Positions 1 to 64,000 of a stretch of DNA of 64,000 nt are shown one piece after another. The DNA is from Stigmatella aurantiaca DW4/3-1 (GTDB lineage Bacteria > Myxococcota > Myxococcia > Myxococcales > Myxococcaceae). Under the pieces are notes generated by a model. The model saw only the letters and a list, made by a program, of their open reading frames with translations. It had not been told where the DNA came from and did no database searches. The stretch is taken from contig NC_014623.1 of assembly GCF_000165485.1 (NCBI RefSeq), positions 8,264,893 through 8,328,892 on the forward strand, in the 5' to 3' direction. The number at the start of each line of letters is the position of its first letter. Within the stretch, counting starts at the first letter, position 1. The position numbers and the translations under genes are program-made.

Positions 1-2
1 CC

Positions 3-1001
3 CAGGACTACCTCGGCACGCTCATCTCCCGCACCAGCGTCACCGTGTATCCCCAGGCGACCGGCTACGTGCAGAGCATCGACGTCAAGCCCGGCCAGCG
101 CGTGGAGGCGGGGCAAATCTTGATCCAGGTCGACCCGCGCGAGGGCCGGGCCCTGCTCGAGAGCGTCCAGGCCCAGCGCGCCTCGGCCCAGGCCAACCTG
201 GATCTGGCCCAGCGAAGCCTCCAGCGCAGCGAGCAGCTCGTGCGCGAAGGGCTCATGAGCCGTCAGGAATATGATCAGTCGGTGGCGCAGGCCAAGGCGG
301 CCGAGGCGAGTGCCCGCGCCGCCTCGGCCCAGCTCACCGCCCAGGCGGTGCAGTTGGGCTTCACCCACGTGAAGGCCCCCTTCGATGGCATCGTGGGGGA
401 CATCCCGGTGAAGGTGGGAGACTTCATCTCTCCGCAGACCGTGGTCACCAGCGTGGACCAGAGCCAGGCGCTGGAAGTGTCCGTGGCGTTGCCCGCGCAA
501 CGGGTCACGTCGGTGCGCGTGGGAGAGACCAGGGTGGAGGTGCTGGGAGACAAGGAGACGCCCGTGGCCTCCGCCACCGTCTTCTTCGTGGCCCCGAACC
601 CCGATCCGCAAACCCAGTTGGTGGAGATCAAGGCGGCCTTCAAGAACGAGGCGGGACTCCTGGCCGGCCAGCGCGTCCCCGTCCGGGTGGTGTTCGACGT
701 GCACGACGCGCTGCGGATGCCGGCCTATGCGGTGGCGCGGCAGAGCGGACAGAGCTTCGCCTGGGTGGTGGCCTCGGGGGACGGCGGAACCGTGGCGCAG
801 CGGCGCCCGGTGACGCTGGGGGACATCTCCGACAACGCCTACGAGGTCCGCGAGGGGCTCAAGTCCGGCGAGCAGGTGGTCGTCACCGGCTTGCAAATCC
901 TCCAGAACGGCCAAGCCATCGAGCCCAAACCCCACGAGCGCGAGGGCGTTGGTGGGGGCGGAGACGCAGGCGTGGGAAGCGGCACGGACGCAGGACAGTG
1001 A
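3..1001 (+). CDS. RND efflux periplasmic adaptor (membrane fusion protein), 5' end missing
   Basis: Periplasmic adaptor that links an inner-membrane RND pump to an outer-membrane channel. The frame is open from base 3, and the first GTG (45) lies inside the conserved first lipoyl half (VTVYPQATGYVQSIDVKPGQRV region), so the true start and the lipid or signal segment lie before the window. About 332 residues are visible: lipoyl half, a coiled-coil hairpin with Q/A/R-rich heptads (about residues 50-100), the second lipoyl half (KAPFDGIVGDIPVKVGD), then beta-barrel and membrane-proximal domains. The C-terminus carries a low-complexity tail with DAG repeats. The stop is 9 bases before the pump gene, so the two are surely co-transcribed. 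The substrate cannot be told. Confidence 0.93.
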   Translation, partial: QDYLGTLISRTSVTVYPQATGYVQSIDVKPGQRVEAGQILIQVDPREGRALLESVQAQRASAQANLDLAQRSLQRSEQLVREGLMSRQEYDQSVAQAKAAEASARAASAQLTAQAVQLGFTHVKAPFDGIVGDIPVKVGDFISPQTVVTSVDQSQALEVSVALPAQRVTSVRVGETRVEVLGDKETPVASATVFFVAPNPDPQTQLVEIKAAFKNEAGLLAGQRVPVRVVFDVHDALRMPAYAVARQSGQSFAWVVASGDGGTVAQRRPVTLGDISDNAYEVREGLKSGEQVVVTGLQILQNGQAIEPKPHEREGVGGGGDAGVGSGTDAGQ

Positions 1002-1010
1002 GGGCTCGGC

Positions 1011-4000
1011 ATGTTCACGGACTTCTTCATCCGCAGGCCTGTCTTCGCCACCGTCCTGTCCATCATCATCGTCCTGGTTGGCGCCATCTCCATTCCTTCG
1101 TTGCCCGTGGCCCAGTACCCGGACCTGGCCCTGCCGCAGGTGACCGTGCAGGCCACCTACCTGGGCGCCTCCGCCGAGGTGGTGGAGAGCGCGGTGACCA
1201 CCGTGCTGGAGCGCGAGCTCAACGGCCTGGAGGGCATGCGCTACATCTCCTCCAGCAGCACCAATGACGGGACCAGTCAGATCACCCTCACCTTCGATCC
1301 CAGCCGCGATGTGGACCTGGCGGCGGTGGACGTGCAGAACCGGGTGTCCACGGCCTCGGCGCGCCTGCCGGCCGAGGTGAATGCCGTGGGCCTCACCATC
1401 AACAAGGCGCAGACGCAGTTGCTGATGACGTTCGGCCTCTTTGACCCGGAGGGGCGCTACGAGCGCGAGTTCCTGAGCAACTACGCGGACGTCTACATCC
1501 GCGACGCGCTGCGGCGGGTGCCCGGGGTGGGCGATGTCCGCATCTTCGGCGAGCGGCGCTTCGCCATGCGGCTGTGGCTGGATCCGTCGAGGCTGGCGGC
1601 CCGGAGCCTCACGGCCCAGGATGTGGTGACGGCGCTGCGGGAGCAGAACTTCCAGGTCGCCGCGGGCCAGGTGGGCCAGCCCCCCTCGCCTCCGGACCAG
1701 TCGTACCAGCTGAGCGTGCGGGTCCAGGGACGGCTGAGCGAGCCCTCCGAGTTCGGCAACCTCATCATCCAGCGTGGCGCCACGGGCGAGCTGGTCCGGC
1801 TCAAGGACGTGGGGAGCGCGGAGCTGGGGGCGGAGAACTACGGGCAGCTCCTGCGCTTCAACGGCCGGGACGCGGTGGGCCTGGGCATCTTCCAGCTCCC
1901 CGATGCGAACGCCCTGGACGTGCGGGACGGGGTGGTGAAGGAGCTGGACCGGCTCAAGGCGCGCTTTCCTCCCGGCATGACGTACGAGCTGGCCACGGAC
2001 ACGACGCGCGCGGTGAGCGCCTCCATCGAGGAGGTGCTGCACACGCTGGCCGAGGCCATCGCGCTGGTGGTGCTGGTGGTCTTCATCTTCCTCCATGGCT
2101 GGCGCAGCGTGCTCATCGTCGCGCTGACGCTGCCGGTGTCCCTGGTGGGTACCTTCGCCTTCGTGTCCCTGTTTGGCTTCTCGCTCAACACGCTCACGCT
2201 GTTCGGCCTGACGCTGGCCACCGGCCTGGTGGTGGACGACGCCATCGTCGTCATCGAGAACGTCGAGCGCGTCATGGAACAGGAGCGCCTGAACGCACGC
2301 GAGGCCACGGAGCGGGGCATGCGGCAGGTGGCCAGCGCCGTGGTGGCCATCGCGCTGGTGCTCTCGGCGGTGTTCATCCCCGTGGCCTTCTTCCCGGGCA
2401 CCACGGGCGCCATCTACCGGCAGTTCGCCCTCACGCTCGCCTTCTCCATCGCCCTGTCGGCGCTGTGCGCGCTCACGCTGTCCCCGGCGATGTGCGCCCG
2501 GTTGCTCCGGCCGAGCCATGGCACCAAGTGGCGGGTGTTCCGCTGGGTGGATGATGGGGTGAACGGCCTGCGCCGGGGCTATGACTGGCTGCTGCGCCGG
2601 CTGCTCGGGCGGCTGCGCTGGGTGGTGACGGGGGTGTTCGTCGTGCTCGTGGGGCTCACCGTCCTGCTCTACCGGGTGACGCCCACCGGCTTCATCCCGG
2701 ACGAGGACCAGGGCTACCTCATCGTCTCCGTGCAGGGCCCGGAGGGCACCTCGCTGGAGTACACGCGGCAGATTCTCCTGAAGACCGAGGAGGTGCTGAA
2801 GAAGCAGCCCGAGGTCGAAGACCTCTTCACCATCGGCGGGTACTCCTTCCAGGGCAACGGCCCCAACTACGGCACGCTCTTCGTCAGCCTCAAGCCGTGG
2901 TCCGACCGGGAAAAGGAAGAGAACAGCGTGGCCGCCTTGGTGGAGCGGCTGCGCGGCCCCCTGGGAGGCATCAGCGGCGCGCGGGTGCTGCCCTTCCAGC
3001 CGCCCGCCATCCGCGGCGTGGGCAGCGTGGGCGGCTTCCAGTTCATCCTCGAGGATCAGCAGGGCGAGCGCTCCCTGGAAGAGCTGGCCGCGGTCACCAA
3101 ACAGCTGACCGGGGCCGCCAACCAATCGGAGTCTCTGCGCGGCGTGTTCTCCACGTTCACGGCGGACACCCCGCTGCTGGATGTGCAGGTGGACCGCGAG
3201 AAGGCCAAGGCCCTGGGCATCTCGCTGGACAGCTTGTTTTCCACGCTCCAGGTGTACCTGGGCAGCCAGTACGTGAATGACTTCTCCTTCGCCAACCGCG
3301 TGTACCGCGTCTACGTGCAGGCGGCGGTCCCCTTCCGGGACGAGCCGAAGGACATCGGGTCCTTCTATGTGCGCGCCGCGGACGGCAGCATGGTGCCCCT
3401 GGACAGCCTGGTGACGGTCAACCCCATCACCAGCGCGCAGACCATCCGCCACTACAACCTGTTCCGGTCCGCCGAGGTCAACGGCCAGCAGGCGCCGGGC
3501 ACCAGCACGGGCCAGGGCCTGTCGGCGATGGAGGAAGTGTCCCGCCAGACGCTGCCCCCCGGCTACACCTACGAGTGGACGGGCATCTCGCTGGAGCAGA
3601 AACAGGCCGGCGGCCAGGTCCTCCTCATCTTCGGCCTGGGCATCGTCTTCGTGTTCCTGGTGCTGGCGGCGCAGTACGAGAGCTACGCGCTGCCGATGGT
3701 GGTCATCCTGGCGGTGCCCGTGGCCATCCTGGGGGCGCTGGGCTTCCAGAACCTGCGAGGGCTGCCCAACGACGTGTTCTGCCAGGTGGGCCTGGTGATG
3801 TTGGTGGGCCTGGCCAGCAAGAACGCCATCCTCATCGTGGAGTTCGCCGAGCAGCTGCGCGGCGAGGGCAAGTCCGTGGTGGATGCGGCGGTGAGCGCCG
3901 CCGAGACGCGGCTGAGGCCCATCCTGATGACCTCCATCGCCTTCCTGCTCGGCGTGCTGCCGCTGGTGCTGGCCTCGGGGGCAGGGGCCTCGGCCCGCAA

Positions 4001-4166
4001 GTCCCTGGGGACCGCGGTGTTCGGAGGCATGCTCCTGTCCACCTTCATCAACCTCATCTTCATCCCCGTGCTGTACGTGCTGGTGGAGACCGCGCGCACG
4101 CGGGTCCTCAAGAACCGCGAGCACAAGCAGCCCGAGGGCCCGGCCCCCGCGCCTCAAGAGGCATAG
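1011..4166 (+). CDS. RND multidrug efflux pump, HAE1 (AcrB/MexB) family
   Basis: Proton-driven inner-membrane trimeric pump. At 1051 residues it has the normal family length. It begins MFTDFFIRRPVFATVLS, the classic N-terminus. TM4 carries the adjacent Asp pair (VVDDAIVVIENV, about residues 408-409) of the proton relay, and the second periplasmic half begins with the hallmark GFIPDEDQG near residue 562. Two repeats of TM segments and two porter domains are present, with no frameshift. It follows the adaptor gene by 9 bases. No outer-membrane channel gene follows; that gene may lie upstream of the window or elsewhere. Drugs, solvents, bile salts or a self-made metabolite are all possible substrates. 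Confidence 0.96.
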   Translation: MFTDFFIRRPVFATVLSIIIVLVGAISIPSLPVAQYPDLALPQVTVQATYLGASAEVVESAVTTVLERELNGLEGMRYISSSSTNDGTSQITLTFDPSRDVDLAAVDVQNRVSTASARLPAEVNAVGLTINKAQTQLLMTFGLFDPEGRYEREFLSNYADVYIRDALRRVPGVGDVRIFGERRFAMRLWLDPSRLAARSLTAQDVVTALREQNFQVAAGQVGQPPSPPDQSYQLSVRVQGRLSEPSEFGNLIIQRGATGELVRLKDVGSAELGAENYGQLLRFNGRDAVGLGIFQLPDANALDVRDGVVKELDRLKARFPPGMTYELATDTTRAVSASIEEVLHTLAEAIALVVLVVFIFLHGWRSVLIVALTLPVSLVGTFAFVSLFGFSLNTLTLFGLTLATGLVVDDAIVVIENVERVMEQERLNAREATERGMRQVASAVVAIALVLSAVFIPVAFFPGTTGAIYRQFALTLAFSIALSALCALTLSPAMCARLLRPSHGTKWRVFRWVDDGVNGLRRGYDWLLRRLLGRLRWVVTGVFVVLVGLTVLLYRVTPTGFIPDEDQGYLIVSVQGPEGTSLEYTRQILLKTEEVLKKQPEVEDLFTIGGYSFQGNGPNYGTLFVSLKPWSDREKEENSVAALVERLRGPLGGISGARVLPFQPPAIRGVGSVGGFQFILEDQQGERSLEELAAVTKQLTGAANQSESLRGVFSTFTADTPLLDVQVDREKAKALGISLDSLFSTLQVYLGSQYVNDFSFANRVYRVYVQAAVPFRDEPKDIGSFYVRAADGSMVPLDSLVTVNPITSAQTIRHYNLFRSAEVNGQQAPGTSTGQGLSAMEEVSRQTLPPGYTYEWTGISLEQKQAGGQVLLIFGLGIVFVFLVLAAQYESYALPMVVILAVPVAILGALGFQNLRGLPNDVFCQVGLVMLVGLASKNAILIVEFAEQLRGEGKSVVDAAVSAAETRLRPILMTSIAFLLGVLPLVLASGAGASARKSLGTAVFGGMLLSTFINLIFIPVLYVLVETARTRVLKNREHKQPEGPAPAPQEA

Positions 4167-4192
4167 GCGGGAGGACCGCCGAGGAAAAAGGA

Positions 4193-4238
4193 CGAGGCCG
4201 CGAAGCCCCCGAAGCCACCGGGCGCTGTCGCGGCCTCG
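4193..4238 (-). terminator. Intrinsic terminator between convergent genes
   Basis: A perfect 11-bp inverted repeat (CGAGGCCGCGA at 4193-4203, TCGCGGCCTCG at 4228-4238) with a 24-nt loop. Read on the minus strand it is followed by a T run (complement of AAAAA at 4185-4189), so it ends the DUF4142 transcript. On the plus strand no U-tract follows, so it would be a weaker stop for the pump operon. Confidence 0.7.
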
Positions 4239-4251
4239 CCACGTCAGGACA

Positions 4252-4905
4252 TCACTTCATGGAATGATGGATGCGCTTGCCTTCCGTGATGTGGGCCATG
4301 ACGAGGGCATCCGTCTTGGCGATCATGCTGGTGAAGACAGGGTCGGACTCGAACTTCTTCTCCCCCTTGCCCAGCATCTTCTTGCCCTTCTCCTGATCAT
4401 CCAGGACCTGCGAGAGGAACGCCTTGTCGAAGTCCTTGCCGTCCTTCTCGCCGAGCTTGTCCAGGTCCTTCTGGGCCTTCATGACATCCTTGTCCATGTG
4501 CATGTCGGCGCGATGCATGTCCTTGTCGTAGCGCTTCTCGCCCCCCGAACCGCCCACGCCCATCATCGGCGTGGCCAGGGTGACCGTCATCACCTCGATG
4601 TCCTTGCTGTAGGCCCAGTCCATCAGATCGCTTCGATTCTGCCGGTGGTCTTGCACCAGCCGCTCAGCGAACTGGCGAACTTCCTCGCTCTGCGCGCGCT
4701 GCAACGCCAGCTCTCCCAGGGCCACTTGCTTGGAGTCGAACAGGGCCATCTGGTCCAGATAGGCATCGCTCTTCGCCGCCGCCTCGCCAATGCGGTGCGC
4801 TTCCTTCTTCTGCTCGTCCTTCGCCACCGCCGTGGACCCCACCATCAGGGCAGCCAACGCGGCAAACGCCAGAACCTTCCGACCATTCCCACGCGTCCAG
4901 ATCAT
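4252..4905 (-). CDS. Secreted DUF4142-family protein
   Basis: 217-residue exported protein. The N-terminus has a basic stretch, a hydrophobic core (VLAFAALAALMVGS) and an Ala-rich cleavage region before KDEQKK. The mature part is a helical bundle (about residues 39-200) with the DUF4142 pattern: a long helix with DQMALFDSKQVALGELAL, then VRQFAERLVQDHRQNRSDL, and near the end FLSQVLDDQEKGKKML. A Met/His/Asp-rich insert (MHRADMHMDKD, about residue 130) is unusual and could bind metal, but that is speculation. DUF4142 proteins are of unknown function, periplasmic or envelope-associated. It is a single gene ending at an intrinsic terminator. Confidence 0.85.
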   Translation of the reverse strand: MIWTRGNGRKVLAFAALAALMVGSTAVAKDEQKKEAHRIGEAAAKSDAYLDQMALFDSKQVALGELALQRAQSEEVRQFAERLVQDHRQNRSDLMDWAYSKDIEVMTVTLATPMMGVGGSGGEKRYDKDMHRADMHMDKDVMKAQKDLDKLGEKDGKDFDKAFLSQVLDDQEKGKKMLGKGEKKFESDPVFTSMIAKTDALVMAHITEGKRIHHSMK

Positions 4906-4977
4906 GACGACCTCCCCTCACGAATGACTGCGTGAATGTGGGAATGCGTCTGGAGCGATGGCAACACACGGGACAAG

Positions 4978-5013
4978 GCCCGCCTCCCCTCCCCTGAGGG
5001 AGGGGGGACGGGC
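4978..5013. terminator. Strong GC hairpin downstream of the metalloprotease gene
   Basis: An 8-bp stem CCCCTCCC (4986-4993) / GGGAGGGG (4998-5005) with a 4-nt loop is enclosed by an outer GCCCG (4978-4982) / CGGGC (5009-5013) pairing. It lies 9 bases past the stop of the minus-strand protease gene. No U-tract is present, so it may act as an RNA 3'-end stabiliser or a Rho-type end rather than a textbook terminator. Confidence 0.45.
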
Positions 5014-5021
5014 GAGCGGCT

Positions 5022-6176
5022 TCAGTTCGCGCTCACCACGAGCGACGACGCCCGGTCGTTCCAGCCGTCGTCGACCAGCGACGCGTCATCCGCCGTCTTC
5101 GTGAGCGTGGCGCCCGTGAAGTTGTCGTCCGCGTACAAGACGACCTTGTAACCGGCCGCGACCTTCAAGGACGTGATGTCGTCATTGAGAACGCCCCAGG
5201 CGCTCAGGGTCGCGAGGTTGTAGCGGCCCACGGGCAAGCCCGCCGCGTAGCCGCCGTGGTTGATGTCCTGGAACAGGGTCACCGCGGTGGGCCCGGGGTT
5301 CGCATAGGTGAAGGGGAAGCTCTTCTGCGCCTGGACGAACTGGGTCTCCCACTCGGCGGGCCAGCCGAACGCGGAGGTGGCCTGGGTCTTCAGGTTGACG
5401 CCCGCCGCGCCGCTCCAGAAGTGGATGAACTCGCCCCAGTTCATGTTGCGCGAGTAGTTGTTTCCGCTCTTCGGGAAGTACTGGGCCAGCAGGACGAAGT
5501 AGCGGTTCAGCACCGTGGCGCCGCCGTAGTTCGCGTAGATGGGGTAGAACCAGTCCCGGAACCAGTGCGTGTTGGCGCGGGGGAAGTTGTCCGTCGCGTT
5601 CTGCATCAGGTTGAACCACCGGTTGGCATCGGCGGTCCGCCCCAACCCCAGGTACACGTCGTAGTTGAAGATCTCCGCCCACTTGCTGTCGCCCCAGAGG
5701 CCAAAGGCGGGCGAGTTGTGGACGCCCTTCGCCGCGCCTTCCACGATGTGGGCCACCTCATGGGTGACGATGTCCAGGTCGTTGCCCGTTCCGCTCGTCC
5801 ACGCGGTGGACGAGCTGGAGCCCACGTCGATGACGTTCCGGTAGTCATGGCTGGCGTCGAAGTACGTGGAGGGGTGCCCGCCGCTGTACTTGGCCGTGTG
5901 GAAGATGGCGTACAGCTGGGGGGCCGTGCCGAAGTGCGCGTAGGTCTTCTTCGTGTAGCGCCAGACCGCGCTGACGTATTGGTTGGGCCAGGTGATCGAC
6001 CGGTTCACTTCATTGTCGAAATAGATGGCCACGTCATTGTCTTGGTAGACCCGGGTCACCACCTGGTTGTGTTCAAACCAGTGCTCCTGCCAGGTCGCGG
6101 GAGGAACTTGCGCCCAGGCCGTCGCCGAGGCGAGCAGGGGCAGCACGAAGGCGGCAGCGGGTGTGAGGCTTTTCAT
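5022..6176 (-). CDS. Secreted zinc metalloprotease with C-terminal beta/gamma-crystallin domain
   Basis: 384 residues. A signal peptide (MKSLTPAAAFVLPLLASATAWA) is followed by a zincin-type catalytic region with HEVAH at about residues 139-143 and a downstream WAEIFNYDVYLGLG stretch whose Glu could be the third zinc ligand. The layout resembles the 'peptidase of plants and bacteria' (basic secretory protein) group, but this assignment is by motif only. The last 90 residues form a double Greek-key beta/gamma-crystallin domain, with two calcium-binding signatures of the N/D-N/D-x-x-S/T-S type (NDDITS and NDRASS). Calcium binding may stabilise the secreted enzyme. Monocistronic. A role in predation or matrix turnover would be inference. 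Confidence 0.8.
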   Translation of the reverse strand: MKSLTPAAAFVLPLLASATAWAQVPPATWQEHWFEHNQVVTRVYQDNDVAIYFDNEVNRSITWPNQYVSAVWRYTKKTYAHFGTAPQLYAIFHTAKYSGGHPSTYFDASHDYRNVIDVGSSSSTAWTSGTGNDLDIVTHEVAHIVEGAAKGVHNSPAFGLWGDSKWAEIFNYDVYLGLGRTADANRWFNLMQNATDNFPRANTHWFRDWFYPIYANYGGATVLNRYFVLLAQYFPKSGNNYSRNMNWGEFIHFWSGAAGVNLKTQATSAFGWPAEWETQFVQAQKSFPFTYANPGPTAVTLFQDINHGGYAAGLPVGRYNLATLSAWGVLNDDITSLKVAAGYKVVLYADDNFTGATLTKTADDASLVDDGWNDRASSLVVSAN

Positions 6177-6446
6177 GGATCAGGCTCCATCGCTTTCTTG
6201 TCACGAGGCGAGTTGTGGGCGGGCCACCGCCTGCCCACATGGACGGCCTAATCCCGATTTTACCAAATTTCAAGAAATCAAAGAACAAGCCGCCCACCCC
6301 GCAACCCGGAGGGGAAATGGCCCAACATGCGAGCACCATGCCCTGGGAGCCCCCTCCACGTGCATGGCCCCACGCACCTGCCGCTCCGCTTCGAGCCGGG
6401 CCCGCGGGCCACCGCACCGGCCTGAGGCCAGGGGCCGGGGCCCGTA
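6177..6446. other. Intergenic region with an AT-rich island; probable protease promoter
   Basis: 270 bases between two minus-strand genes. Most is GC-rich, but 6253-6290 is strikingly AT-rich for this genome. On the minus strand it reads TTGATTTCTTGAAATTTGG and then TAAAAT, a plausible -10 element. No well-spaced -35 box can be fixed, so the promoter is suggested by composition rather than proven. Confidence 0.35.
6417..6438 (-). terminator. Hairpin after msrQ
   Basis: CCGGCC (6417-6422) and GGCCGG (6433-6438) form a 6-bp stem with a 10-nt loop, starting 8 bases beyond the msrQ stop on the minus strand. A 12-nt palindrome (GGCCCGCGGGCC, 6399-6410) follows. There is no T run, so this is only a candidate transcript end. 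Confidence 0.35.
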
Positions 6447-7067
6447 TCAGGCGGGACGCGGCGTGGCGCGGGTCCGGCGCCGCTTGCGCACGGCCTCCAC
6501 GGCCCGGATGCCCAGGAGGACGGCCAGGACCGCGGCGAAGATGAGCGGCTCGGTGAGATCCTTCTTCACCCGCCACACGAAGTGCACCACGCCCAGCACC
6601 GCCGCCACGTAGACGAGCCGGTGCAAGCGCTGCCAGGTGGGAAAGCCCAGGCGCCGCACGGACGCGTTCGTGGACGTCAGCGCCAGGGGCACCAGCAACA
6701 TCAGCGCGACGAACCCCACGGCGATGAAGCTCCGCTCGGTGATGTCCTGGAAGATGCGGCCCAGCGCCAGCCCCTGGTCCACCACCGCGTACGTGAGGAA
6801 GTGCAGCACCGCGTAGGCGAAGGCCATGAGCCCCAGCATCTTTCGCAGCCGCAGGGGCCACGTCCACGCGAAGAGCAGCTTGAGCGGCGTACACGCCAGG
6901 GACACCAGGAGGAACACCAGCGCCAGGAGCCCGGTCTGGTTGAGCACCACCTCGATGACGTTGGGTCCCAGTTCGCCCTGCAACCCCTGCACGAGCAGCA
7001 GCGCCAGCGGACTCAAGCCCCCCACCAGGACGGCGGGCTTGAGCCAGGGAAACGGGGGGGAGGCCAT
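6447..7067 (-). CDS. msrQ: Heme-binding membrane subunit of the methionine sulfoxide reductase system (MsrQ/YedZ)
   Basis: 206-residue integral membrane protein of the ferric-reductase-like family, with about six TM helices. It passes electrons from the respiratory chain through b-type heme to the periplasmic MsrP. The family signature is clear: LNQTGLLALVFLLVSLACTPL in the first half, a heme His in FAYAVLHFLTY, and a second pair in WQRLHRLVYVAAVLGVVHFVW. The C-terminus is a short basic cytoplasmic tail. It starts 3 bases after the msrP stop, so the two are translationally close and form the standard msrPQ pair, which repairs oxidised methionine in periplasmic proteins. Confidence 0.92.
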   Translation of the reverse strand: MASPPFPWLKPAVLVGGLSPLALLLVQGLQGELGPNVIEVVLNQTGLLALVFLLVSLACTPLKLLFAWTWPLRLRKMLGLMAFAYAVLHFLTYAVVDQGLALGRIFQDITERSFIAVGFVALMLLVPLALTSTNASVRRLGFPTWQRLHRLVYVAAVLGVVHFVWRVKKDLTEPLIFAAVLAVLLGIRAVEAVRKRRRTRATPRPA

Positions 7068-7070
7068 GGC

Positions 7071-8093
7071 TCAGTAGTTCTCGCGCAGGTCCATGCCCGT
7101 ATAGAGGGAGGCGACCTGCTCCGCGTAGCCGTTGAAGGGCAGCGTGGGACGGCGGCGGAACTCCCCAATGCGCCGCTCGGTGGCCTGGCTCCAGCGCGGG
7201 TGATCCACCGCCGGGTTCACGTTCGCGTAGAAGCCGTACTCGTTGGACGCCGCGAGGTTCCACGTGGTGGGCGGCTGACGCTCGGTGAGCGTGATGCGGA
7301 CGATGGATTTGATGCCCTTGAAGCCGTACTTCCAAGGCACCACCAGCCGCAGGGGCGCGCCGTTCTGGGGCGGCAGCGCCTTGCCATAGAGCCCCGTGGC
7401 CAACAGGGTGAGCGGGTGGACCGCCTCGTCCAGGCGCAGCCCTTCCACATAGGGCCAGTCCAGCACGCGGCGCTTCTGACCGGGCATCTGCTCCGGGTCC
7501 TTCAAGGTGGTGAAGGCCACGTACTTCGCACGGCTCGTGGGCTCCACGCGCTTGATCAGCTCCCCCAGCGGGATGCCCAGCCAGGGGATGACCATGGACC
7601 AGGCCTCCACGCAGCGCATCCGGTAGATGCGCTCCTCCGGAGGGAACCAGGCGAGGAGCTGGTCGATGTCCACCGTCTGCGGCTTGTTCACCTCGCCGTC
7701 CACGACGACGGCCCAGGGCCTCGTCTTGAGCGTATGGGCGTTCTGGACCGGATCCCCCTTGTCGAGCCCGAACTCATAGAAGTTGTTGTAGGAGGTGACG
7801 TCGTCGTAGGGCGTCTGCGCCTCGTCCGTGTCGTAAGGCCCCAGGGATTTCTGGGCGATCGGCGCCTCATCCGCGGGCGGCTCGGCGGGCCCTGCCTTGC
7901 CTCCTGCTTCGGGAGGGGGCGGTGTTTCGCCGGGCCGGGTGCGCTTGGGGCCCAACAAGTAGAGGCCTCCTCCCACGGCCGCGGCCGTCCCGAGAAAGAG
8001 GCCCGCGTTCTTGATGAACTCGCGGCGCCGCCGGTAGAGCGTCTCGGGGGTCACTTCGGACTCAGGGGGCTGAGGCGCCTTCTTGTCGGACAT
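7071..8093 (-). CDS. msrP: Periplasmic molybdopterin methionine sulfoxide reductase, catalytic subunit MsrP (YedY)
   Basis: 340 residues from the ATG at 8093 ([10 protein letters not shown]). A more upstream start would run back into crtW. A Tat signal (RRREFIKN followed by a hydrophobic segment) lies near residues 21-45, then a Pro/Gly/Ala linker. The sulfite-oxidase fold is recognisable: [13 protein letters not shown], the molybdenum-ligand Cys in [15 protein letters not shown] (about residue 160), and [18 protein letters not shown]. It reduces methionine sulfoxide in envelope proteins using electrons from MsrQ. It sits between the ketolase-like gene (11-base gap) and msrQ (3-base gap), so all three probably share a transcript. 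Confidence 0.93.
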
Positions 8094-8104
8094 GGCTCCC
8101 TTCC

Positions 8105-8842
8105 TTACGCGGCAGGCCGTGCGTCCGTTACCGAAGCCCGCGCGTCCTTCATGCGCCACAGCGCCCACCAAGGGGTGGAGGGAGATTCATGGTGCTCCCA
8201 GTGGTAGCTGAAGAAATAGCACGAGAGCATGGCCACCCAGTGGTTGCGCGGCAGGGTGCGGGCATGGTGGGGCGCCATCTCCGGCGTCTCCGGGCGGCGG
8301 TGGGGTACGTAGGTGCCGAAGTAGAAGAGCTGGAAGGTGCCCAGCACCGCGGGCACCACCCAGAAGAGCCAGATGCGCCACTGCTCCACGCCCAGCCACC
8401 ACAGGATGTTGAACTTCAACGCCATCACGGAGAATTGAATCACCGTGGCGTAGCGGACCATGAAGGTGCCCAGCCACGGCCAGAAGGACTGGGTGCGCGT
8501 CGAGAAGTCGGGATCGCTCTCGCTCGTGGGGTCCGCATGGTGGGCGCGGTGATTCACCACCAGCCGGTGGTACGAGAGCCCCGCGAAGAGGAAGCAGGCC
8601 GCCGTCCCCACGGCGTTGTTCAGCCACCGGCGGCGGCTCACCGTGCCGTGCATCGCGTCGTGGCCGGTGATGAAGAGGCCCGTGCACAGGTAGCCCTGCA
8701 CCAGGATGTGCAGCCAGGCGAGCGGGGAGGACCAGGAAGGTCCCTCGTTCGAGAGCAACCAGACGAGGTGCCCCGCCCAAGCGCCGAGGATGAACAGCGC
8801 GATGGGGACTCCCCAGGGGCCATGGCCAACGCGAGCGCTCAT
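8105..8842 (-). CDS. CrtW-type beta-carotene ketolase / membrane fatty-acid desaturase family
   Basis: 245-residue di-iron membrane oxygenase with several TM segments. Three His boxes are seen: GHDAMHG (residues 60-66), NHRAHHADP (about 97-105) and [14 protein letters not shown] (about 213-226), plus [13 protein letters not shown] (about 173-184). This set, especially the last two, matches carotenoid 4-ketolases of the CrtW type better than acyl desaturases. A 4-keto carotenoid product fits the keto-carotenoid glycosides reported from Stigmatella-like myxobacteria, but no other carotenoid gene is in the window. It leads the probable operon with msrP and msrQ. Another desaturase substrate cannot be excluded. 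Confidence 0.75.
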
Positions 8843-8930
8843 ACGAGGCTGGTTCTGGCCATGCTCCTGCCGCCGCGCACGGAAAAACGACGCACGGCGG
8901 GAGGGCGGACAGCCGGACGGGGGCCCATGC

Positions 8931-10646
8931 CTATTTCTGAACAGCCCCGGCGCCCCCCCCGTACTCCTGGAGGAGCTGGTCGGCCGTGACGAAGCGCGGC
9001 GCGATGTCCACCGGGACGTTCTGGAGCTTGTCGAGGACGCGTTTCACCTCGGGGCGCACCACGCCCTGCTTCTCCAGCAGCGCCTCGGCCTGGGCCCGGT
9101 CCCCGCGCCCCTGCAACTCCATGAGCTGCTTCGTGAGGCTCTCCACGGAGGCCTGGATCTTCTCCGGAACGACGGAGAACGTCCCGTCCGCGTTCACCTT
9201 CACCGCGCCGGTGTCCAGGAAGTGGTTGAGCTGAAGCGCCACGCCCTTGCCGTGCGCCTCGTCGACGCCGAAGCGGATGGAGCGAAACGCGGAGGCCAGG
9301 AACGTGGTGTACATGGTCCGCTCCAGGGACTTGTCGAGCACGCCCTTGTTCACCAGTTGCTGCAACGCCCAGAGTCCCGAGATGTCGGCCTTGGCCTCCT
9401 CGGTGGCGCTGGAGGAGACCTGGAGTGCCTGGCGCACCGTGGTCTGCTTGCCACCCACGGTGATGTTGTGCGGCCCCAGTCCGTGCATCAGCTCGTGCAT
9501 GAGGATGTGGGTGAAGAAGGCCTCGAAGGAGACGTCCTTGCGGTCCTTGGCGGGCAGCGCCACCTGGGCGATGGGCTTGAGCACCCGCTGGAACTTGGCC
9601 TCCTGCACGTTCTTGAGCATCACCCGCTTGCTGCCCTTCTCCGCCGTCACCCGCTCGTCGTTGGGGAGGTTGAAGGCGGCCGTCTGCACGCCCCGGTTCG
9701 CATCTCCCGAGGAGAAGACGCTGTTGACGACGCTGATGGGCGCGAGCGCGCCGAGCTTCGCGTTGCGCATCTTCGCGTCGATGGGCAGGTGGTCTTCCAA
9801 CCACTGGAGCTCGCCGCTGAAGCGCGACAGCTTCTGCGTCTCCGCATCGTCCCGCAGGGTGATGAAGGCCTCGAAGGCGGCCTTGTAGTTGAACCAGTTG
9901 TCCTCGTAGACCTCATAGGGCCCGATGGTGGGCTCGATGGTGGCGTCCAGCTCCATCCACGCCACCTCGCTGGCGTAATAGTCGTTGGACAGGAACGCGT
10001 CCGCCCGCGCCGAGAGGAAGGCCTGGAGCGTGGGCTGCTTCGTGAGCGATGCCGCCTCGCGCAGCAGTTGGGCGGCTTGCGACAGCTCGCCCTGGTACTC
10101 CACGCTGTAGGGCACGGTGATGATCTTGCCATCCGGCGCCCGGCGCAGCGTGGTGTAGAAACCGGTGGCGTCGCGCTGCTGCGAATCGGCCAGGGTCTTC
10201 ACCCAGCGATCCACGTCCTCCTTGGTGGTGCCCGCGGGATAGAAGTTGCCCGAGGCGGGAGACTCCGGGGGAACGCCTGGGATGAACGCCCGCCCCTCGT
10301 CCAGCCGGGACCAGGGCCCCTTGTTGAGCAGGAAGGCCTGCAACCGCGCCCGGCCCAGGGGCGTCGTGTCGTCGAGCAGTTCCAAGAGCAGGGACTCGTT
10401 GCCCGCCCAGGCCTGGCGCAGGAACAGCACATCCATCAGCCGGGCCGCCTGGATCGTCTTCGCCAGCGCCCGCTTCTCGGCGTCCGGGAGCTTCGACAGG
10501 TCGACCTTGAGGTCCACCGGGGCGAAACGCGCCGTCATCCGCTGGAGTTGGGCGGCCGTGGGGTACGCCGCGGGGGCAGGTTCCGCGGCCTGAGCGGCAC
10601 CCGAAAGGAGCACCGCCGTGAGGAGTGACAGGAGGTTGCGTGTCAT
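8931..10646 (-). CDS. Secreted M49-type (dipeptidyl-peptidase III-like) zinc peptidase
   Basis: 571 residues with a signal peptide (MTRNLLSLLTAVLLSGAAQA). The zinc site is seen as HELMHG (about residues 381-386) followed some 30 residues later by EEAKADISGLWAL (about 413-425). This pairing of a His/Glu motif with an EExxAD helix is characteristic of dipeptidyl-peptidase III and related M49 enzymes. Classical M49 enzymes have the six-residue HEXXGH motif, whereas this protein has the five-residue HEXXH form. The N-terminal 250 residues resemble the helical lobe of bacterial DPP III-like proteins. Location is inferred as periplasmic or secreted. It is divergent from htpG and probably transcribed alone. 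Confidence 0.8.
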   Translation of the reverse strand: MTRNLLSLLTAVLLSGAAQAAEPAPAAYPTAAQLQRMTARFAPVDLKVDLSKLPDAEKRALAKTIQAARLMDVLFLRQAWAGNESLLLELLDDTTPLGRARLQAFLLNKGPWSRLDEGRAFIPGVPPESPASGNFYPAGTTKEDVDRWVKTLADSQQRDATGFYTTLRRAPDGKIITVPYSVEYQGELSQAAQLLREAASLTKQPTLQAFLSARADAFLSNDYYASEVAWMELDATIEPTIGPYEVYEDNWFNYKAAFEAFITLRDDAETQKLSRFSGELQWLEDHLPIDAKMRNAKLGALAPISVVNSVFSSGDANRGVQTAAFNLPNDERVTAEKGSKRVMLKNVQEAKFQRVLKPIAQVALPAKDRKDVSFEAFFTHILMHELMHGLGPHNITVGGKQTTVRQALQVSSSATEEAKADISGLWALQQLVNKGVLDKSLERTMYTTFLASAFRSIRFGVDEAHGKGVALQLNHFLDTGAVKVNADGTFSVVPEKIQASVESLTKQLMELQGRGDRAQAEALLEKQGVVRPEVKRVLDKLQNVPVDIAPRFVTADQLLQEYGGGAGAVQK

Positions 10647-10682
10647 GGCCGGGAGTCATACCCCTCCCTCCGCGCCTCCAGC

Positions 10683-10695
10683 GGGAAAAATTCCC
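10683..10695. promoter_or_regulatory. Palindrome between divergent peptidase and htpG genes
   Basis: GGGAA-AAA-TTCCC forms a 5-bp inverted repeat with a 3-base centre, lying 36 bases upstream of the peptidase start and about 84 bases upstream of htpG. It is AT-rich against a GC-rich background, so it could be an operator or promoter element. No factor can be named. Confidence 0.25.
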
Positions 10696-10778
10696 CACTG
10701 TTTCCGGACTCGACAAGCCCCCGGGGATGGTTAAGGGGAACGCGACAGGCTGCCCCTCATTGGGCGCCCGGAGGCTCC

Positions 10779-12698
10779 ATGTCCGTCGAAACCCCACGGG
10801 AAACCCACTCTTTCCAGGCTGAAATCAATCAGCTGCTGCACCTGGTCATCAATTCCCTCTACAGCCACAAGGAGATTTTCCTTCGTGAGCTGGTCTCCAA
10901 CGCCTCCGACGCGCTGGACAAGCTGCGCTTCCGCGCCATCACCGAGCCCGAGCTGCTCGGAGAGCAGTCCGCGCTGGAAATCCACATCCTCCCGGATGCG
11001 GAGAAGGGCACGCTCACCATCGAGGACACCGGCGTCGGCATGACGCACGACGAGTTGGTGAAGAACCTGGGCACCATCGCCCACTCGGGCTCGCGCGAGT
11101 TCCTGGAGATGCTCTCCCAGCGCGGCCAGAAGGACGTCAGCCTCATCGGCCAGTTCGGCGTGGGCTTCTACAGCGCCTACCTCGTCGCCGACCGGGTGGA
11201 AGTGGTCAGCCGGGCGGCGGGCGCGGACAGCCAGGCCTGGCGGTGGACCTCCGAGGCCAAGGGCACCTTCACCGTGGAGCCCGCCGAGCGCGCCACCCGG
11301 GGCACCGCCGTCACCCTCCACCTCAAGGAGGACCAGAAGGAGTTCCTGGACGAGTGGCGCCTGCGCCAGCTCATCACCCAGTACTCGGACTACGTGGGCC
11401 ACCCCATCCAGATCCAGGTGAAGAAGACCACCGACGTCATCGACCCGCAGACGGGCCAGAAGACCGTCACCACCGCGCTGGAGACCGTCAACAAGGCGAG
11501 CGCCCTGTGGCAGCGCCCCAAGTCCGAACTCACCGACGAGAAGTACCAGGAGTTCTACAAGCAGCTCACCCACGACTTCGAGCCGCCGCTCACGTGGACG
11601 CACTTCAAGACGGACGGCAACCAGCAGTTCACCGGCCTGCTCTTCGTGCCCAAGCGCAAGCCGTTCGACATGGACGCCGCCTCCAAGCGGCGCGGCGTGC
11701 GGCTGTTCGTCAAGCGCGTCTTCATCATGGATGACTGCGAGGAGATCCTCCCGCCCTGGCTGCGCTTCGTGCGCGGCGTGGTGGACTCGGACGACCTGCC
11801 GCTCAACGTCTCGCGCGAGCTGCTCCAGGACTCCGCCGTGGTGCGCTCCATCCGCAAGCACGTCATCAAGAAGACGCTGGACCAGTTGGAGAAGCTCGCC
11901 AAGGACAAGCCCGAGGACTACCTCACGTTCTGGAAGAACTTCGGCGTCACCCTCAAGGAGGGGCTCGCCGCCGACAGCGAGCAGCGCGAGAAGCTGGGCT
12001 CGCTGGTGCGCTACGAGAGCAGCAGCCAGGAGGGGCTCACCTCGCTCGCGGACTACGTCTCCCGGATGAAGGAGGGCCAGCAGGCCATCTATTACGCCTA
12101 CGGCGAGTCGCGCAAAGCGCTGGAGGGCTCCCCCCACCTGGAGACGCTCACCAAGCGGGGCTACGAGGTCCTCTTCATGACCGATCCCGTGGATGAGTGG
12201 GCCGCCCAGGGGCTGAGCGAGTTCGCGGACAAGCCGCTGGTGTCCGCGCTCCAGGCGGACCTGAAGATCCAGGCCACCGACGAGGAGAAGAAGCAGCAGG
12301 AGGAGCACGCCAAGGGCCTGGGGCCCCTCACCGAGCGGATGAAGGAGGTGCTCAAGGAGTCCGTCCGCGAGGTGCGCGTGTCGGACCGGCTCACCGACTC
12401 GCCGGTGTGCCTGGTGCTCCCCGAGGGCGGCTCCCCTGCGTTCCTGGAGCGGCTCCTCAAGGAGAACGGGCGCAACGCGCCGCGCGCCAAGCGCATCCTC
12501 GAGGTGAACCCCACCCACCCCGTCGTCGAGCACCTGCGCAAGCTGCACGAGCGCGATGCATCGTCCGAGCGGCTGACCGAGTGGATCGAGATGCTGCATG
12601 ACCAGGCCCTGCTCACCGAGGGCAGCGGGCTGGAGGACCCCAACCGCTTCGCCCGGCGGATGACCGCGCTGCTGACCCAGGTGGCCGCCCAAGCCTGA
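10779..12698 (+). CDS. htpG: Molecular chaperone HtpG (Hsp90)
   Basis: 639-residue cytosolic ATP-dependent chaperone, normal length. The N-terminal GHKL ATPase domain shows the expected motifs: [17 protein letters not shown] (about residues 30-46), [11 protein letters not shown] (about 83-93) and [15 protein letters not shown] (about 125-139). The middle domain has [19 protein letters not shown], and the C-terminal dimerisation domain runs to the end. The ATG is preceded by a good ribosome site (GGAGG, 4 bases from the ATG). It is a single gene, with a terminator hairpin right after the stop and a convergent CPBP gene downstream. Confidence 0.98.
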
Positions 12699-12714
12699 GC
12701 CCGCGCCCAGGGAA

Positions 12715-12736
12715 GGGGAGCGTGAGCGCGCTCCCC
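12715..12736. terminator. Bidirectional terminator hairpin after htpG
   Basis: GGGGAGCG (12715-12722) and CGCTCCCC (12729-12736) form an 8-bp stem with a 6-nt loop exactly between convergent htpG and the CPBP gene, reaching the first base of the latter's stop codon. No long U-tract is seen on either strand. Confidence 0.5.
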
Positions 12737-13356
12737 TATCCCAGCAGGACGATCATCAGCACCGTCCAGAGCCCGTGGCTCACCACCGGGGCCACGAGCG
12801 TCTGGCGCCACTCGGTCAGCCCTCCCCAGATGAGGAAGGTGGGCAGCGCCGCCAGGGCCAGCTCCCACGCCCCCACCAGCAGATAGGACAGGCACAGCAG
12901 CCCCGTGGACAGCACCGCGCGAAGCCACTTCCCCGCCTTGGGCCGCAGGGCCGTCTGCACCACGCCGTGCCAGAACACCTCCTCCGCGGGCACGACGAGC
13001 CCTCCCACGCCGAGGAGTGCCGCGGCGCTCACCCCCCTCGCCTGCCCAATCAGCGTTTCCACCGGCTGGCAGAGCGTCCAGGAAGCGCCCTCGCATCCTC
13101 CCCAGGCCACCGCCAGCGAGACCCCCACCATCGCCGCGCCCACCGCCGCCCCTAACAGCAGCTCCCTTCCCACGGACCGCGGCAGACCCGGACGGGGCGC
13201 CCCCAGCGCCTTCCACGAGAGGACCAGCCACCCCAGACAGTAGGCGGGACCGAAGAGGTAGAACCCCGAGGGACGCGCCTGGACGAGCACCGCCCACGCG
13301 AGCGACGCCACGCTGGCGGCCACCGTCCATTTCCCCTGCGTAGACGCTTCACCCAC
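12736..13356 (-). CDS. CPBP-family intramembrane metalloprotease-like protein
   Basis: 206 residues with about six TM segments. The CPBP (Abi, Rce1-like) motif 1 appears as PAEEVFWHGVVQ (about residues 123-134), with a conserved His in the last helix (VVSHGLWTV). The usual EExxxR is here EExxxH, so the Arg is replaced. The family includes prenyl-protein proteases and bacteriocin-immunity proteins, but many members have no known substrate. It starts at GTG 13356, which has a strong ribosome site (GGGGAGG) about 5 bases upstream. It is convergent with htpG, and no partner gene hints at a substrate. Confidence 0.75.
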   Translation of the reverse strand: MGEASTQGKWTVAASVASLAWAVLVQARPSGFYLFGPAYCLGWLVLSWKALGAPRPGLPRSVGRELLLGAAVGAAMVGVSLAVAWGGCEGASWTLCQPVETLIGQARGVSAAALLGVGGLVVPAEEVFWHGVVQTALRPKAGKWLRAVLSTGLLCLSYLLVGAWELALAALPTFLIWGGLTEWRQTLVAPVVSHGLWTVLMIVLLG

Positions 13357-13681
13357 ACTTCCTCCCCTGCCCTGACCACAGGCAGCCAGCCGTCAAGAGT
13401 GAAACCCTTCAACGTCACTTGATTTGCTTCTCGGCCGCAAGGGACACTCCCACCACCGTGAGCACTCCGCCAGGAGGCGCCCTTTCTGGCTCCGTGCCAT
13501 GCGGCCATGCGTCCTCCCACCGGAACCCCCGCGCGGGAGCAACGGAGACCAGCACCCCATGTGGATCACGCGACCCGATGCGGCAGCCCAGGACACCGAA
13601 CAGGCCGTCGAGCACACCGATGGGGCGCGCGCCCTCACTGGGGTCATCGGTCACGATGTGGCAACGCTAGGATAGGGAGCC
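13357..13681. other. Divergent intergenic region upstream of trpD
   Basis: 325 bases between the CPBP gene (minus) and trpD (plus). Just before trpD it holds CGCTAGGATAGGGAGCC: TAGGAT could be a -10 element and AGGGAG is the ribosome site. No leader peptide rich in Trp codons and no terminator/antiterminator pair was found here, so attenuation of trpDCFBA is not supported. It also contains the questionable small frame at 13415-13654. Confidence 0.4.
13415..13654 (-). CDS. Possible small protein of unknown function
   Basis: A 79-codon frame starting at GTG. Roughly three quarters of its codons end in G or C, less than nearby real genes but above what a random frame would need. The product would be soluble and Gly/Pro/Val-rich with one Cys and no signal peptide, ending in EKQIK. 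No domain is recognised. Its start lies only 27 bases from trpD on the opposite strand, which would place it over the trpD promoter. It could be chance. Confidence 0.25.
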   Translation of the reverse strand: MTDDPSEGARPIGVLDGLFGVLGCRIGSRDPHGVLVSVAPARGFRWEDAWPHGTEPERAPPGGVLTVVGVSLAAEKQIK

Positions 13682-14710
13682 ATGACACTCAAAGAGGCGC
13701 TGGGCATCGTGCTGAACCGACGCGACCTGACCCGCGAGGAGATGGCCACGGTCATGGGCCTGATGCTCGCCGGGGAGGCCACGTCCGCCCAGGTGGGCGC
13801 GCTGGCCGCCGCGCTCCGGATGAAGGGGGAGACGGAGGATGAGCTCCTCGGGGCCGCCGAGGCCATGCGGGAGCGCGCGGCGAAGCTCCCGGTCAAGGCC
13901 GAGGTGGTGCTGGACACGTGCGGCACGGGCGGCGACGGCGCCCACACCTTCAACATCTCCACCGCGGTGGCCTTCGTGACCGCGGGGGCCGGCGTGACCG
14001 TGGCCAAGCATGGCAACCGCGCCGTCTCCAGCCGCTGCGGCAGCGCGGATGTGCTGGAGGCCCTGGGCCTGCCCATGGACCGGCCCCACGCGTCCATCTC
14101 CCGGGACATCGAGGAGCACGGGCTGGGCTTTCTCTTCGCGCCCGCGCACCACAGCGCCATGCGGCACGTGGCGCAGGCCCGCCGGGAGATGGGCTTCCAC
14201 AACCTCTTCAACCTGCTGGGCCCCCTCACCAACCCCGCCGGGGCGCGCTACCAACTGCTGGGCACCTTCGCCGGGGAGCGCCTGACCCAGACGGCCCAGG
14301 TGCTGAAGCGGCTGGGCAGCCGGCGCGCCTGGGTGGTCCACGGCCAGGACGGGCTGGACGAGATTTCGCCCTGCGGCCCCTCCGATGTCGCGGATCTCCG
14401 GGAGGACGGCACGGTGAGCCGCTTCACCCTCGCCCCCGAGGACGTCGGGCTGGAGCGGGTGCCCCGGGAGGCCATCGCCGGCGGGGACGCGAAGGAGAAT
14501 GCGCGGATGCTGCGGGCGCTGCTGGACGGAGAGCGCTCCGGGGTTCGCACCGCCGTGGTGCTCAATGCCGGGGCGGCAATGGTCGTTGTCGGAAAAGCAG
14601 CGGATCTCCGCGAGGGTGTTCAGCGGGCCGAGGAGTCGATCGACTCCGGCGCGGCGGCTCGCAAGCTCGCGGCGCTCATCCAGGGAGCTGTCTCGGAGAA
14701 ACACGAATGA
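13682..14710 (+). CDS. trpD: Anthranilate phosphoribosyltransferase
   Basis: 342 residues, standard length. It transfers phosphoribose from PRPP to anthranilate (second step of tryptophan synthesis). Motifs seen: the PRPP-binding CGTGGDGAHTFNIST (about residues 79-94), KHGNRAVSSRCGSADVLEALG (about 106-126, anthranilate site) and HHSAMRHVAQARREMGF. It is the first gene of trpDCFBA. Its stop overlaps the trpC start by 4 bases (ATGA). The ribosome site AGGGAG precedes the ATG by 2 bases. Confidence 0.97.
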   Translation: MTLKEALGIVLNRRDLTREEMATVMGLMLAGEATSAQVGALAAALRMKGETEDELLGAAEAMRERAAKLPVKAEVVLDTCGTGGDGAHTFNISTAVAFVTAGAGVTVAKHGNRAVSSRCGSADVLEALGLPMDRPHASISRDIEEHGLGFLFAPAHHSAMRHVAQARREMGFHNLFNLLGPLTNPAGARYQLLGTFAGERLTQTAQVLKRLGSRRAWVVHGQDGLDEISPCGPSDVADLREDGTVSRFTLAPEDVGLERVPREAIAGGDAKENARMLRALLDGERSGVRTAVVLNAGAAMVVVGKAADLREGVQRAEESIDSGAAARKLAALIQGAVSEKHE

Positions 14711-15486
14711 ATCTGCTCGCGGAAATCTTCGCACGCAAGCGCAGGGAGCTTGCCGCGCGCGCGCCCCTGGGCGCACGGGTGCGTCCCCCTGGCCGGGACT
14801 TCACGGCGGCCCTGCTCCAACGCCGTCCGGAAGCCGTGGTGAACGTCATCGCCGAGGTGAAGCGGCGCAGCCCCTCGGGGGGCCCCTTCCCCCATCAGGA
14901 TCTCGTCCAGGTGGCCCGGGGCTACGAGGCGGGAGGCGCCAGCGCCATCAGCGTCCTCACGGATGACGTGGACTTCGGTGGCTGCATCGAGGACCTGGAA
15001 CAAGTCCGGGCCGCGATAGGCCTGCCCGTGCTGCGCAAGGACTTCCTGGTCGCCTCGCAAGAGGTGGAGGAGAGCGCGGCGATGGGCGCGGACGCGGTGC
15101 TGCTCATCGCGGACGCGCTCGAGGATGGGCTCCTGCGGGAGATGATCGCCACGGCGAAGGCCTGCCGGGTGGCGGCCCTGGTGGAAGCGCATACGTCGGC
15201 ACACGCCGAGCGGGCGCTGGCGGCGGGCGCGGAGTGGGTGGGCATCAACAACCGGGACCTGTCCACGCTGCGCACGGACACGGCCACGGCGCTCCGGGTG
15301 ATGCCGCGGCTGCGGGCCCGGGCCCGGGGGCTGGTGGCCGAGAGCGGGCTGAAGACGGCGGCGGACTTCGCGGCGGCGCAAGCGGCGGGCGCGGACGCGG
15401 TGCTGGTGGGCGAGTCCCTGCTGCGGGACGCGGACCCCGGCCGGGCGCTGGCGCGGCTGCTGGCCGCGGGGGACGGCACGAAGTGA
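14707..15486 (+). CDS. trpC: Indole-3-glycerol-phosphate synthase
   Basis: 259 residues. It closes the indole ring by decarboxylating carboxyphenylaminodeoxyribulose phosphate (TIM barrel). The conserved Lys/Glu series is visible: IAEVKRRSPSGG (about residues 48-59), PVLRKDFLV (about 107-115), ALVEAHTSAHAERAL, and WVGINNRDLSTL (about 177-188), ending with AVLVGESLLR. The ATG at 14707 is chosen because it overlaps the trpD stop as ATGA and gives the usual N-terminus; the frame is open upstream but that part is trpD in another frame. The stop overlaps the GTG of trpF. Confidence 0.96.
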   Translation: MNLLAEIFARKRRELAARAPLGARVRPPGRDFTAALLQRRPEAVVNVIAEVKRRSPSGGPFPHQDLVQVARGYEAGGASAISVLTDDVDFGGCIEDLEQVRAAIGLPVLRKDFLVASQEVEESAAMGADAVLLIADALEDGLLREMIATAKACRVAALVEAHTSAHAERALAAGAEWVGINNRDLSTLRTDTATALRVMPRLRARARGLVAESGLKTAADFAAAQAAGADAVLVGESLLRDADPGRALARLLAAGDGTK

Positions 15487-16121
15487 ACGTCCGGGTGAAG
15501 ATCTGCGGGATCACCCGGTCCGAGGATGCTCGCGCGGCGTGGGATGCGGGCGCGGACGCGCTGGGGCTGAACTTCTATCCCCGCTCCCCCCGCTACGTCG
15601 AACCCGGCCCGGCGGCGGCCCTGGCACGAACCCGTCCCGCCCTGGGCTCGGTGGTGGGCGTCTTCGTCAACGAGTCCCCGGTCACCATCCTGGCGCGGGT
15701 GCGCGAGTGCGGGCTCACGGCGGTTCAGCTCCATGGAGATGAGCCTCCCGAGGCCTGCATGGGCTATGGGGTGCCCGTCATCAAGGCCCTGCGCGTGCGC
15801 GGGGAGGAAGACGTGGAGCGGGCGCGCACGTATGTGGGCGCGGGCGATGTGGCGGCGTTGCTGCTGGACGGGGCGGCGCCCGGCTACGGGGGCGGAGGGG
15901 TGACGTTCGATTGGGGCCTGGTGGCGCGGCTGACGGACGCGGGCGTGCCGGTGCTGGTGGCGGGCGGGCTGACGCCAGGCAATGTGGCCGAGGCCATCCG
16001 GGCCACGCGCCCCTATGGTGTGGACGTGGCGAGCGGGGTGGAGTCGAGCCCTGGTATCAAGGACGTGGATGCGGTGCGGACGTTCATTCGCGCCGCCAAG
16101 GCGTTGAACCTCGGGGAGTGA
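15483..16121 (+). CDS. trpF: Phosphoribosylanthranilate isomerase
   Basis: 212 residues, TIM barrel, catalysing the Amadori rearrangement before TrpC. It begins [16 protein letters not shown]: the catalytic Cys is in KICGIT, and the catalytic Asp corresponds to [14 protein letters not shown] (about residues 121-134). Near the C-terminus [10 protein letters not shown] and [16 protein letters not shown] form the phosphate-binding loops. The GTG start is set by a 4-base overlap (GTGA) with the trpC stop and by the KICG motif lying a few residues in. trpB begins 4 bases after the stop. Confidence 0.96.
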
Positions 16122-16125
16122 CACC

Positions 16126-17340
16126 ATGAGCATCGAGACTTCGGCCACCATTGGCCGCTTTGGCCCCTTCGGCGGCCGCTATGTGCCGGAGACGCTCGTC
16201 CCGGCCTTGCTGGAGTTGGAAGAGGCCTACACCGCGGCCCGGGCGGACCCGGCCTTCGGCAAGCAGGTCGCCCAGGTCCTCAAGGAGTTCGTGGGCCGGG
16301 AGACGCCGCTGACGCCCGCGCACCGGCTCACCGCGGCCTGGGGCGGCGCGCAGGTGTGGCTCAAGCGGGAGGATCTGGCGCACACGGGTGCGCACAAGAT
16401 CAACAACACCATCGGCCAGGTGCTGCTGGCACTGCGGATGGGCAAGAAGCGCATCATCGCGGAGACGGGCGCGGGCCAGCATGGCGTGGCCACGGCCACC
16501 GCGTGCGCGCTCTTCGGGCTGCCGTGCGAGGTGTACATGGGCGCGCTGGACGTGGAGCGCCAGGCGCTCAACGTCTTCCGCATGCGCGCCCTGGGCGCCA
16601 CGGTCCGTCCGGTGGAGCTGGGCTCGAAGACGCTGAAGGATGCGATGAACGAGGCCATGCGCACCTGGGTCTCCCAGGTCCAGGACACGCACTACGTCAT
16701 CGGCAGCGCGGCGGGGCCTCACCCCTACCCCACCATCGTCCGGGACTTCCAAGCCATCATCGGCCAGGAGGTGCGGAAGCAATCCCAGGCCCTCTTTGGA
16801 CAGCTGCCGGATGCCATCATCGCCTGCGTGGGCGGCGGCTCGAACGCCATCGGCGTGCTCCACCCCTTCGTCGGCGACAAGCAGGTGCGGCTGGTGGGCG
16901 TCGAGGCCGGAGGCCACGGCCTGCACACCAAGCAGCACGGCGCGTCGCTGACGCTCGGCACGGAAGGGGTGCTCCACGGCTCGCGCTCGCTGGTGCTCCA
17001 GGATGAGCACGGGCAGATCCAGGAGGCCCACTCCATCTCCGCCGGTCTGGACTACCCGGGCGTGGGGCCGGAGCTGGCCTTCCTGGTGAAGACGGGCCGC
17101 ATGGAGATCCGCACGGCGACGGATGACGAGGCGCTTCAGGCCTTCTACGAGGTGTCGCGCTCCGAGGGCATCCTGCCGGCGCTGGAGACGTCCCATGCCT
17201 TCGCGCGCGGGGCGGAGCTGGCGCGCGAGCTGGGCAAGGGCAAGCACCTGGTCATCAACTGTTCGGGCCGCGGCGACAAGGACGTGGCCACCATCGCGGC
17301 CCGGGGCATCCCCGCGGCCATCACGGGGAACAAGTCATGA
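16126..17340 (+). CDS. trpB: Tryptophan synthase beta chain
   Basis: 404 residues. A PLP enzyme that joins indole and serine to make tryptophan in an alpha2-beta2 complex with TrpA. N-terminus [19 protein letters not shown] is typical. The PLP Lys lies in [13 protein letters not shown] (about residue 90), the phosphate loop in GGGSNAIG (about 236-243), and the beta-type [12 protein letters not shown] is present (about 112-123). It is the canonical TrpB1 type. Its stop overlaps the trpA start by 4 bases (ATGA), consistent with equimolar expression. Confidence 0.98.
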
Positions 17341-18128
17341 GCGGAGAGATCGCGGCGGCCTTTGCAAAGGCGAAGGCCCGGGGCGAAGGCGCGCTGGTGG
17401 CGTACGCCATGGCCGGGGATCCGGATCTGCCCCGCTCGGTGGACGTCTTCGCGGCGATGGTGGAAGGCGGCGCGGACATCCTGGAGATCGGCGTGGCGTT
17501 CAGCGATCCCATCGCGGACGGGCCCGTCATCCAGGAGGCCTCGGAGCGAGCGCTCAAGGCCGGTGCTTCGCTGAAGCGCGTGCTGAACGAGGTGGTGCCC
17601 GAGGTGCGCAAGCGCTGCCCCGAGACGCCGCTCGTGGTGATGACGTACATCAACGTGGTGATGGCGATGGGCGAGGAGAAGTACGCGAAGCTGGCGCGCG
17701 AGAAGGGCATCTCCGGCACCATCCTTCCGGACCTGCCCCCGGAAGAGAGCTCGGGGATCCGCGCGACCTTCGACGCGGCGGGGCTGGACCTCATCCCGCT
17801 GTGCGCGCCGACCACGCCTCCGGCACGCGCCGAGGCGATTGCCCGGGATGCCCGTGGCTTCGTGTACTGCGTGTCCGTGGCGGGTGTGACGGGCATGCGC
17901 TCCGAGCTGCCGGTGGACCTGTCCTCGCGGCTCGAGCTGGTGAGGAAGGCATCGCCGGTGCCCATCACGGCTGGCTTTGGCATCTCCACCGCCGAGCAAG
18001 CGCGCACCATTGGCGCACACGCGGATGGCGTGGTGGTGGGCAGCGCCCTCGTGCGTGCCGCCCATGCGGACGGCCCAGCGGCGGCACGTCAGCTCTGCGC
18101 GGAGATCAAACGCGGACTGAAGCGCTGA
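17337..18128 (+). CDS. trpA: Tryptophan synthase alpha chain
   Basis: 263 residues, TIM barrel that cleaves indole-3-glycerol phosphate and channels indole to TrpB. Catalytic residues are visible: the Glu in [17 protein letters not shown] (about residues 46-62) and the Asp within that stretch. Further signatures are LPDLPPEES (about 131-139), [12 protein letters not shown] and [10 protein letters not shown]. It is the last trp gene of the plus-strand operon, followed 53 bases later by a small unknown gene. Confidence 0.97.
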
Positions 18129-18181
18129 GCTACGCTCCTTCCTTCCTACGCTGTCCGCAGCCGAAGGCGAGCGAGAAGAAC

Positions 18182-18460
18182 ATGGACGTGTTCAAAGAGA
18201 AGGAAGCGAAGCAGCTCCTGGTCGCACAAATGACCCTCAGGGATTTCTTCGCGGGGCTCGCGCTGGCGGGGCTTGTCTCGAAGGGAGATCCCCTCGGTGA
18301 CAAGGTCTCCCAGCTCGCCTACGAGCACGCGGAGAAGATGCTCACGCACCGGGCCAAGCTGCATGCCTCGGAGGAACCGAGCCCAGAACAAGTGGCGGAG
18401 TCGTCCGAGGCGACCATCCGGGCCCAGTTGGAACTGCTGAGCAACCTCCGGGGGCGATAG
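18182..18460 (+). CDS. Small protein of unknown function downstream of trpA
   Basis: 92 residues from ATG 18182. GCGAGAAGA upstream can serve as ribosome site. The N-terminal half is MDVFKEKEAKQLLVAQMTLRDFF then AGLALAGLV, a pattern (MTLRDFFA followed by a small-residue helix) recurring in short phage and bacterial hypothetical proteins. The C-terminal half is helical and charged. There is no TM segment and no signal peptide. It could be read through from trpA, but it is followed at once by a hairpin, so it may be the last gene of the trp operon. No function is assigned. Confidence 0.6.
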   Translation: MDVFKEKEAKQLLVAQMTLRDFFAGLALAGLVSKGDPLGDKVSQLAYEHAEKMLTHRAKLHASEEPSPEQVAESSEATIRAQLELLSNLRGR

Positions 18461-18473
18461 ACGTTCCGCCCCC
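18450..18473 (+). terminator. Hairpin closing the plus-strand trp operon
   Basis: GGGGGCG (18450-18456) pairs with CGCCCCC (18467-18473) across a 10-nt loop; the stop codon of the small gene lies in the loop side. A second hairpin, ACCCGC/GCGGGT (18481-18498), abuts the trpG stop on the other strand. Neither has a U-tract. Together they separate the convergent trp operons. Confidence 0.4.
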
Positions 18474-18498
18474 CCCTCTCACCCGCGCTGCTGCGGGT

Positions 18499-19062
18499 TC
18501 AGTAGCGGCCTTCCAGGAAGTTCTTCACCAGCGTGGGCCCATCCGGAGTGAGCACGCTCTCCGGATGGAACTGCACGCCCACCACCGGGCGCGTCTTGTG
18601 CCGCAGCCCCATGATGAGCCCATCCGGCGTCCACGCCGTGGCCTCCAGCTCCGAGGGCAGGGACGAGGCCTCCACCACCAGCGAGTGGTAACGCCCCGCC
18701 TTGAAGCCCTGCTCCATCCCCGTGAACAACCCCTTGCCATCGTGCTTCACCGGCGAGGTCTTCCCGTGAATGGGCTCCGGGGCGCGGATCACCTTGCCCC
18801 CGAAGACGGCGCCAATGGACTGGTGCCCCAGGCAGACGCCAAACACGGGCACCTTCGCCTCGCGGATGGACGCCATGCTCACGCCCGCCTCATAGGGCGT
18901 GCAAGGCCCCGGAGACACCACCACGTGCGAGGCGCCCGAAGACACCACGCCCGCGGCGTCGATCTCGTCGTTGCGGGCCACCTTCACCTCGGCCCCCAGC
19001 GTGTACAGGAGCTGCACGAGGTTGAAGGTAAACGAATCGTAGTTGTCGATGACGAGGATCAT
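18499..19062 (-). CDS. trpG: Anthranilate synthase component II (glutamine amidotransferase)
   Basis: 187 residues. It supplies ammonia from glutamine to TrpE. The class I amidotransferase triad is visible: Cys in VFGVCLGHQSIG (about residue 79), and His/Glu in VGVQFHPESVLT (about residues 168-170). The N-terminus MILVIDNYDSFTFNLVQ is typical of TrpG/PabA. Because a matching trpE lies directly upstream with a 4-base overlap, the trp role is preferred, although such subunits can also serve folate synthesis. Confidence 0.94.
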   Translation of the reverse strand: MILVIDNYDSFTFNLVQLLYTLGAEVKVARNDEIDAAGVVSSGASHVVVSPGPCTPYEAGVSMASIREAKVPVFGVCLGHQSIGAVFGGKVIRAPEPIHGKTSPVKHDGKGLFTGMEQGFKAGRYHSLVVEASSLPSELEATAWTPDGLIMGLRHKTRPVVGVQFHPESVLTPDGPTLVKNFLEGRY

Positions 19063-20564
19063 CGCCCACCTCCCTCACGGGCCAGCTTCAGCGCCGCGCC
19101 GAGCGCACGGGCCTTGGCCTCCGTTTCATCCGCCTCCAGCCGGGGCACCGAGTCGGCGACCAGCCCCGCCCCCGCAGTCCAGAACGTGCGGTCTCCGTCC
19201 ACGAAGAAGGTGCGCAGCGCGATGGCCACATCCAGCGTGCCGCAGAAGCTCAGGTAGCCCACCGCGCCCGAGTAGGGGCCCCGGCGCATCGGCTCCAGTT
19301 CGTCGATGATCTGCATCGCCCGGATCTTCGGAGCCCCCGACACGGTCCCCGCCGGGAACGTGTACGCCAGGGCATCCAGCGCGTCGTACCCCTTGCCCAG
19401 CTTGCCCCGCACCTGCGAGACGATGTGCATCACGTGGCTGTAGCGCTCGATGACCATCAGCTCCTCGACCTTCACGGAGCCCGGAGCCGCCACGCGGCCC
19501 ACGTCGTTGCGTCCCAGGTCCACGAGCATGGTGTGCTCGGCGCGCTCCTTCTCGTCCGCGAGCAGCTCCTTCTCCAGCGCCTGATCCTCGGCCTCGTTGA
19601 TGCCCCGGCGGCGCGTGCCGGCGATGGGACGCACCACCACATCCCCGTCCTGCACCTTCACGAGCAGCTCGGGCGAGGCGCCCACCAGCGCGCGCGCTTC
19701 CCCGAACTCCACCAGGAAGAGGTACGGCGAGGGGTTCACCCGCCGCAGGGCCCGGTACAGGCTGAGCGGGGGCGGCGCGCCAGGCGACTCGAACCGCCGC
19801 GCCAGCACCACCTGCATGCAATCGCCCGCGCGGATGTACTCCTTCACGCGCTCCACGGCGGCCTCGTACCCAGCGCGATCCCAGTGGACCACCATCTCGG
19901 GCTCGCCGCGCCGCTTCGGCTCCGGCACGTAGGCTTCCGGCGGAAGCGGGCGGCGCAGGCGCTCGGCCATGGCCTCGGCGCGCTCTTCCGCGTCCTTCAG
20001 GGCCTGGGCCACGCTGCCGTGCATCGACGGCCGGGCGATGACCGTGGGCCGCAACGACTGCGTGCGCGTGTCATGGGTGACGAACTCCTCGCACAAGAGC
20101 CACTCGGAGTCCGGGAATGACAAATCGTTGGGATGCCGGTCCGGAATGTGCCTCTCGAACCAGGACATACAGTTATAGCCCATGTAGCCCACGAGCCCGC
20201 CGATGAACGGCGCCTCGCCCGGCAGGGTGGCCACGGCCAGCTCCTTCCAGAGCGCCCGGAGCACCTCCAGGGGCTTGCCATCGCGGCGCTCCTGACGATC
20301 ACCGCGCCACACCGTCGCCCCGCCCCGGTCGAGCTGGACGCGGCCCGCGGGAGCAGTGCCCACGTGGCTGTAGCGGCTGAAGCTCTCGCCGCCGAGGCAC
20401 GATTCGAGCACGAAGCCCCGCTGCCCGGCCCCCAGGCCCAGCTTCAGGTAGACCGACAACGGCGTATCGAGATCCGATGGAATCTCCACCGAGACGGGGA
20501 CCGCTTGCCCCTTCTCCGCGCGTTGGCGGTACGCCGCTCTCCGCTCTTCTGCGTTCATCGTCAT
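19059..20564 (-). CDS. trpE: Anthranilate synthase component I
   Basis: 501 residues from ATG 20564, chosen because AGGGGGG lies just upstream; an open extension to 20636 is possible. It converts chorismate to anthranilate using ammonia from TrpG. The C-terminal chorismate-binding domain shows GDCMQVVLARRFE (about residues 254-266), PIAGTRRRG (about 319-327), DLGRNDVGRVAAPGSV and SGAPKIRAMQIIDELEP. The N-terminal half holds the tryptophan-feedback domain, with a conserved LESCLGGESFSRYSHVG-type stretch. It forms trpEG on the minus strand, facing trpDCFBA. Confidence 0.95.
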   Translation of the reverse strand: MTMNAEERRAAYRQRAEKGQAVPVSVEIPSDLDTPLSVYLKLGLGAGQRGFVLESCLGGESFSRYSHVGTAPAGRVQLDRGGATVWRGDRQERRDGKPLEVLRALWKELAVATLPGEAPFIGGLVGYMGYNCMSWFERHIPDRHPNDLSFPDSEWLLCEEFVTHDTRTQSLRPTVIARPSMHGSVAQALKDAEERAEAMAERLRRPLPPEAYVPEPKRRGEPEMVVHWDRAGYEAAVERVKEYIRAGDCMQVVLARRFESPGAPPPLSLYRALRRVNPSPYLFLVEFGEARALVGASPELLVKVQDGDVVVRPIAGTRRRGINEAEDQALEKELLADEKERAEHTMLVDLGRNDVGRVAAPGSVKVEELMVIERYSHVMHIVSQVRGKLGKGYDALDALAYTFPAGTVSGAPKIRAMQIIDELEPMRRGPYSGAVGYLSFCGTLDVAIALRTFFVDGDRTFWTAGAGLVADSVPRLEADETEAKARALGAALKLAREGGGR

Positions 20565-20817
20565 CTTGTCCCCCCTGGCCATGATCGTCCTCGGCAGGGT
20601 GCTCTCAAGTGTCCCCTGAGCGCCACTCCCTGCCAAGCGCCAGGTCCATCGCCATTAAAACTATTCACTCCCACCACCGCCTATTTTTCCTACCTTTCGG
20701 TTCACTTCGCGTGTGCGGCACCGGGGGAAACCCGGCGAACCGCCTGCTCGGCCCATGAGCCACCGGGCAACCCATGCCCTCTGACCGCGGCCGCCTACCC
20801 CGCACATCGTTACCAGA
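20565..20817. promoter_or_regulatory. Divergent control region of trpEG and the DNA-repair cassette
   Basis: 253 bases. The centre (20650-20700) is AT-richer than its surroundings, and on the minus strand reads GGAAAAATAGG and GAATAGTTTTAATGG, likely including the trpE promoter. No leader frame with Trp codons and no clear terminator/antiterminator pair was found. A hairpin CCGGG...CCCGG is possible around 20721-20735. Confidence 0.4.
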
Positions 20818-21849
20818 TTGAACCTCGTGGGTGTGTACCCGTTTCAGGACAAACCGCCGCTGGTCTCGGTCACGCCTCAGGGCCTCTACTGCCCTCTGGG
20901 AAACTTCCACATTGACCCATGGCGCCCGGTCGAGCGGGCCCTCATCACCCACGCCCACGGAGACCACGCGCGGGGGGGCAGCCAGCGTTACCTGGCGGCC
21001 CGGGCTGGCCAGGGATTGCTGCACAAACGGCTGGGCCCGGGCACGGACCTCGCCACCTTGGAATATGGCGAGCGGCTCACCGTGGGTGAAACCACCGTGA
21101 GCTTTCACCCCGCGGGCCATGTGCTCGGCAGCGCGCAGATTCGCATCGAGCACCGGGGCGAGGTGTGGATCGTCTCCGGGGACTACAAGCGCACGCCGGA
21201 TCCGACGTGCACCCCCTTCGAGGTGGTGCGCTGCGACACCCTCATCACCGAGGCCACCTTCGGGCTGCCCATCTACCGCTGGGAGGATCCGCGCCGGGTG
21301 GCCGAGGACATCCTGCGCTGGTGGGACGGCAACCGCGAGGCGGGGCGTGCCTCGGTGCTCTTCTGCTACGCGCTGGGCAAGGCGCAGCGCCTCCTGGGGG
21401 AACTCGCCCGGCTGACGGACCGGCCCGTTCTCGTGCATGGCGCCGTGAACGGGCTCGTGGGGTGCTACCGCGAGGCGGGCGTGACGATGCTGCCCACGCA
21501 GCTCGTGTCCGAGACGGAGAAGGGAGCCTCTTTCGCGGGCGCGCTCGTGCTGGCGCCCCCCAGCGCGGGGGGCTCGACGTGGATGCGCCGCTTCGGCGAG
21601 TACGCCACGGCCTTCGCCTCGGGGTGGATGCGCGTGCGCGGCAACCGGCGGCGGCGCGGCTTTGACCGGGGCTTCGTGCTCTCGGACCACGCCGACTGGC
21701 CCGAGCTGCTGCGGACGGTGGAGGACACCCAGGCGAGCCGGGTGCTCGTCACCCACGGCTACAGCGAGCCGCTCTCGCGCTACCTGCGCGAGAAGGGGCT
21801 GGACGCCGCCCCCCTGTCCACCCCCTTCGAGGGCGAGGCGGAGGACTGA
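20818..21849 (+). CDS. Ligase-associated DNA exonuclease (metallo-beta-lactamase fold)
   Basis: 343 residues from TTG 20818; GTG at 20827 or 20833 are equally possible as no clear ribosome site is seen. Metallo-beta-lactamase/beta-CASP type hydrolase: HAHGDHARGG (about residues 44-53) is the HxHxDH metal site, with further ligands in FHPAGHVLGSAQ (about 100-111), SGDYKRTPDP (about 119-128), the beta-CASP region, and FVLSDHADW near residue 289. Members of this subfamily are encoded with an ATP-dependent ligase and an Lhr-type helicase, exactly as here. It probably trims DNA ends in repair. Confidence 0.88.
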   Translation: MNLVGVYPFQDKPPLVSVTPQGLYCPLGNFHIDPWRPVERALITHAHGDHARGGSQRYLAARAGQGLLHKRLGPGTDLATLEYGERLTVGETTVSFHPAGHVLGSAQIRIEHRGEVWIVSGDYKRTPDPTCTPFEVVRCDTLITEATFGLPIYRWEDPRRVAEDILRWWDGNREAGRASVLFCYALGKAQRLLGELARLTDRPVLVHGAVNGLVGCYREAGVTMLPTQLVSETEKGASFAGALVLAPPSAGGSTWMRRFGEYATAFASGWMRVRGNRRRRGFDRGFVLSDHADWPELLRTVEDTQASRVLVTHGYSEPLSRYLREKGLDAAPLSTPFEGEAED

Positions 21850-21850
21850 C

Positions 21851-23446
21851 GTGCGACGGCTCGCGGACCTTTATGAGGCGCTGGACGCCACCACCTCCAC
21901 CAACGCCAAGGTGGAGGCGATGGTGCGCTACTTCCGGGAGGCCCCGCCCCAGGACGCGGCCTGGGGGCTGTACTTCCTCACCGGCCGGCGCCTGAAGCGG
22001 CTCTTGACCTCGAAGCTCCTGGTCCAGTGGACGCAGGAGCTGACGGGGATCCCCGATTGGCTCTTCGACGAGGTGTACGCCTCCGTGGGGGACCTGGCGG
22101 AGGTCATCGCGCTGCTGCTGGACCAGCACGAGCGCCCAGCAGCCCCGGAGGAGATGCCCCTGTCCTGGTGGTTGGAGGAGCGGCTGTTGCCCTTGAAGGG
22201 GCTGGACGCCGTGGAGCAGCGCGAGCAGGTGCTCTCGTGGTGGAGGGTGCTTCCCCGGCGGGAGCTGTTCCTGCTCAACAAGCTGCTCACCGGAGAGCTG
22301 CGGGTCGGCGTCTCGGACACGCTGGTGGTGCGCGCCGTGGCCCAGGTGGCGGGGCTGCCACCGGCCACCGTGTCGCACCGGCTGATGGGAACCTGGGCCC
22401 CGTCGCGGGCCTTCTTCGAGCAGCTGCTCTCCCCCGACGTCTCGGACGGCGATGTCTCCCGCCCCTATCCTTTCTATCTCGCCTCGCCCCTGGAGCAACC
22501 GGTGGCGTCGTTGGGCGAGCCGACGGACTGGTTGATCGAATGGAAGTGGGATGGCATCCGCGGCCAGCTCATCCGGCGCCGGGGGGCGGTGTACCTGTGG
22601 AGCCGGGGCGAGGAACTCATCACCGATCGCTTCCCGGAGATCTCCGAGGCCGCGGCGGCCCTGCCCGATGGGACGGTGCTGGACGGAGAAGTCCTGGCCT
22701 ACGAGGACGGCAAACCCTTGCCTTTCAGCCGGCTCCAGCGGCGCATCGGCCGGCAGAAGCTGACCTCCAAGGTGCTGGCCGAGGCCCCCGCGGCGTTCAT
22801 CGCCTATGACTTGCTGGAGGAGAAGGGCGAGGACCTGCGCGGCAAGCCCCTCCGGGAGCGCCGCGAGCGGCTGGAAGCCTTATTGAAGGACAAACCGCGT
22901 TTCACCGTGTCCCCCGCCGTGGTGACTGGCTCCTGGAACGCCCTGGCGGCGCTGCGGCACGAGTCCCGCGAGCGCAACGTCGAGGGCTTCATGCTCAAGC
23001 GCCTGGAGTCCACCTACCAGCACGGGCGCAAGCGGGGAGATTGGTGGAAGTGGAAGATCGACCCGTTCACCGTGGACGCGGTGCTCCTCTATGCCCACCC
23101 CGGGCACGGACGGCGGGCATCGCTCTACACGGACTACACCTTCGCGGTGTGGAACGGCTCGGACCTGCTGCCCGTGGCCAAGGCGTACTCGGGGCTCTCC
23201 GACCAGGAGATCTCCAAGCTGGACCGGTGGATTCGCGCCCATACAAAGGAGAAGTTCGGCCCGGTGCGCTCCGTGGCCCCCGAGCAGGTCTTCGAGCTGC
23301 ACTTCGAGGGCATCGCCGCCTCGCCCCGGCACAAATCGGGCGTGGCCCTGCGCTTCCCGCGCATCGCCCGCTGGCGCCTGGACAAGAAGCCCCAGGATGC
23401 GGACTCCCTCGACCGGCTCAAGGAGCTGCTCCATGCCCAGCACTAG
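21851..23446 (+). CDS. ATP-dependent DNA ligase of the Lhr-associated repair cassette
   Basis: 531 residues from GTG 21851, 1 base after the exonuclease stop. The N-terminal DNA-binding domain (about residues 1-200) precedes the nucleotidyltransferase domain, whose AMP-acceptor Lys is in EWKWDGIRGQL (Lys about 232). Later motifs: LWSRGEELITDRFPE (motif III region), LDGEVLAYEDG (motif IIIa/IV), EGFMLKRL (motif IV) and GDWWKWKIDP (motif V). The C-terminal OB domain closes the protein. It seals nicks, in addition to the essential NAD-dependent LigA presumably encoded elsewhere. The operon order is exo-lig-helicase-phosphoesterase. Confidence 0.93.
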   Translation: MRRLADLYEALDATTSTNAKVEAMVRYFREAPPQDAAWGLYFLTGRRLKRLLTSKLLVQWTQELTGIPDWLFDEVYASVGDLAEVIALLLDQHERPAAPEEMPLSWWLEERLLPLKGLDAVEQREQVLSWWRVLPRRELFLLNKLLTGELRVGVSDTLVVRAVAQVAGLPPATVSHRLMGTWAPSRAFFEQLLSPDVSDGDVSRPYPFYLASPLEQPVASLGEPTDWLIEWKWDGIRGQLIRRRGAVYLWSRGEELITDRFPEISEAAAALPDGTVLDGEVLAYEDGKPLPFSRLQRRIGRQKLTSKVLAEAPAAFIAYDLLEEKGEDLRGKPLRERRERLEALLKDKPRFTVSPAVVTGSWNALAALRHESRERNVEGFMLKRLESTYQHGRKRGDWWKWKIDPFTVDAVLLYAHPGHGRRASLYTDYTFAVWNGSDLLPVAKAYSGLSDQEISKLDRWIRAHTKEKFGPVRSVAPEQVFELHFEGIAASPRHKSGVALRFPRIARWRLDKKPQDADSLDRLKELLHAQH

Positions 23447-25940
23447 GCGGCGAGCCCCCCGGGCAGCGGCGCGGCAGCCTCCGGGCGCTTCCCTGCCAGA
23501 GCCCATGGGGCCTCCCCTGGACCGGCTCCGCGCCTGGTTCCAGGAGCGTGGGTGGACGCCCTACCCCTTCCAGGAGCAGGCCTGGGCGGCCTACGCCCGG
23601 GGCGAGAGCGGCCTCATCCACGTCCCCACCGGCGCCGGGAAGACCTATGCCGCGTACATGGGCCCCCTGGCCGATGTCGCGGAGCGAGGCCAGAAAGGGT
23701 TGCAGATCCTCTATGTCACCCCCCTGCGGGCCGTCTCGCGGGACGTGGAGCTGGCGCTCCGGGCCCCGCTGAGCGCACTGGGCGCGGACATCGAGGTGGA
23801 GAGCCGCACCGGGGACACCTCCTCTTCCGTGCGCCAGCGCCAGCGCCAGCGGCTGCCCGAGGTGCTCATCACCACCCCGGAGTCCCTCTCGCTGCTGCTG
23901 GCCAACGAGCGCGCCGCCGAGCTGTTCGCCTCCCTGCGCGCCGTCATCGCCGATGAGTGGCATGAGCTGCTGAGCACCAAGCGCGGCACCCAGATGGAGC
24001 TGGCCCTCGCGCGCCTGCGCCACTTCGCCCCCTCCGTGCGGACCTGGGCCCTCTCCGCGACGCTCGCCAACCTGGGGGAGGCCGCTCGCGCCGGGGTGGG
24101 CACCCAGACGGCGCCCACCCTGCTGAGCGCCGAGTTGGAGCGGCCCATCGAGGTGAGCACCCTGCTGCCCGACAAGGTGGACAGCTTTCCCTGGGCGGGA
24201 CACCTCGGCTTCTCCATGCTGGAGAAGGTGGCGGCTTGGCTGGACCCGGAGCGCTCCACCCTGCTCTTCACCAACACCCGCTCCCAGGCAGAGCGCTGGT
24301 ACGAGGGGCTGCGCTTCGCCCGGCCCGAGTTCGGCGCGCGGCTCGCCCTGCACCACGGCTCCATCGATCGAGAGGAGCGCGAGCGGGTGGAGGCCGGGCT
24401 GAAGGACGGCTCGGTGCGCCTGGTGGTGTGCACCTCGTCGTTGGACCTGGGGGTGGACTTCGGCCCCGTGGAGCGGGTGGTGCAGGTGGGCAGCCCCAAG
24501 GGCATCTCCCGCTCGATGCAGCGGGCGGGCCGCAGCGGCCATCGCCCCGGGGAGACGTGCCGCCTGCTCTTCGTCCCCACGCATGCGCTGGAGCTGATGG
24601 AGATGGCCGCCGCGCGCCAGGCGCTGGAGCGCGGGGAGGTAGAGGCCCGCGTGCCCCTGAGCAAGCCCCTGGACGTGCTGGCCCAGCACCTCGTCACCTG
24701 TGCCCTGGGCGGAGGCTTCACGCGGGAGGCCATGCGCGCCGAGGTCCGCGAGGCCGCCAGCTACGCCCACCTCACGGATGAAGAGTTCGAGTGGACGCTG
24801 GCGCTCGTGCGCGAGGGGGGGCCCACCTTGAGGGCCTACCCGGAGTTCCGCCGGGTGGTGGAGCACGAGGGCCGCTTCATCGTGGCGGACGGGCGCATCG
24901 CCCGGCTGCACCGGCTCAACATCGGCACCATCGCCTCGGACGCCACGGTGCAGCTGCGCTACTGGAATGGCGGGCGGCTGGGCAGCGTGGAGGAGTCCTA
25001 CGTCAGCCGCCTGCGCCCGGGAGACACCTTCCTCTTCTCGGGCAAGCGCCTGGAGTTCAGCCGCTTCAAGGACATGACGGCCTACGTGAAGCCCGCGAAG
25101 GCCAAGGCCACGCAGACCCCGCGCTGGGGAGGCAGCCGGCTGCCCCTGTCCGGTTCGCTGGCCGCGGCGGTGCGCCGCACGCTGAACGCCGCCCGTTACG
25201 GGGATGTGACCGCCGAGGAGCTGGCCGCCGCCTGGCCCGTGCTGGAGGCGCAGTCCCGGCTCTCGCGCATCCCCGGCGAGGGCACCTGCCTGGCCGAGAC
25301 GTGCGAGACGCGCGATGGCCACCACCTGTTCCTCTACCCTTTCGAGGGGAGGCTGGTACACGAGGGGTTGGCGGCCCTCCTGGCGCTGCGCTTCACCCGG
25401 CGGCAGCGGGCCACCTTCAGCCTCTCGGTGAATGACTACGGCATCGAGTTCCTCACCCCGGACTTCTTCCCCTTCGAGGAGGCGCTGCGCCCCTCTCTCT
25501 TCACCCGCGAGCGGCTGGTGGACGACATCCTGGAGAGCGTGAACCTGAGCGAGCTGGCCCGGCGCCAGTTCCGGGACGTGGCGCGCGTGGCCGGGCTCGT
25601 CCTGCCGGGGCTGCCCGGGGCCCGCAAGTCCACGCGCCAGGTGCAGGCCAGCGCCTCGCTTCTTTATGATGTCTTTTCCAAGTACGACCCGGACAACCTG
25701 CTCCTGGTCCAGGCCCGGCGCGAGGTGCTCGAGCAGCAGTTCGAGCAGAACCGGCTCGCCGCGACATTAGAGCGCCTGGAACGCTCGACCCTGGAGTTTC
25801 TCCCCGTCCGGAGGCCCACCCCGCTGGGATTCCCGCTCGTCATCGAGCGCATCAGCGCGAGCCTCTCCAACGAATCCCTGCTGGAGCGGGTCGCCCGGCT
25901 CAAGGAGCGATGGCAACGCGACGATGCCAGGTCCGCGTGA
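23433..25940 (+). CDS. Ligase-associated Lhr-type DEXH-box DNA helicase
   Basis: 835 residues from ATG 23433, overlapping the ligase stop by 14 bases; ATG 23505 (MGPPLDRLRAW) is an alternative. Superfamily 2 helicase: Walker A VPTGAGKT (about residues 63-70), motif Ia VTPLRAVSRD, motif II as DEWH (about 173-176), SATLANL motif III, and motif VI QRAGRSGHRPGE (about 364-375). The C-terminal part matches the Lhr core (winged helix plus beta-barrel), with the FSLSVNDYGIEFLTPD stretch. Lhr-core enzymes are 3'-5' translocases of DNA repair, induced by crosslinking agents in mycobacteria. Confidence 0.93.
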   Translation: MPSTRRRAPRAAARQPPGASLPEPMGPPLDRLRAWFQERGWTPYPFQEQAWAAYARGESGLIHVPTGAGKTYAAYMGPLADVAERGQKGLQILYVTPLRAVSRDVELALRAPLSALGADIEVESRTGDTSSSVRQRQRQRLPEVLITTPESLSLLLANERAAELFASLRAVIADEWHELLSTKRGTQMELALARLRHFAPSVRTWALSATLANLGEAARAGVGTQTAPTLLSAELERPIEVSTLLPDKVDSFPWAGHLGFSMLEKVAAWLDPERSTLLFTNTRSQAERWYEGLRFARPEFGARLALHHGSIDREERERVEAGLKDGSVRLVVCTSSLDLGVDFGPVERVVQVGSPKGISRSMQRAGRSGHRPGETCRLLFVPTHALELMEMAAARQALERGEVEARVPLSKPLDVLAQHLVTCALGGGFTREAMRAEVREAASYAHLTDEEFEWTLALVREGGPTLRAYPEFRRVVEHEGRFIVADGRIARLHRLNIGTIASDATVQLRYWNGGRLGSVEESYVSRLRPGDTFLFSGKRLEFSRFKDMTAYVKPAKAKATQTPRWGGSRLPLSGSLAAAVRRTLNAARYGDVTAEELAAAWPVLEAQSRLSRIPGEGTCLAETCETRDGHHLFLYPFEGRLVHEGLAALLALRFTRRQRATFSLSVNDYGIEFLTPDFFPFEEALRPSLFTRERLVDDILESVNLSELARRQFRDVARVAGLVLPGLPGARKSTRQVQASASLLYDVFSKYDPDNLLLVQARREVLEQQFEQNRLAATLERLERSTLEFLPVRRPTPLGFPLVIERISASLSNESLLERVARLKERWQRDDARSA

Positions 25941-26560
25941 GCGGCACGCCGGTGGAGCTGCTCCCCGAGCGAGGCCTGTACTGGCCCGAGGGGGGGCTGC
26001 TCGCGGTGTCGGACCTGCACTGGGGCAAGCCCGAGAGCTTCCAGCAACTCGGCATCCCGCTGCCCCTGGGGGTGCTGGAGGATGACCTGGCGCGCCTGTC
26101 CCAGGCCCTGCGGACCACGGGCGCCCGCCGGCTGCTGCTCGTGGGAGACCTCATCCACTCCCGGGCAGGGGTGACCCCGGCCCTCGTGGAGCGCATCGCC
26201 CGGTGGCGCGCCCTCCACGACGTGGAGATGGTGCTCATCCGGGGCAACCACGACCGGCACCTCCCGGCCCTGCCCGCCCCCTGGCGCCTGGAGGTCCGGG
26301 ACGAGCACCTGGACGAGGGCCCCTTCCGCTTCGCCCACCACCCCGAGCCCACCCCCGGACGCTACCTCTGGGCGGGGCACCTCCACCCGGTGGTCCGGCT
26401 GTCCTCCGGGGCGGACCGGCTGCGCCTGCCGTGCTTCCACGTGGGCCCGGCGCTGGGCATACTTCCTGCTTTCAGCGCCTTCACCGGCGGCATGAATGTG
26501 TCCCGGCGGGCCGGGGAGCGCATCTTCGCCATCGCGGAAGAGACCGTGGTGGAGGTATAG
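25910..26560 (+). CDS. Ligase-associated metallophosphoesterase (MPE/PdeM type)
   Basis: 216 residues from ATG 25910, overlapping the helicase end by 31 bases. The alternative GTG 25937 overlaps it by only 4 bases, but would lose part of the first conserved strand. Binuclear metallophosphoesterase: SDLHWGK (about residues 34-40), GDLIHSRAG (about 76-84), IRGNHDRHLP (about 107-116) and AGHLHP (about 150-155). Pseudomonas MPE of this gene set is a manganese-dependent DNA endonuclease, so a nuclease role in repair is likely. Confidence 0.9.
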   Translation: MATRRCQVRVSGTPVELLPERGLYWPEGGLLAVSDLHWGKPESFQQLGIPLPLGVLEDDLARLSQALRTTGARRLLLVGDLIHSRAGVTPALVERIARWRALHDVEMVLIRGNHDRHLPALPAPWRLEVRDEHLDEGPFRFAHHPEPTPGRYLWAGHLHPVVRLSSGADRLRLPCFHVGPALGILPAFSAFTGGMNVSRRAGERIFAIAEETVVEV

Positions 26561-26564
26561 GGCC

Positions 26565-26921
26565 ATGAGCGCCGCCAAGCGCCGCTGCGTCCTGGACATC
26601 ATCGCCACCGACAGCACCTTCGAGCGCACCCTCTTCCGGGATCACGAGGTGTGGCTGGGCAAGTGCTTGCATTGCAATGCCCACCTGATGGTCAGCCTCC
26701 AGGGCGAGCCGATCAGCCGCGCCACCATCGAGCACATCATCCCCCGGACCCACGGCGGCACCGACGCGCTGGAGAACCTGGGCCTGGCCTGTGCCCGCTG
26801 TAACCAGGGCAAGGGCAGCCGCCACGACCCACGCTACCTCAAGGACGCCCGGGCGCAGGAGCTGGTGGCGCGCCTCCAGGCCCGGCGCCGGGAACGTTGG
26901 CGCGATCCAGACGCAGGTTGA
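26565..26921 (+). CDS. HNH endonuclease-type protein at the end of the repair cassette
   Basis: 118 residues from ATG 26565, with GGAGG 11 bases upstream inside the end of the phosphoesterase gene and only 4 bases between stop and start. A compact HNH fold is visible: a CLHCNAHL knuckle (about residues 37-44), IEHIIPRTHGGTDALENLGLA (about 57-77), then CARCNQGKGSRHD (about 79-91). The two CxxC pairs probably hold structural zinc and the IEH...N...N residues form the active site. It is co-directional and tightly spaced with the Lhr/ligase genes, suggesting it works with them. Confidence 0.85.
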   Translation: MSAAKRRCVLDIIATDSTFERTLFRDHEVWLGKCLHCNAHLMVSLQGEPISRATIEHIIPRTHGGTDALENLGLACARCNQGKGSRHDPRYLKDARAQELVARLQARRRERWRDPDAG

Positions 26922-27339
26922 GCCACCGATTGTAACAGGCCTGATCCAGTCCTCATTCAACCCCCCTTCCGATTGCCAGAAGAGAACGTCATCGCCTGGG
27001 CCCTGATTGGTGCACCCCGCGCGTGACACCGTGGTATCCCGGCGCGCCGAGTCATGGCTGTAACGAAAGAAGATTGACAGTCAGGAGTTGATGGTCAATG
27101 GTCGCGCGCCGCGTTGGAACGGGAAATGAAAGAGGGACCCGCCCGCGGCATCTCTTGGGATTTCAGTCGTCGACTTTGATCGTGTTTTCCATGCCTCGTG
27201 CACGCCCCGCGCGTCGCCCTGACTGCCTCGACGAGATGAGACACATTAGCCACCCGCACCGCGCAGTTCCCCGCTGGCAAGGCGCCTCTTCCCTTCCGTT
27301 GTGTTCCACCGCAGTCCACAGCTTTCCCCAGGTCCTGGT
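26922..27339. other. Intergenic region upstream of the respiratory operon
   Basis: About 418 bases with lower GC than the neighbours and no convincing gene. A palindrome TGAC-A-GTCA (27075-27083) lies inside a larger inverted repeat ATTGAC (27073-27078) / GTCAAT (27094-27099). The first arm contains TTGACA, which could be a -35 box, but the -10 at the right spacing (AATGGT) is poor. No terminator for the upstream cassette is obvious. It most likely carries the promoter of the act-cta operon. Confidence 0.4.
27073..27099. promoter_or_regulatory. Inverted repeat, candidate operator or -35 region for the act operon
   Basis: ATTGAC at 27073-27078 mirrors GTCAAT at 27094-27099 (15-base spacer), with the nested 9-base near-palindrome TGACAGTCA at 27075-27083. 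It lies about 240 bases upstream of actA, in a stretch of lower GC. The regulator is unknown. Confidence 0.25.
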
Positions 27340-27998
27340 ATGAGCGGCCCTCTCTTCCCTCGCTGGACGAACACGGTGTCGCGGCTGTCCGTCGCGGGCC
27401 TCCTTGCCGTCCCCGCCATCTCCATCGGCGGACTCTTGGCCTACGCGCGGTCTCCGCACGTGACCAACCAGAATCAACCCATCGAACAGCCGATCGAGTT
27501 CGACCACCGCCACCACGCGGGGGACGAACAGATTGACTGCCGGTACTGCCACTGGACGGTGGAGAATGCGCCCTCGGCGGGCATCCCCTCCACCACCGTG
27601 TGCATGTCCTGCCACGCGCAGATCTGGAACAAGAGCCCGTACCTCACCGAGGTGCGCAAGGCCTTCTTCGCGGACCAGCCCATTCCCTGGGTCCGCGTCC
27701 ACAACCTGCCGGACTTCGTCTACTTCAACCACTCCATCCACGTGAACAAGGGCGTGGGGTGCGCCACCTGTCACGGCCGCGTGGACCAGATGGCGGCCAT
27801 CGAGCAGGCCTCCACCCTGACGATGGCCTGGTGCCTGGACTGCCACCGCAACCCGCAGCCGCACCTGCGGCCGGCCGAGTACATCACCAGCATGACCTGG
27901 ACCCCGCCCGCGGACCCGAAAGAGGCGGCCGCCCTCGGTGAGACGCTGGCGAAGGAATACGAAGTTCACTCGCGGACGAGCTGCTCCACATGCCACCG

Positions 27999-28002
<4 letters not shown>
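27340..28002 (+). CDS. actA: Alternative complex III, pentaheme cytochrome c subunit ActA
   Basis: 220 residues from ATG 27340 (MSGPLFPRW); a GTG at 27301 in the same frame would only add a non-typical leader. One N-terminal membrane anchor (about residues 13-36) precedes five CxxCH heme sites: CRYCH, CMSCH, CATCH, CLDCH and, at the very C-terminus, CSTCH. Five hemes match the Rhodothermus ActA. It takes electrons inside the quinol:electron acceptor oxidoreductase complex that replaces bc1. The stop overlaps the actB start by 4 bases. Confidence 0.93.
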
Positions 28003-31265
<3,263 letters not shown>

Positions 31266-31267
31266 TC

Positions 31268-32713
31268 ATGGCCGAGACCGCCGCCCATTCCGCGCTCGAC
31301 CCGCTCGAGCCCCGGGAGCTCGTCCCACCGCACCACACCGACCGGACGCTCAATGACACCTTGCTCGATTATGTCTGGCAGAAGCCAGGCAAGGGCTGGT
31401 TCATGCTGTTCGGCATTTCCCTGTGCCTGCTGAGCCTGCTGGTCATCGGCCTCACCTACACGGTGGCCAAGGGCATCGGCACCTGGGGTAACAACCAGCC
31501 GGTCAGCTGGGCACTGGAGATCGTCAACTTCGTGTGGTGGGTGGGTATCGGCCACGCCGGAACGCTCATCTCCGCCATCCTCCTGCTGTTCCAGCAGAAG
31601 TGGCGCACCAGCATCAACCGCTTCGCCGAGGCGATGACGCTGTTCGCGGTCATGTGCGCGGGCCTCTTCCCGCTGTTCCACACCGGCCGCCCCTGGTTCG
31701 CCTTCTGGCTGTTCCCCTACCCCAGCACCCTGGGCGCGTGGCCGCAGTTCCGCTCCCCGCTGCTCTGGGACGTGTTCGCCATCTCGACGTACCTCACGGT
31801 GTCCGCGCTGTTCTGGTACGTGGGCCTCATCCCGGACCTGGCGGCCCTGCGCGACTCGTCGAAGACGAAGCTCCAGCGCATCCTCTACGGCATCTTCAGC
31901 CTCGGCTGGCGCGGCTCCGGGCGGCACTGGCACAACTACAAGATCGCCTACCTGCTGCTGGCCGGTATCTCCACGCCGCTCGTGGTCTCGGTGCACACCA
32001 TCGTGTCCTTCGACTTCGCGGTGTCCCTGCTGCCCGGCTGGCACGCCACCATCTTCCCGCCCTACTTCGTGGCCGGCGCCGTGTTCTCCGGCTTTGCCAT
32101 GGTCATCACGCTCATCATCCCGGCGCGCAAGTACATGGGCCTGAGGGATGTGATCACCGACCGGCACCTGGAGAACATGAACAAGGTCATCCTCGCGACG
32201 GGCCTGCTCGTGTCCTACGGCTACATGATGGAGCACTTCATCGCCTGGTACTCGCAGAGCCAGTACGAGATCTGGACCTTCTACGTGAACCGCGCGCGCG
32301 GCCCCTACTGGCCGGTGTACTGGCTGATGATCGCCTGCAACGTCATCACCCCGAACATCTTCTGGTTCAAGAAGTGCCGCACGAGCATCCCCATCATGTG
32401 GGTGGCCTCCATCATGGTGAACATCGGCATGTGGTGCGAGCGCTTCATCATCATCGTCACCTCGCTGCACCAGGACTTCCTGCCCTCCTCGTGGGACATG
32501 TACGCGCCCACCTGGGTGGACTGGTCCATCTACATCGGCACGCTGGGGCTGTTCGGCACCCTCTTCCTGCTGTTCCTGAAGTTCATCCCCGCGGTGGCCC
32601 TCAGCGAGGTGAAGGAAATGCAGCTGGAGTTGAAGCACGCCGCGCATGCCGCCCATGCGGGCCACGCCAACGACACGGCGGCGGCGGGCACCCTCACCCA
32701 CGGAGCGCACTAG
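31268..32713 (+). CDS. actC: Alternative complex III, NrfD-like quinol-site membrane subunit ActC
   Basis: 481 residues with about ten TM helices of the PsrC/NrfD family, starting 2 bases after the actB stop. Recognisable blocks include [16 protein letters not shown] (about residues 89-104), [23 protein letters not shown] (about 235-257) and a C-terminal His/Ala-rich tail ([13 protein letters not shown]). It binds menaquinol and hands electrons to ActB. One of two NrfD-like subunits here (with ActF), as in all complete alternative complex III operons. Confidence 0.94.
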
Positions 32714-32717
32714 AGCC

Positions 32718-33263
32718 ATGGAAGCCAAGGTCCTCGACAGCTGGGTGCTCGGCGAATTCGAGACGCCCGAAGCCCTCGTTGCCGCCACCAATGAAATGCG
32801 CCTGAAGGGCTTTCAGGGCATGGACACGTACTCCCCGTACCCGCTGCACGGCGGGTCCGAGGCGCTGGGCCTGCCCCCTTCGAAGGTGCCTTTCATCGCC
32901 CTGGGCGGCACGCTCACCGGCTGCATCACCGCGCTGACGATGCAGACGTACATGAACTCCGTCGACTACCCGCTCAACGTGGGTGGCCGTCCCATCCTGA
33001 GCCTGCCCTCGTGGGTGCCCGTCACCTTCGAGCTGTCGGTGCTCTTCACCGCGTTCGGCATCTTCTTCGGCCTCATGGCGCTCAGCCGCCTGCCCCAGCT
33101 CTACCACCCGGTGTTCGAGCACGATGCCTTCCGCAGCGCCTCCACGCACGGGTTCTGGCTGAGCATCCCCAAGCGGGCGGGCGTGAACGCGGAGGATGTC
33201 ATGCAGCAGTTGCAGAGCCTGGGCGCCACCCAGGTGACCGTCGTCACGGGAGAGAAGGAATGA
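32718..33263 (+). CDS. actD: Alternative complex III subunit ActD (DUF3341)
   Basis: 181 residues from ATG 32718. It starts with a soluble ferredoxin-like segment (LGEFETPEALVAATNEMRLKG), followed by two TM helices (about residues 57-77 and 98-122), and ends with a soluble helix (VNAEDVMQQLQSLGA). DUF3341/ActD sits beside ActC in known complexes. It follows actC by 4 bases, and its stop overlaps the actE start (ATGA). Confidence 0.9.
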   Translation: MEAKVLDSWVLGEFETPEALVAATNEMRLKGFQGMDTYSPYPLHGGSEALGLPPSKVPFIALGGTLTGCITALTMQTYMNSVDYPLNVGGRPILSLPSWVPVTFELSVLFTAFGIFFGLMALSRLPQLYHPVFEHDAFRSASTHGFWLSIPKRAGVNAEDVMQQLQSLGATQVTVVTGEKE

Positions 33264-33823
33264 AGTACCTCATCCCCGCCGTGGGACTCGCGGCCCTCAC
33301 CGGTTGCCAGATCTCCTCTGAAACCCTCCAGCGCATGGAGGACCAGTCCAAGTACGAGTACTACGAGACCTCGGAGTTCTGGGCCGATGGGCGTGCCATG
33401 CGCACCCCGCCCGAGGGCACCTTCGCGCGCGAGCAGCTCGTGGGCAACCCGGGGCTGTCCACCGGCCGCGTGGGCGCGCAGCTGGTGTCCGCCATCCCGG
33501 TCACCGTGGACAAGAGCCTGCTGCTGCTCGGCCAGAAGAAGTACAACATCGTCTGCTCGCAGTGCCACGGCGTGCTCGGCGACGGCAACAGCATCGTCGC
33601 GGAGAACATGGGCCTGCGGCTGCCGCCGTCCCTGCTGGAGCTGTCCGAGCGCCCGGCAGGCCACTTCTACACCGCCATCAACGAGGGCTACGGCGTGATG
33701 CCGTCCTTCAGCGGTGAGCTCAACACCCAGGAGCGCTGGGCCGTGGTCGCCTACGTGCGCGCGCTCCAGGCCGCCCGGTCCACCCGTCCGGGAGGCGAGT
33801 CTCTTCCTCAGGAGAACCGATGA
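33260..33823 (+). CDS. actE: Alternative complex III, monoheme cytochrome c lipoprotein ActE
   Basis: 187 residues. A short signal ends in the lipobox LTGC (Cys about residue 16), so it is a lipoprotein. One heme site CSQCHG is near residue 98, with an axial Met candidate in GYGVMPSFSGEL (about 146-157). It carries electrons out of the complex, probably to the caa3 oxidase encoded downstream. Translationally coupled on both sides: its stop overlaps the actF start by 4 bases. Confidence 0.92.
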   Translation: MKYLIPAVGLAALTGCQISSETLQRMEDQSKYEYYETSEFWADGRAMRTPPEGTFAREQLVGNPGLSTGRVGAQLVSAIPVTVDKSLLLLGQKKYNIVCSQCHGVLGDGNSIVAENMGLRLPPSLLELSERPAGHFYTAINEGYGVMPSFSGELNTQERWAVVAYVRALQAARSTRPGGESLPQENR

Positions 33824-35016
33824 ATTCCGTGGAGCGTTACACCGCCACGCCCAAGCTCATGCCGCTGGCCGGTGGCATCGGCGTGCTCGGCCTGCTGCTC
33901 ACCGCCGCGGGGTACTTCGTGGACCCGCGCGCCACCGGCCACAGCTACCTGCTGGCGTTCGCGTACTGGGCCGGCATCTCCATCGCCTCGACCATCATGG
34001 TCGCCATCTTCCACACGGCCAAGGCCACGTGGATGACGGTGCTGCGCCGGGTGATGGAGACGATGGCCGTCTCCATTCCCCTGTTCGCGGTGCTCTTCCT
34101 GGGCCTCATCCCGGCCTTCAAGCACATCTACCCGTGGTTCCCCGGCTCGGAGCTCGTCAACAGCCTGAGCGAGCTGGAGCGCGAGCACCTGGGCCACAAG
34201 CAGCACGGCTACCTGAACCCCACGTTCTTCGCCGTGCGCCAGATCATCTACTTCAGCGTGTGGATCTTCGTGAGCCACCGGCTGCACTCGCTCAGCACCC
34301 GCCAGGACGAGGACGGCCAGTTGGAGCGCACCGCGAGCCTGCGCAAGTGGTCCCCCGGTTCGCTGCCCTTCCTTGCGCTCACCATTACTTTTGCTGCGTT
34401 CGACTGGATGATGAGCCTCACGCCGCTGTGGTTTTCCACCATCTTTGGCGTCTATTACTTCACGGGCAGCTTCCTGTCGGTCTTCTGCCTGCTGACGATC
34501 GTGTCGGTGAACGCGCAGGGGCATAACCTGTACGGCAACCTGGTGAAGCCCTCGCACTTCCACAACCTGGGCAAGCTGATGCTGGGCTTCACCGCCTTCT
34601 GGGCCTACATCGCCTTCTCCCAGTTCTTCCTCATCTGGATCGCCAACCTCCCGGAAGAGGCGCCCTGGTACCACACGCGCATCGCCACCGGCTGGCGCGG
34701 CCTGTCCATCTCGCTGTTCTTCCTGCACTTCCTGCTGCCGTTCGCCATCCTCCTGTCGCGCAACCTGAAGCTGCAGCCGCGCAAGCTGGCGGTGGTGGCC
34801 GTGTACCTGCTCGTCATCCACGCGGTGGACCTGTACTGGCTCATCTGGCCAGCCTTCAGCCCCGAGCACCCGTCCTTCCACTGGACGCTCGTCACCGCGT
34901 TCCTGGGCGTGGGCGGCGTGTCCATCGCCTTCGCGCTGTTCCGCATCCGCGGCCGGTACACGCTGCCGGTGAAGGACCCGTACATCGCCGAGTCCCTGAG
35001 GTACGTGCAGCCATGA
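33820..35016 (+). CDS. actF: Alternative complex III, second NrfD-like membrane subunit ActF
   Basis: 398 residues with about ten TM helices. It lacks any iron-sulfur or heme motif. Blocks such as WMTVLRRVMETMAVSIPLFAVLFLG (about residues 69-93) and FDWMMSLTPLWFSTIFGVYYF (about 190-210) are typical of ActF. It probably forms the second quinone-like domain and a route for protons. The stop overlaps the next start by 4 bases (ATGA). Confidence 0.94.
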   Translation: MNSVERYTATPKLMPLAGGIGVLGLLLTAAGYFVDPRATGHSYLLAFAYWAGISIASTIMVAIFHTAKATWMTVLRRVMETMAVSIPLFAVLFLGLIPAFKHIYPWFPGSELVNSLSELEREHLGHKQHGYLNPTFFAVRQIIYFSVWIFVSHRLHSLSTRQDEDGQLERTASLRKWSPGSLPFLALTITFAAFDWMMSLTPLWFSTIFGVYYFTGSFLSVFCLLTIVSVNAQGHNLYGNLVKPSHFHNLGKLMLGFTAFWAYIAFSQFFLIWIANLPEEAPWYHTRIATGWRGLSISLFFLHFLLPFAILLSRNLKLQPRKLAVVAVYLLVIHAVDLYWLIWPAFSPEHPSFHWTLVTAFLGVGGVSIAFALFRIRGRYTLPVKDPYIAESLRYVQP

Positions 35017-35477
35017 AGAAGACCCAGGTCGAGCAGGAGTCGCGCGTCATCGTCGGCGCGCACGGTGTGGCGGCCGAGGAGGATCACCTCATCCTCGGAA
35101 AGGTCATCAGCGTGGGGGTCATCTCCCTCGTCATCTTCATCGTGGGCGGCATCTGGGCCTGGCGCATTCAGGTGGCCACCGAGAAGGAGCAGCTGCCCGA
35201 CGGCCCCGCCGCCCGGCCGGCCGCCATGGGCCAGTACGAGATCGGCATCGTCAACCAGCGCCTCTTCGAGCAGGACTTCCACGCCAAGCAGAAGATCTCC
35301 GCCCAGCAGCAGGCGCTGCACAACGGCTGGGGAGACCAGCCCGGCGTGGCGGCCCACCCCAACCTCGATCAGGCCATGGAGCGCGTCATCTCCGACGCCC
35401 GGCGCGCCCCCCCGCCCCCCCCTCCGGCGCCCGAGACCGCGCCCGAGTCCCCTTCTCCCACCTCGCCACCGCGATAG
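35013..35477 (+). CDS. Small single-span membrane protein of the act operon (ActG-like position)
   Basis: 154 residues. One TM helix (VISVGVISLVIFIVGGIWAW, about residues 32-51) separates a charged N-terminus from an extracytoplasmic region with YEIGIVNQRLFEQD and a conserved-looking ISAQQQALHNGWGDQPG motif, then a Pro-rich tail (PPPPPPAPE). It is placed between actF and sco, where other alternative complex III operons often have a small extra subunit. A structural or assembly role is inferred; the sequence itself shows no cofactor site. Confidence 0.7.
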   Translation: MKKTQVEQESRVIVGAHGVAAEEDHLILGKVISVGVISLVIFIVGGIWAWRIQVATEKEQLPDGPAARPAAMGQYEIGIVNQRLFEQDFHAKQKISAQQQALHNGWGDQPGVAAHPNLDQAMERVISDARRAPPPPPPAPETAPESPSPTSPPR

Positions 35478-35486
35478 CCTCCGCTG

Positions 35487-36368
35487 ATGTCCTCCTTCCC
35501 CTCTCACGCTTCTGTGCGCCTCCCACCGGCCTTGCGGCTCGCCGTGGCGGTCCTGGCCCTGGGTGCCACGCTGCCAGCGTTCGCGCTGCCAGGGGGCGGC
35601 CGGACGCCTCGCGCCATCGTCGAGGCGCAGTCGGACACCCCGCCCGCGCTGCGCGGCGTGGAGGTGGAAGAGCACCTGGGCGAGCTGGTGCCCACCGAGC
35701 TGCGGTTCACGGACGCGCTGGGCAACGAGGTCCGCCTGGGCGACGTGCTGCCCAAGGACAAGCCCACCCTGCTCACGCTGGTGTACTACCAGTGCCCCAT
35801 GCTCTGTAACCTCGTGCTCAACGGCCAGGTGAGCGCCATGCGCGAGCTGGGGCTGGAGCTGGGCAAGGACTACGCGTCCGTCACGGTGAGCATCGACCCG
35901 AAGGACACGGCCGCGCAGAGCCTGGACCGGCGGCGGCGCCACCTCCAGGCCATGGGCAAGCCCGAGACGGCCCCCTGGCACTTTCTCACGGGCAGTGAGG
36001 AGAACATTCACAAGCTCGCGGAATCCGTGGGATTCAAGTACACGTACGACGCGAGCACCCAGCAGTATGGCCATGCGGCGGTGGTCCACGTCCTCACCCC
36101 CGAGGGCAGCATTTCCCGCTATCTGTACGGCACGAGCTTTCCCCCCAGCGACATGAAGATGGCGCTGGTGGAGGCCTCGCACGGCAAGATAGGGACCAGC
36201 TTTGACCGGGTCTTGATGACCTGCTTCAAGTACGACACCACCACGCGGCGGTATGGCTTCTACATCTTCGGGTTCATTCGCGTGGGCGCGCTCATGGTAT
36301 TCGGCGCGCTCTCGACAATGCTGATCTACTTCTGGAGGCGCGAGCTGAAGAAAGGCGCGACGGCATGA
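35487..36368 (+). CDS. SCO1/SenC copper chaperone for cytochrome oxidase
   Basis: 293 residues. A signal or anchor at the N-terminus is followed by a thioredoxin-like domain with the copper-binding CPMLC (CxxxC, about residues 109-113) in LLTLVYYQCPMLCNLV, and a His ligand in GHAAVVHVLTPEG (about 196). A C-terminal TM helix (VGALMVFGALSTMLIYFW) is an additional anchor. It delivers copper to the CuA site of subunit II, encoded next, whose start overlaps this stop (ATGA). Confidence 0.92.
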   Translation: MSSFPSHASVRLPPALRLAVAVLALGATLPAFALPGGGRTPRAIVEAQSDTPPALRGVEVEEHLGELVPTELRFTDALGNEVRLGDVLPKDKPTLLTLVYYQCPMLCNLVLNGQVSAMRELGLELGKDYASVTVSIDPKDTAAQSLDRRRRHLQAMGKPETAPWHFLTGSEENIHKLAESVGFKYTYDASTQQYGHAAVVHVLTPEGSISRYLYGTSFPPSDMKMALVEASHGKIGTSFDRVLMTCFKYDTTTRRYGFYIFGFIRVGALMVFGALSTMLIYFWRRELKKGATA

Positions 36369-37394
36369 GCGACATTGCCAACAAAATCCTCTTCCTCCCG
36401 GAGCGCGCGTCGACCTTCGCTGAACGAGTCGACGTCCTCCACTACTTCGTCGTCGGCACCACCATGGTGATGTCGGCGGGCGTGGGCCTGGCGGCGCTGT
36501 TCTTCTTCTTCCGCTTCCGCCGGCGCGTCCCCAACCAGACCACCGAGTACGTGGTGCCGGACCTCAAGACGGAGTTCCTCTTCGTCTCGGTTCCGCTGGT
36601 CTTCTTCCTGGTGTGGTTCGCCATTGGCTTCCGGGACTTCACGTGGGTCACCACGCCGCCCAAGGACGCCATGGACGTCTACGTCATGGGCAAGCAGTGG
36701 ATGTGGAAGTTCGCCTACCCGGAAGGGCCCAACGGCGTGAACGTGCTGCACGTGCCGGCCAACCGCCCGGTGCGGCTGCTCATCACGTCGCGGGACGTGC
36801 TCCACTCCTTCTACGTGCCGGCCTTCCGCATCAAGATGGATGCGCTGCCGGGCCGCTACACCCAGGTGTGGTTCGAGGCCACCAAGCCCGGCACGTACCA
36901 GGTGCTGTGCACCGAGTACTGCGGCCTGTCCCACTCGAAGATGCTCGCGGAGGTCGTCGTGCTGGCCCCCGAGGACTTCGAGGAGTGGCTCAAGGAGCAG
37001 CAGCGGGGCCGGCTCCAGGGCCGCCAGGACGCGCTGGCGGACACCTCGCTGGTGCCGCCGGTGGCCCGCATGGCCGAGCAGGGCGAGAAGCTCGCCGGCA
37101 CCCAGGGCTGCCTCAAGTGCCACACGGTGGACGGGGCGCCCCACGTGGGCCCCACGTTCCTGGGCATGTATGACCGTCAGGAGAAGCTCGCCGACGGGCA
37201 GACGATCCGTGTGGACGAAGCCTACATCACCCAGTCGATGATGGACCCGGGGGCACACCTGGTGGCTGGCTACCAGAACGTGATGCCCACCTATCAGGGC
37301 AAGCTGCAAGGCCCCGAGACGGCCGCCATCGTCGAGTACATCAAGACATTGCGCACCGCGAACGTCCGCGAAGTCTCCTCGGAGGGACCTGCCT

Positions 37395-37411
<17 letters not shown>
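36365..37411 (+). CDS. ctaC: Cytochrome c oxidase subunit II fused to cytochrome c (caa3 type)
   Basis: 348 residues. Two TM helices (about residues 27-55 and 74-96), then the cupredoxin domain with the CuA ligands HSFYVPAFR (about 150-158) and CTEYCGLSHSKM (about 184-195). A C-terminal cytochrome c domain follows, with heme site CLKCH (about residues 250-254) and a Met in QNVMPTYQG (about 306). The fusion defines a caa3 oxidase, which accepts electrons directly from alternative complex III. The end overlaps ctaD by 17 bases. Confidence 0.95.
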
Positions 37412-39069
<1,658 letters not shown>

Positions 39070-39077
<8 letters not shown>

Positions 39078-39732
39078 CGCTCCCGCCGCCCACGGCGCGG
39101 CGCCCGCCCCGAAGTTCGCAGAGCACTTCGCGTCGCTGGAGGTCCAGAACCACGCCGCCCGCCTGGGCATGTGGCTGTTCCTCTCCACGGAAATCCTGCT
39201 CTTCGCGGGTCTGTTCGCCTGCTACGCTTGCTACCGCTTCCTGTACCCGGAGGCGTTCGCCGAGGCCAGCCGGCACCTGGACCTGACGCTGGGCACGGTG
39301 AACACGGTGGTGCTCATCACCTCCTCGCTGACGGCGGCGCTCGCCGTGCACTACGCGAAGGAGGGCAAGAACAACATGGTGGCGCTGATGGTGGCGCTCA
39401 CCCTGCTGATGGCGCTGGGCTTCCTCGTCATCAAGGGCTTCGAGTACTCGCACAAGTTCCACGAGGGCACGCTGCCCGGCAAGCACTACAGCTACCAGGG
39501 GCTCCAGCTTCCCGGGGCGCCGATGTACTTCACCATCTACTTCCTCTCCACCGGCCTGCACGCGTTCCACGTCACCATCGGCATGGGCGTTCTGGCGTGG
39601 ATGGGCATCCGGGCGATCACCCAGAAGAACTTCGGCCCCAACAACTACACCGGCGTCGAGCTGGCCAGCATGTACTGGCACCTCGTGGACCTGGTGTGGA
39701 TCTTCCTCTTTCCGATGCTGTATCTCGTCTAG
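39070..39732 (+). CDS. ctaE: Cytochrome c oxidase subunit III
   Basis: 220 residues, about five TM helices, beginning 8 bases inside ctaD. It contains RLGMWLFLSTEILLFAGLFACY (about residues 31-52), YFLSTGLHAFHVTIGMGVLAW (about 156-176) and the conserved ending YWHLVDLVWIFLFPMLYLV. It stabilises subunit I. Normal length. Confidence 0.96.
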
Positions 39733-39744
39733 GAGCGCATCCCC

Positions 39745-40179
39745 ATGGCCGTCGTCAACGAGACACACTCGGAAGAGCACAACATGCAGGAGCACCACGG
39801 CACGGGCCGGTACTGGCTCGTGTGGGCCGCGCTCCTGGCCTTCACCTTCATCACGGTGATCACCGGCCGCATGCACCTGCCCACCTTCGGGTTGCTGCTG
39901 GCGCTCGTCATCGCCACCGTGAAGGGCACCCTGGTGCTGCTGTTCTTCATGCACCTCATCGACCACAAGGGCGCCAACCGCCTGGTCATGGGCGTGTCGC
40001 TGCTCTTCGTGCTGATCATGATCATGGCCCCCATGGCGGACTTCGCCACGCGGTTCCGGGGCTCGAACCCTCCTGGCTCGCACGTGAGCGACCTGAAGGA
40101 TCTCAACTTCCCGGAGGCCCAGGGAGACGCGAAGCACGGCGGCTCGCACGGCCTGAAGCTGCCGGATTCGCACCCGTAA
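39745..40179 (+). CDS. ctaF: Cytochrome c oxidase subunit IV
   Basis: 144 residues. Three short TM helices (about residues 25-40, 49-67 and 78-95) with the typical TVKGTLVLLFFMHL stretch, followed by an unusually long soluble tail rich in Gly/Ser/His. It starts 12 bases after ctaE and ends the act-sco-cta operon, before a strong terminator hairpin. Confidence 0.88.
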   Translation: MAVVNETHSEEHNMQEHHGTGRYWLVWAALLAFTFITVITGRMHLPTFGLLLALVIATVKGTLVLLFFMHLIDHKGANRLVMGVSLLFVLIMIMAPMADFATRFRGSNPPGSHVSDLKDLNFPEAQGDAKHGGSHGLKLPDSHP

Positions 40180-40205
40180 CCGGGTTCCCTTTCACGGCTT
40201 CATCG

Positions 40206-40238
40206 CGCGGCGCCGAGGGACTCTTCCCCGGCGCCGCG
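40206..40238. terminator. Strong hairpin terminator ending the respiratory operon
   Basis: A perfect 10-bp repeat CGCGGCGCCG (40206-40215) / CGGCGCCGCG (40229-40238), extended inward by GGGA (40217-40220) / TCCC (40225-40228), gives about 14 bp with a 4-nt loop and one bulged A. It lies between convergent ctaF and the DUF481 gene and may stop both. Confidence 0.65.
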
Positions 40239-40265
40239 TGGCGTTTCGGGCTCCCGAGGCGGGTT

Positions 40266-41249
40266 CTAGAATCCCACCTCGATGCTGACCGAGAGCGCGG
40301 TGTCGGTCTTCACCTTCCCCACCGCGGGCGAGCTGTCGTACTGGAGCAGGAAGCTGGTGGAGAGCGCCAGCGACTCGGTCAGCCGCGCCGTGAGCTTGGA
40401 CTGGCTGTTGACGAGCAGGCGCGCATCGCCGAGCACGTTGGGCACCGCCTCCGCCTCTTCCGTGAAGATGACGTCCTTGGAGAGGCCATAGGCCAGCGAG
40501 AGCCCCACCCGGGGGCCGCCCAGGTCCACATCGGGCAGGTCCTCGCGGATGGGGTAGTACTGGAAGCGCGTCTCCCGCAGGAAGCGGAACGCCAGGTCCG
40601 TGCGCAAGGAGGTCACCCGTCCGTCGGCCTGCTTCTCGTCCCACCAGAGGATGCCGGTTCCCGCCTCGCCCAGGCCTCGCAGTTCCATGCTCCTGACGTG
40701 GTCCGTCTCCGCGCCCGCCAGCAGGTACCCGCTCACCACCTCGGTGAAGCGGCGGTCTCCGCGCACTTGCACCCCCGCCCCCAGCGCCACCACCTGGGCG
40801 CGCTCGGGCTCCGTCTCCGTGGCTGACAGCCGGCTGCGGCCGTACACGGCCTGCGCCTTGATGGCGTAGATCCAGTTGGCCGTCTTGCGCTGCGCGGTCG
40901 CCAGCCCGTTGAACGTCAGCGTGGAGGAGTTGCCCGACAGTGAGATGAGGCCAAGCCCCACGGAGCCGCTCCAGGGATCCTCCTTCACCGGCGCATCGAC
41001 CGGCTTGGGTGCCTCGGGCATCGCCGCCGCTGGAACCGTGGACGGACGGGCGAGGACCTCGGTCAACCGCTCCACGGCGGTGGCCATCCGCTCGCTGGCC
41101 TTGGCGGCCTCCTGGGCGGCGGTGGCGGCGCTCTCCGCGGCAGCGGCGGCGCGCTCGACAGCGGCCGGAACCGAGGCGGGAGGAGGCGGCACCGAGGCGG
41201 GGGGAACCTGAGACTGGAGGGAGGTGGCCATCAAAAAGGCGGTCAGCAT
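40266..41249 (-). CDS. DUF481 outer-membrane beta-barrel protein
   Basis: 327 residues. An N-terminal signal-like segment is followed by a Pro/Ala-rich helix with repeated AAAAAESAATAAQEAAKASE (possible short coiled coil, about residues 31-65). From about residue 92 the protein is an amphipathic beta-barrel: SGSVGLGLISLSGNSSTLTFNG is the DUF481 (YdiY-type) opening. It ends with an aromatic residue (IEVGF), as outer-membrane barrels do. Function is unknown; related proteins are called salt-induced. Confidence 0.85.
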   Translation of the reverse strand: MLTAFLMATSLQSQVPPASVPPPPASVPAAVERAAAAAESAATAAQEAAKASERMATAVERLTEVLARPSTVPAAAMPEAPKPVDAPVKEDPWSGSVGLGLISLSGNSSTLTFNGLATAQRKTANWIYAIKAQAVYGRSRLSATETEPERAQVVALGAGVQVRGDRRFTEVVSGYLLAGAETDHVRSMELRGLGEAGTGILWWDEKQADGRVTSLRTDLAFRFLRETRFQYYPIREDLPDVDLGGPRVGLSLAYGLSKDVIFTEEAEAVPNVLGDARLLVNSQSKLTARLTESLALSTSFLLQYDSSPAVGKVKTDTALSVSIEVGF

Positions 41250-41348
41250 GAAAAGCTCTCTTCGGGTCCTATGTGTCCTGACGACAAGGCAAGCCCGATC
41301 CCTTTACTCTGCCCCTCCCCAGCGTCCAGCCCTTCCGGAGCAGATTTC

Positions 41349-42026
41349 GTGAAGCCCACCTCCTTAGCCCTCCTGCTTCTGCTGATGCTGCTGCCAGGCG
41401 CCGCGTCCGCGCAGCGCCAGGTCACCGCGCCCGTGGACATCGCCGTGGGCCCCACCGCGCTCCTCTTCTTCGGGCCCGTCTTCGAGGACCAGCCGCTGCA
41501 CACCGGGCTGAAGATCAACGTGGAGGCGGTGCTCGACCAGGAGTGGCTGCGCAAGAACCAGTCCCTCATTCCACGCAAGTACCGGAGCCGGGCGCTGAAG
41601 GCCGGAGAGATTCGCTACTCGCCCCCCGCCACGGCCCTCATCCCCGAAACGCTCATCATCTCCCCGAAGTACCAGAACACCGGCATCTATGGCGCGACCT
41701 GGAAACCGCTGGGCTTCGGCCTCTCGTTCACCCCCAGCCCCGTGCGCCTCTCCTTCGATGCCGGGCTGGTCCTCACCTACGCCTATCTGTACTCGGACAC
41801 GCTGGAGAACACCCACTTCCTCCGGCCGGGGCTCCAGGCAGGGTTGGACCTGGAGTTCCAGCTCAGCAAGAGCTTCCTGGTCAGCCTCGGGTGGGCCTCC
41901 GCCTTCTACATTCCCCAGAAGCTGGGCACCCTCGGCGAGGTGAAGCCCCTCGACGCGTCCATCTTCCACGTGGGCCAGCCCTACCTGCTGCTCCACTTCC
42001 GCGTCCCCGTCACCACCCGCCTCTGA
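41349..42026 (+). CDS. Secreted protein of unknown function, probable outer-membrane barrel
   Basis: 225 residues from GTG 41349, giving a clean signal peptide (MKPTSLALLLLLMLLPGAASA) before QRQV. The mature part alternates polar and hydrophobic residues (e.g. GFGLSFTPSPVRLSFDAGLVL; YLLLHFRVPVTTRL), suggesting an eight-strand-like beta-barrel. No family is recognised. It is divergent from the DUF481 gene with 99 bases between, and stops 3 bases before the GNAT gene, so the two may be co-transcribed. Confidence 0.75.
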   Translation: MKPTSLALLLLLMLLPGAASAQRQVTAPVDIAVGPTALLFFGPVFEDQPLHTGLKINVEAVLDQEWLRKNQSLIPRKYRSRALKAGEIRYSPPATALIPETLIISPKYQNTGIYGATWKPLGFGLSFTPSPVRLSFDAGLVLTYAYLYSDTLENTHFLRPGLQAGLDLEFQLSKSFLVSLGWASAFYIPQKLGTLGEVKPLDASIFHVGQPYLLLHFRVPVTTRL

Positions 42027-42029
42027 GCC

Positions 42030-42980
42030 ATGCCCCTCGTCCTCGCCACCCCCGCCCAGAAGACCGAACGCGATGCCCTCACCTACCCCGCCTGGGGCCC
42101 CCCGCTCACCCCGGCGGGGTATGCCGCGCGCGAGCACCGGCTCCGGGCCCACCCCTGGGCCCGCGCCGAGATGCGGACGTGGCTGCTGTGCGACGAGCAG
42201 GGAAGCGTGCTCTCCTCCTGTGAGACGTTCCGCACCCGCAGCGTCCTGCGCGCGGGGGATGGGACGCTGACCGATGGAGACAGCTTCGCGATCGCCAGCG
42301 TCTTCACCGAGGAGCGGCTGCGGGGACGGGGCCATGCCACGCGGATGATGGACCTGCTCCTGCCGGAGCTTCAGCGCGCCCCGGATGCCCACGCCGCCCT
42401 CCTCTTCTCCGATGTGGGCCCGCAGCTCTACCGCCGCTCGGGCTACCGCGAGCTGTCCGCCTGGAATTGGGTCCTCTCGCCCCAACCCGGTGAGCCTGGG
42501 GAGCACGTGGACCGGCTGCTCGGGGAGACGGACCTCGACACGGCGCTCTCTCGCGCGTGCCCACCCGAGCGGCCCTTCTTTCTCTGGCCCACCGCCGCGC
42601 AAGCCGACTGGCACCTCGAGCGCGAGCGCATCTATGCCGAACAGCTCGGCCGTCCCCGCCCAGAGGCCTGCGGCGCCACGGTGGGCCCCTCCACCGCGCT
42701 CTGGGCCATGGTGAAGACGGGAGCCCTCGTGCTGCTGTGGCTCGATGCCCGAACGGCGCAGGACGCCGAGGCCCTGCTGGGCGCCGCCCGGCGCGTGGCC
42801 CACCGCGCGGGGCTCTCCCACGTCGAAGTCTGGGAAGAGCCAGACACCGCCCCGCTGCTGGCCAGCATCCCCGGCGCCGTGCGGGAGCCTCGGGACGGCT
42901 CCCTGCCCATGCTGCAACCGCTGCGGCCGGGGCTCCTCCTGTCCGAGTCCCTGCCCATCCCCCGGGTCCTGTGGGTCTGA
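42030..42980 (+). CDS. GNAT-family N-acetyltransferase, LYC1-like
   Basis: 316 residues. The N-terminal GNAT domain has the acetyl-CoA loop in ASVFTEERLRGRGHATRMMD (about residues 90-109; RxxGxA type) and a later LYRRSGYREL (about 133-142). The C-terminal 150 residues form a second domain; the whole layout resembles fungal LYC1-type lysine acetyltransferases and bacterial relatives, but this rests on pattern only. Cytosolic, substrate unknown. It lies between two unrelated small genes. Confidence 0.75.
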   Translation: MPLVLATPAQKTERDALTYPAWGPPLTPAGYAAREHRLRAHPWARAEMRTWLLCDEQGSVLSSCETFRTRSVLRAGDGTLTDGDSFAIASVFTEERLRGRGHATRMMDLLLPELQRAPDAHAALLFSDVGPQLYRRSGYRELSAWNWVLSPQPGEPGEHVDRLLGETDLDTALSRACPPERPFFLWPTAAQADWHLERERIYAEQLGRPRPEACGATVGPSTALWAMVKTGALVLLWLDARTAQDAEALLGAARRVAHRAGLSHVEVWEEPDTAPLLASIPGAVREPRDGSLPMLQPLRPGLLLSESLPIPRVLWV

Positions 42981-43033
42981 GGCGGAAACAGGGGTAGCAT
43001 CCCGCATGGCCTCGACCCTCCGCGGGAGCTGAC

Positions 43034-43327
43034 ATGGAGTGCACCCGCTGTGGCGCCTGCTGCGTCGCGCCCGACATCGCCGCCCTGGACAAGCCCCTGG
43101 GGATGCGCTGCCCGCACCTCTCCGAGGAGAACCTCTGCACGGTGTACGACCGGAGGCCCGAGGTGTGCCGGAGCTACCAGCCCGATGAGGTGTGCCGCCT
43201 CATCGAGGCGCCCACCTTGGACGAGCGTGTCCAGAAGTACCTGGACCTCTTCGAACTGGGCCCAGAAGCCGCCGCCCTCCGGCAGAGCGGCTGCGCCTCC
43301 ATGCGCCGGGCCCGCGGCTCCCTGTAG
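43034..43327 (+). CDS. YkgJ-family cysteine cluster protein
   Basis: 97 residues. The CTRCGACC cluster opens the protein (residues 3-10), followed by CPHLSEENLCTVYDRRPEVCRSY (about 26-48), the standard YkgJ (zinc- or iron-chelating) pattern with a further Cys near residue 54 and another near 87. Metal binding is expected; the function is unknown. Eleven bases separate it from the hydrolase gene, so they are probably an operon. Confidence 0.88.
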   Translation: MECTRCGACCVAPDIAALDKPLGMRCPHLSEENLCTVYDRRPEVCRSYQPDEVCRLIEAPTLDERVQKYLDLFELGPEAAALRQSGCASMRRARGSL

Positions 43328-43338
43328 ATTGCCGGCCC

Positions 43339-44325
43339 GTGCGATTCCAGCCCACCGAAGCCTTCGCCCCCGCCTCCCGACTGGCCTCCCCTCACGCGCA
43401 GACCATCTATGCGTCGCTGGTGCGGCCCACCCGTGCCCCACCGCTGCGCCGGGAGCGCCACGAGCTGTCCGATGGGGACTTCGTCGATCTCGATACCTTG
43501 CACGGGCGTGAGGGGGCCCCGCACGTGATGGTGCTCCACGGCCTGGAAGGCTCGTCCGGGTCGGGCTACGTCACCGCGATCCTCCGGGGCGCCGCCGAGC
43601 GCGGCTGGGGCGCGACCGCCCTCAACTTCCGCTCGTGCAGCGGCGAGCCCAACCGCCTGGCCCGCTCGTATCACTCGGGGGAGATCGGCGATGCGCTCGA
43701 GGTGATGAAGCTGCTGCGCCAGCGGTTCCCGGGCCCGCTGTACGCGGTGGGCTTCTCCCTGGGCGCCAACGTGCTCTGCCGGCTGCTGGAGGAAACGGGC
43801 GACGCCGCGCCGGTGGAGGCCGCGGCGGCCGTCAGCGCCCCCTTTGCCCTGGATGCCTGCTGCCGGAAGATCGACGGCCCGGGCCCTTTCCAGCGCCTCT
43901 ACCGGGAGCGGTTCCTGCGCACGCTCAAGCAGAAGGCCCGCGCGAAGCTCCGGCGCTTTCCGGGAGCCTTTGATCGCCAGGCCATGGAGGCCGCGCACTC
44001 CATCCGCGCCTTCGATGATGCCGTCACCGCCCCCTTGCACGGCTTTCGGGACGCGGCGCACTACTACGCGGAGGCCTCGTCAGGGCCCCGGCTCCACGCC
44101 ATCCAGCGGCCCACGCTCCTGCTGAGCGCCAGCGACGATCCGATGCTCGAAGCCCCCGTCATTCCTCCCGGCGCCGCGAGCAACCCGCTGCTGAGCCCCG
44201 TGCTGACAGAGCAGGGAGGCCATGTGGGCTTCGTGTCCGGCCACTGGCGCGCACCGCGCTTCTGGGGCGAGGCCCAGGTGCTGGCGTTCCTCGATGCCTT
44301 CGCCCCGGCCGCTCACCCGAAGTAG
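43339..44325 (+). CDS. Alpha/beta hydrolase of the YheT/ABHD type
   Basis: 328 residues from GTG 43339. Opening FQPTEAFAPASRLASPHAQTIYASL is typical of the YheT family. The fold shows the oxyanion HGLEGSSGSGY (about residues 61-71), the nucleophile elbow GFSLGAN (Ser about 139), the acid in SASDDPM (about 268), and the His in GGHVGF (about 298). Members are lipases or esterases with unknown natural substrates. It follows the YkgJ-like gene, and its 3' end overlaps the convergent next gene by 13 bases. Confidence 0.9.
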   Translation: MRFQPTEAFAPASRLASPHAQTIYASLVRPTRAPPLRRERHELSDGDFVDLDTLHGREGAPHVMVLHGLEGSSGSGYVTAILRGAAERGWGATALNFRSCSGEPNRLARSYHSGEIGDALEVMKLLRQRFPGPLYAVGFSLGANVLCRLLEETGDAAPVEAAAAVSAPFALDACCRKIDGPGPFQRLYRERFLRTLKQKARAKLRRFPGAFDRQAMEAAHSIRAFDDAVTAPLHGFRDAAHYYAEASSGPRLHAIQRPTLLLSASDDPMLEAPVIPPGAASNPLLSPVLTEQGGHVGFVSGHWRAPRFWGEAQVLAFLDAFAPAAHPK

Positions 44326-44942
44326 AGGATGAGCCCCAGCTTGGCGGAGGGCGTGGCGTAGAGAAACCGGCCTCCCTGAGCCTCCAGCGCGCTGAGCTTG
44401 GCGAGGAAGAGATCTCCCAGGGACTCCAGGTTGGGCACGTCGAGCTGCACCCAGCTCATGCCCCCCCGGACGAAGAACGTGTACCGCCGCGGCTCGCCGA
44501 GCTCGAAGCCCAGGTGCACGCTGGCGTAGGAGTACCCCACGCGATCCATCGCGGGTCCTGGAATCTGCGAGCTGTCCAACAGACGCCGGGTCAGCGCATG
44601 GGCGTTCCCAGAGAACGCATGCCCCGCCTCGAAGGTGACCGAAGGCGAGTACCCCGTCCGCAGCGGCAACAGCGTTACCGCCAGGCGGCCGCCCAACCGC
44701 AGCCCATTGTGGGCGCCTCCAAGCTGCAACCGCATGTACTGCGAAGGCCAGAACACCGCGGACCAGCCCAGGGTCTCTGGCAGGTTCGCGTCGAGCAGGA
44801 GCCCAAAGGGCGCCAGCCGCTCGGGATCTTGAATCCTCCGCCGGAGCTCACTTCCAAACGCCTGAGCGCGACTCTCCAATGAATGCGCTCTCGGAGACAG
44901 GAGCCCAAGCCCCATCGCGAGAAGCGCGCACAGCCCCCTCAT
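44313..44942 (-). CDS. Secreted protein of unknown function, barrel-like
   Basis: 209 residues from ATG 44942, which gives a signal peptide (MRGLCALLAMGLGLLSPRAHS); the frame is open further upstream into a repeat tract. The body alternates as beta strands (RLQLGGAHNGLRLGGRLAVTL; YASVHLGFELGEPRRYTFFVRGG) and it ends in LGLILYFG, consistent with an outer-membrane barrel. No family is named. It is convergent with the hydrolase gene, overlapping it by 13 bases. Confidence 0.7.
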   Translation of the reverse strand: MRGLCALLAMGLGLLSPRAHSLESRAQAFGSELRRRIQDPERLAPFGLLLDANLPETLGWSAVFWPSQYMRLQLGGAHNGLRLGGRLAVTLLPLRTGYSPSVTFEAGHAFSGNAHALTRRLLDSSQIPGPAMDRVGYSYASVHLGFELGEPRRYTFFVRGGMSWVQLDVPNLESLGDLFLAKLSALEAQGGRFLYATPSAKLGLILYFG

Positions 44943-45009
44943 GCTCGCCCTCCCCTCCGTACGTGAGAACAGCCGGTCCCAGCGAGCGTGCTTCCTCGCC
45001 AGGCACCGG

Positions 45010-45370
45010 CTCTCCGTCCCCATCCCTCACCACGCCCCCGAGCCGTCTCTACCCAACCCCGCTTGCAAGGCGTCCCCGCCGTTCCATCCCGCCCGTCCAT
45101 CCCCCCGACGCCATCTTCCCCCCGTCCCGCGACTGCCACTCCCCCCGACCGACCCCACTCCCCCCACCCACCCCTGCCCCGACCCTCCCGCCCTATCCTG
45201 CGCACTGCCCCATCCCGCCCAACCCCGTCCTGCGGTCCCAACCCCGTCCCGCCCGTACTGCCCGCCCTGCCCCGTCCCGCCCGTCCTGCCCCGTCCCGCC
45301 CTGCCCCGTCCTGCTGACCGCCCCGCCCTGCCCCGTCCCGCCCGTCCTGCCCGACCGCCCCGTGCTGCCC
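45010..45370. repeat. C-rich imperfect repeat tract (G-rich on the minus strand)
   Basis: About 360 bases of almost pure C with G and T, built from variants of CCCCGTCCCGCC and CCGTCCTG. A 19-mer, CCCCGTCCCGCCCGTCCTG, occurs at 45270-45288 and again at 45331-45349, and shorter versions abut between them. On the minus strand runs of three or four G recur, so G-quadruplexes are possible. Several frames are open through it on both strands, but they show repeat composition and not codon bias. Confidence 0.75.
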
Positions 45371-45471
45371 ACGCTTGGGTCCATAGCATTCGGCGTGCCG
45401 AGGCCCCCGAGACGCCCTTCTCCAGTGATTTCGTCGAGTTACCTCCCGCCACCCGCGGAAAGGGAGGGGCC

Positions 45472-45534
45472 ATGAATCCAGGCTCCAGAAAAATCTCCCG
45501 TGCCTCCATCCCTGCCTGGAAAAAAGAGGGTTAG
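45472..45534 (+). CDS. Possible 20-residue upstream frame
   Basis: ATG with a strong ribosome site (GGGAGGGG, 2 bases upstream) encodes MNPGSRKISRASIPAWKKEG and stops 9 bases before the next gene. It is basic, has no signal and resembles no known leader. It may affect translation of the downstream gene or be chance. Confidence 0.25.
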   Translation: MNPGSRKISRASIPAWKKEG

Positions 45535-45543
45535 AACGAGACC

Positions 45544-46017
45544 ATGTCCCCCCTCCCTCCATGTGGGCTTTATCGCACCCGCCAAGCCCTCGGCTCCCAC
45601 ATCTCTGAAGGGCGTCTGGTCTACTTCCACAACCACGGAGACCCAGGGCCTGGGCTCTACCTGCCCAGCGGTTGGAGCCAGAACCGGGCCCACTGGCACA
45701 CGCGGGGGACGACGCTCCCCACCCCAGACTGGGCCGAGCACCTCGAGCCCCTGCCGGACGAGGGCTTCTACCGGGTCCGCGAGCCCTTCTTCTGTTGTGA
45801 GAAGCGCTGCCAGAACTTCGAGGAGGAGCAGCTCGTGCAGCTCGGTTACAACGGCGCGGCCGAGCCCATCCTCTTCGTGCCCGAGTGGGGCGCCGCGGGC
45901 CTGACTTTTCCCACCACGGGGACCCTCGTGGAGCGGGCGCGCCTGGACCGGCTCACCGCCCTCAAGGTCCACCCGAGCGAGGAGGAGCGCGCCAGCGGCA
46001 CCGGCCCCCTCCATTAG
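45544..46017 (+). CDS. Hypothetical soluble protein with a Cys cluster
   Basis: 157 residues from ATG 45544. No signal peptide and no TM segment. Notable are an aromatic/His-rich middle (GRLVYFHNHGDPGPGLYL; AHWHTRG) and CCEKRC near residue 84, which could bind a metal. GC use at third positions is that of a real gene. No family is recognised. It is convergent with the anti-sigma gene (27 bases between stops). Confidence 0.65.
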   Translation: MSPLPPCGLYRTRQALGSHISEGRLVYFHNHGDPGPGLYLPSGWSQNRAHWHTRGTTLPTPDWAEHLEPLPDEGFYRVREPFFCCEKRCQNFEEEQLVQLGYNGAAEPILFVPEWGAAGLTFPTTGTLVERARLDRLTALKVHPSEEERASGTGPLH

Positions 46018-46044
46018 AGAGAGAGGGACAGACCTGCCTCGGAC

Positions 46045-46785
46045 CTACTTGGCCGGGGTCAACGTCACCTGCGTCTCGCCCAGCAACTGGCCCCGCTCAT
46101 CCGTGAAGCGAGCCCGGACCTCCAGGGGCTGGGAGAGCCAACCGCCTTGCACCGGCGTGCTGTAGGCCAGGGGCACATCCACTCCCGGCGGCACCGGCAC
46201 CGGCTCGCCCTCTTGCGGGAAGAACTGAAGCCGCTCGCCCGAGGGCGCCCGGCTGTCCACCGCCAACCGGGCCTGCTCCGGGGCCGTATAGCTGAACTGC
46301 ACCGCCGCCCCTTCGGGGCACGCCAGCACGCCTCCCGGCGAGGCCTCGCCCGCCACCTTGCCATCGGGGGCGACGCAGAAGGCCCGCATCCCGAACGCCT
46401 TGCCCGGAGAGCCCTTGCGCGCCTGCCACTCCTCGGGGCCCGTCTCCTCTTGGCCCTTCGGAAGCACCACCACCGCCACCGCCGCCGCGGCGGCCATGGG
46501 CAGCGCCACCTTCCACCAGGTCCAGAACCCCGCGCGCTCCGGGGCCGCGGCCAGCGCCGAGCCCTTCACCCGCTCCAGGAGTTGCGCCTCCAGCAGCCGC
46601 TCGCGGCCCTGGGGCAGCACCCGTTTCTCCAGGACGGACTCCACCCGCGAAAGCCGCTCATAGGCCGTGCCACACGAGACGCATGCCTTCGCATGCGCGC
46701 GCAACCGCGCGTGTCTCTCCGCCGCCAGCTCCCCCAGGAACAGTGCCTGAAGCGCCGTCTTCGCCTCCCCGTTCTCGCACGTCAT
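46045..46785 (-). CDS. Zinc-finger (zf-HC2) anti-sigma factor, single TM
   Basis: 246 residues from ATG 46785, chosen because it overlaps the sigma-gene stop by 4 bases. The N-terminal cytosolic part has the HxxxCxxC zinc motif in LRAHAKACVSCGTAYERL (about residues 28-45), which clamps ECF sigma factors. One TM helix (VALPMAAAAAVAVVVLP, about 92-108) is followed by an exported C-terminal domain ending in a beta-rich sensor-like part (WLSQPLEVRARFTDERGQ). It probably holds the cognate sigma factor at the membrane. Confidence 0.88.
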   Translation of the reverse strand: MTCENGEAKTALQALFLGELAAERHARLRAHAKACVSCGTAYERLSRVESVLEKRVLPQGRERLLEAQLLERVKGSALAAAPERAGFWTWWKVALPMAAAAAVAVVVLPKGQEETGPEEWQARKGSPGKAFGMRAFCVAPDGKVAGEASPGGVLACPEGAAVQFSYTAPEQARLAVDSRAPSGERLQFFPQEGEPVPVPPGVDVPLAYSTPVQGGWLSQPLEVRARFTDERGQLLGETQVTLTPAK

Positions 46786-47438
46786 CCGTCGCCCCTTCTC
46801 TTCAAGAAGCCCCAGCCTTTCGCCTGGATCCCTTGCAGGTACCCACGCTCCTGCAAAAACTCGAGCAGCCGTTGCTTGAGCCCCTTCTCCCGCCTTCTCA
46901 CCTGAATGCGCGTCAGGCCGACCCGCTCCGCGGCGGTCTCTTGCGCCAAGCCCTCCGAAAACCGCAGCTCGAACAGCGCCCGCTCCTGCTCGGAGAGCCC
47001 CTCCTTGAAGTCCTTCAGCAGCCCCTCCACCTCGCGGTCTTCCAACTGCTGCTCCAGGTTCCCCGCGGTGTCCTCGGCGCCCGACTCCCAATCGAGCGCG
47101 CTGTCCTCATGCATGGGCCCCAGCCCCACCACCACCTCCCGCGAGCGCATCTCCTCGAGCACCACGTTGCGCGCGATGCCCATGAGGAACTGTCCATAAG
47201 GACGCACTCCGTCGTAAGCCAGCCGGGTCCTGGGTTCAAAGGCTCGGGCAAACGTCTCCAACACCGTGTTCTCCACCTCAAGGGCACTTCGCAGGTGGGA
47301 GAATCCCCGCCCACGGAAGGCGGCTCCTCGAAGCATCCGGGCCAGCCACTCCGCATGCGCACGGAATACCTCCCCGAGCACGTCCGGTGCGCCCTCCCGG
47401 AAGCGCCGCAATCGCTCCTGGTCCCACTCCCACGCCAT
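46782..47438 (-). CDS. ECF-type RNA polymerase sigma factor
   Basis: 218 residues from ATG 47438 (a GTG 9 bases upstream, 47447, is also possible). Sigma-2 region: ALEVENTVLETFARAFEPRTRLA, then FLMGIARNVVLEEMRSREVV (about residues 83-103). Sigma-4 helix-turn-helix: LSEQERALFELRFSEGLAQETAAERVGLTRIQVRRREKGL (split here for reading; about 150-190). Extra residues between regions 2 and 4 and a basic tail (KGWGFLKRRGDG) are present. It is the partner of the anti-sigma gene and divergent from the caspase-like gene, which it may control. Confidence 0.92.
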   Translation of the reverse strand: MAWEWDQERLRRFREGAPDVLGEVFRAHAEWLARMLRGAAFRGRGFSHLRSALEVENTVLETFARAFEPRTRLAYDGVRPYGQFLMGIARNVVLEEMRSREVVVGLGPMHEDSALDWESGAEDTAGNLEQQLEDREVEGLLKDFKEGLSEQERALFELRFSEGLAQETAAERVGLTRIQVRRREKGLKQRLLEFLQERGYLQGIQAKGWGFLKRRGDG

Positions 47439-47580
47439 TCCCGCCACATACAGCGGCGTTCACCTGCCGTCATCTCTCCTTGTCAGAAGCCGGCCCGGCT
47501 GGATCGTTTACCCTCCACCATGGCACTCTGGGGCCCTGAATCCTGCCGTGGGGGGCGGCCGGCATCCCCACCTATGCGCC
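47439..47580. promoter_or_regulatory. Divergent control region, sigma factor and caspase-like operon
   Basis: About 140 bases. It contains a 13-base palindrome AGCCGG-C-CCGGCT (47488-47500) close to its middle, a candidate operator shared by both genes. No ECF-type -35/-10 pair could be fixed at a sensible distance from either start. Confidence 0.35.
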
Positions 47581-48867
47581 ATGCACTTGCCCTATCGCCT
47601 CCTCGCGTCCCGCTGCACCTTGCTGCTGCTGGGATGGGGTTTGGCCTTCCCACTCTCCGCCCAGGCTGAACTCCCCCAGAGGACCGCCTACGCCCTCATC
47701 ATCGCCAACAACGCCAGCTTGGACCCGAAGCAGGCGGACTTGCGGTACGCGGACGATGACGGGGCGCGCTACTACGAACTCTTTGCCCCCCAGGCCCAGG
47801 AGACCTTGCTGCTGAGCGTCCTGGACGCGGAGACGCAGGAGCGCCACCCGGGGCTGGCGGCACGGGCTCGGCCCCCCACCCGGGCCGCCTTGCTGGAGGC
47901 CCTGCGGCAACTCAATCGCCGCATGGCCGCCGACAAGGCCGCCGGACTCACGCCGGTGCTCTACTTCATCTTCACCGGCCACGGGCAGCGGGGGGCCGCC
48001 GGGGAGGGCTCGGTGACGCTGCTGGACGGCCTGTTCACCCGCGCGGACCTCTATAAGCAGGTCATCGCCCCCACCGTCCCCAACGTGGGCTTTCTCCACC
48101 TCATCGTGGATGCGTGCGACTCATACTTCTTCGTCAACTCGCGGGGGGCGCTGCCAGTAGGGCCAGCCCTGGGCGCCACGGTGACCCAGCACCTGGCCTC
48201 GCGCGAGCTGGAGCGCTTCCCCCAGGTGGGGGTGGTGCTGTCCACCTCCAAGGCCCAGGAAAGCCACGAGTGGAGCGCCATCTCCGCGGGCGTCTTCAGC
48301 CACCAGGTGCGCTCGGCCCTGGCGGGCGCCGCGGACGTGAACGCCGATGGGCGCGTGGAGTACTCGGAGCTGATGGCCTTCATCGCCTCCGCCAGCCAGG
48401 GCGTGGAGGACGTGCGGGGCCGGCTGGACATCTTCGCGCGGCCGCCCCCGCTGGACCGCAGCGCCCCCCTGAGCGATCTCGCCCAGAAGTCGGGCCTGGG
48501 GTACCTCCTGATACCGGAGGGGCCGGGCGGCAGGATGTGGGTTGAGGACACACGAGGGGTCCGCCTGGCCGAGTTCCACAAGGAGCGCGAGCGGGCACTG
48601 GTGCTCGGCCTTCCCGCGGGCCGGGGCTACTACCTGCGCACCCCGGGACAGGAGGCCCGCTTCACCGTGCAGCGGGGGCGCCAGGTGGTGGACGCGGGGA
48701 CCCTCAGCTGGACGGCCCTGTCGGTCGCCAGCCGCGGCGCCCTGGAAGATGCCTTCCGGGACCACCTCTTCAGCGTGGCCTTCGGTCCCCGCTTCTACAG
48801 CGGCTATGTGGCGAGCGCCGGGATGGCGCCCGTTCCCCTCTACCCTGGCCCCGACCTCTCCCCATGA
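47581..48867 (+). CDS. Secreted caspase-like (peptidase C14) protein with an EF-hand-like loop
   Basis: 428 residues from ATG 47581, with a signal peptide (about residues 1-28). The caspase-type dyad is seen: His in YFIFTGHGQRG (about 128-138) and Cys in LIVDACDSYFF (about 172-182). A later stretch, DVNADGRVEYSEL (about 252-264), matches a 12-residue EF-hand loop, so calcium activation is possible. About 160 residues follow with no recognised domain (beta-rich). An upstream ATG at 47574 is out of frame. It is the first gene of an operon with overlapping downstream genes. Confidence 0.87.
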   Translation: MHLPYRLLASRCTLLLLGWGLAFPLSAQAELPQRTAYALIIANNASLDPKQADLRYADDDGARYYELFAPQAQETLLLSVLDAETQERHPGLAARARPPTRAALLEALRQLNRRMAADKAAGLTPVLYFIFTGHGQRGAAGEGSVTLLDGLFTRADLYKQVIAPTVPNVGFLHLIVDACDSYFFVNSRGALPVGPALGATVTQHLASRELERFPQVGVVLSTSKAQESHEWSAISAGVFSHQVRSALAGAADVNADGRVEYSELMAFIASASQGVEDVRGRLDIFARPPPLDRSAPLSDLAQKSGLGYLLIPEGPGGRMWVEDTRGVRLAEFHKERERALVLGLPAGRGYYLRTPGQEARFTVQRGRQVVDAGTLSWTALSVASRGALEDAFRDHLFSVAFGPRFYSGYVASAGMAPVPLYPGPDLSP

Positions 48868-49634
48868 CGGCCCTCTCGCTCGCGCTGTTGCTGACCCTGG
48901 GCAACCACCCCTCGACGATGCCCTGCCAGGGTGAACGCCTGGCGCTCGTTCCCTTCGACACCCTGGCCGTGGAGGGGGCCGATGCCCGGCGCACGGAGGA
49001 CGCGATTCGGCGCGCGATGGCCCGCACACCGAACATGTGCCTGGAGCCGCGCCAGCAAACGGTGGAGGAGTTTCAGGCCCAGGGAGGACACCTGAGCCCG
49101 TGCCTGGACGCGGCCTGCCGCACCGCCCAGGTGAAGACCTTTGGCGCGCAGTGGCTGGTGCGAGGGCGGGTGATCGGGCTCGGCGGCGAGCGCACGGTGA
49201 CGTTGGTGCTCGTGGGGGCCGATGGCCAGGAGCACCGCGGGGGCTTCACGCTTCCCGAGGAGGAGGCGAGCACCGAGCGTGTCGCGGCGCAGGCCTTCTC
49301 CTCCCTGTGGGAGGGGCGGCTCCCGGTGCAGCCCTCTCCGCCGCGCGTGGAGAAGCAGCAGCGGCGGCAGCGGACTTGGCCCAAGGTGGTCATGGGCGCG
49401 GGGGCCGCGGCGCTCGCGGCAGGCGTGGGCTTTGGCCTGGCGGCGCGCTCCACGGAGAACCGTCTCTCCGAGGGCAACGGAGGCTGCACGGGCGAGGGCG
49501 AGGCCTTGCAAGACTGCTTCGCGCAGGGGCTGCGCAAGGGCAAGAAACAGAGCCGCCTGGCCAACGGCCTGCTGGGAGCGGGGGCGCTGCTGGGGGCTGG
49601 AGGCGCCGTCTTCTTCGTCTGGGAGCTGCCATGA
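48864..49634 (+). CDS. Membrane protein of unknown function in the caspase operon
   Basis: 256 residues, start overlapping the caspase stop (ATGA). A signal-like N-terminus (MTALSLALLLTLGNHPSTM) is followed by a domain with LALVPFDTLAVEGADARRTEDAIRRAM (alpha/beta, resembling the TolB-like or 'GGDEF-free' N-terminal domains of some lipoproteins, not firmly). Two Cys pairs are present (CLDAACR; GCTGEGEALQDC). Two hydrophobic segments near the C-terminus (VVMGAGAAALAAGVGFGLAA; LLGAGALLGAGGAVFFVW) form a hairpin anchor. It may present or sense the caspase-like protein. Confidence 0.7.
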   Translation: MTALSLALLLTLGNHPSTMPCQGERLALVPFDTLAVEGADARRTEDAIRRAMARTPNMCLEPRQQTVEEFQAQGGHLSPCLDAACRTAQVKTFGAQWLVRGRVIGLGGERTVTLVLVGADGQEHRGGFTLPEEEASTERVAAQAFSSLWEGRLPVQPSPPRVEKQQRRQRTWPKVVMGAGAAALAAGVGFGLAARSTENRLSEGNGGCTGEGEALQDCFAQGLRKGKKQSRLANGLLGAGALLGAGGAVFFVWELP

Positions 49635-50746
49635 ACGCACGCTGGGGATTCCAGGGGTTGCTGCTGCTCTGGGGGCTGGGAGGCGTGGCCTGCTTCTTTG
49701 ATCCCAACTTCGCCCGCTTCGAGAAGTGCGGCACCAACAACACCTGCGCCAGCGGCTACTCCTGCTTTGTGGAAGAAGGGGTCTGCCTGCCGGACTGTGG
49801 CTTCCAGGAGCGCTGCCCCGGCGAGGATCCGCCTCCCCCGGGAGCGTCGGACGCTGGGCAGAACGAGGACGCAGGCGAAGGGGGCGGAACGGATGCGGGA
49901 ACCGACGCCGGAGTAGATGGAGGCACTGACGCAGGCCCCCCCACGGTCAAGCCCTTGAGCTGGGTGACCCGGAGCCTGCCCCTGGCCACCGAGGAAGTGC
50001 CCTACGCCCACGAGCTGCAAGTGGAAGGAGGAACCCCTCCCTACTCTTTCCGGGCCGTGGGCTCCCTGCCCAGGAACTTCGGCCTCGACGGAGCCATTCT
50101 CAAAGGTTCCCCCCCCACGGACGTGGGGTCCCCCCGCGTGGCGTTCCGGGTCACCGACTCGGCCCTCCCTCCCTCCAGCGTGCAGGAGGAGTTCACCCTG
50201 GAGGTGCGTTCCCTGCTCCGTCTGGCCGGACCAGGAGTCCTCGCGAATGGCTACACCGGCACGGCCTACACGGAGACCCTCTCCGCCACGGGAGGCACGC
50301 CTCCTTATACGTTCACGATAGACCCGGGCAGCGCCCTCCCCGCGAATCTCTCCCTCCAGCCCAATGGAGTCCTCATGGGCACTCCTGCCGCCACCTCAGG
50401 ACAGAAGCCCTACTTGGTGCGGGTCACCGACTCAGGAACGCCTCCGCAAACGGTCACCCGGAGCCTGTGGCTCGAACTCAAGACCCAACCGCTCCTGGGG
50501 GAGATCGCCAACCACTCCGTCCCGGACGGCCGGGTCGGAACGAAGTACACCTACACCTTCAAGATCTCGAATGGCGCGACGCCGACCTGGGTCCTGAAAA
50601 AGGGGCCCCTTCCCTCGGGCATCCAATTCGATGCGGCGACGGCCACCCTCACAGGCACTCCCAACCAGAAGACCACCCAGACATTCACCATCGGCACGGA
50701 AGGCATCCTGAACCTCCAGAAGGACTTCACGCTGACGATCCATTGA
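49631..50746 (+). CDS. Surface lipoprotein with putative Ig (He_PIG-type) domains
   Basis: 371 residues, ATGA overlap with the previous gene. Lipobox VAC gives lipidated Cys21. A Cys-rich knot follows (CGTNNTCASGYSCF...CLPDCGFQERC), then an Asp/Ala/Gly linker (DAGTDAGVDGG) typical of myxobacterial lipoproteins. The rest holds three Ig-like repeats with the GGTPPYSFRAVG, GGTPPYTFTIDPG and GATPTWVLKKG pattern of putative Ig domains, each followed by a strand ending FRVTD/VRVTD. Outer-membrane or surface location and a binding role are expected. Convergent with the receiver gene. Confidence 0.85.
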   Translation: MNARWGFQGLLLLWGLGGVACFFDPNFARFEKCGTNNTCASGYSCFVEEGVCLPDCGFQERCPGEDPPPPGASDAGQNEDAGEGGGTDAGTDAGVDGGTDAGPPTVKPLSWVTRSLPLATEEVPYAHELQVEGGTPPYSFRAVGSLPRNFGLDGAILKGSPPTDVGSPRVAFRVTDSALPPSSVQEEFTLEVRSLLRLAGPGVLANGYTGTAYTETLSATGGTPPYTFTIDPGSALPANLSLQPNGVLMGTPAATSGQKPYLVRVTDSGTPPQTVTRSLWLELKTQPLLGEIANHSVPDGRVGTKYTYTFKISNGATPTWVLKKGPLPSGIQFDAATATLTGTPNQKTTQTFTIGTEGILNLQKDFTLTIH

Positions 50747-50758
50747 CGCCCAGAGCGC

Positions 50759-51166
50759 TCAGGCCTGCCCCACCGGGGGACGGAAGACCCGGAGCAGGTG
50801 GTGGGCCAGCACCTCGCCCACGGCCTGCTTGAGCGCATTCAGGAGCCGGTGGAGCCCCTCGGCCGAGTCATCGCGTGCCTCGAGCACCCGCTCGTGGCTT
50901 CCGTCGAAGACGCGCAGGCTGCCGGGAACGAGCGCGATGACGGCTTGAGCGGGGTAGCGCTTGCGCAGCAGGGCCAGGAACAGCGGATGGTCCTCGTCGG
51001 GCCGTCGCAGGTCCACCACGACGACCGAGGGGGGCGAAGAGGCCAAGGAGGCAAGCGCCGCGTCGGCGTCCTCGGCTGCCCCCACGGCGAGCTCCGGTTC
51101 CGAGAGGAAACGCAAGAGCAGTTCGCGGGAGGCGCGATGCGGGCTGACCACGAGGACATGACGCAT
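50759..51166 (-). CDS. Response-regulator receiver-like protein, acidic pair missing
   Basis: 135 residues. A receiver fold is recognisable: MRHVLVVSPHRASRELLLRFL (strand 1; the usual Asp/Glu pair is replaced by Ser-Pro), then the phospho-acceptor region VVVVDLRRPDEDHPLFLALL, where the Asp is kept. The C-terminus is not an output domain. Without the acidic pair, Mg-dependent phosphorylation should be weak, so it may be a phosphorylation-independent adaptor. It lies alone, 48 bases past the RmuC gene on the same strand. Confidence 0.7.
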   Translation of the reverse strand: MRHVLVVSPHRASRELLLRFLSEPELAVGAAEDADAALASLASSPPSVVVVDLRRPDEDHPLFLALLRKRYPAQAVIALVPGSLRVFDGSHERVLEARDDSAEGLHRLLNALKQAVGEVLAHHLLRVFRPPVGQA

Positions 51167-51213
51167 GGGCCGTGGCAGGTACCCGAAGCCCTGGGTGGCG
51201 GCAAGCGCGCCGT

Positions 51214-52659
51214 TCAGCTCTCTGGCAAGCCCGTCCGCTCGGCGACGAGGGGATCCATCTCCGGGGCACGAAGCGGCCGGGCCACGGTGTCCAGGGTGGG
51301 CAGCACGGGCACGTCCTCGCCCGTGGCGGCGCCCAGCTCCTTGAAGCGCCGGGCCCCGGGAAGAACGCGCACCTCCAGGGAGCCCACGGTGGTGTTGTAC
51401 GCATCCACGGCCCGGTCCAGGTTGCGGCCCAAGTCGCCGAAATGGCGGGCCAACGTCCGGATGCGGTCATACAGCGCGCGCCCCAGCTCACGAATCTCAT
51501 GGGCGTTGCGGGCCACGTTCTCCTGGCGCCAGCCGTAGGCCACGGCGCGCAGCAGGGCAATGAGCGTGGTGGGCGTGGCGAGGATGACCTGCCGGTCCAC
51601 CCCCGCCTCGATGAGGGCGGGGTCCTGCTCCAGCGCGGCGCTGAAGAACGTCTCGCCCGGCAGGAACATCACCACGAACTCCGGGGCGGACGGAAACTGC
51701 TCCCAGTAGGCCTTGTCGCCCAGGGCCTTGAGGTGGGCGCGCGTCTGCGCGGCGTGCTCGCGCAGCTTCACCAGCCGGGCACTGTCGTCGCGGACCTCCA
51801 GGGCCTCCAGGTAGGCCTGGAGCGGGGCCTTGGAGTCCACCACCACGCTCTTGTTGCCGGGCAGGCGCACCACCATGTCCGGACGCAGGCGCCCGCGCTC
51901 GTGGGTGACGGTCTCCTGCTGGACGAAGTCACAGCACTCCACCATGCCGGCCAGCTCCACCACGCGCCGCAGCTGGATCTCCCCCCACCGCCCGCGCACG
52001 GTGGGGGCGCGCAGGGCGCCCACGAGGCTGGCCGTCTCGGCGCGCAAGGATTCCTGGGTGGAGGCGAGCGACTGGAGCTGCTGGGCGAGGCCGCCATAGG
52101 CCTGGGCCCGCGCCTGCTCCAGGTGGGTGACCTGCGCATCCACCTTCTCCAGGGACTCGCGCAAGGGCCGCACCATGGCCTCGATGGAGCGCTCGCGCTG
52201 GGTGAGGTCCGCGCGCGCGCCCTCCTGGAAGCGCGAGAGCTGAAGCTGGGCGAGTTCCAGGAAGGACTGGTTGTTCATCCGCAGCGCATCGGCGGAGAGG
52301 GCCTTGAAGGACTGGGCCAGCTCGTCCCGCGCCTCGGTAAGCAGCTCCAGCTTCTCCTCCATGCCCCGGCGCTCCTCGGCCGTGGCGGACTGGAGCGCGG
52401 ACAGCCGCACCTCCAGCCCGGTGCAGGCATCCTGGAGCTGCCGGACGCGAAGACGCTCGGCATCCAGCGCCCGGCGCACTTCCTGGAGTTCCCCTTCCCG
52501 GCCGCGCAGACGCTCGGCCAGGGTGGCGCGCCCGGCCTCTTCCTCCATCCGGACGAGGCGGGTTTCGTGCTGGAGGCGGCCCTGGAGGAGCAGCCAGGTA
52601 AGACCGGCCCCCAGCAGGCTTCCGGCGATGAGCAGGGCAAGGGCGAGGACGAGGGCCAT
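51214..52659 (-). CDS. rmuC: RmuC family DNA recombination protein
   Basis: 481 residues from ATG 52659, which places a membrane anchor at the N-terminus (MALVLALALLIAGSLLGAGLTWLLL). A long coiled coil (about residues 30-190, rich in Arg/Glu/Leu heptads) precedes the RmuC nuclease-like domain: LVGALRAPTVRGRWGEIQLRRVVELAGM (about 205-232), VDSKAPLQAYLEAL (about 280-293), PEFVVMFLPGE, and IDRQVILATPTTLIALLRA-type ending. In E. coli RmuC limits inversions at short repeats; its activity is not settled. Probably in an operon with the receiver-like gene. Confidence 0.93.
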   Translation of the reverse strand: MALVLALALLIAGSLLGAGLTWLLLQGRLQHETRLVRMEEEAGRATLAERLRGREGELQEVRRALDAERLRVRQLQDACTGLEVRLSALQSATAEERRGMEEKLELLTEARDELAQSFKALSADALRMNNQSFLELAQLQLSRFQEGARADLTQRERSIEAMVRPLRESLEKVDAQVTHLEQARAQAYGGLAQQLQSLASTQESLRAETASLVGALRAPTVRGRWGEIQLRRVVELAGMVECCDFVQQETVTHERGRLRPDMVVRLPGNKSVVVDSKAPLQAYLEALEVRDDSARLVKLREHAAQTRAHLKALGDKAYWEQFPSAPEFVVMFLPGETFFSAALEQDPALIEAGVDRQVILATPTTLIALLRAVAYGWRQENVARNAHEIRELGRALYDRIRTLARHFGDLGRNLDRAVDAYNTTVGSLEVRVLPGARRFKELGAATGEDVPVLPTLDTVARPLRAPEMDPLVAERTGLPES

Positions 52660-52759
52660 GGAGGGCCCGGCCCCTAGCACACCGGTCTGACATGCCTCCG
52701 GACCGGCCGGGTGGGAAGTGGCGCCCAGGAGTGCGACAGGCTACTCACCAGGTTCTGTG

Positions 52760-54139
52760 ATGAAGACCGAACTCCACTTCGACTGCGGCACCTTGGTTGC
52801 GCCGGCGCTGCCGGAAGATGGGCCCCTGCGCTCGCTCTTCCAGAAGGATGGGCGCACGGGCGTCTTCCGGGCGGCGGCCTGGCGCTACCGGGAGGTGGTG
52901 CTGCGGCTGCGCGAGCTGGCGACGCCTTATCAGGACCAGGCGCGGCGCTTCGAGCCCCTGGAGGTGGCGCTCACGGCCCCCATCGAGCCCTTCCCCCACC
53001 AGCGCGAGGCCCTGGAGGCCTGGACCCAGGCCGGAGGCCGGGGGCTGGTGGAGCTGCCCACGGGGGCGGGGAAGACCTTGCTGGCGGTGATGGCCATCGC
53101 CCAGGTGAAGCGGCCCACGCTGGTGGTGGTGCCCACGCTGGACCTGATGGCGCAGTGGCAGGCGGTGCTGAGCCGGCACCTGGGACTTCCGGTGGGGCTC
53201 CTGGGAGGCGGGGTCAACGACCGGCAACCGTTGACGGTGACGACGTACGACTCGGCGATGGCGCAGACGGAGTTCCACGGCAACCGGTTCGGCCTGCTCA
53301 TCTGCGACGAGTGCCACCACCTGCCCGCGCCCAGCTACCGCTTCATCGCGGAGGGCTCGCTGGCGCCCTACCGGCTGGGCCTGTCGGCGACGCTGGAGCG
53401 CGCGGACGGAGGCGAGCGCGTGTGCGAGGAGCTGCTGGGCCCCCGGGTGTACCGGGCGGACATCCGCGAACTCCAGGGGCGCTACCTGGCGCCCTACGAA
53501 GTCCGCCGCATCGAGGTGCCGCTGACAGCGGAGGAGAAGGCGCGGTACGACGAGGCCCGGGCCCGCTACCTGGGCTTCGTGCGCAAGAACGGCATCGCGC
53601 TGGGCTCTCCGGAGGGCTGGGCGCGCTTCCTCGCGCAGAGCCAGCGCAGCGACGAGGGGCGCGCGGCGTACCGGGGCTACCGGGAGCAGCGGCGCATCGC
53701 GTTGACCTCGAGCGCCAAGATGGAGGTGCTGTGGCGGCTGCTGCTGGAGCACCGCGAGGACCGTGTGCTCGTCTTCACCGACGACAACGAGACGGTGTAC
53801 ACGCTGGCGCGAAGGCTGCTGCTGCCCGTCATCACGCACCACACGCCGATTCCCGAGCGCAAGGCGCTCCTGGCGGCGTTCGCGAGCGGGGAACTGCCGG
53901 TGCTGCTCACCTCGCGCGTGCTCAACGAGGGGGTGGACGTGCCCGAGGCGCGCGTGGGGGTGGTGCTCAGCGGCAGCGGCAGCGTGCGCGAGCACGTGCA
54001 GCGGCTGGGACGCATCCTGCGCCAGCGCCCGGGAAAGCGCGCCCTGCTCTACGAGGTGTGCTCGGCACAGACGGCGGAGAGCGGCATCAGCGAGCGTCGG
54101 CGGCAACACCGCGCCTACCAGGAAGGTGAGCCGTGCTGA
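52760..54139 (+). CDS. XPB-type superfamily 2 DNA helicase
   Basis: 459 residues from ATG 52760 (GTG 52757 is the alternative). Similar in length to archaeal XPB. Walker A ELPTGAGKTLLAVM (about residues 102-115), motif II CDECHHLP (about 185-192), motif III LSATLERADGGE (about 213-224), a thumb-like insert, then motifs IV-VI: VFTDDNETVYTLARRLL, TSRVLNEGVDVPEARVG and SGSGSVREHVQRLGRILRQR. The RED motif of archaeal and eukaryotic XPB follows motif III and is RAD here. It overlaps the nuclease gene by 7 bases, forming the XPB-Bax1 pair. Confidence 0.9.
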   Translation: MKTELHFDCGTLVAPALPEDGPLRSLFQKDGRTGVFRAAAWRYREVVLRLRELATPYQDQARRFEPLEVALTAPIEPFPHQREALEAWTQAGGRGLVELPTGAGKTLLAVMAIAQVKRPTLVVVPTLDLMAQWQAVLSRHLGLPVGLLGGGVNDRQPLTVTTYDSAMAQTEFHGNRFGLLICDECHHLPAPSYRFIAEGSLAPYRLGLSATLERADGGERVCEELLGPRVYRADIRELQGRYLAPYEVRRIEVPLTAEEKARYDEARARYLGFVRKNGIALGSPEGWARFLAQSQRSDEGRAAYRGYREQRRIALTSSAKMEVLWRLLLEHREDRVLVFTDDNETVYTLARRLLLPVITHHTPIPERKALLAAFASGELPVLLTSRVLNEGVDVPEARVGVVLSGSGSVREHVQRLGRILRQRPGKRALLYEVCSAQTAESGISERRRQHRAYQEGEPC

Positions 54140-55347
54140 CGCGAGACCTGCTGCTCTTCCGCGTCCGGGAAGGCAAGCTGCGCCCCTCCTTCATCAAACG
54201 CGAGGACCCGGAGCTGCTGGCCCTGGCCACGGAGTTGGTGGCCGAGGTGGAGCGCGCCAGGGGCCAGACGCGGGATGAGCTGGAGGAAACCCTCGCCCTG
54301 CGCGCGGGCGCCTTCGCGCGGCCCAAGATCGCGCGCGGCTTGGTGAAGTTGCTGCTGGACCGGGCCCTGTTCGACGAGGCCACCGAAGGCGCCGCGCAAG
54401 CACGCTGGGAACACTTCCAGACGGCGGCCCGGGTGCTGCGGACGTTGCCCCCCGAGGCCCCGGTGGGGCTGTACGAGGCCCGGCTCGCGGAGGCCTTGCC
54501 AGCCCCCCTGGAAGAAGTCCGCGAGGCGCTCTACGTGGACCTGCCCGGCCACCGGCGGCTGCTCGACTGGGAGACGCTCACGCCGCCCGAGCTGCTGGAC
54601 CGCTACAACCTGGCCCTGGCCCAGGGCCCGCTGATGGGCGCGCGGCGGCTCACGTTGCGCGCGCGGGCCCCCGGGCTGCTGCGGGTGCGCAAGGTGCTTC
54701 GGTGGCTGAAGTTCTGCCGGCTGGTGGCGGAGGTGCGGCGGGAGGGCGACGACTGGGCGCTGGAGGTGGAGGGGCCCGGGGCGGTGCTGTCCCTTCAGAA
54801 GAAATACGGCCTGCAACTCGCCAGCTTCTTGTCGGTGGTGCCGGTGCTGGAGCGCTGGGAACTGGCCGCCGAGGTGGACGCCCACGCGCGCCGCCGGGTG
54901 ATGCTCGTGCTGGACCAGAGGGATCCGCTGGTCTCTCCCCACCCCTCCGCGCTGGGCCACATCCCTCCCGAGGTGGCCACGCTCGCGCAGGGCTTCGAGG
55001 ACGCGGAGTGGGCGTTGGATCTCACCCCTTTGCCGCGCCACATGGGCGCCTCCGGCCTGTGCGTGCCCGACCTCACCTTCCGCCATCAGCAGACGGGGCG
55101 GGAGGTGGCGCTGGAGCTCTTCCACGCGTGGCACGCGGGCCCCTTGGCCCGGCGGCTCGCGGAGCTGCGCTCGAGACCGGATCCCCTGCTGCTGCTCGGG
55201 GTGGACCGGGCGTTGACGCGAACCGGGGAACGGGAAGAGCTGGAAGCCCACCCGCAGGTCGTCCTTTTCAACGGCTTTCCCTCCGCACGCAAGCTGCGCG
55301 AGCGGCTGTCCAAGCTCGGCGAGCCGCCTCCCTCCGCGGCCCCCTGA
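54133..55347 (+). CDS. DUF790 family nuclease (Bax1, XPB partner)
   Basis: 404 residues from GTG 54133, inside the last codons of the helicase. The N-terminus MLTRDLLLFRVREGKLRPSFI is the DUF790 hallmark, followed by a helical region (about residues 30-140). The C-terminal nuclease domain shows LEVEGPGAVLSLQKKYGLQLA (about 210-230) and VCVPDLTFRHQQTGREVALELFHAWH (about 307-335), in which PDLTF and ELFH give the Asp and Glu of a PD-(D/E)xK-like site. Archaeal Bax1 is a structure-specific nuclease recruited by XPB. Confidence 0.9.
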   Translation: MLTRDLLLFRVREGKLRPSFIKREDPELLALATELVAEVERARGQTRDELEETLALRAGAFARPKIARGLVKLLLDRALFDEATEGAAQARWEHFQTAARVLRTLPPEAPVGLYEARLAEALPAPLEEVREALYVDLPGHRRLLDWETLTPPELLDRYNLALAQGPLMGARRLTLRARAPGLLRVRKVLRWLKFCRLVAEVRREGDDWALEVEGPGAVLSLQKKYGLQLASFLSVVPVLERWELAAEVDAHARRRVMLVLDQRDPLVSPHPSALGHIPPEVATLAQGFEDAEWALDLTPLPRHMGASGLCVPDLTFRHQQTGREVALELFHAWHAGPLARRLAELRSRPDPLLLLGVDRALTRTGEREELEAHPQVVLFNGFPSARKLRERLSKLGEPPPSAAP

Positions 55348-55359
55348 GGTCCGCGGACG

Positions 55360-55728
55360 TCAGCCGCCGCGAGGACGGAAGTTCGACGCCAGGACGCTGA
55401 GCAGGCGGATGGCGCTGCGGTCCAGCTGGCGGGCGCGGCGCATGAGCCTGCGCAGCTCCGCGGGCTCGCCGGCGTCGGAAGGTGGCTCGGCGGCCCACTT
55501 CACGTCCTGCGAGGGCTTGAGGCCCAGCGCTTCGTCCGCGGAGATGGAGAGCACCACGCACAACCGGCGGAAGGTTTGGATGCTTGGCAGCATGTGGCCG
55601 CGCTCCAAACGGCCGTAGACTTCGCTCGCAATACCAATGCGCTCAGCGACGTCGGCCTGCGTGAGATTGAGGCGCTGTCGAGCGAGGCGAGCAGCCGCGC
55701 CGAGCCTGGCTGCGAGGGTCTTTTCCAT
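55360..55728 (-). CDS. XRE-family helix-turn-helix transcriptional regulator
   Basis: 122 residues from ATG 55728; the frame is open to 55785 but that part lies in the divergent promoter. The Cro/C1-type HTH spans about residues 8-65: LAARLGAAARLARQRLNLTQ, ADVAERIGIASEVYGRLERG, then PSIQTFRRLCVVLSIS. A charged tail with an RRAR-rich helix follows. DNA-binding regulator of unknown target; the divergent receiver-like gene is the first candidate. Confidence 0.9.
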   Translation of the reverse strand: MEKTLAARLGAAARLARQRLNLTQADVAERIGIASEVYGRLERGHMLPSIQTFRRLCVVLSISADEALGLKPSQDVKWAAEPPSDAGEPAELRRLMRRARQLDRSAIRLLSVLASNFRPRGG

Positions 55729-55853
55729 ATTCGTTAACCCACCGGGTTCGCCTATGTCGATATGACTTGCAGGGTTGGCTTCCAAGAACTCGGCAGGTAG
55801 GCTCGTACGGATATGACCAGACGAGTCACATGGCGGAACGAGGTGTGGACGGT

Positions 55854-56264
55854 ATGGTTCGCGTGAAAATGCCCTGCTTCCTCTTCGTGGATCAGAACCC
55901 GCTCTGGCTGTCGGCGCTGGGACGCGCGACGCGCGATCTTCCAGGCTCCAAGCTCCTCGCCCGCAGTGCGGAAGAAGCGCTCAACCTGCTACGTCTCCAT
56001 GCGCCCGAAGTCGTCGTCAGCGGCTACTGCCTGCCGGAAGTGGACGGGCTGAGCCTGCTGGAACAGATGATGGACCTGGATCCCCGGGTGGCGTGCGTGC
56101 TGCACACGGCACAGCCTCCCGAGCTGCTGCGCAGCGCACGGGGCATCGCGCTGGTGGAGAAGGCCTCCCCTCCTGGGACGCTCCAGTCCGTCCTGCGAGC
56201 GCTCTACATCGCGCTCACTGGACAGCTTCCGGCATCCCCTGGAGAAAAAACCGGCGGCGCTTGA
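55854..56264 (+). CDS. Degenerate response-regulator receiver domain protein
   Basis: 136 residues from ATG 55854, which has GAGGTG 8 bases upstream. The receiver pattern is VKMPCFLFVDQNPLWLSALG, VVVSGYCLPEVDGLSLLEQ, VACVLHTAQ and IALVEKASP. The phospho-acceptor Asp is replaced by Gly (SGYCLP), although the conserved Lys (EKA) and the DG turn remain. It is thus a pseudo-receiver that cannot be phosphorylated in the usual way. No output domain. Divergent from the XRE regulator; convergent with the thioesterase. Confidence 0.8.
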   Translation: MVRVKMPCFLFVDQNPLWLSALGRATRDLPGSKLLARSAEEALNLLRLHAPEVVVSGYCLPEVDGLSLLEQMMDLDPRVACVLHTAQPPELLRSARGIALVEKASPPGTLQSVLRALYIALTGQLPASPGEKTGGA

Positions 56265-56311
56265 CTCGAGCAGGACCTATCAGGTCCACAGGCCACCGCT
56301 GACCCCTGAGA

Positions 56312-56336
56312 GGGGGCCACGGTCCCCGGGCCTCCC
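56312..56336. terminator. Hairpin between the pseudo-receiver and thioesterase genes
   Basis: GGGGGCC (56312-56318) pairs with GGCC-T-CCC (56329-56336, one bulged T) over a 10-nt loop. A second small hairpin, GGACCT/AGGTCC (56273-56287), lies just upstream. No U-tract. The two genes are convergent, so this is a plausible shared end. Confidence 0.35.
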
Positions 56337-56340
56337 CCCC

Positions 56341-57135
56341 TCAAGCCGTCAGGGGGGACCAGCGGAGCAACGAACGCTCGAGCGCCTCGCGCAAGTCGTC
56401 CGCCGCCGTGTGCATGAAGAAGTGCTCCCCGGGGAAGACCTGGAACGAGAAATCCGTGGAAGTGAGATCCTTCCACCCCGCCACCACATCGGGCATGGCG
56501 TGAGGGTCCCTCTCCCCAGCGAAGGCGCTCAATGGAACGGGGAGCGGAGACTCATCGATGACCTTATAGGTATCCACGATCTCGAAGTCGGCGCGCAGCA
56601 TGGGCGCCAGCATCTCCATGAGATCCTTGTGGGCGAGCACCTGAGCCGGCGTGCCGCCGTACTGCTCCAGTGCCTCGATGAACTCCTTCTCCGGAAGCGC
56701 GTACAGCGGACGGGCCTTCCTGCGTCCCGGAGGGGCGCCCGCGGCCACCAGCAGTCCCAAGGGCAGCGGAGCACCCTCGCGCAGCAACCAGCGCGTCACC
56801 TCCACGGCGACGAGCGTGCCCATGCTGTACCCGAAGAAAGCAAACGGGCGATCCGCCAGGGAGCGCACCACGGGCCCCAAGGCCGCGGCCATGGTCCGAA
56901 CATCCCGGAAGAGCGGCTCACCGAAGCGCGTCTCCCGCCCAGGGTACTGGGCGGCCAGCACTTCCACACCGGGGATTTGCTCCGCCCAGCGCTGCATGGC
57001 CGAAGCAGTCCCTCCCGCAAAGGGGAAGCACAACAGACGCAGACGCGCGTCCGCCCGCGTCTTCCCATAGGGAAACCAGGTCTTCACACCGGGGTTGGCG
57101 GCGTTTCCAACTCCCTGAACGGCTTTGTTGCTCAT
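56341..57135 (-). CDS. Type II thioesterase (alpha/beta hydrolase)
   Basis: 264 residues. The GrsT/RifR-type pattern is clear: LRLLCFPFAGGTASAMQRWAEQ (about residues 31-52), the nucleophile in FFGYSMGTLVAVEV (Ser about 105), Asp in AFAGERDPHAMP (about 214) and His in FPGEHFFMH (about 241). These enzymes clear stalled or wrong acyl groups from polyketide and non-ribosomal peptide assembly lines. No such assembly line is in the window, so this is an orphan or serves a distant cluster. An N-terminal extension of about 20 residues (MSNKAVQGVGNAANPG) is present. Confidence 0.9.
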   Translation of the reverse strand: MSNKAVQGVGNAANPGVKTWFPYGKTRADARLRLLCFPFAGGTASAMQRWAEQIPGVEVLAAQYPGRETRFGEPLFRDVRTMAAALGPVVRSLADRPFAFFGYSMGTLVAVEVTRWLLREGAPLPLGLLVAAGAPPGRRKARPLYALPEKEFIEALEQYGGTPAQVLAHKDLMEMLAPMLRADFEIVDTYKVIDESPLPVPLSAFAGERDPHAMPDVVAGWKDLTSTDFSFQVFPGEHFFMHTAADDLREALERSLLRWSPLTA

Positions 57136-57168
57136 GGAACCACTTCGTACTTCAACCCGCGCGGTGCG

Positions 57169-57435
57169 TCACGGGGTCGCGAGGAGGGTCATGGCTTGGG
57201 AATTACAGGGGAAACCCCCGACTTCACTCTCCGTCTGGGGCATGGGATTGATTCGCGGCCTGACCCGGTGCATCATGTCCGCCATTCGATTGACCCCACG
57301 ATGACGAACGCCCTGCCCCACTTCGAGCAGACCCCGTGCCTGGCCATGAGCCAGGGCGAGCGTTCCACCGTGCAGGCCCTCGTCCTCGTAGTAGGCGGAG
57401 AGCTCCTTCTTGCGCGCCTTCTTGCGCATGGGGGC
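57169..57435 (-). CDS. Questionable small frame antisense to the ilvB leader
   Basis: A possible 88-residue product beginning MRKKARKKELSAYYEDEGLHG. Its first 20 codons almost all end in G or C, as in true genes here, but later ones do not. It lies exactly opposite the Leu/Val-rich leader frame and the antiterminator segment, so the basic and Tyr-rich start is the complement of CTT and GTA codons. No family is recognised. I prefer the leader as the real element. Confidence 0.25.
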   Translation of the reverse strand, partial: APMRKKARKKELSAYYEDEGLHGGTLALAHGQARGLLEVGQGVRHRGVNRMADMMHRVRPRINPMPQTESEVGGFPCNSQAMTLLATP

Positions 57436-57450
57436 GGGCCGCCGTTCTGA
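57346..57450 (+). CDS. Putative leader peptide of the ilvBNEC operon
   Basis: 34 codons from ATG 57346 (an in-frame ATG at 57301 would give 49). The control region reads ALVLVVGGELLLARLLA (57376-57426), with Leu and Val codons CTC GTC CTC GTA GTA and then CTC CTT CTT, CTT CTT. GTA and CTT are rare in this genome, so their use here looks selected. The frame ends HGGGPPF-stop; the GGG GGC GGG codons are the antiterminator segment. Stalling at Leu/Val codons when these amino acids are scarce would favour antitermination. The ribosome site is weak. Confidence 0.55.
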   Translation: MSQGERSTVQALVLVVGGELLLARLLAHGGGPPF

Positions 57451-57496
57451 GTCGGGAGAAATCCTCCCCAGGCCGGAACGAATCAGCCCCGCCCCC
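57430..57496 (+). promoter_or_regulatory. Antiterminator pairing segments of the ilv attenuator
   Basis: GGGGGCGGG at 57430-57438 is perfectly complementary (9 bp) to CCCGCCCCC at 57488-57496, which includes the left arm of the terminator hairpin. The two structures exclude each other. The upstream segment lies at the end of the leader frame, where a ribosome moving on to the stop codon would cover it and allow the terminator to form. Confidence 0.55.
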
Positions 57497-57522
57497 GGAA
57501 ACGGTGGCGGGGTTTTCGTTTT
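57487..57522 (+). terminator. Intrinsic terminator / attenuator before ilvB
   Basis: CCCCGCC (57487-57493) pairs with GGCGGGG (57506-57512). Inside, CCG-GAAA-CGG (57495-57504) continues the stem past one C/T mismatch and closes with a GNRA-type GAAA loop. A T tract (TTTTCGTTTTT) follows directly. It stands 38 bases before the ilvB start. A terminator between promoter and first gene of a biosynthetic operon is the mark of attenuation. Confidence 0.8.
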
Positions 57523-57560
57523 TCGGCTCCCAAAAACCCGTGATTCGCAGTGGAGACGCA

Positions 57561-59387
57561 ATGACGAGACCTGGTGCAAGTCCCAAGACAGAGCAGCTCA
57601 CCCCGGGAAGCGGCCTTTCCCCGAGCGGTTCCACACCCGAGCGCGTGCCGGGCACGGCGAAGTGCACGGGGGCGGAGATCGTCTGGGATGTCCTCGCCAG
57701 CGAGGGCGTCGACGTGGTCTTTGGCTATCCGGGCGGGGCCATCATGCCCATCTACGACGCCATGCATCAGCGGTCGATCCGCCACGTCCTCGTGCGCCAC
57801 GAGCAGGGGGCGGCCCACATGGCGGATGGCTACGCCCGTGCCTCGGGCAAGGTCGGTGTGTGCCTGGCCACCTCGGGGCCTGGCGCCACCAACCTGGTCA
57901 CGGGCATCGCCACCGCGATGTTGGACTCCTCGCCCATCGTCTGCATCACCGGCCAGGTCTCCTCCTCGCTCCTGGGCAGCGATGCCTTCCAGGAGGTCGA
58001 CATCACCGGCGTCACCCTGCCCATCACCAAGCACAACTACCTGGTGACGCGCGCCGAGGACATCGCCCCCACCCTCCGGGAGGCCTTCTTCATCGCCCGC
58101 TCGGGCCGCCCGGGTCCGGTCCTCGTGGACATCACCAAGGACGCGCAGCAGGCCACCACCGACGCGGCCCTGCCCCCCCGTCCCGTGCTGCGCTCCGGCT
58201 ACCGTCCCGACCTCAGCCCCTCCGAGGCGTCGCTGGAGCGCGCCGCCGAGCTCATCGCCGCCGCCGAGCGGCCCCTCATCTTCTGCGGCCACGGCATCGT
58301 CAAGGCCGAGGCCAGCGCGCTGCTGATGGAGCTGGTGGAGAAGACGGGCATTCCGGTGGCGAGCACGCTGCTGGGCCTGGGCGCCTTCCCGGCCCTCCAC
58401 CCCCTCAGCCTCGGCATGATGGGCATGCACGGAGAGGCCTGGGTCAACAACTCCATTCAGGAGTCCGACCTGATCATCGCGCTCGGGATGCGCTTTGACG
58501 ACCGGGTGACGGGCAACCTGAAGACGTTCGCGCGCAAGGCGAAGAAGATCCACGCCGAGATTGATCCGTCGGAGGTCAACAAGAACGTCACCGTGGACGT
58601 GGCCCTGACGGGAGACCTGCACAAGACGCTCACCGGACTGCTTCCCCGCATCCAACGGCGCACCTGCACCCGGTGGGTCGAGCACATCAACTCGCTCAAG
58701 GGAACGGCCTCGGTGCGCGACATCCAGTACATGCCGCACAACGGCCGGCTCCACGCCGCGCACGTCATCCACGACCTGTGGTGGTTGACCCAGGGCAAGG
58801 CCACGATGGTCACCGATGTGGGGCAGCACCAGATGTGGGAGGCGCAGTATTACCGCCACGAGCGCCCGCGGCAGCTCATCACCTCGGGCGGCCTGGGCAC
58901 CATGGGCTTCGCGCTGCCGGCCGCCATCGGCGCCCGGTTCGCCAAGCCAGAGGAAGAGATCTGGCTGGTGGTGGGGGATGGAGGCTTCCAGATGACGGCC
59001 TCCGAGCTGTCGACCTGTGCCCAGGAGGGCATCAAGCTCAACGTGGCCATCATCAACAATGGCTACCTCGGCCTGGTGAGGCAGTTGCAGCAGCTCTTCT
59101 ACGACAACCGCTACAGCGCCACCCCGCTGCACAACCCTGACTTCGTGAAGCTCGCCGAGGCCCATGGGTTGATGGGCCTGCGCGTCAGCAGGCGCGAGGA
59201 GATCCCCGACGCGGTGGCCCAGGCCCGGAGCAGCCCCGGCACCACCGTCATCGACTTCCGCGTGGAGCAAGAGGACGTCGTCTACCCCATGGTGCCAGCG
59301 GGCGCGGACCTCGACGACATGATCCGGCGCCCCGAGCCTGGCAACGAGGCGCAGGGAACCCGGCAATGGACCAGCGGAGCCGTCTGA
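57561..59387 (+). CDS. ilvB: Acetolactate synthase, large catalytic subunit
   Basis: 608 residues from ATG 57561, with GGAG 6 bases upstream; an open frame further upstream only reflects the leader region. It makes acetolactate or acetohydroxybutyrate from pyruvate with ThDP, FAD and Mg. N-terminal VFGYPGGAIMPIYDAM and HEQGAAHMADGYARASG (with the catalytic Glu) lie about residues 55-95. C-terminal ThDP motif: VVGDGGFQMTASEL...NNGYLGLVRQ (about 470-510). The first ~35 residues (TRPGASPKTEQLTPGS) are a non-conserved extension. First gene of ilvBNEC, under the attenuator. Confidence 0.97.
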   Translation: MTRPGASPKTEQLTPGSGLSPSGSTPERVPGTAKCTGAEIVWDVLASEGVDVVFGYPGGAIMPIYDAMHQRSIRHVLVRHEQGAAHMADGYARASGKVGVCLATSGPGATNLVTGIATAMLDSSPIVCITGQVSSSLLGSDAFQEVDITGVTLPITKHNYLVTRAEDIAPTLREAFFIARSGRPGPVLVDITKDAQQATTDAALPPRPVLRSGYRPDLSPSEASLERAAELIAAAERPLIFCGHGIVKAEASALLMELVEKTGIPVASTLLGLGAFPALHPLSLGMMGMHGEAWVNNSIQESDLIIALGMRFDDRVTGNLKTFARKAKKIHAEIDPSEVNKNVTVDVALTGDLHKTLTGLLPRIQRRTCTRWVEHINSLKGTASVRDIQYMPHNGRLHAAHVIHDLWWLTQGKATMVTDVGQHQMWEAQYYRHERPRQLITSGGLGTMGFALPAAIGARFAKPEEEIWLVVGDGGFQMTASELSTCAQEGIKLNVAIINNGYLGLVRQLQQLFYDNRYSATPLHNPDFVKLAEAHGLMGLRVSRREEIPDAVAQARSSPGTTVIDFRVEQEDVVYPMVPAGADLDDMIRRPEPGNEAQGTRQWTSGAV

Positions 59388-59399
59388 GGACACGCCACC

Positions 59400-59942
59400 A
59401 TGACCCCCCAACCGCCCCCCCGCACCTTCATCGTCCACGTCGAGGATCGCCCCGGCGTCCTCAGCCGCGTCATCTCGCTCTTCCGGCGCCGGGCCTACAA
59501 CATCGACTCACTCACGGTGGCCAACACCGAGAACGCGTCTCTCTCCCGCATCACCCTGGTGATGGCGGCGGATGAGCGCGAAGCCCGGCTGCTGGAGGCC
59601 AACCTCTACAAGCTCATCGAGGTGCTCTACGTGGAGCACGCCACCCCCCAGGGCCAGGTGAGCCGCGAGCTGGCGTTGATCAAGGTGCGCGCCAGCGAGG
59701 AGACGCGCCCCGCGGTGTTGCAGGTCTGCGAGGTGTTCCGGGCCCGCGCCATCGACGTGACGCCGACCTCGATGGTGATGGAGCTCACCGGCGCCCCCGA
59801 CAAGATCGACGGCCTCATCGAGATGTTGCGTCCCCACGGCATCATTGAACTGGCGCGCACCGGCACGGTGGCCATGGCGCGGGGCCCGCAATCCCCGCTC
59901 ACGGCCCTGCTGGAAACGCCTCCCCCCGGAAAAGCCGCCTGA
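59400..59942 (+). CDS. ilvN: Acetolactate synthase, small regulatory subunit
   Basis: 180 residues, 12 bases after ilvB. The N-terminal ACT domain starts RTFIVHVEDRPGVLSRVISLFRRR and contains NIDSLTVANTEN, where valine binds for feedback control. The second half (ASEETRPAVLQVCEVFRARAID; RPHGIIELARTGTVAMARG) is the IlvN/IlvH C-terminal domain. The longer form (IlvH-like) fits the large subunit it accompanies. Confidence 0.95.
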   Translation: MTPQPPPRTFIVHVEDRPGVLSRVISLFRRRAYNIDSLTVANTENASLSRITLVMAADEREARLLEANLYKLIEVLYVEHATPQGQVSRELALIKVRASEETRPAVLQVCEVFRARAIDVTPTSMVMELTGAPDKIDGLIEMLRPHGIIELARTGTVAMARGPQSPLTALLETPPPGKAA

Positions 59943-59992
59943 GCGGCAGCGCGGAACAGAAGCCACCCGCAACAGGAAACGAGACACGAATC

Positions 59993-60913
59993 ATGGACTG
60001 CAAATACATCTGGATGAACGGGAAGCTGTTACCTGGAAACGAGGTGCAGTTCCCTTTCATGACCCCCGCGATGCACTACGGCATGGCGGTCTTCGAGGGC
60101 ATCCGGTGTTACCGCACGGCCAAGGGGCCCGCCATCTTCCGCCTGCGCGAGCACATCGAGCGGCTGCACAAGTCCGCGCTGGTGCTGGGCTGGCGTGAGC
60201 TGCCCTTCTCGGTGGGACAGCTCAGCGAAGCCTGCCTGGAGACGGTGCAGGCCAACGGCCTCGAGGAGTGCTACCTGCGTCCACTCCTCTTCCTCGCCGG
60301 CGGCGGGTGGAACCTCAACATCGATGGCGGCCAGGCCCACGTGGGCATCGCCGCGTGGCCGTGGAATGCCTACCTCGGCCCGGATGCCGCCGAGCGCGGG
60401 GTGAGGGCCAACGTCTCCTCCTATACCCGCCACCACCCCAACGTGGTGATGACCAAGGCGAAGATCGCCGGCAACTACCCCAACTCCTTCCTCGCCAAGA
60501 CCGAGTCGGTCCGCCTCGGCTTCGACGAGGCGATCATGCTCGATGCCCAGGGCCTGGTGGCCGAGTGCACGGGCGCGAACCTCTTCATCGTCAAGGGCAA
60601 CCGGCTGCTGACGCCCCCCGATGCCCAGATCCTCGAGGGCATCACCCGGGAGACGGTGATGATCCTCGCCCGGGACATGGGCCTGGACGTCAGCGCCCAA
60701 CCCATCTCGCGCGACCAGCTCTACCTGGCGGACGAGGTCTTCGTCACCGGCACGGCCGCCGAGGTCGCCGCCCTGAGGGAGATCGACTTCCGCGCCATCG
60801 GCCAGGGCCGTACCGGCCCCATCACCCGGAAGCTCCAGCAGGCCTACCACGCCGCCGTCCGGGGCGAGTTGCCCCGCTCCGCCGAATGGCTGACCTACCT
60901 CCCCAGCAAGTAG
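59993..60913 (+). CDS. ilvE: Branched-chain amino acid aminotransferase
   Basis: 306 residues, a fold-type IV PLP enzyme; last step of Leu, Ile and Val synthesis. Motifs: MHYGMAVFEGIRCY (about residues 24-37), the catalytic Lys in VMTKAKIAGNYPNSFLAKTE (about 151-170), and EILEGITRETVMILARDMG (about 213-231); Lys also near. The end has VFVTGTAAEVAALREID. It is inserted between ilvN and ilvC, an order less common than ilvBNC. Confidence 0.95.
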   Translation: MDCKYIWMNGKLLPGNEVQFPFMTPAMHYGMAVFEGIRCYRTAKGPAIFRLREHIERLHKSALVLGWRELPFSVGQLSEACLETVQANGLEECYLRPLLFLAGGGWNLNIDGGQAHVGIAAWPWNAYLGPDAAERGVRANVSSYTRHHPNVVMTKAKIAGNYPNSFLAKTESVRLGFDEAIMLDAQGLVAECTGANLFIVKGNRLLTPPDAQILEGITRETVMILARDMGLDVSAQPISRDQLYLADEVFVTGTAAEVAALREIDFRAIGQGRTGPITRKLQQAYHAAVRGELPRSAEWLTYLPSK

Positions 60914-60982
60914 CCCAGAAACCTTCATGTCCCAGGACACACTCCCGTAGCCCCCCCCTCTCTCACCACAAGGAATACCCCC

Positions 60983-62008
60983 ATGACGACCATCTATTAC
61001 GACAAGGATGCTTCCCTGGACCCCATCCGCGCCCGCCGGGCCGCGATCATCGGCTACGGCAGCCAGGGCCACGCCCACGCCCTCAACCTCAAGGAGTCCG
61101 GGGTGGACGTGCGGGTGGGCCTGCACGCGGCCAGCCGCTCACGGGCCAAGGCCGAGGCGGCGGGGCTCAAGGTGATGACGGTGAGCGAGGCGGCCCAGTG
61201 GGCCGACCTCATCATGATCCTGGCCCCGGACCAGACGCAGAAGCAGATCTACGACGCGGACATCGCTCCCCACCTCACCAAGGGCAAGGCGCTGTTCTTC
61301 GCCCACGGCTTCAACATCCACTATGGGCAGATCCGCCCCCCGGCGGACGTGGACGTGATGCTCATCGCCCCCAAGTCGCCCGGCCACCTCGTGCGCCGCC
61401 TCTACCAGGATGGCAAGGGAACGCCGGCGTTGATCGCCATTCACCAGGACGCCACCGGGCAGGCGCGGGCGCTGGGCATGTCCTACGCGCGCGCGCTCGG
61501 TGTGACGCGGGCGGGCCTGCTGGAGACCACCTTCAAGGAGGAGACCGAGACCGACCTCTTCGGTGAGCAAGCCGTGCTCTGCGGCGGCGTGACGGCCCTG
61601 GTGCAGGCCGGCTTCGACACGCTGGTGGAGGCGGGCTACCAACCCGAGAGCGCCTACTTCGAGTGTCTGCACGAGCTCAAGCTCATCGTGGACATGATGT
61701 ACGAGGGCGGCATGGGCTGGATGCGCCACTCCATCAGCGACACCGCCGAGTACGGCGACTACACGCGGGGGCCGCGCCTCATCAACCAGGCGGTGCGCGA
61801 GGAGATGCGCAAGGTGCTCAAGGAAGTCCAGACCGGCGTCTTCGCGCGCGAGTGGATCCTCGAGAACCAGGCGGGCCGCCCCGTGTTCGACAAGCTCCGC
61901 GAGCAGGGCAAGCAGCACCCCATCGAAGACGTGGGCCGCCGTCTCCGGGAGATGATGTCCTGGATCCGCGACGCCAAGAAGGACTCGAGCGACCCGTCCG
62001 CGCGCTGA
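60983..62008 (+). CDS. ilvC: Ketol-acid reductoisomerase (class I)
   Basis: 341 residues, normal class I length. It isomerises and reduces acetolactate with NADPH. Rossmann motif [20 protein letters not shown] (about residues 18-37), NADPH-loop ASRSRAKA (about 48-55), [12 protein letters not shown] (about 107-118), the Mg-binding [12 protein letters not shown] (about 190-201) and the C-terminal knotted [17 protein letters not shown] (about 227-243). AAGGAAT precedes the ATG. No ilvD or leu genes follow, so the rest of the pathway is elsewhere. Confidence 0.97.
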
Positions 62009-62014
62009 GCCCTC

Positions 62015-62029
62015 GCGGCCACGGGCCGC
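62015..62029. terminator. Hairpin between ilvC and the convergent GST gene
   Basis: GCGGCC (62015-62020) and GGCCGC (62024-62029) form a 6-bp stem with a 3-nt loop (ACG), immediately before the GST stop on the opposite strand. No U-tract; a plausible shared end for convergent transcripts. Confidence 0.45.
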
Positions 62030-62030
62030 C

Positions 62031-62708
62031 CTACCGCTGAACCATGGCCTGGGCTGACGCGATGACCTGGGCCTGCGCGGCGGAGGAGTCCAGCTTCGAC
62101 GCATGGGGCACCGTCAGCCCCTTCTGCGCCGCCGGCCGCTGCTCGATGGCGGCCAGCCAGCGCTGCAAGCCCGGCAGCCCCTCCACCGAGACGCCCGCCC
62201 AGCCGTGGATGCGCACCCACGCCCAGTTCGCGATGTCGGCGATGCTGTACTCACCGGCGAGGTACTCACTCTCGGCGAGCCGCGTGTCGAGCACGGTGTA
62301 GAGCCGCCGCGTCTCGTTCTGGTAGCGGTCGATGGCCGGCTGAATCTTCTCCGGGAAGTAGCGGAAGAAGACGTTGGCCTGGCCCTGCATCGGCCCCACC
62401 CCGCCCATCTGGAACATCAGCCACTGGGTCACCAGCGAGCGGCCCCGCCGGTCCGTGGGCAGCAGCTTGCCCGCCTTCTCCGCGAGGTAGAGCATGATGG
62501 CCCCTGACTCGAACACCGCGAAGTCCCCTTCCTCGCGGTCCACGATGGCCGGAATGCGCCCATTGGGATTGATTCGCAGGAACCCAGGCTGCTTCTGCTC
62601 GCCCTTGCCGATGTCGATCGGCCGGACGGTATAGGGCATTCCCAGCTCTTCCAACGTAACGGACACCTTGTAACCGTTGGGCGTCGCCCAGGTGTATAGG
62701 TCGATCAT
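62031..62708 (-). CDS. Glutathione S-transferase family protein
   Basis: 225 residues. The N-terminal thioredoxin-like domain opens [21 protein letters not shown] (Thr/Ser active-site candidate, no Cys). It carries the conserved cis-Pro region [27 protein letters not shown] (about residues 50-77). The C-terminal helical domain holds [20 protein letters not shown] (about 152-172). The motif set resembles the nu-class or YghU/YfcG-like group of bacterial GSTs. Monocistronic; substrate unknown, perhaps a disulfide reductase. Confidence 0.9.
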
Positions 62709-62810
62709 CGGCGTGGTCCTTTCGTGAGGGCAAGCAACCTAGCATGGGGTCTCCCAGACTCTCCTACAGGCAGGAGCTCCCAGCCCCCCTTCCGCGCTGG
62801 AACTTTTTGC

Positions 62811-63947
62811 GTGAGGGGTGGGAGGGGAACGGCCCATGATGCTAGGGTCCACCCCGATCGTGAGGTAAGGCTCCTGGACAAGGCGACACTCGACAAGCTG
62901 CTGACCGTGGGCGTGCAGAACGGCGCCTCCGACATCCACTTCCGCCCCGGGGATCCGCCCATCTACCGGGTCAACGGTGTGCTCCGTCCCTTGAGGATGG
63001 ACAAGCTGCTCCCCGAGCACACACGCGAGGTGGCTCTCCACCTCATCCACGAAGAGGCGAAGCGCAACCAGATCGACAGCATCCAGGAACACGATGCGTC
63101 GTACGGTCTGCAAGGTGTTGCCCGCTTCCGTGTGAACATCTACCGGCAGCGCGGCACCCTGGCGATCATCCTGCGCATCATCCCGGCCAACGTGCCCACC
63201 GCCGAGTCGCTCGGGTTGCCCGAGGTCATCAAGACCATTGCCAGCCAGGACCGCGGCCTGGTGCTGGTGACGGGCGCCACGGGCTCGGGCAAGAGCTCCA
63301 CGCTGGCCTCGATGATCGATCACATCAACCGCAACGAGAGCCTGCACATCCTCACCATCGAGGACCCGATCGAGTTCATCTACAAGAACGTCAAGTCCTC
63401 CATCTCCCAGCGGGAGATCGGCCCGGACACGAACAGCTTCGCCATGGCGCTGCGTGCCGCGCTGCGGCAGGACCCGGACGTCATCCTCGTGGGCGAGATG
63501 CGCGACACGGAGACCATCGACATCGCGCTCAAGGCCTCCGAGACGGGCCACCTCGTGCTCTCCACGGTGCACACGACGGACGCCTCGCGCACCATCAACC
63601 GCCTCGTGTCGGTGTTCAACGCCGAAGAGCAGACGATGGTGCGGATGCGTCTGGCCGACAACCTCAAGGCCACCATCTCCCAGCGCCTCTTGCCCCGCGC
63701 GGACAACAAGGGCCGCGCGGTGGCCCTGGAGATCATGGTCCAGACCAAGACCATCCAGGAGTACATCCGCGAGGACCGGACCAGCGAAATCAAGGACGTC
63801 ATCGAAAAGGGCCGGGACACCTACGGCATGCAGTCCTTTGATCAGCACCTCAGCCAGCTGTACCGCGCGGGCGCCATCACCCTGGAGACGGCCAGCAGCG
63901 CCGCCACCAACCCCGCCGACTTCCAGCGCGCGCTCGAGTTCGAGTGA
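62811..63947 (+). CDS. PilT-like twitching motility / type II secretion ATPase
   Basis: Type IV pilus retraction-type hexameric ATPase. The recognisable protein starts about LDKATLDKLLTVGVQNGASDIHFRPGD. Walker A is GATGSGKSS, the Asp box is in LHILTIEDPIEFIYKN, Walker B in DVILVGEMRDTETIDIAL, and the His box in GHLVLSTVHTTDA. No ATG precedes the conserved N-terminus: in-frame GTGs lie at 62724 and 62811, while GAGGTAAGG at 62862-62870 stands before a CTG at 62874, which would give 357 residues. GTG 62811 (378 residues) is used here provisionally. The C-terminus is Ala/Thr-rich. It may be one of several PilT paralogues. Confidence 0.82.
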   Translation: MRGGRGTAHDARVHPDREVRLLDKATLDKLLTVGVQNGASDIHFRPGDPPIYRVNGVLRPLRMDKLLPEHTREVALHLIHEEAKRNQIDSIQEHDASYGLQGVARFRVNIYRQRGTLAIILRIIPANVPTAESLGLPEVIKTIASQDRGLVLVTGATGSGKSSTLASMIDHINRNESLHILTIEDPIEFIYKNVKSSISQREIGPDTNSFAMALRAALRQDPDVILVGEMRDTETIDIALKASETGHLVLSTVHTTDASRTINRLVSVFNAEEQTMVRMRLADNLKATISQRLLPRADNKGRAVALEIMVQTKTIQEYIREDRTSEIKDVIEKGRDTYGMQSFDQHLSQLYRAGAITLETASSAATNPADFQRALEFE

Positions 63948-63971
63948 GCCCCTGCGGCCCCACAGGCTGGG

Positions 63972-64000
63972 CTAGATGCGCTCCTGCTCCTTCTTCGCCA
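63972..64000 (-). CDS. 3' end of a further gene, cut by the window edge
   Basis: On the minus strand the last bases read in frame as A-K-K-E-Q-E-R-I-stop (stop at 63972-63974), ending 25 bases after the ATPase gene. The charged, helical ending and codon use are compatible with a real C-terminus, but only eight codons are visible. Confidence 0.3.

Follow-up and report, generated by a model that had tools for sequence, protein, structure and literature searches.

The ilvB-ilvN-ilvE-ilvC genes of Stigmatella aurantiaca DW4/3-1 are directly preceded by a leader region that very probably controls them as a classical (trp-type) ribosome-mediated transcription attenuator. This reading is built on three conserved sequence elements: an open frame with clustered rare leucine and valine codons, an antiterminator arm located in the last codons of that frame, and an intrinsic terminator that shares the other arm. 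The best reading is thus a known kind of switch, ribosome-mediated attenuation, here in myxobacteria, and the results below provide comparative evidence for this type of control of branched-chain amino acid genes in these bacteria.

The ilvBNEC locus

The genome is a single contig of 10,260,756 bases, of which a stretch of 64,000 bases (hereafter, the window) was analysed; positions refer to the window, and all features of the ilvB locus lie on the plus strand. The operon consists of ilvB, encoding the acetolactate synthase large subunit (57561-59387; TIGR00118, E 5e-221), ilvN, encoding the small subunit (59400-59942; NF008864), ilvE, encoding a branched-chain aminotransferase (59993-60913; NF005146, TIGR01122), and ilvC, encoding ketol-acid reductoisomerase (60983-62008; NF004017, TIGR00465). 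The ilvB start codon and the bases just before it are conserved in five relatives aligned with the S. aurantiaca locus. The ilvB frame is also open upstream of this ATG, through the terminator and into the leader region (57336-57560, with an ORF from 57336), and automatic gene calls may therefore misplace the ilvB start.

Upstream of the leader, a promoter-like element occupies 57248-57276, with a -35-like TTGATT (57248-57253) separated by 17 bases from a -10-like CATCAT (57271-57276). A -10-like hexamer ending 23-24 nt 5' of the leader ATG is present in nine of 12 close relatives and paralogues, S. aurantiaca included, and a stricter promoter scan upstream of the leader detected no promoter; we take the element as weak evidence, at the sequence level, for a promoter of the leader. 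This survey of spacing covered 26 leaders, with the starts of L143 and L146 not located. Among the 14 more distant leaders that were examined, seven have TTGACA-type elements ending 6-11 bases 5' of the ATG, so leader transcripts there may be nearly leaderless; TTGACA-like and -10-like elements close to the ATG were found in L091, L092, L093, L142, L145, L014 and L052.

The leader frame and the alternative RNA structures

The leader ORF (57301-57450) comprises 49 codons (MTNALPHFEQTPCLAMSQGERSTVQALVLVVGGELLLARLLAHGGGPPF), and its peptide runs from MTNALPHF, at an ATG at 57301, to VLVVGGELLLARLLAHGGGPPF, followed by a TGA stop at 57448-57450; the start and the C-terminus are conserved in relatives. 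A preliminary description of this DNA had proposed the same frame, with its Leu/Val codons and rare GTA and CTT, and all of these were recovered, while the start that it had placed at 57346 was rejected, since an in-frame internal Met stands at that place in four of 12 close leaders. The start is most likely 57301: all 12 close leaders have an in-frame ATG-ACG-AAC/ACC (MTN/MTT) start, the script having looked for that start.

Codons for branched-chain amino acids (BCAA) are not enriched over the whole leader (13 of 49, p 0.26) and are clustered toward its end (11 of the 26 final codons, p 0.016). In the core of the leader 10 of 16 codons specify Leu or Val (p 0.0005, for a stretch picked after looking), and the presumed regulatory Leu/Val codons lie chiefly at 57379-57423. 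When compared with 46 crudely called genes of the window, the choice of codons is unusual: CTT makes up four of the nine leader Leu codons against 51 of 1931 (2.6%) in the window genes (p 6e-5), and GTA two of the four Val codons against 15 of 1366 (1.1%; p 7e-4). In relatives the runs of BCAA codons are kept while the leader peptide drifts.

Downstream of the frame, an intrinsic terminator at 57487-57523 consists of a hairpin (57487-57512) of the form CCCCGCC-C-CCG-GAAA-CGG-T-GGCGGGG and a U-tract (57513-57523; TTTTCGTTTTT). Its predicted energy is -23.7 kcal/mol (z -3.2), and 37 bases separate the U-tract from the ilvB ATG at 57561. The 5' arm of the antiterminator, GGGGGCGGG (57430-57438), lies inside the last leader codons, and its 3' arm, CCCGCCCCC (57488-57496), overlaps the 5' arm of the terminator; over these nine bases the two are exactly complementary. 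By itself a 9-base match is only modestly unlikely: when the final 60 bases of the leader were shuffled 5000 times, 71 shuffles reached it, so that the comparison with relatives decides. The stretch 57424-57498 as a whole folds at -42.9 kcal/mol (z -3.45), with none of 200 shuffles as good, and within it the inner part of the antiterminator (57439-57480) forms a helix of 57443-57449 with 57474-57480 that encloses a hairpin just past the leader stop. When 57424-57525 or the whole leader was folded alone, the terminator state was obtained.

The GNRA-loop terminator with its U-tract before ilvB, which exceeds its shuffles, and the 9-base antiterminator that excludes it from within the last leader codons had both been put forward in the preliminary description, and we find them as it gave them. 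It had also called the attenuator complete. Leader, antiterminator and terminator bear this out; the protector (anti-antiterminator) is a candidate at 57394-57443, in which 57394-57398 would pair with 57439-57443 and 57402-57407 with 57430-57435, and although this is the minimum-energy fold of that segment, its z of -0.73 is no better than that of shuffles, which makes "complete" slightly too strong a word.

Distribution of the leader in the phylum

At E 1e-40, 14 of the 58 genomes searched in the family gave an IlvB match, as did, at E 1e-60, 36 of the 179 searched in the phylum. A leader of the same design stands upstream in 18 of the 30 ilvB loci examined, and all 18 leaders end in G-x-G-P-P-(F/T/S/V)-stop. 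The 12 loci without it are L148-L155 (seven from family f3, one from f21), three of genus g20, and L144 (f28); eight of them were read by script and by eye, and L095, L096, L150 and L155 by script alone. A second, 49% identical IlvB-like match (L097) lay outside the script reading, and six further IlvB matches without a locus were left out.

From a separate set of 80 loci, 77 were scanned by script, L032, L055 and L068 having too little upstream sequence, and 15 were read by eye. The design was found in five of the 77 (L004, L006, L014, L025 and L052), a count that leaves aside weak script matches in L023, L028 and L045. L004 represents the contig and leader of L145/L185, and the leaders of the other four end in AAA-type codons. 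Another eight of the loci read by eye have no leader of the design. Upstream of ilvB in L008 and L009 we observed BCAA-rich leaders whose structure is unrelated to the S. aurantiaca design, with an antiterminator in L008 formed by GCGGGGACCAGA and TCTGGCCCCCGC; from their sequence, these leaders apparently represent an independent ilvB attenuator.

With the nucleotide sequence as query and a threshold of E 0.01, 21 of 58 genomes gave matches; those below 1e-10 were confined to eight genomes, two of these with two each, and weaker matches were taken as chance. A search with a GAAA-type leader pattern matched seven of 195 genomes, which did not exceed the result of a control with the reversed pattern. 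We used a covariance model built from the 18 ilvB leaders and two leuA leaders. In the 10.26-Mb genome of S. aurantiaca it recovered exactly two places at E up to 10, the ilvB leader and a leuA leader. In the phylum, using filters that lose weak matches, it recovered 22 places, spread over 19 of 195 genomes; 20 of these places had served to build the model, and all 22 lie directly before ilvB, leuA or ilvC. Of the two new places, L162 precedes leuA in a congener and L174 precedes ilvC-leuACDB in a genome from another family; the leader of L174 ends in LVLVVLISGCGPP and a stop. Comparison with Rfam gave no match for 54000-62000 of the window at E up to 1; for 11 loci, searched to the same limit, it gave two matches, both unrelated and below gathering, and for six loci at the gathering threshold it gave none.

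Conservation and covariation

To the 18 ilvB leaders of GPP type and the two leuA leaders we added the four AAA-type leaders, which gave a set of 24 sequences that includes S. aurantiaca and leaves out L004. Against dinucleotide shuffles, the antiterminator stretch has a mean z of -4.21 (24 of 24 below -1) and the terminator a mean z of -3.82 (24 of 24 below -2); the sequences are related, so that these are not 24 independent tests. Conservation in relatives, which the preliminary description had named as a check, is thus borne out by the 18 of 30 ilvB loci with a leader and by two structures that exceed shuffles throughout the set.

The outer antiterminator helix was aligned in the 20 GPP-type sequences, 19 of them distinct. 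In this alignment 95.2% of cells are paired, compared with 90.2% in shuffles (0 of 500 as high) and at most 68% in slid registers. One of the nine pairs changes on both sides (U-A in nine and G-C in eight of the 19 distinct rows) and five are invariant; a C-C mismatch occurs in six of the 19, the leuA copy of S. aurantiaca among them. When arms were swapped among 18 representatives, the native pair was better (0 of 20000 permutations), an effect that was lost among the distant relatives alone (4994 of 20000, not significant); the covariation of the outer helix in these sequences is therefore real, but mainly one clade-level change, a contrast between two clades. An inner antiterminator helix of at least five pairs is present in 24 of 24 folds and appeared by eye to covary, a claim that we dropped because its swap test was not significant (1108 of 20000). 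Applied to the 20-sequence alignment, RNAalifold lets the arm fold on itself as a hairpin, together with part of the terminator, instead of forming the antiterminator; such an arm hairpin may exist in ribosome-free RNA. Three of the four AAA-type leaders, which are more distant, contain the arm 8-mer GGGTGCGG in a different reading frame, and the fourth has GAGTGCGG; this persistence across differing reading frames argues that the arm is conserved as RNA.

The Gly-Pro-Pro end of the leader peptide

The G-P-P end is present in 22 of 22 GPP-type leaders, some of which are nearly identical. In their Gly-Pro-Pro codons the six first and second positions are invariant and all three third positions vary, which is the pattern of an amino-acid constraint. 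A GxGPP end with codon-periodic variation was observed in L083-L093, L140-L143, L145-L147, L128, L129, L162 and L174. In distant relatives the region has a likeness to a lipobox (e.g., LISSGC), which is probably fortuitous.

According to PMC5021804, ribosomes that pause at runs of proline when EF-P is lacking raise termination at a terminator further downstream, and PMC8129111 describes altered read-through when Pro-Pro motifs are put into a his leader. On a speculative view that we hold to be rather unlikely, the GPP end would be a brake that holds the ribosome at consecutive prolines over the antiterminator arm, making termination the default and allowing the switch to read EF-P or proline status as well. 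Against such a brake, the GPP codons lie partly inside the predicted antiterminator and the related group of leaders ends in AAA; RNA pairing may explain part of the GPP conservation.

The leuACDB copy

The second leader copy in the S. aurantiaca genome precedes leuACDB on the minus strand (L002 1480-1760; L181 3532-8189) and is 74% identical to the first; its leader, MTNLASTLELTPRPATNRGVRPLVQVRVSVVARVAGLLLGALLLLLAHGAGPPF, ends in LLLGALLLLLAHGAGPPF and a stop. In five loci (L180, L183, L184, L185 and L186) ilvB-ilvN-(ilvE)-leuACDB form one run, with one leader per genome according to the model, whereas in three genomes of the S. aurantiaca genus (G000, G038 and G121) leuACDB stands apart from ilvB and each of the two has a separate leader copy before it. 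A single element would serve ilv and leu where these are joined in one run, and two copies occur in the three congeners that have them apart. G030 and G046 keep ilvB, and neither LeuA (E 1e-40) nor LeuC (E 1e-20) was found in them; G015 and G120 gave no IlvB at E 1e-60 and no close LeuC (G120 has one 31% identical match). Within one genus, represented by these seven genomes, close ilvB and leu genes are accordingly both present, present as ilvB only, or both missing, and branched-chain amino acid synthesis looks patchy on this gene content.

In a tree of 12 leaders the three leuA copies cluster together, with a support of only 0.87. After each other, the undivided leaders are the nearest to the leuA copies of S. 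aurantiaca and G038 (up to 83% identity). The share of Leu among Leu, Val and Ile in the 20 codons before the arm is 21 of 32 in the leuA copies against 17 of 33 in the ilvB copies from those genomes (p 0.32, not significant), and against six of 21 in the two genomes without a close LeuA (p 0.012). The codon counts suggest, from few lineages, that the leuA copies were retuned toward leucine. If this is true, the duplication of the element when ilv and leu parted, with a leuA copy leaning to Leu, would be a natural experiment in attenuator retuning. Myxococcus xanthus DK1622 is described in PMC8538405 as auxotrophic for leucine, isoleucine and valine, and would thus be a convenient host in which to test the switch by supplying these amino acids in controlled amounts.

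Proposed mechanism and alternative explanations

Under the classical model, scarcity of Leu- or Val-tRNA would stall the ribosome on codons 27-37, which start 51 to 21 bases 5' of the arm. The stalled ribosome would leave 57430-57438 free to pair with 57488-57496 while the polymerase passes, and with the antiterminator formed, the terminator could not form and ilvBNEC would be transcribed. With plentiful amino acids, the ribosome would reach the stop at 57448-57450 and cover the arm; with the footprint size that we assume, a ribosome at the stop would occupy about 57430-57461, the arm included. The terminator would then form and transcription would end near 57520. The last two CTT codons start only 12 and nine bases from the arm, and stalling there would partly mask it. 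The paralogous copy would act likewise on leuACDB, with more leucine codons.

A look-alike ilvB leader of Streptomyces is reported to depart from the classical scheme, and we infer the regulation here from sequence. In Streptomyces coelicolor, according to PMC1262725, regulation was unaffected when codons of a similar ilvB leader were changed. With this precedent, and with BCAA codons that are clustered yet not enriched over the whole S. aurantiaca leader, the region could be an attenuator-like leader whose control is not codon-specific and consists, for example, of general coupling to translation or growth rate or of access to the start codon, with constitutive partial termination at the terminator. 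We judge this clearly unlikely, since the rare Leu/Val codons are concentrated just before the arm and the BCAA runs persist while the peptide drifts. The lean of leuA copies to Leu and of the leaders of the two genomes without close LeuA/LeuC to Val argues in the same direction, from few lineages, and is limited by the lack of a significant difference between leuA and ilvB copies within the same genomes.

The leader might instead serve mainly to produce a small terminated RNA, or a peptide, that acts in trans, with ilvB expression being secondary: in rich medium, termination would yield an RNA of roughly 240 nt, and the Gly-Pro-Pro codons vary at third positions alone. The position of every one of the model places directly before ilvB, leuA or ilvC argues for action in cis, and we consider a trans-acting role very improbable. 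Chance, namely a random open frame with inverted repeats in a GC-rich region where the 9-base match alone does turn up among shuffles, has a negligible probability given the conservation across families, the leuA paralogue and the two structures that exceed shuffles in all 24 sequences. We thus retain the classical ribosome-mediated attenuator as the preferred reading.

Comparison with known systems

The preliminary description knew of no detailed account for myxobacteria, and our literature search likewise found no description of such an attenuator in them; the surveys Vitreschak 2004 and Lopatovskaya 2010 lie outside this search, so that an earlier prediction is possible. In the main text of PMC4833913, neither "ilv" nor "Myxococc" occurs.

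The closest likenesses are with leaders of other phyla. PMC10272879 and PMC11857589 describe reporter or mutational tests of the Corynebacterium ilvBNC attenuator (ilvB-II motif), which resembles the present leaders in having an Ile/Leu/Val-rich uORF, a terminator and an antiterminator upstream of ilvB; it belongs to another phylum, and the present leaders match no Rfam family, although Rfam may not include ilvB-II. In Actinobacteria, ilv attenuation by BCAA leaders has been predicted, and the ilvB leaders of Streptomyces and Mycobacterium likewise have an ORF with Ile/Val/Leu runs and a terminator before ilvB; in those leaders the terminator hairpin reportedly shares sequence with the ORF (PMC1262725), whereas here it is the antiterminator arm that overlaps the ORF. 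The ilvB-OMG motif, said to stem from various phyla, and the ilvB motif of Leptospira are also RNAs before ilvB with a BCAA-rich uORF (PMC10272879). The present leaders differ in matching no Rfam model, though Rfam may not include either motif.

Ribosome-mediated attenuators are known for the enterobacterial ilvGMEDA, ilvBN and leuABCD operons. Like these, the present leaders combine a frame rich in Leu, Val and Ile codons with an antiterminator and a terminator that exclude each other ahead of the first gene; unlike them, the arm lies in the last codons of the frame, the peptide has a GxGPP(x) end, and one element is present in paralogous copies before ilv and leu.
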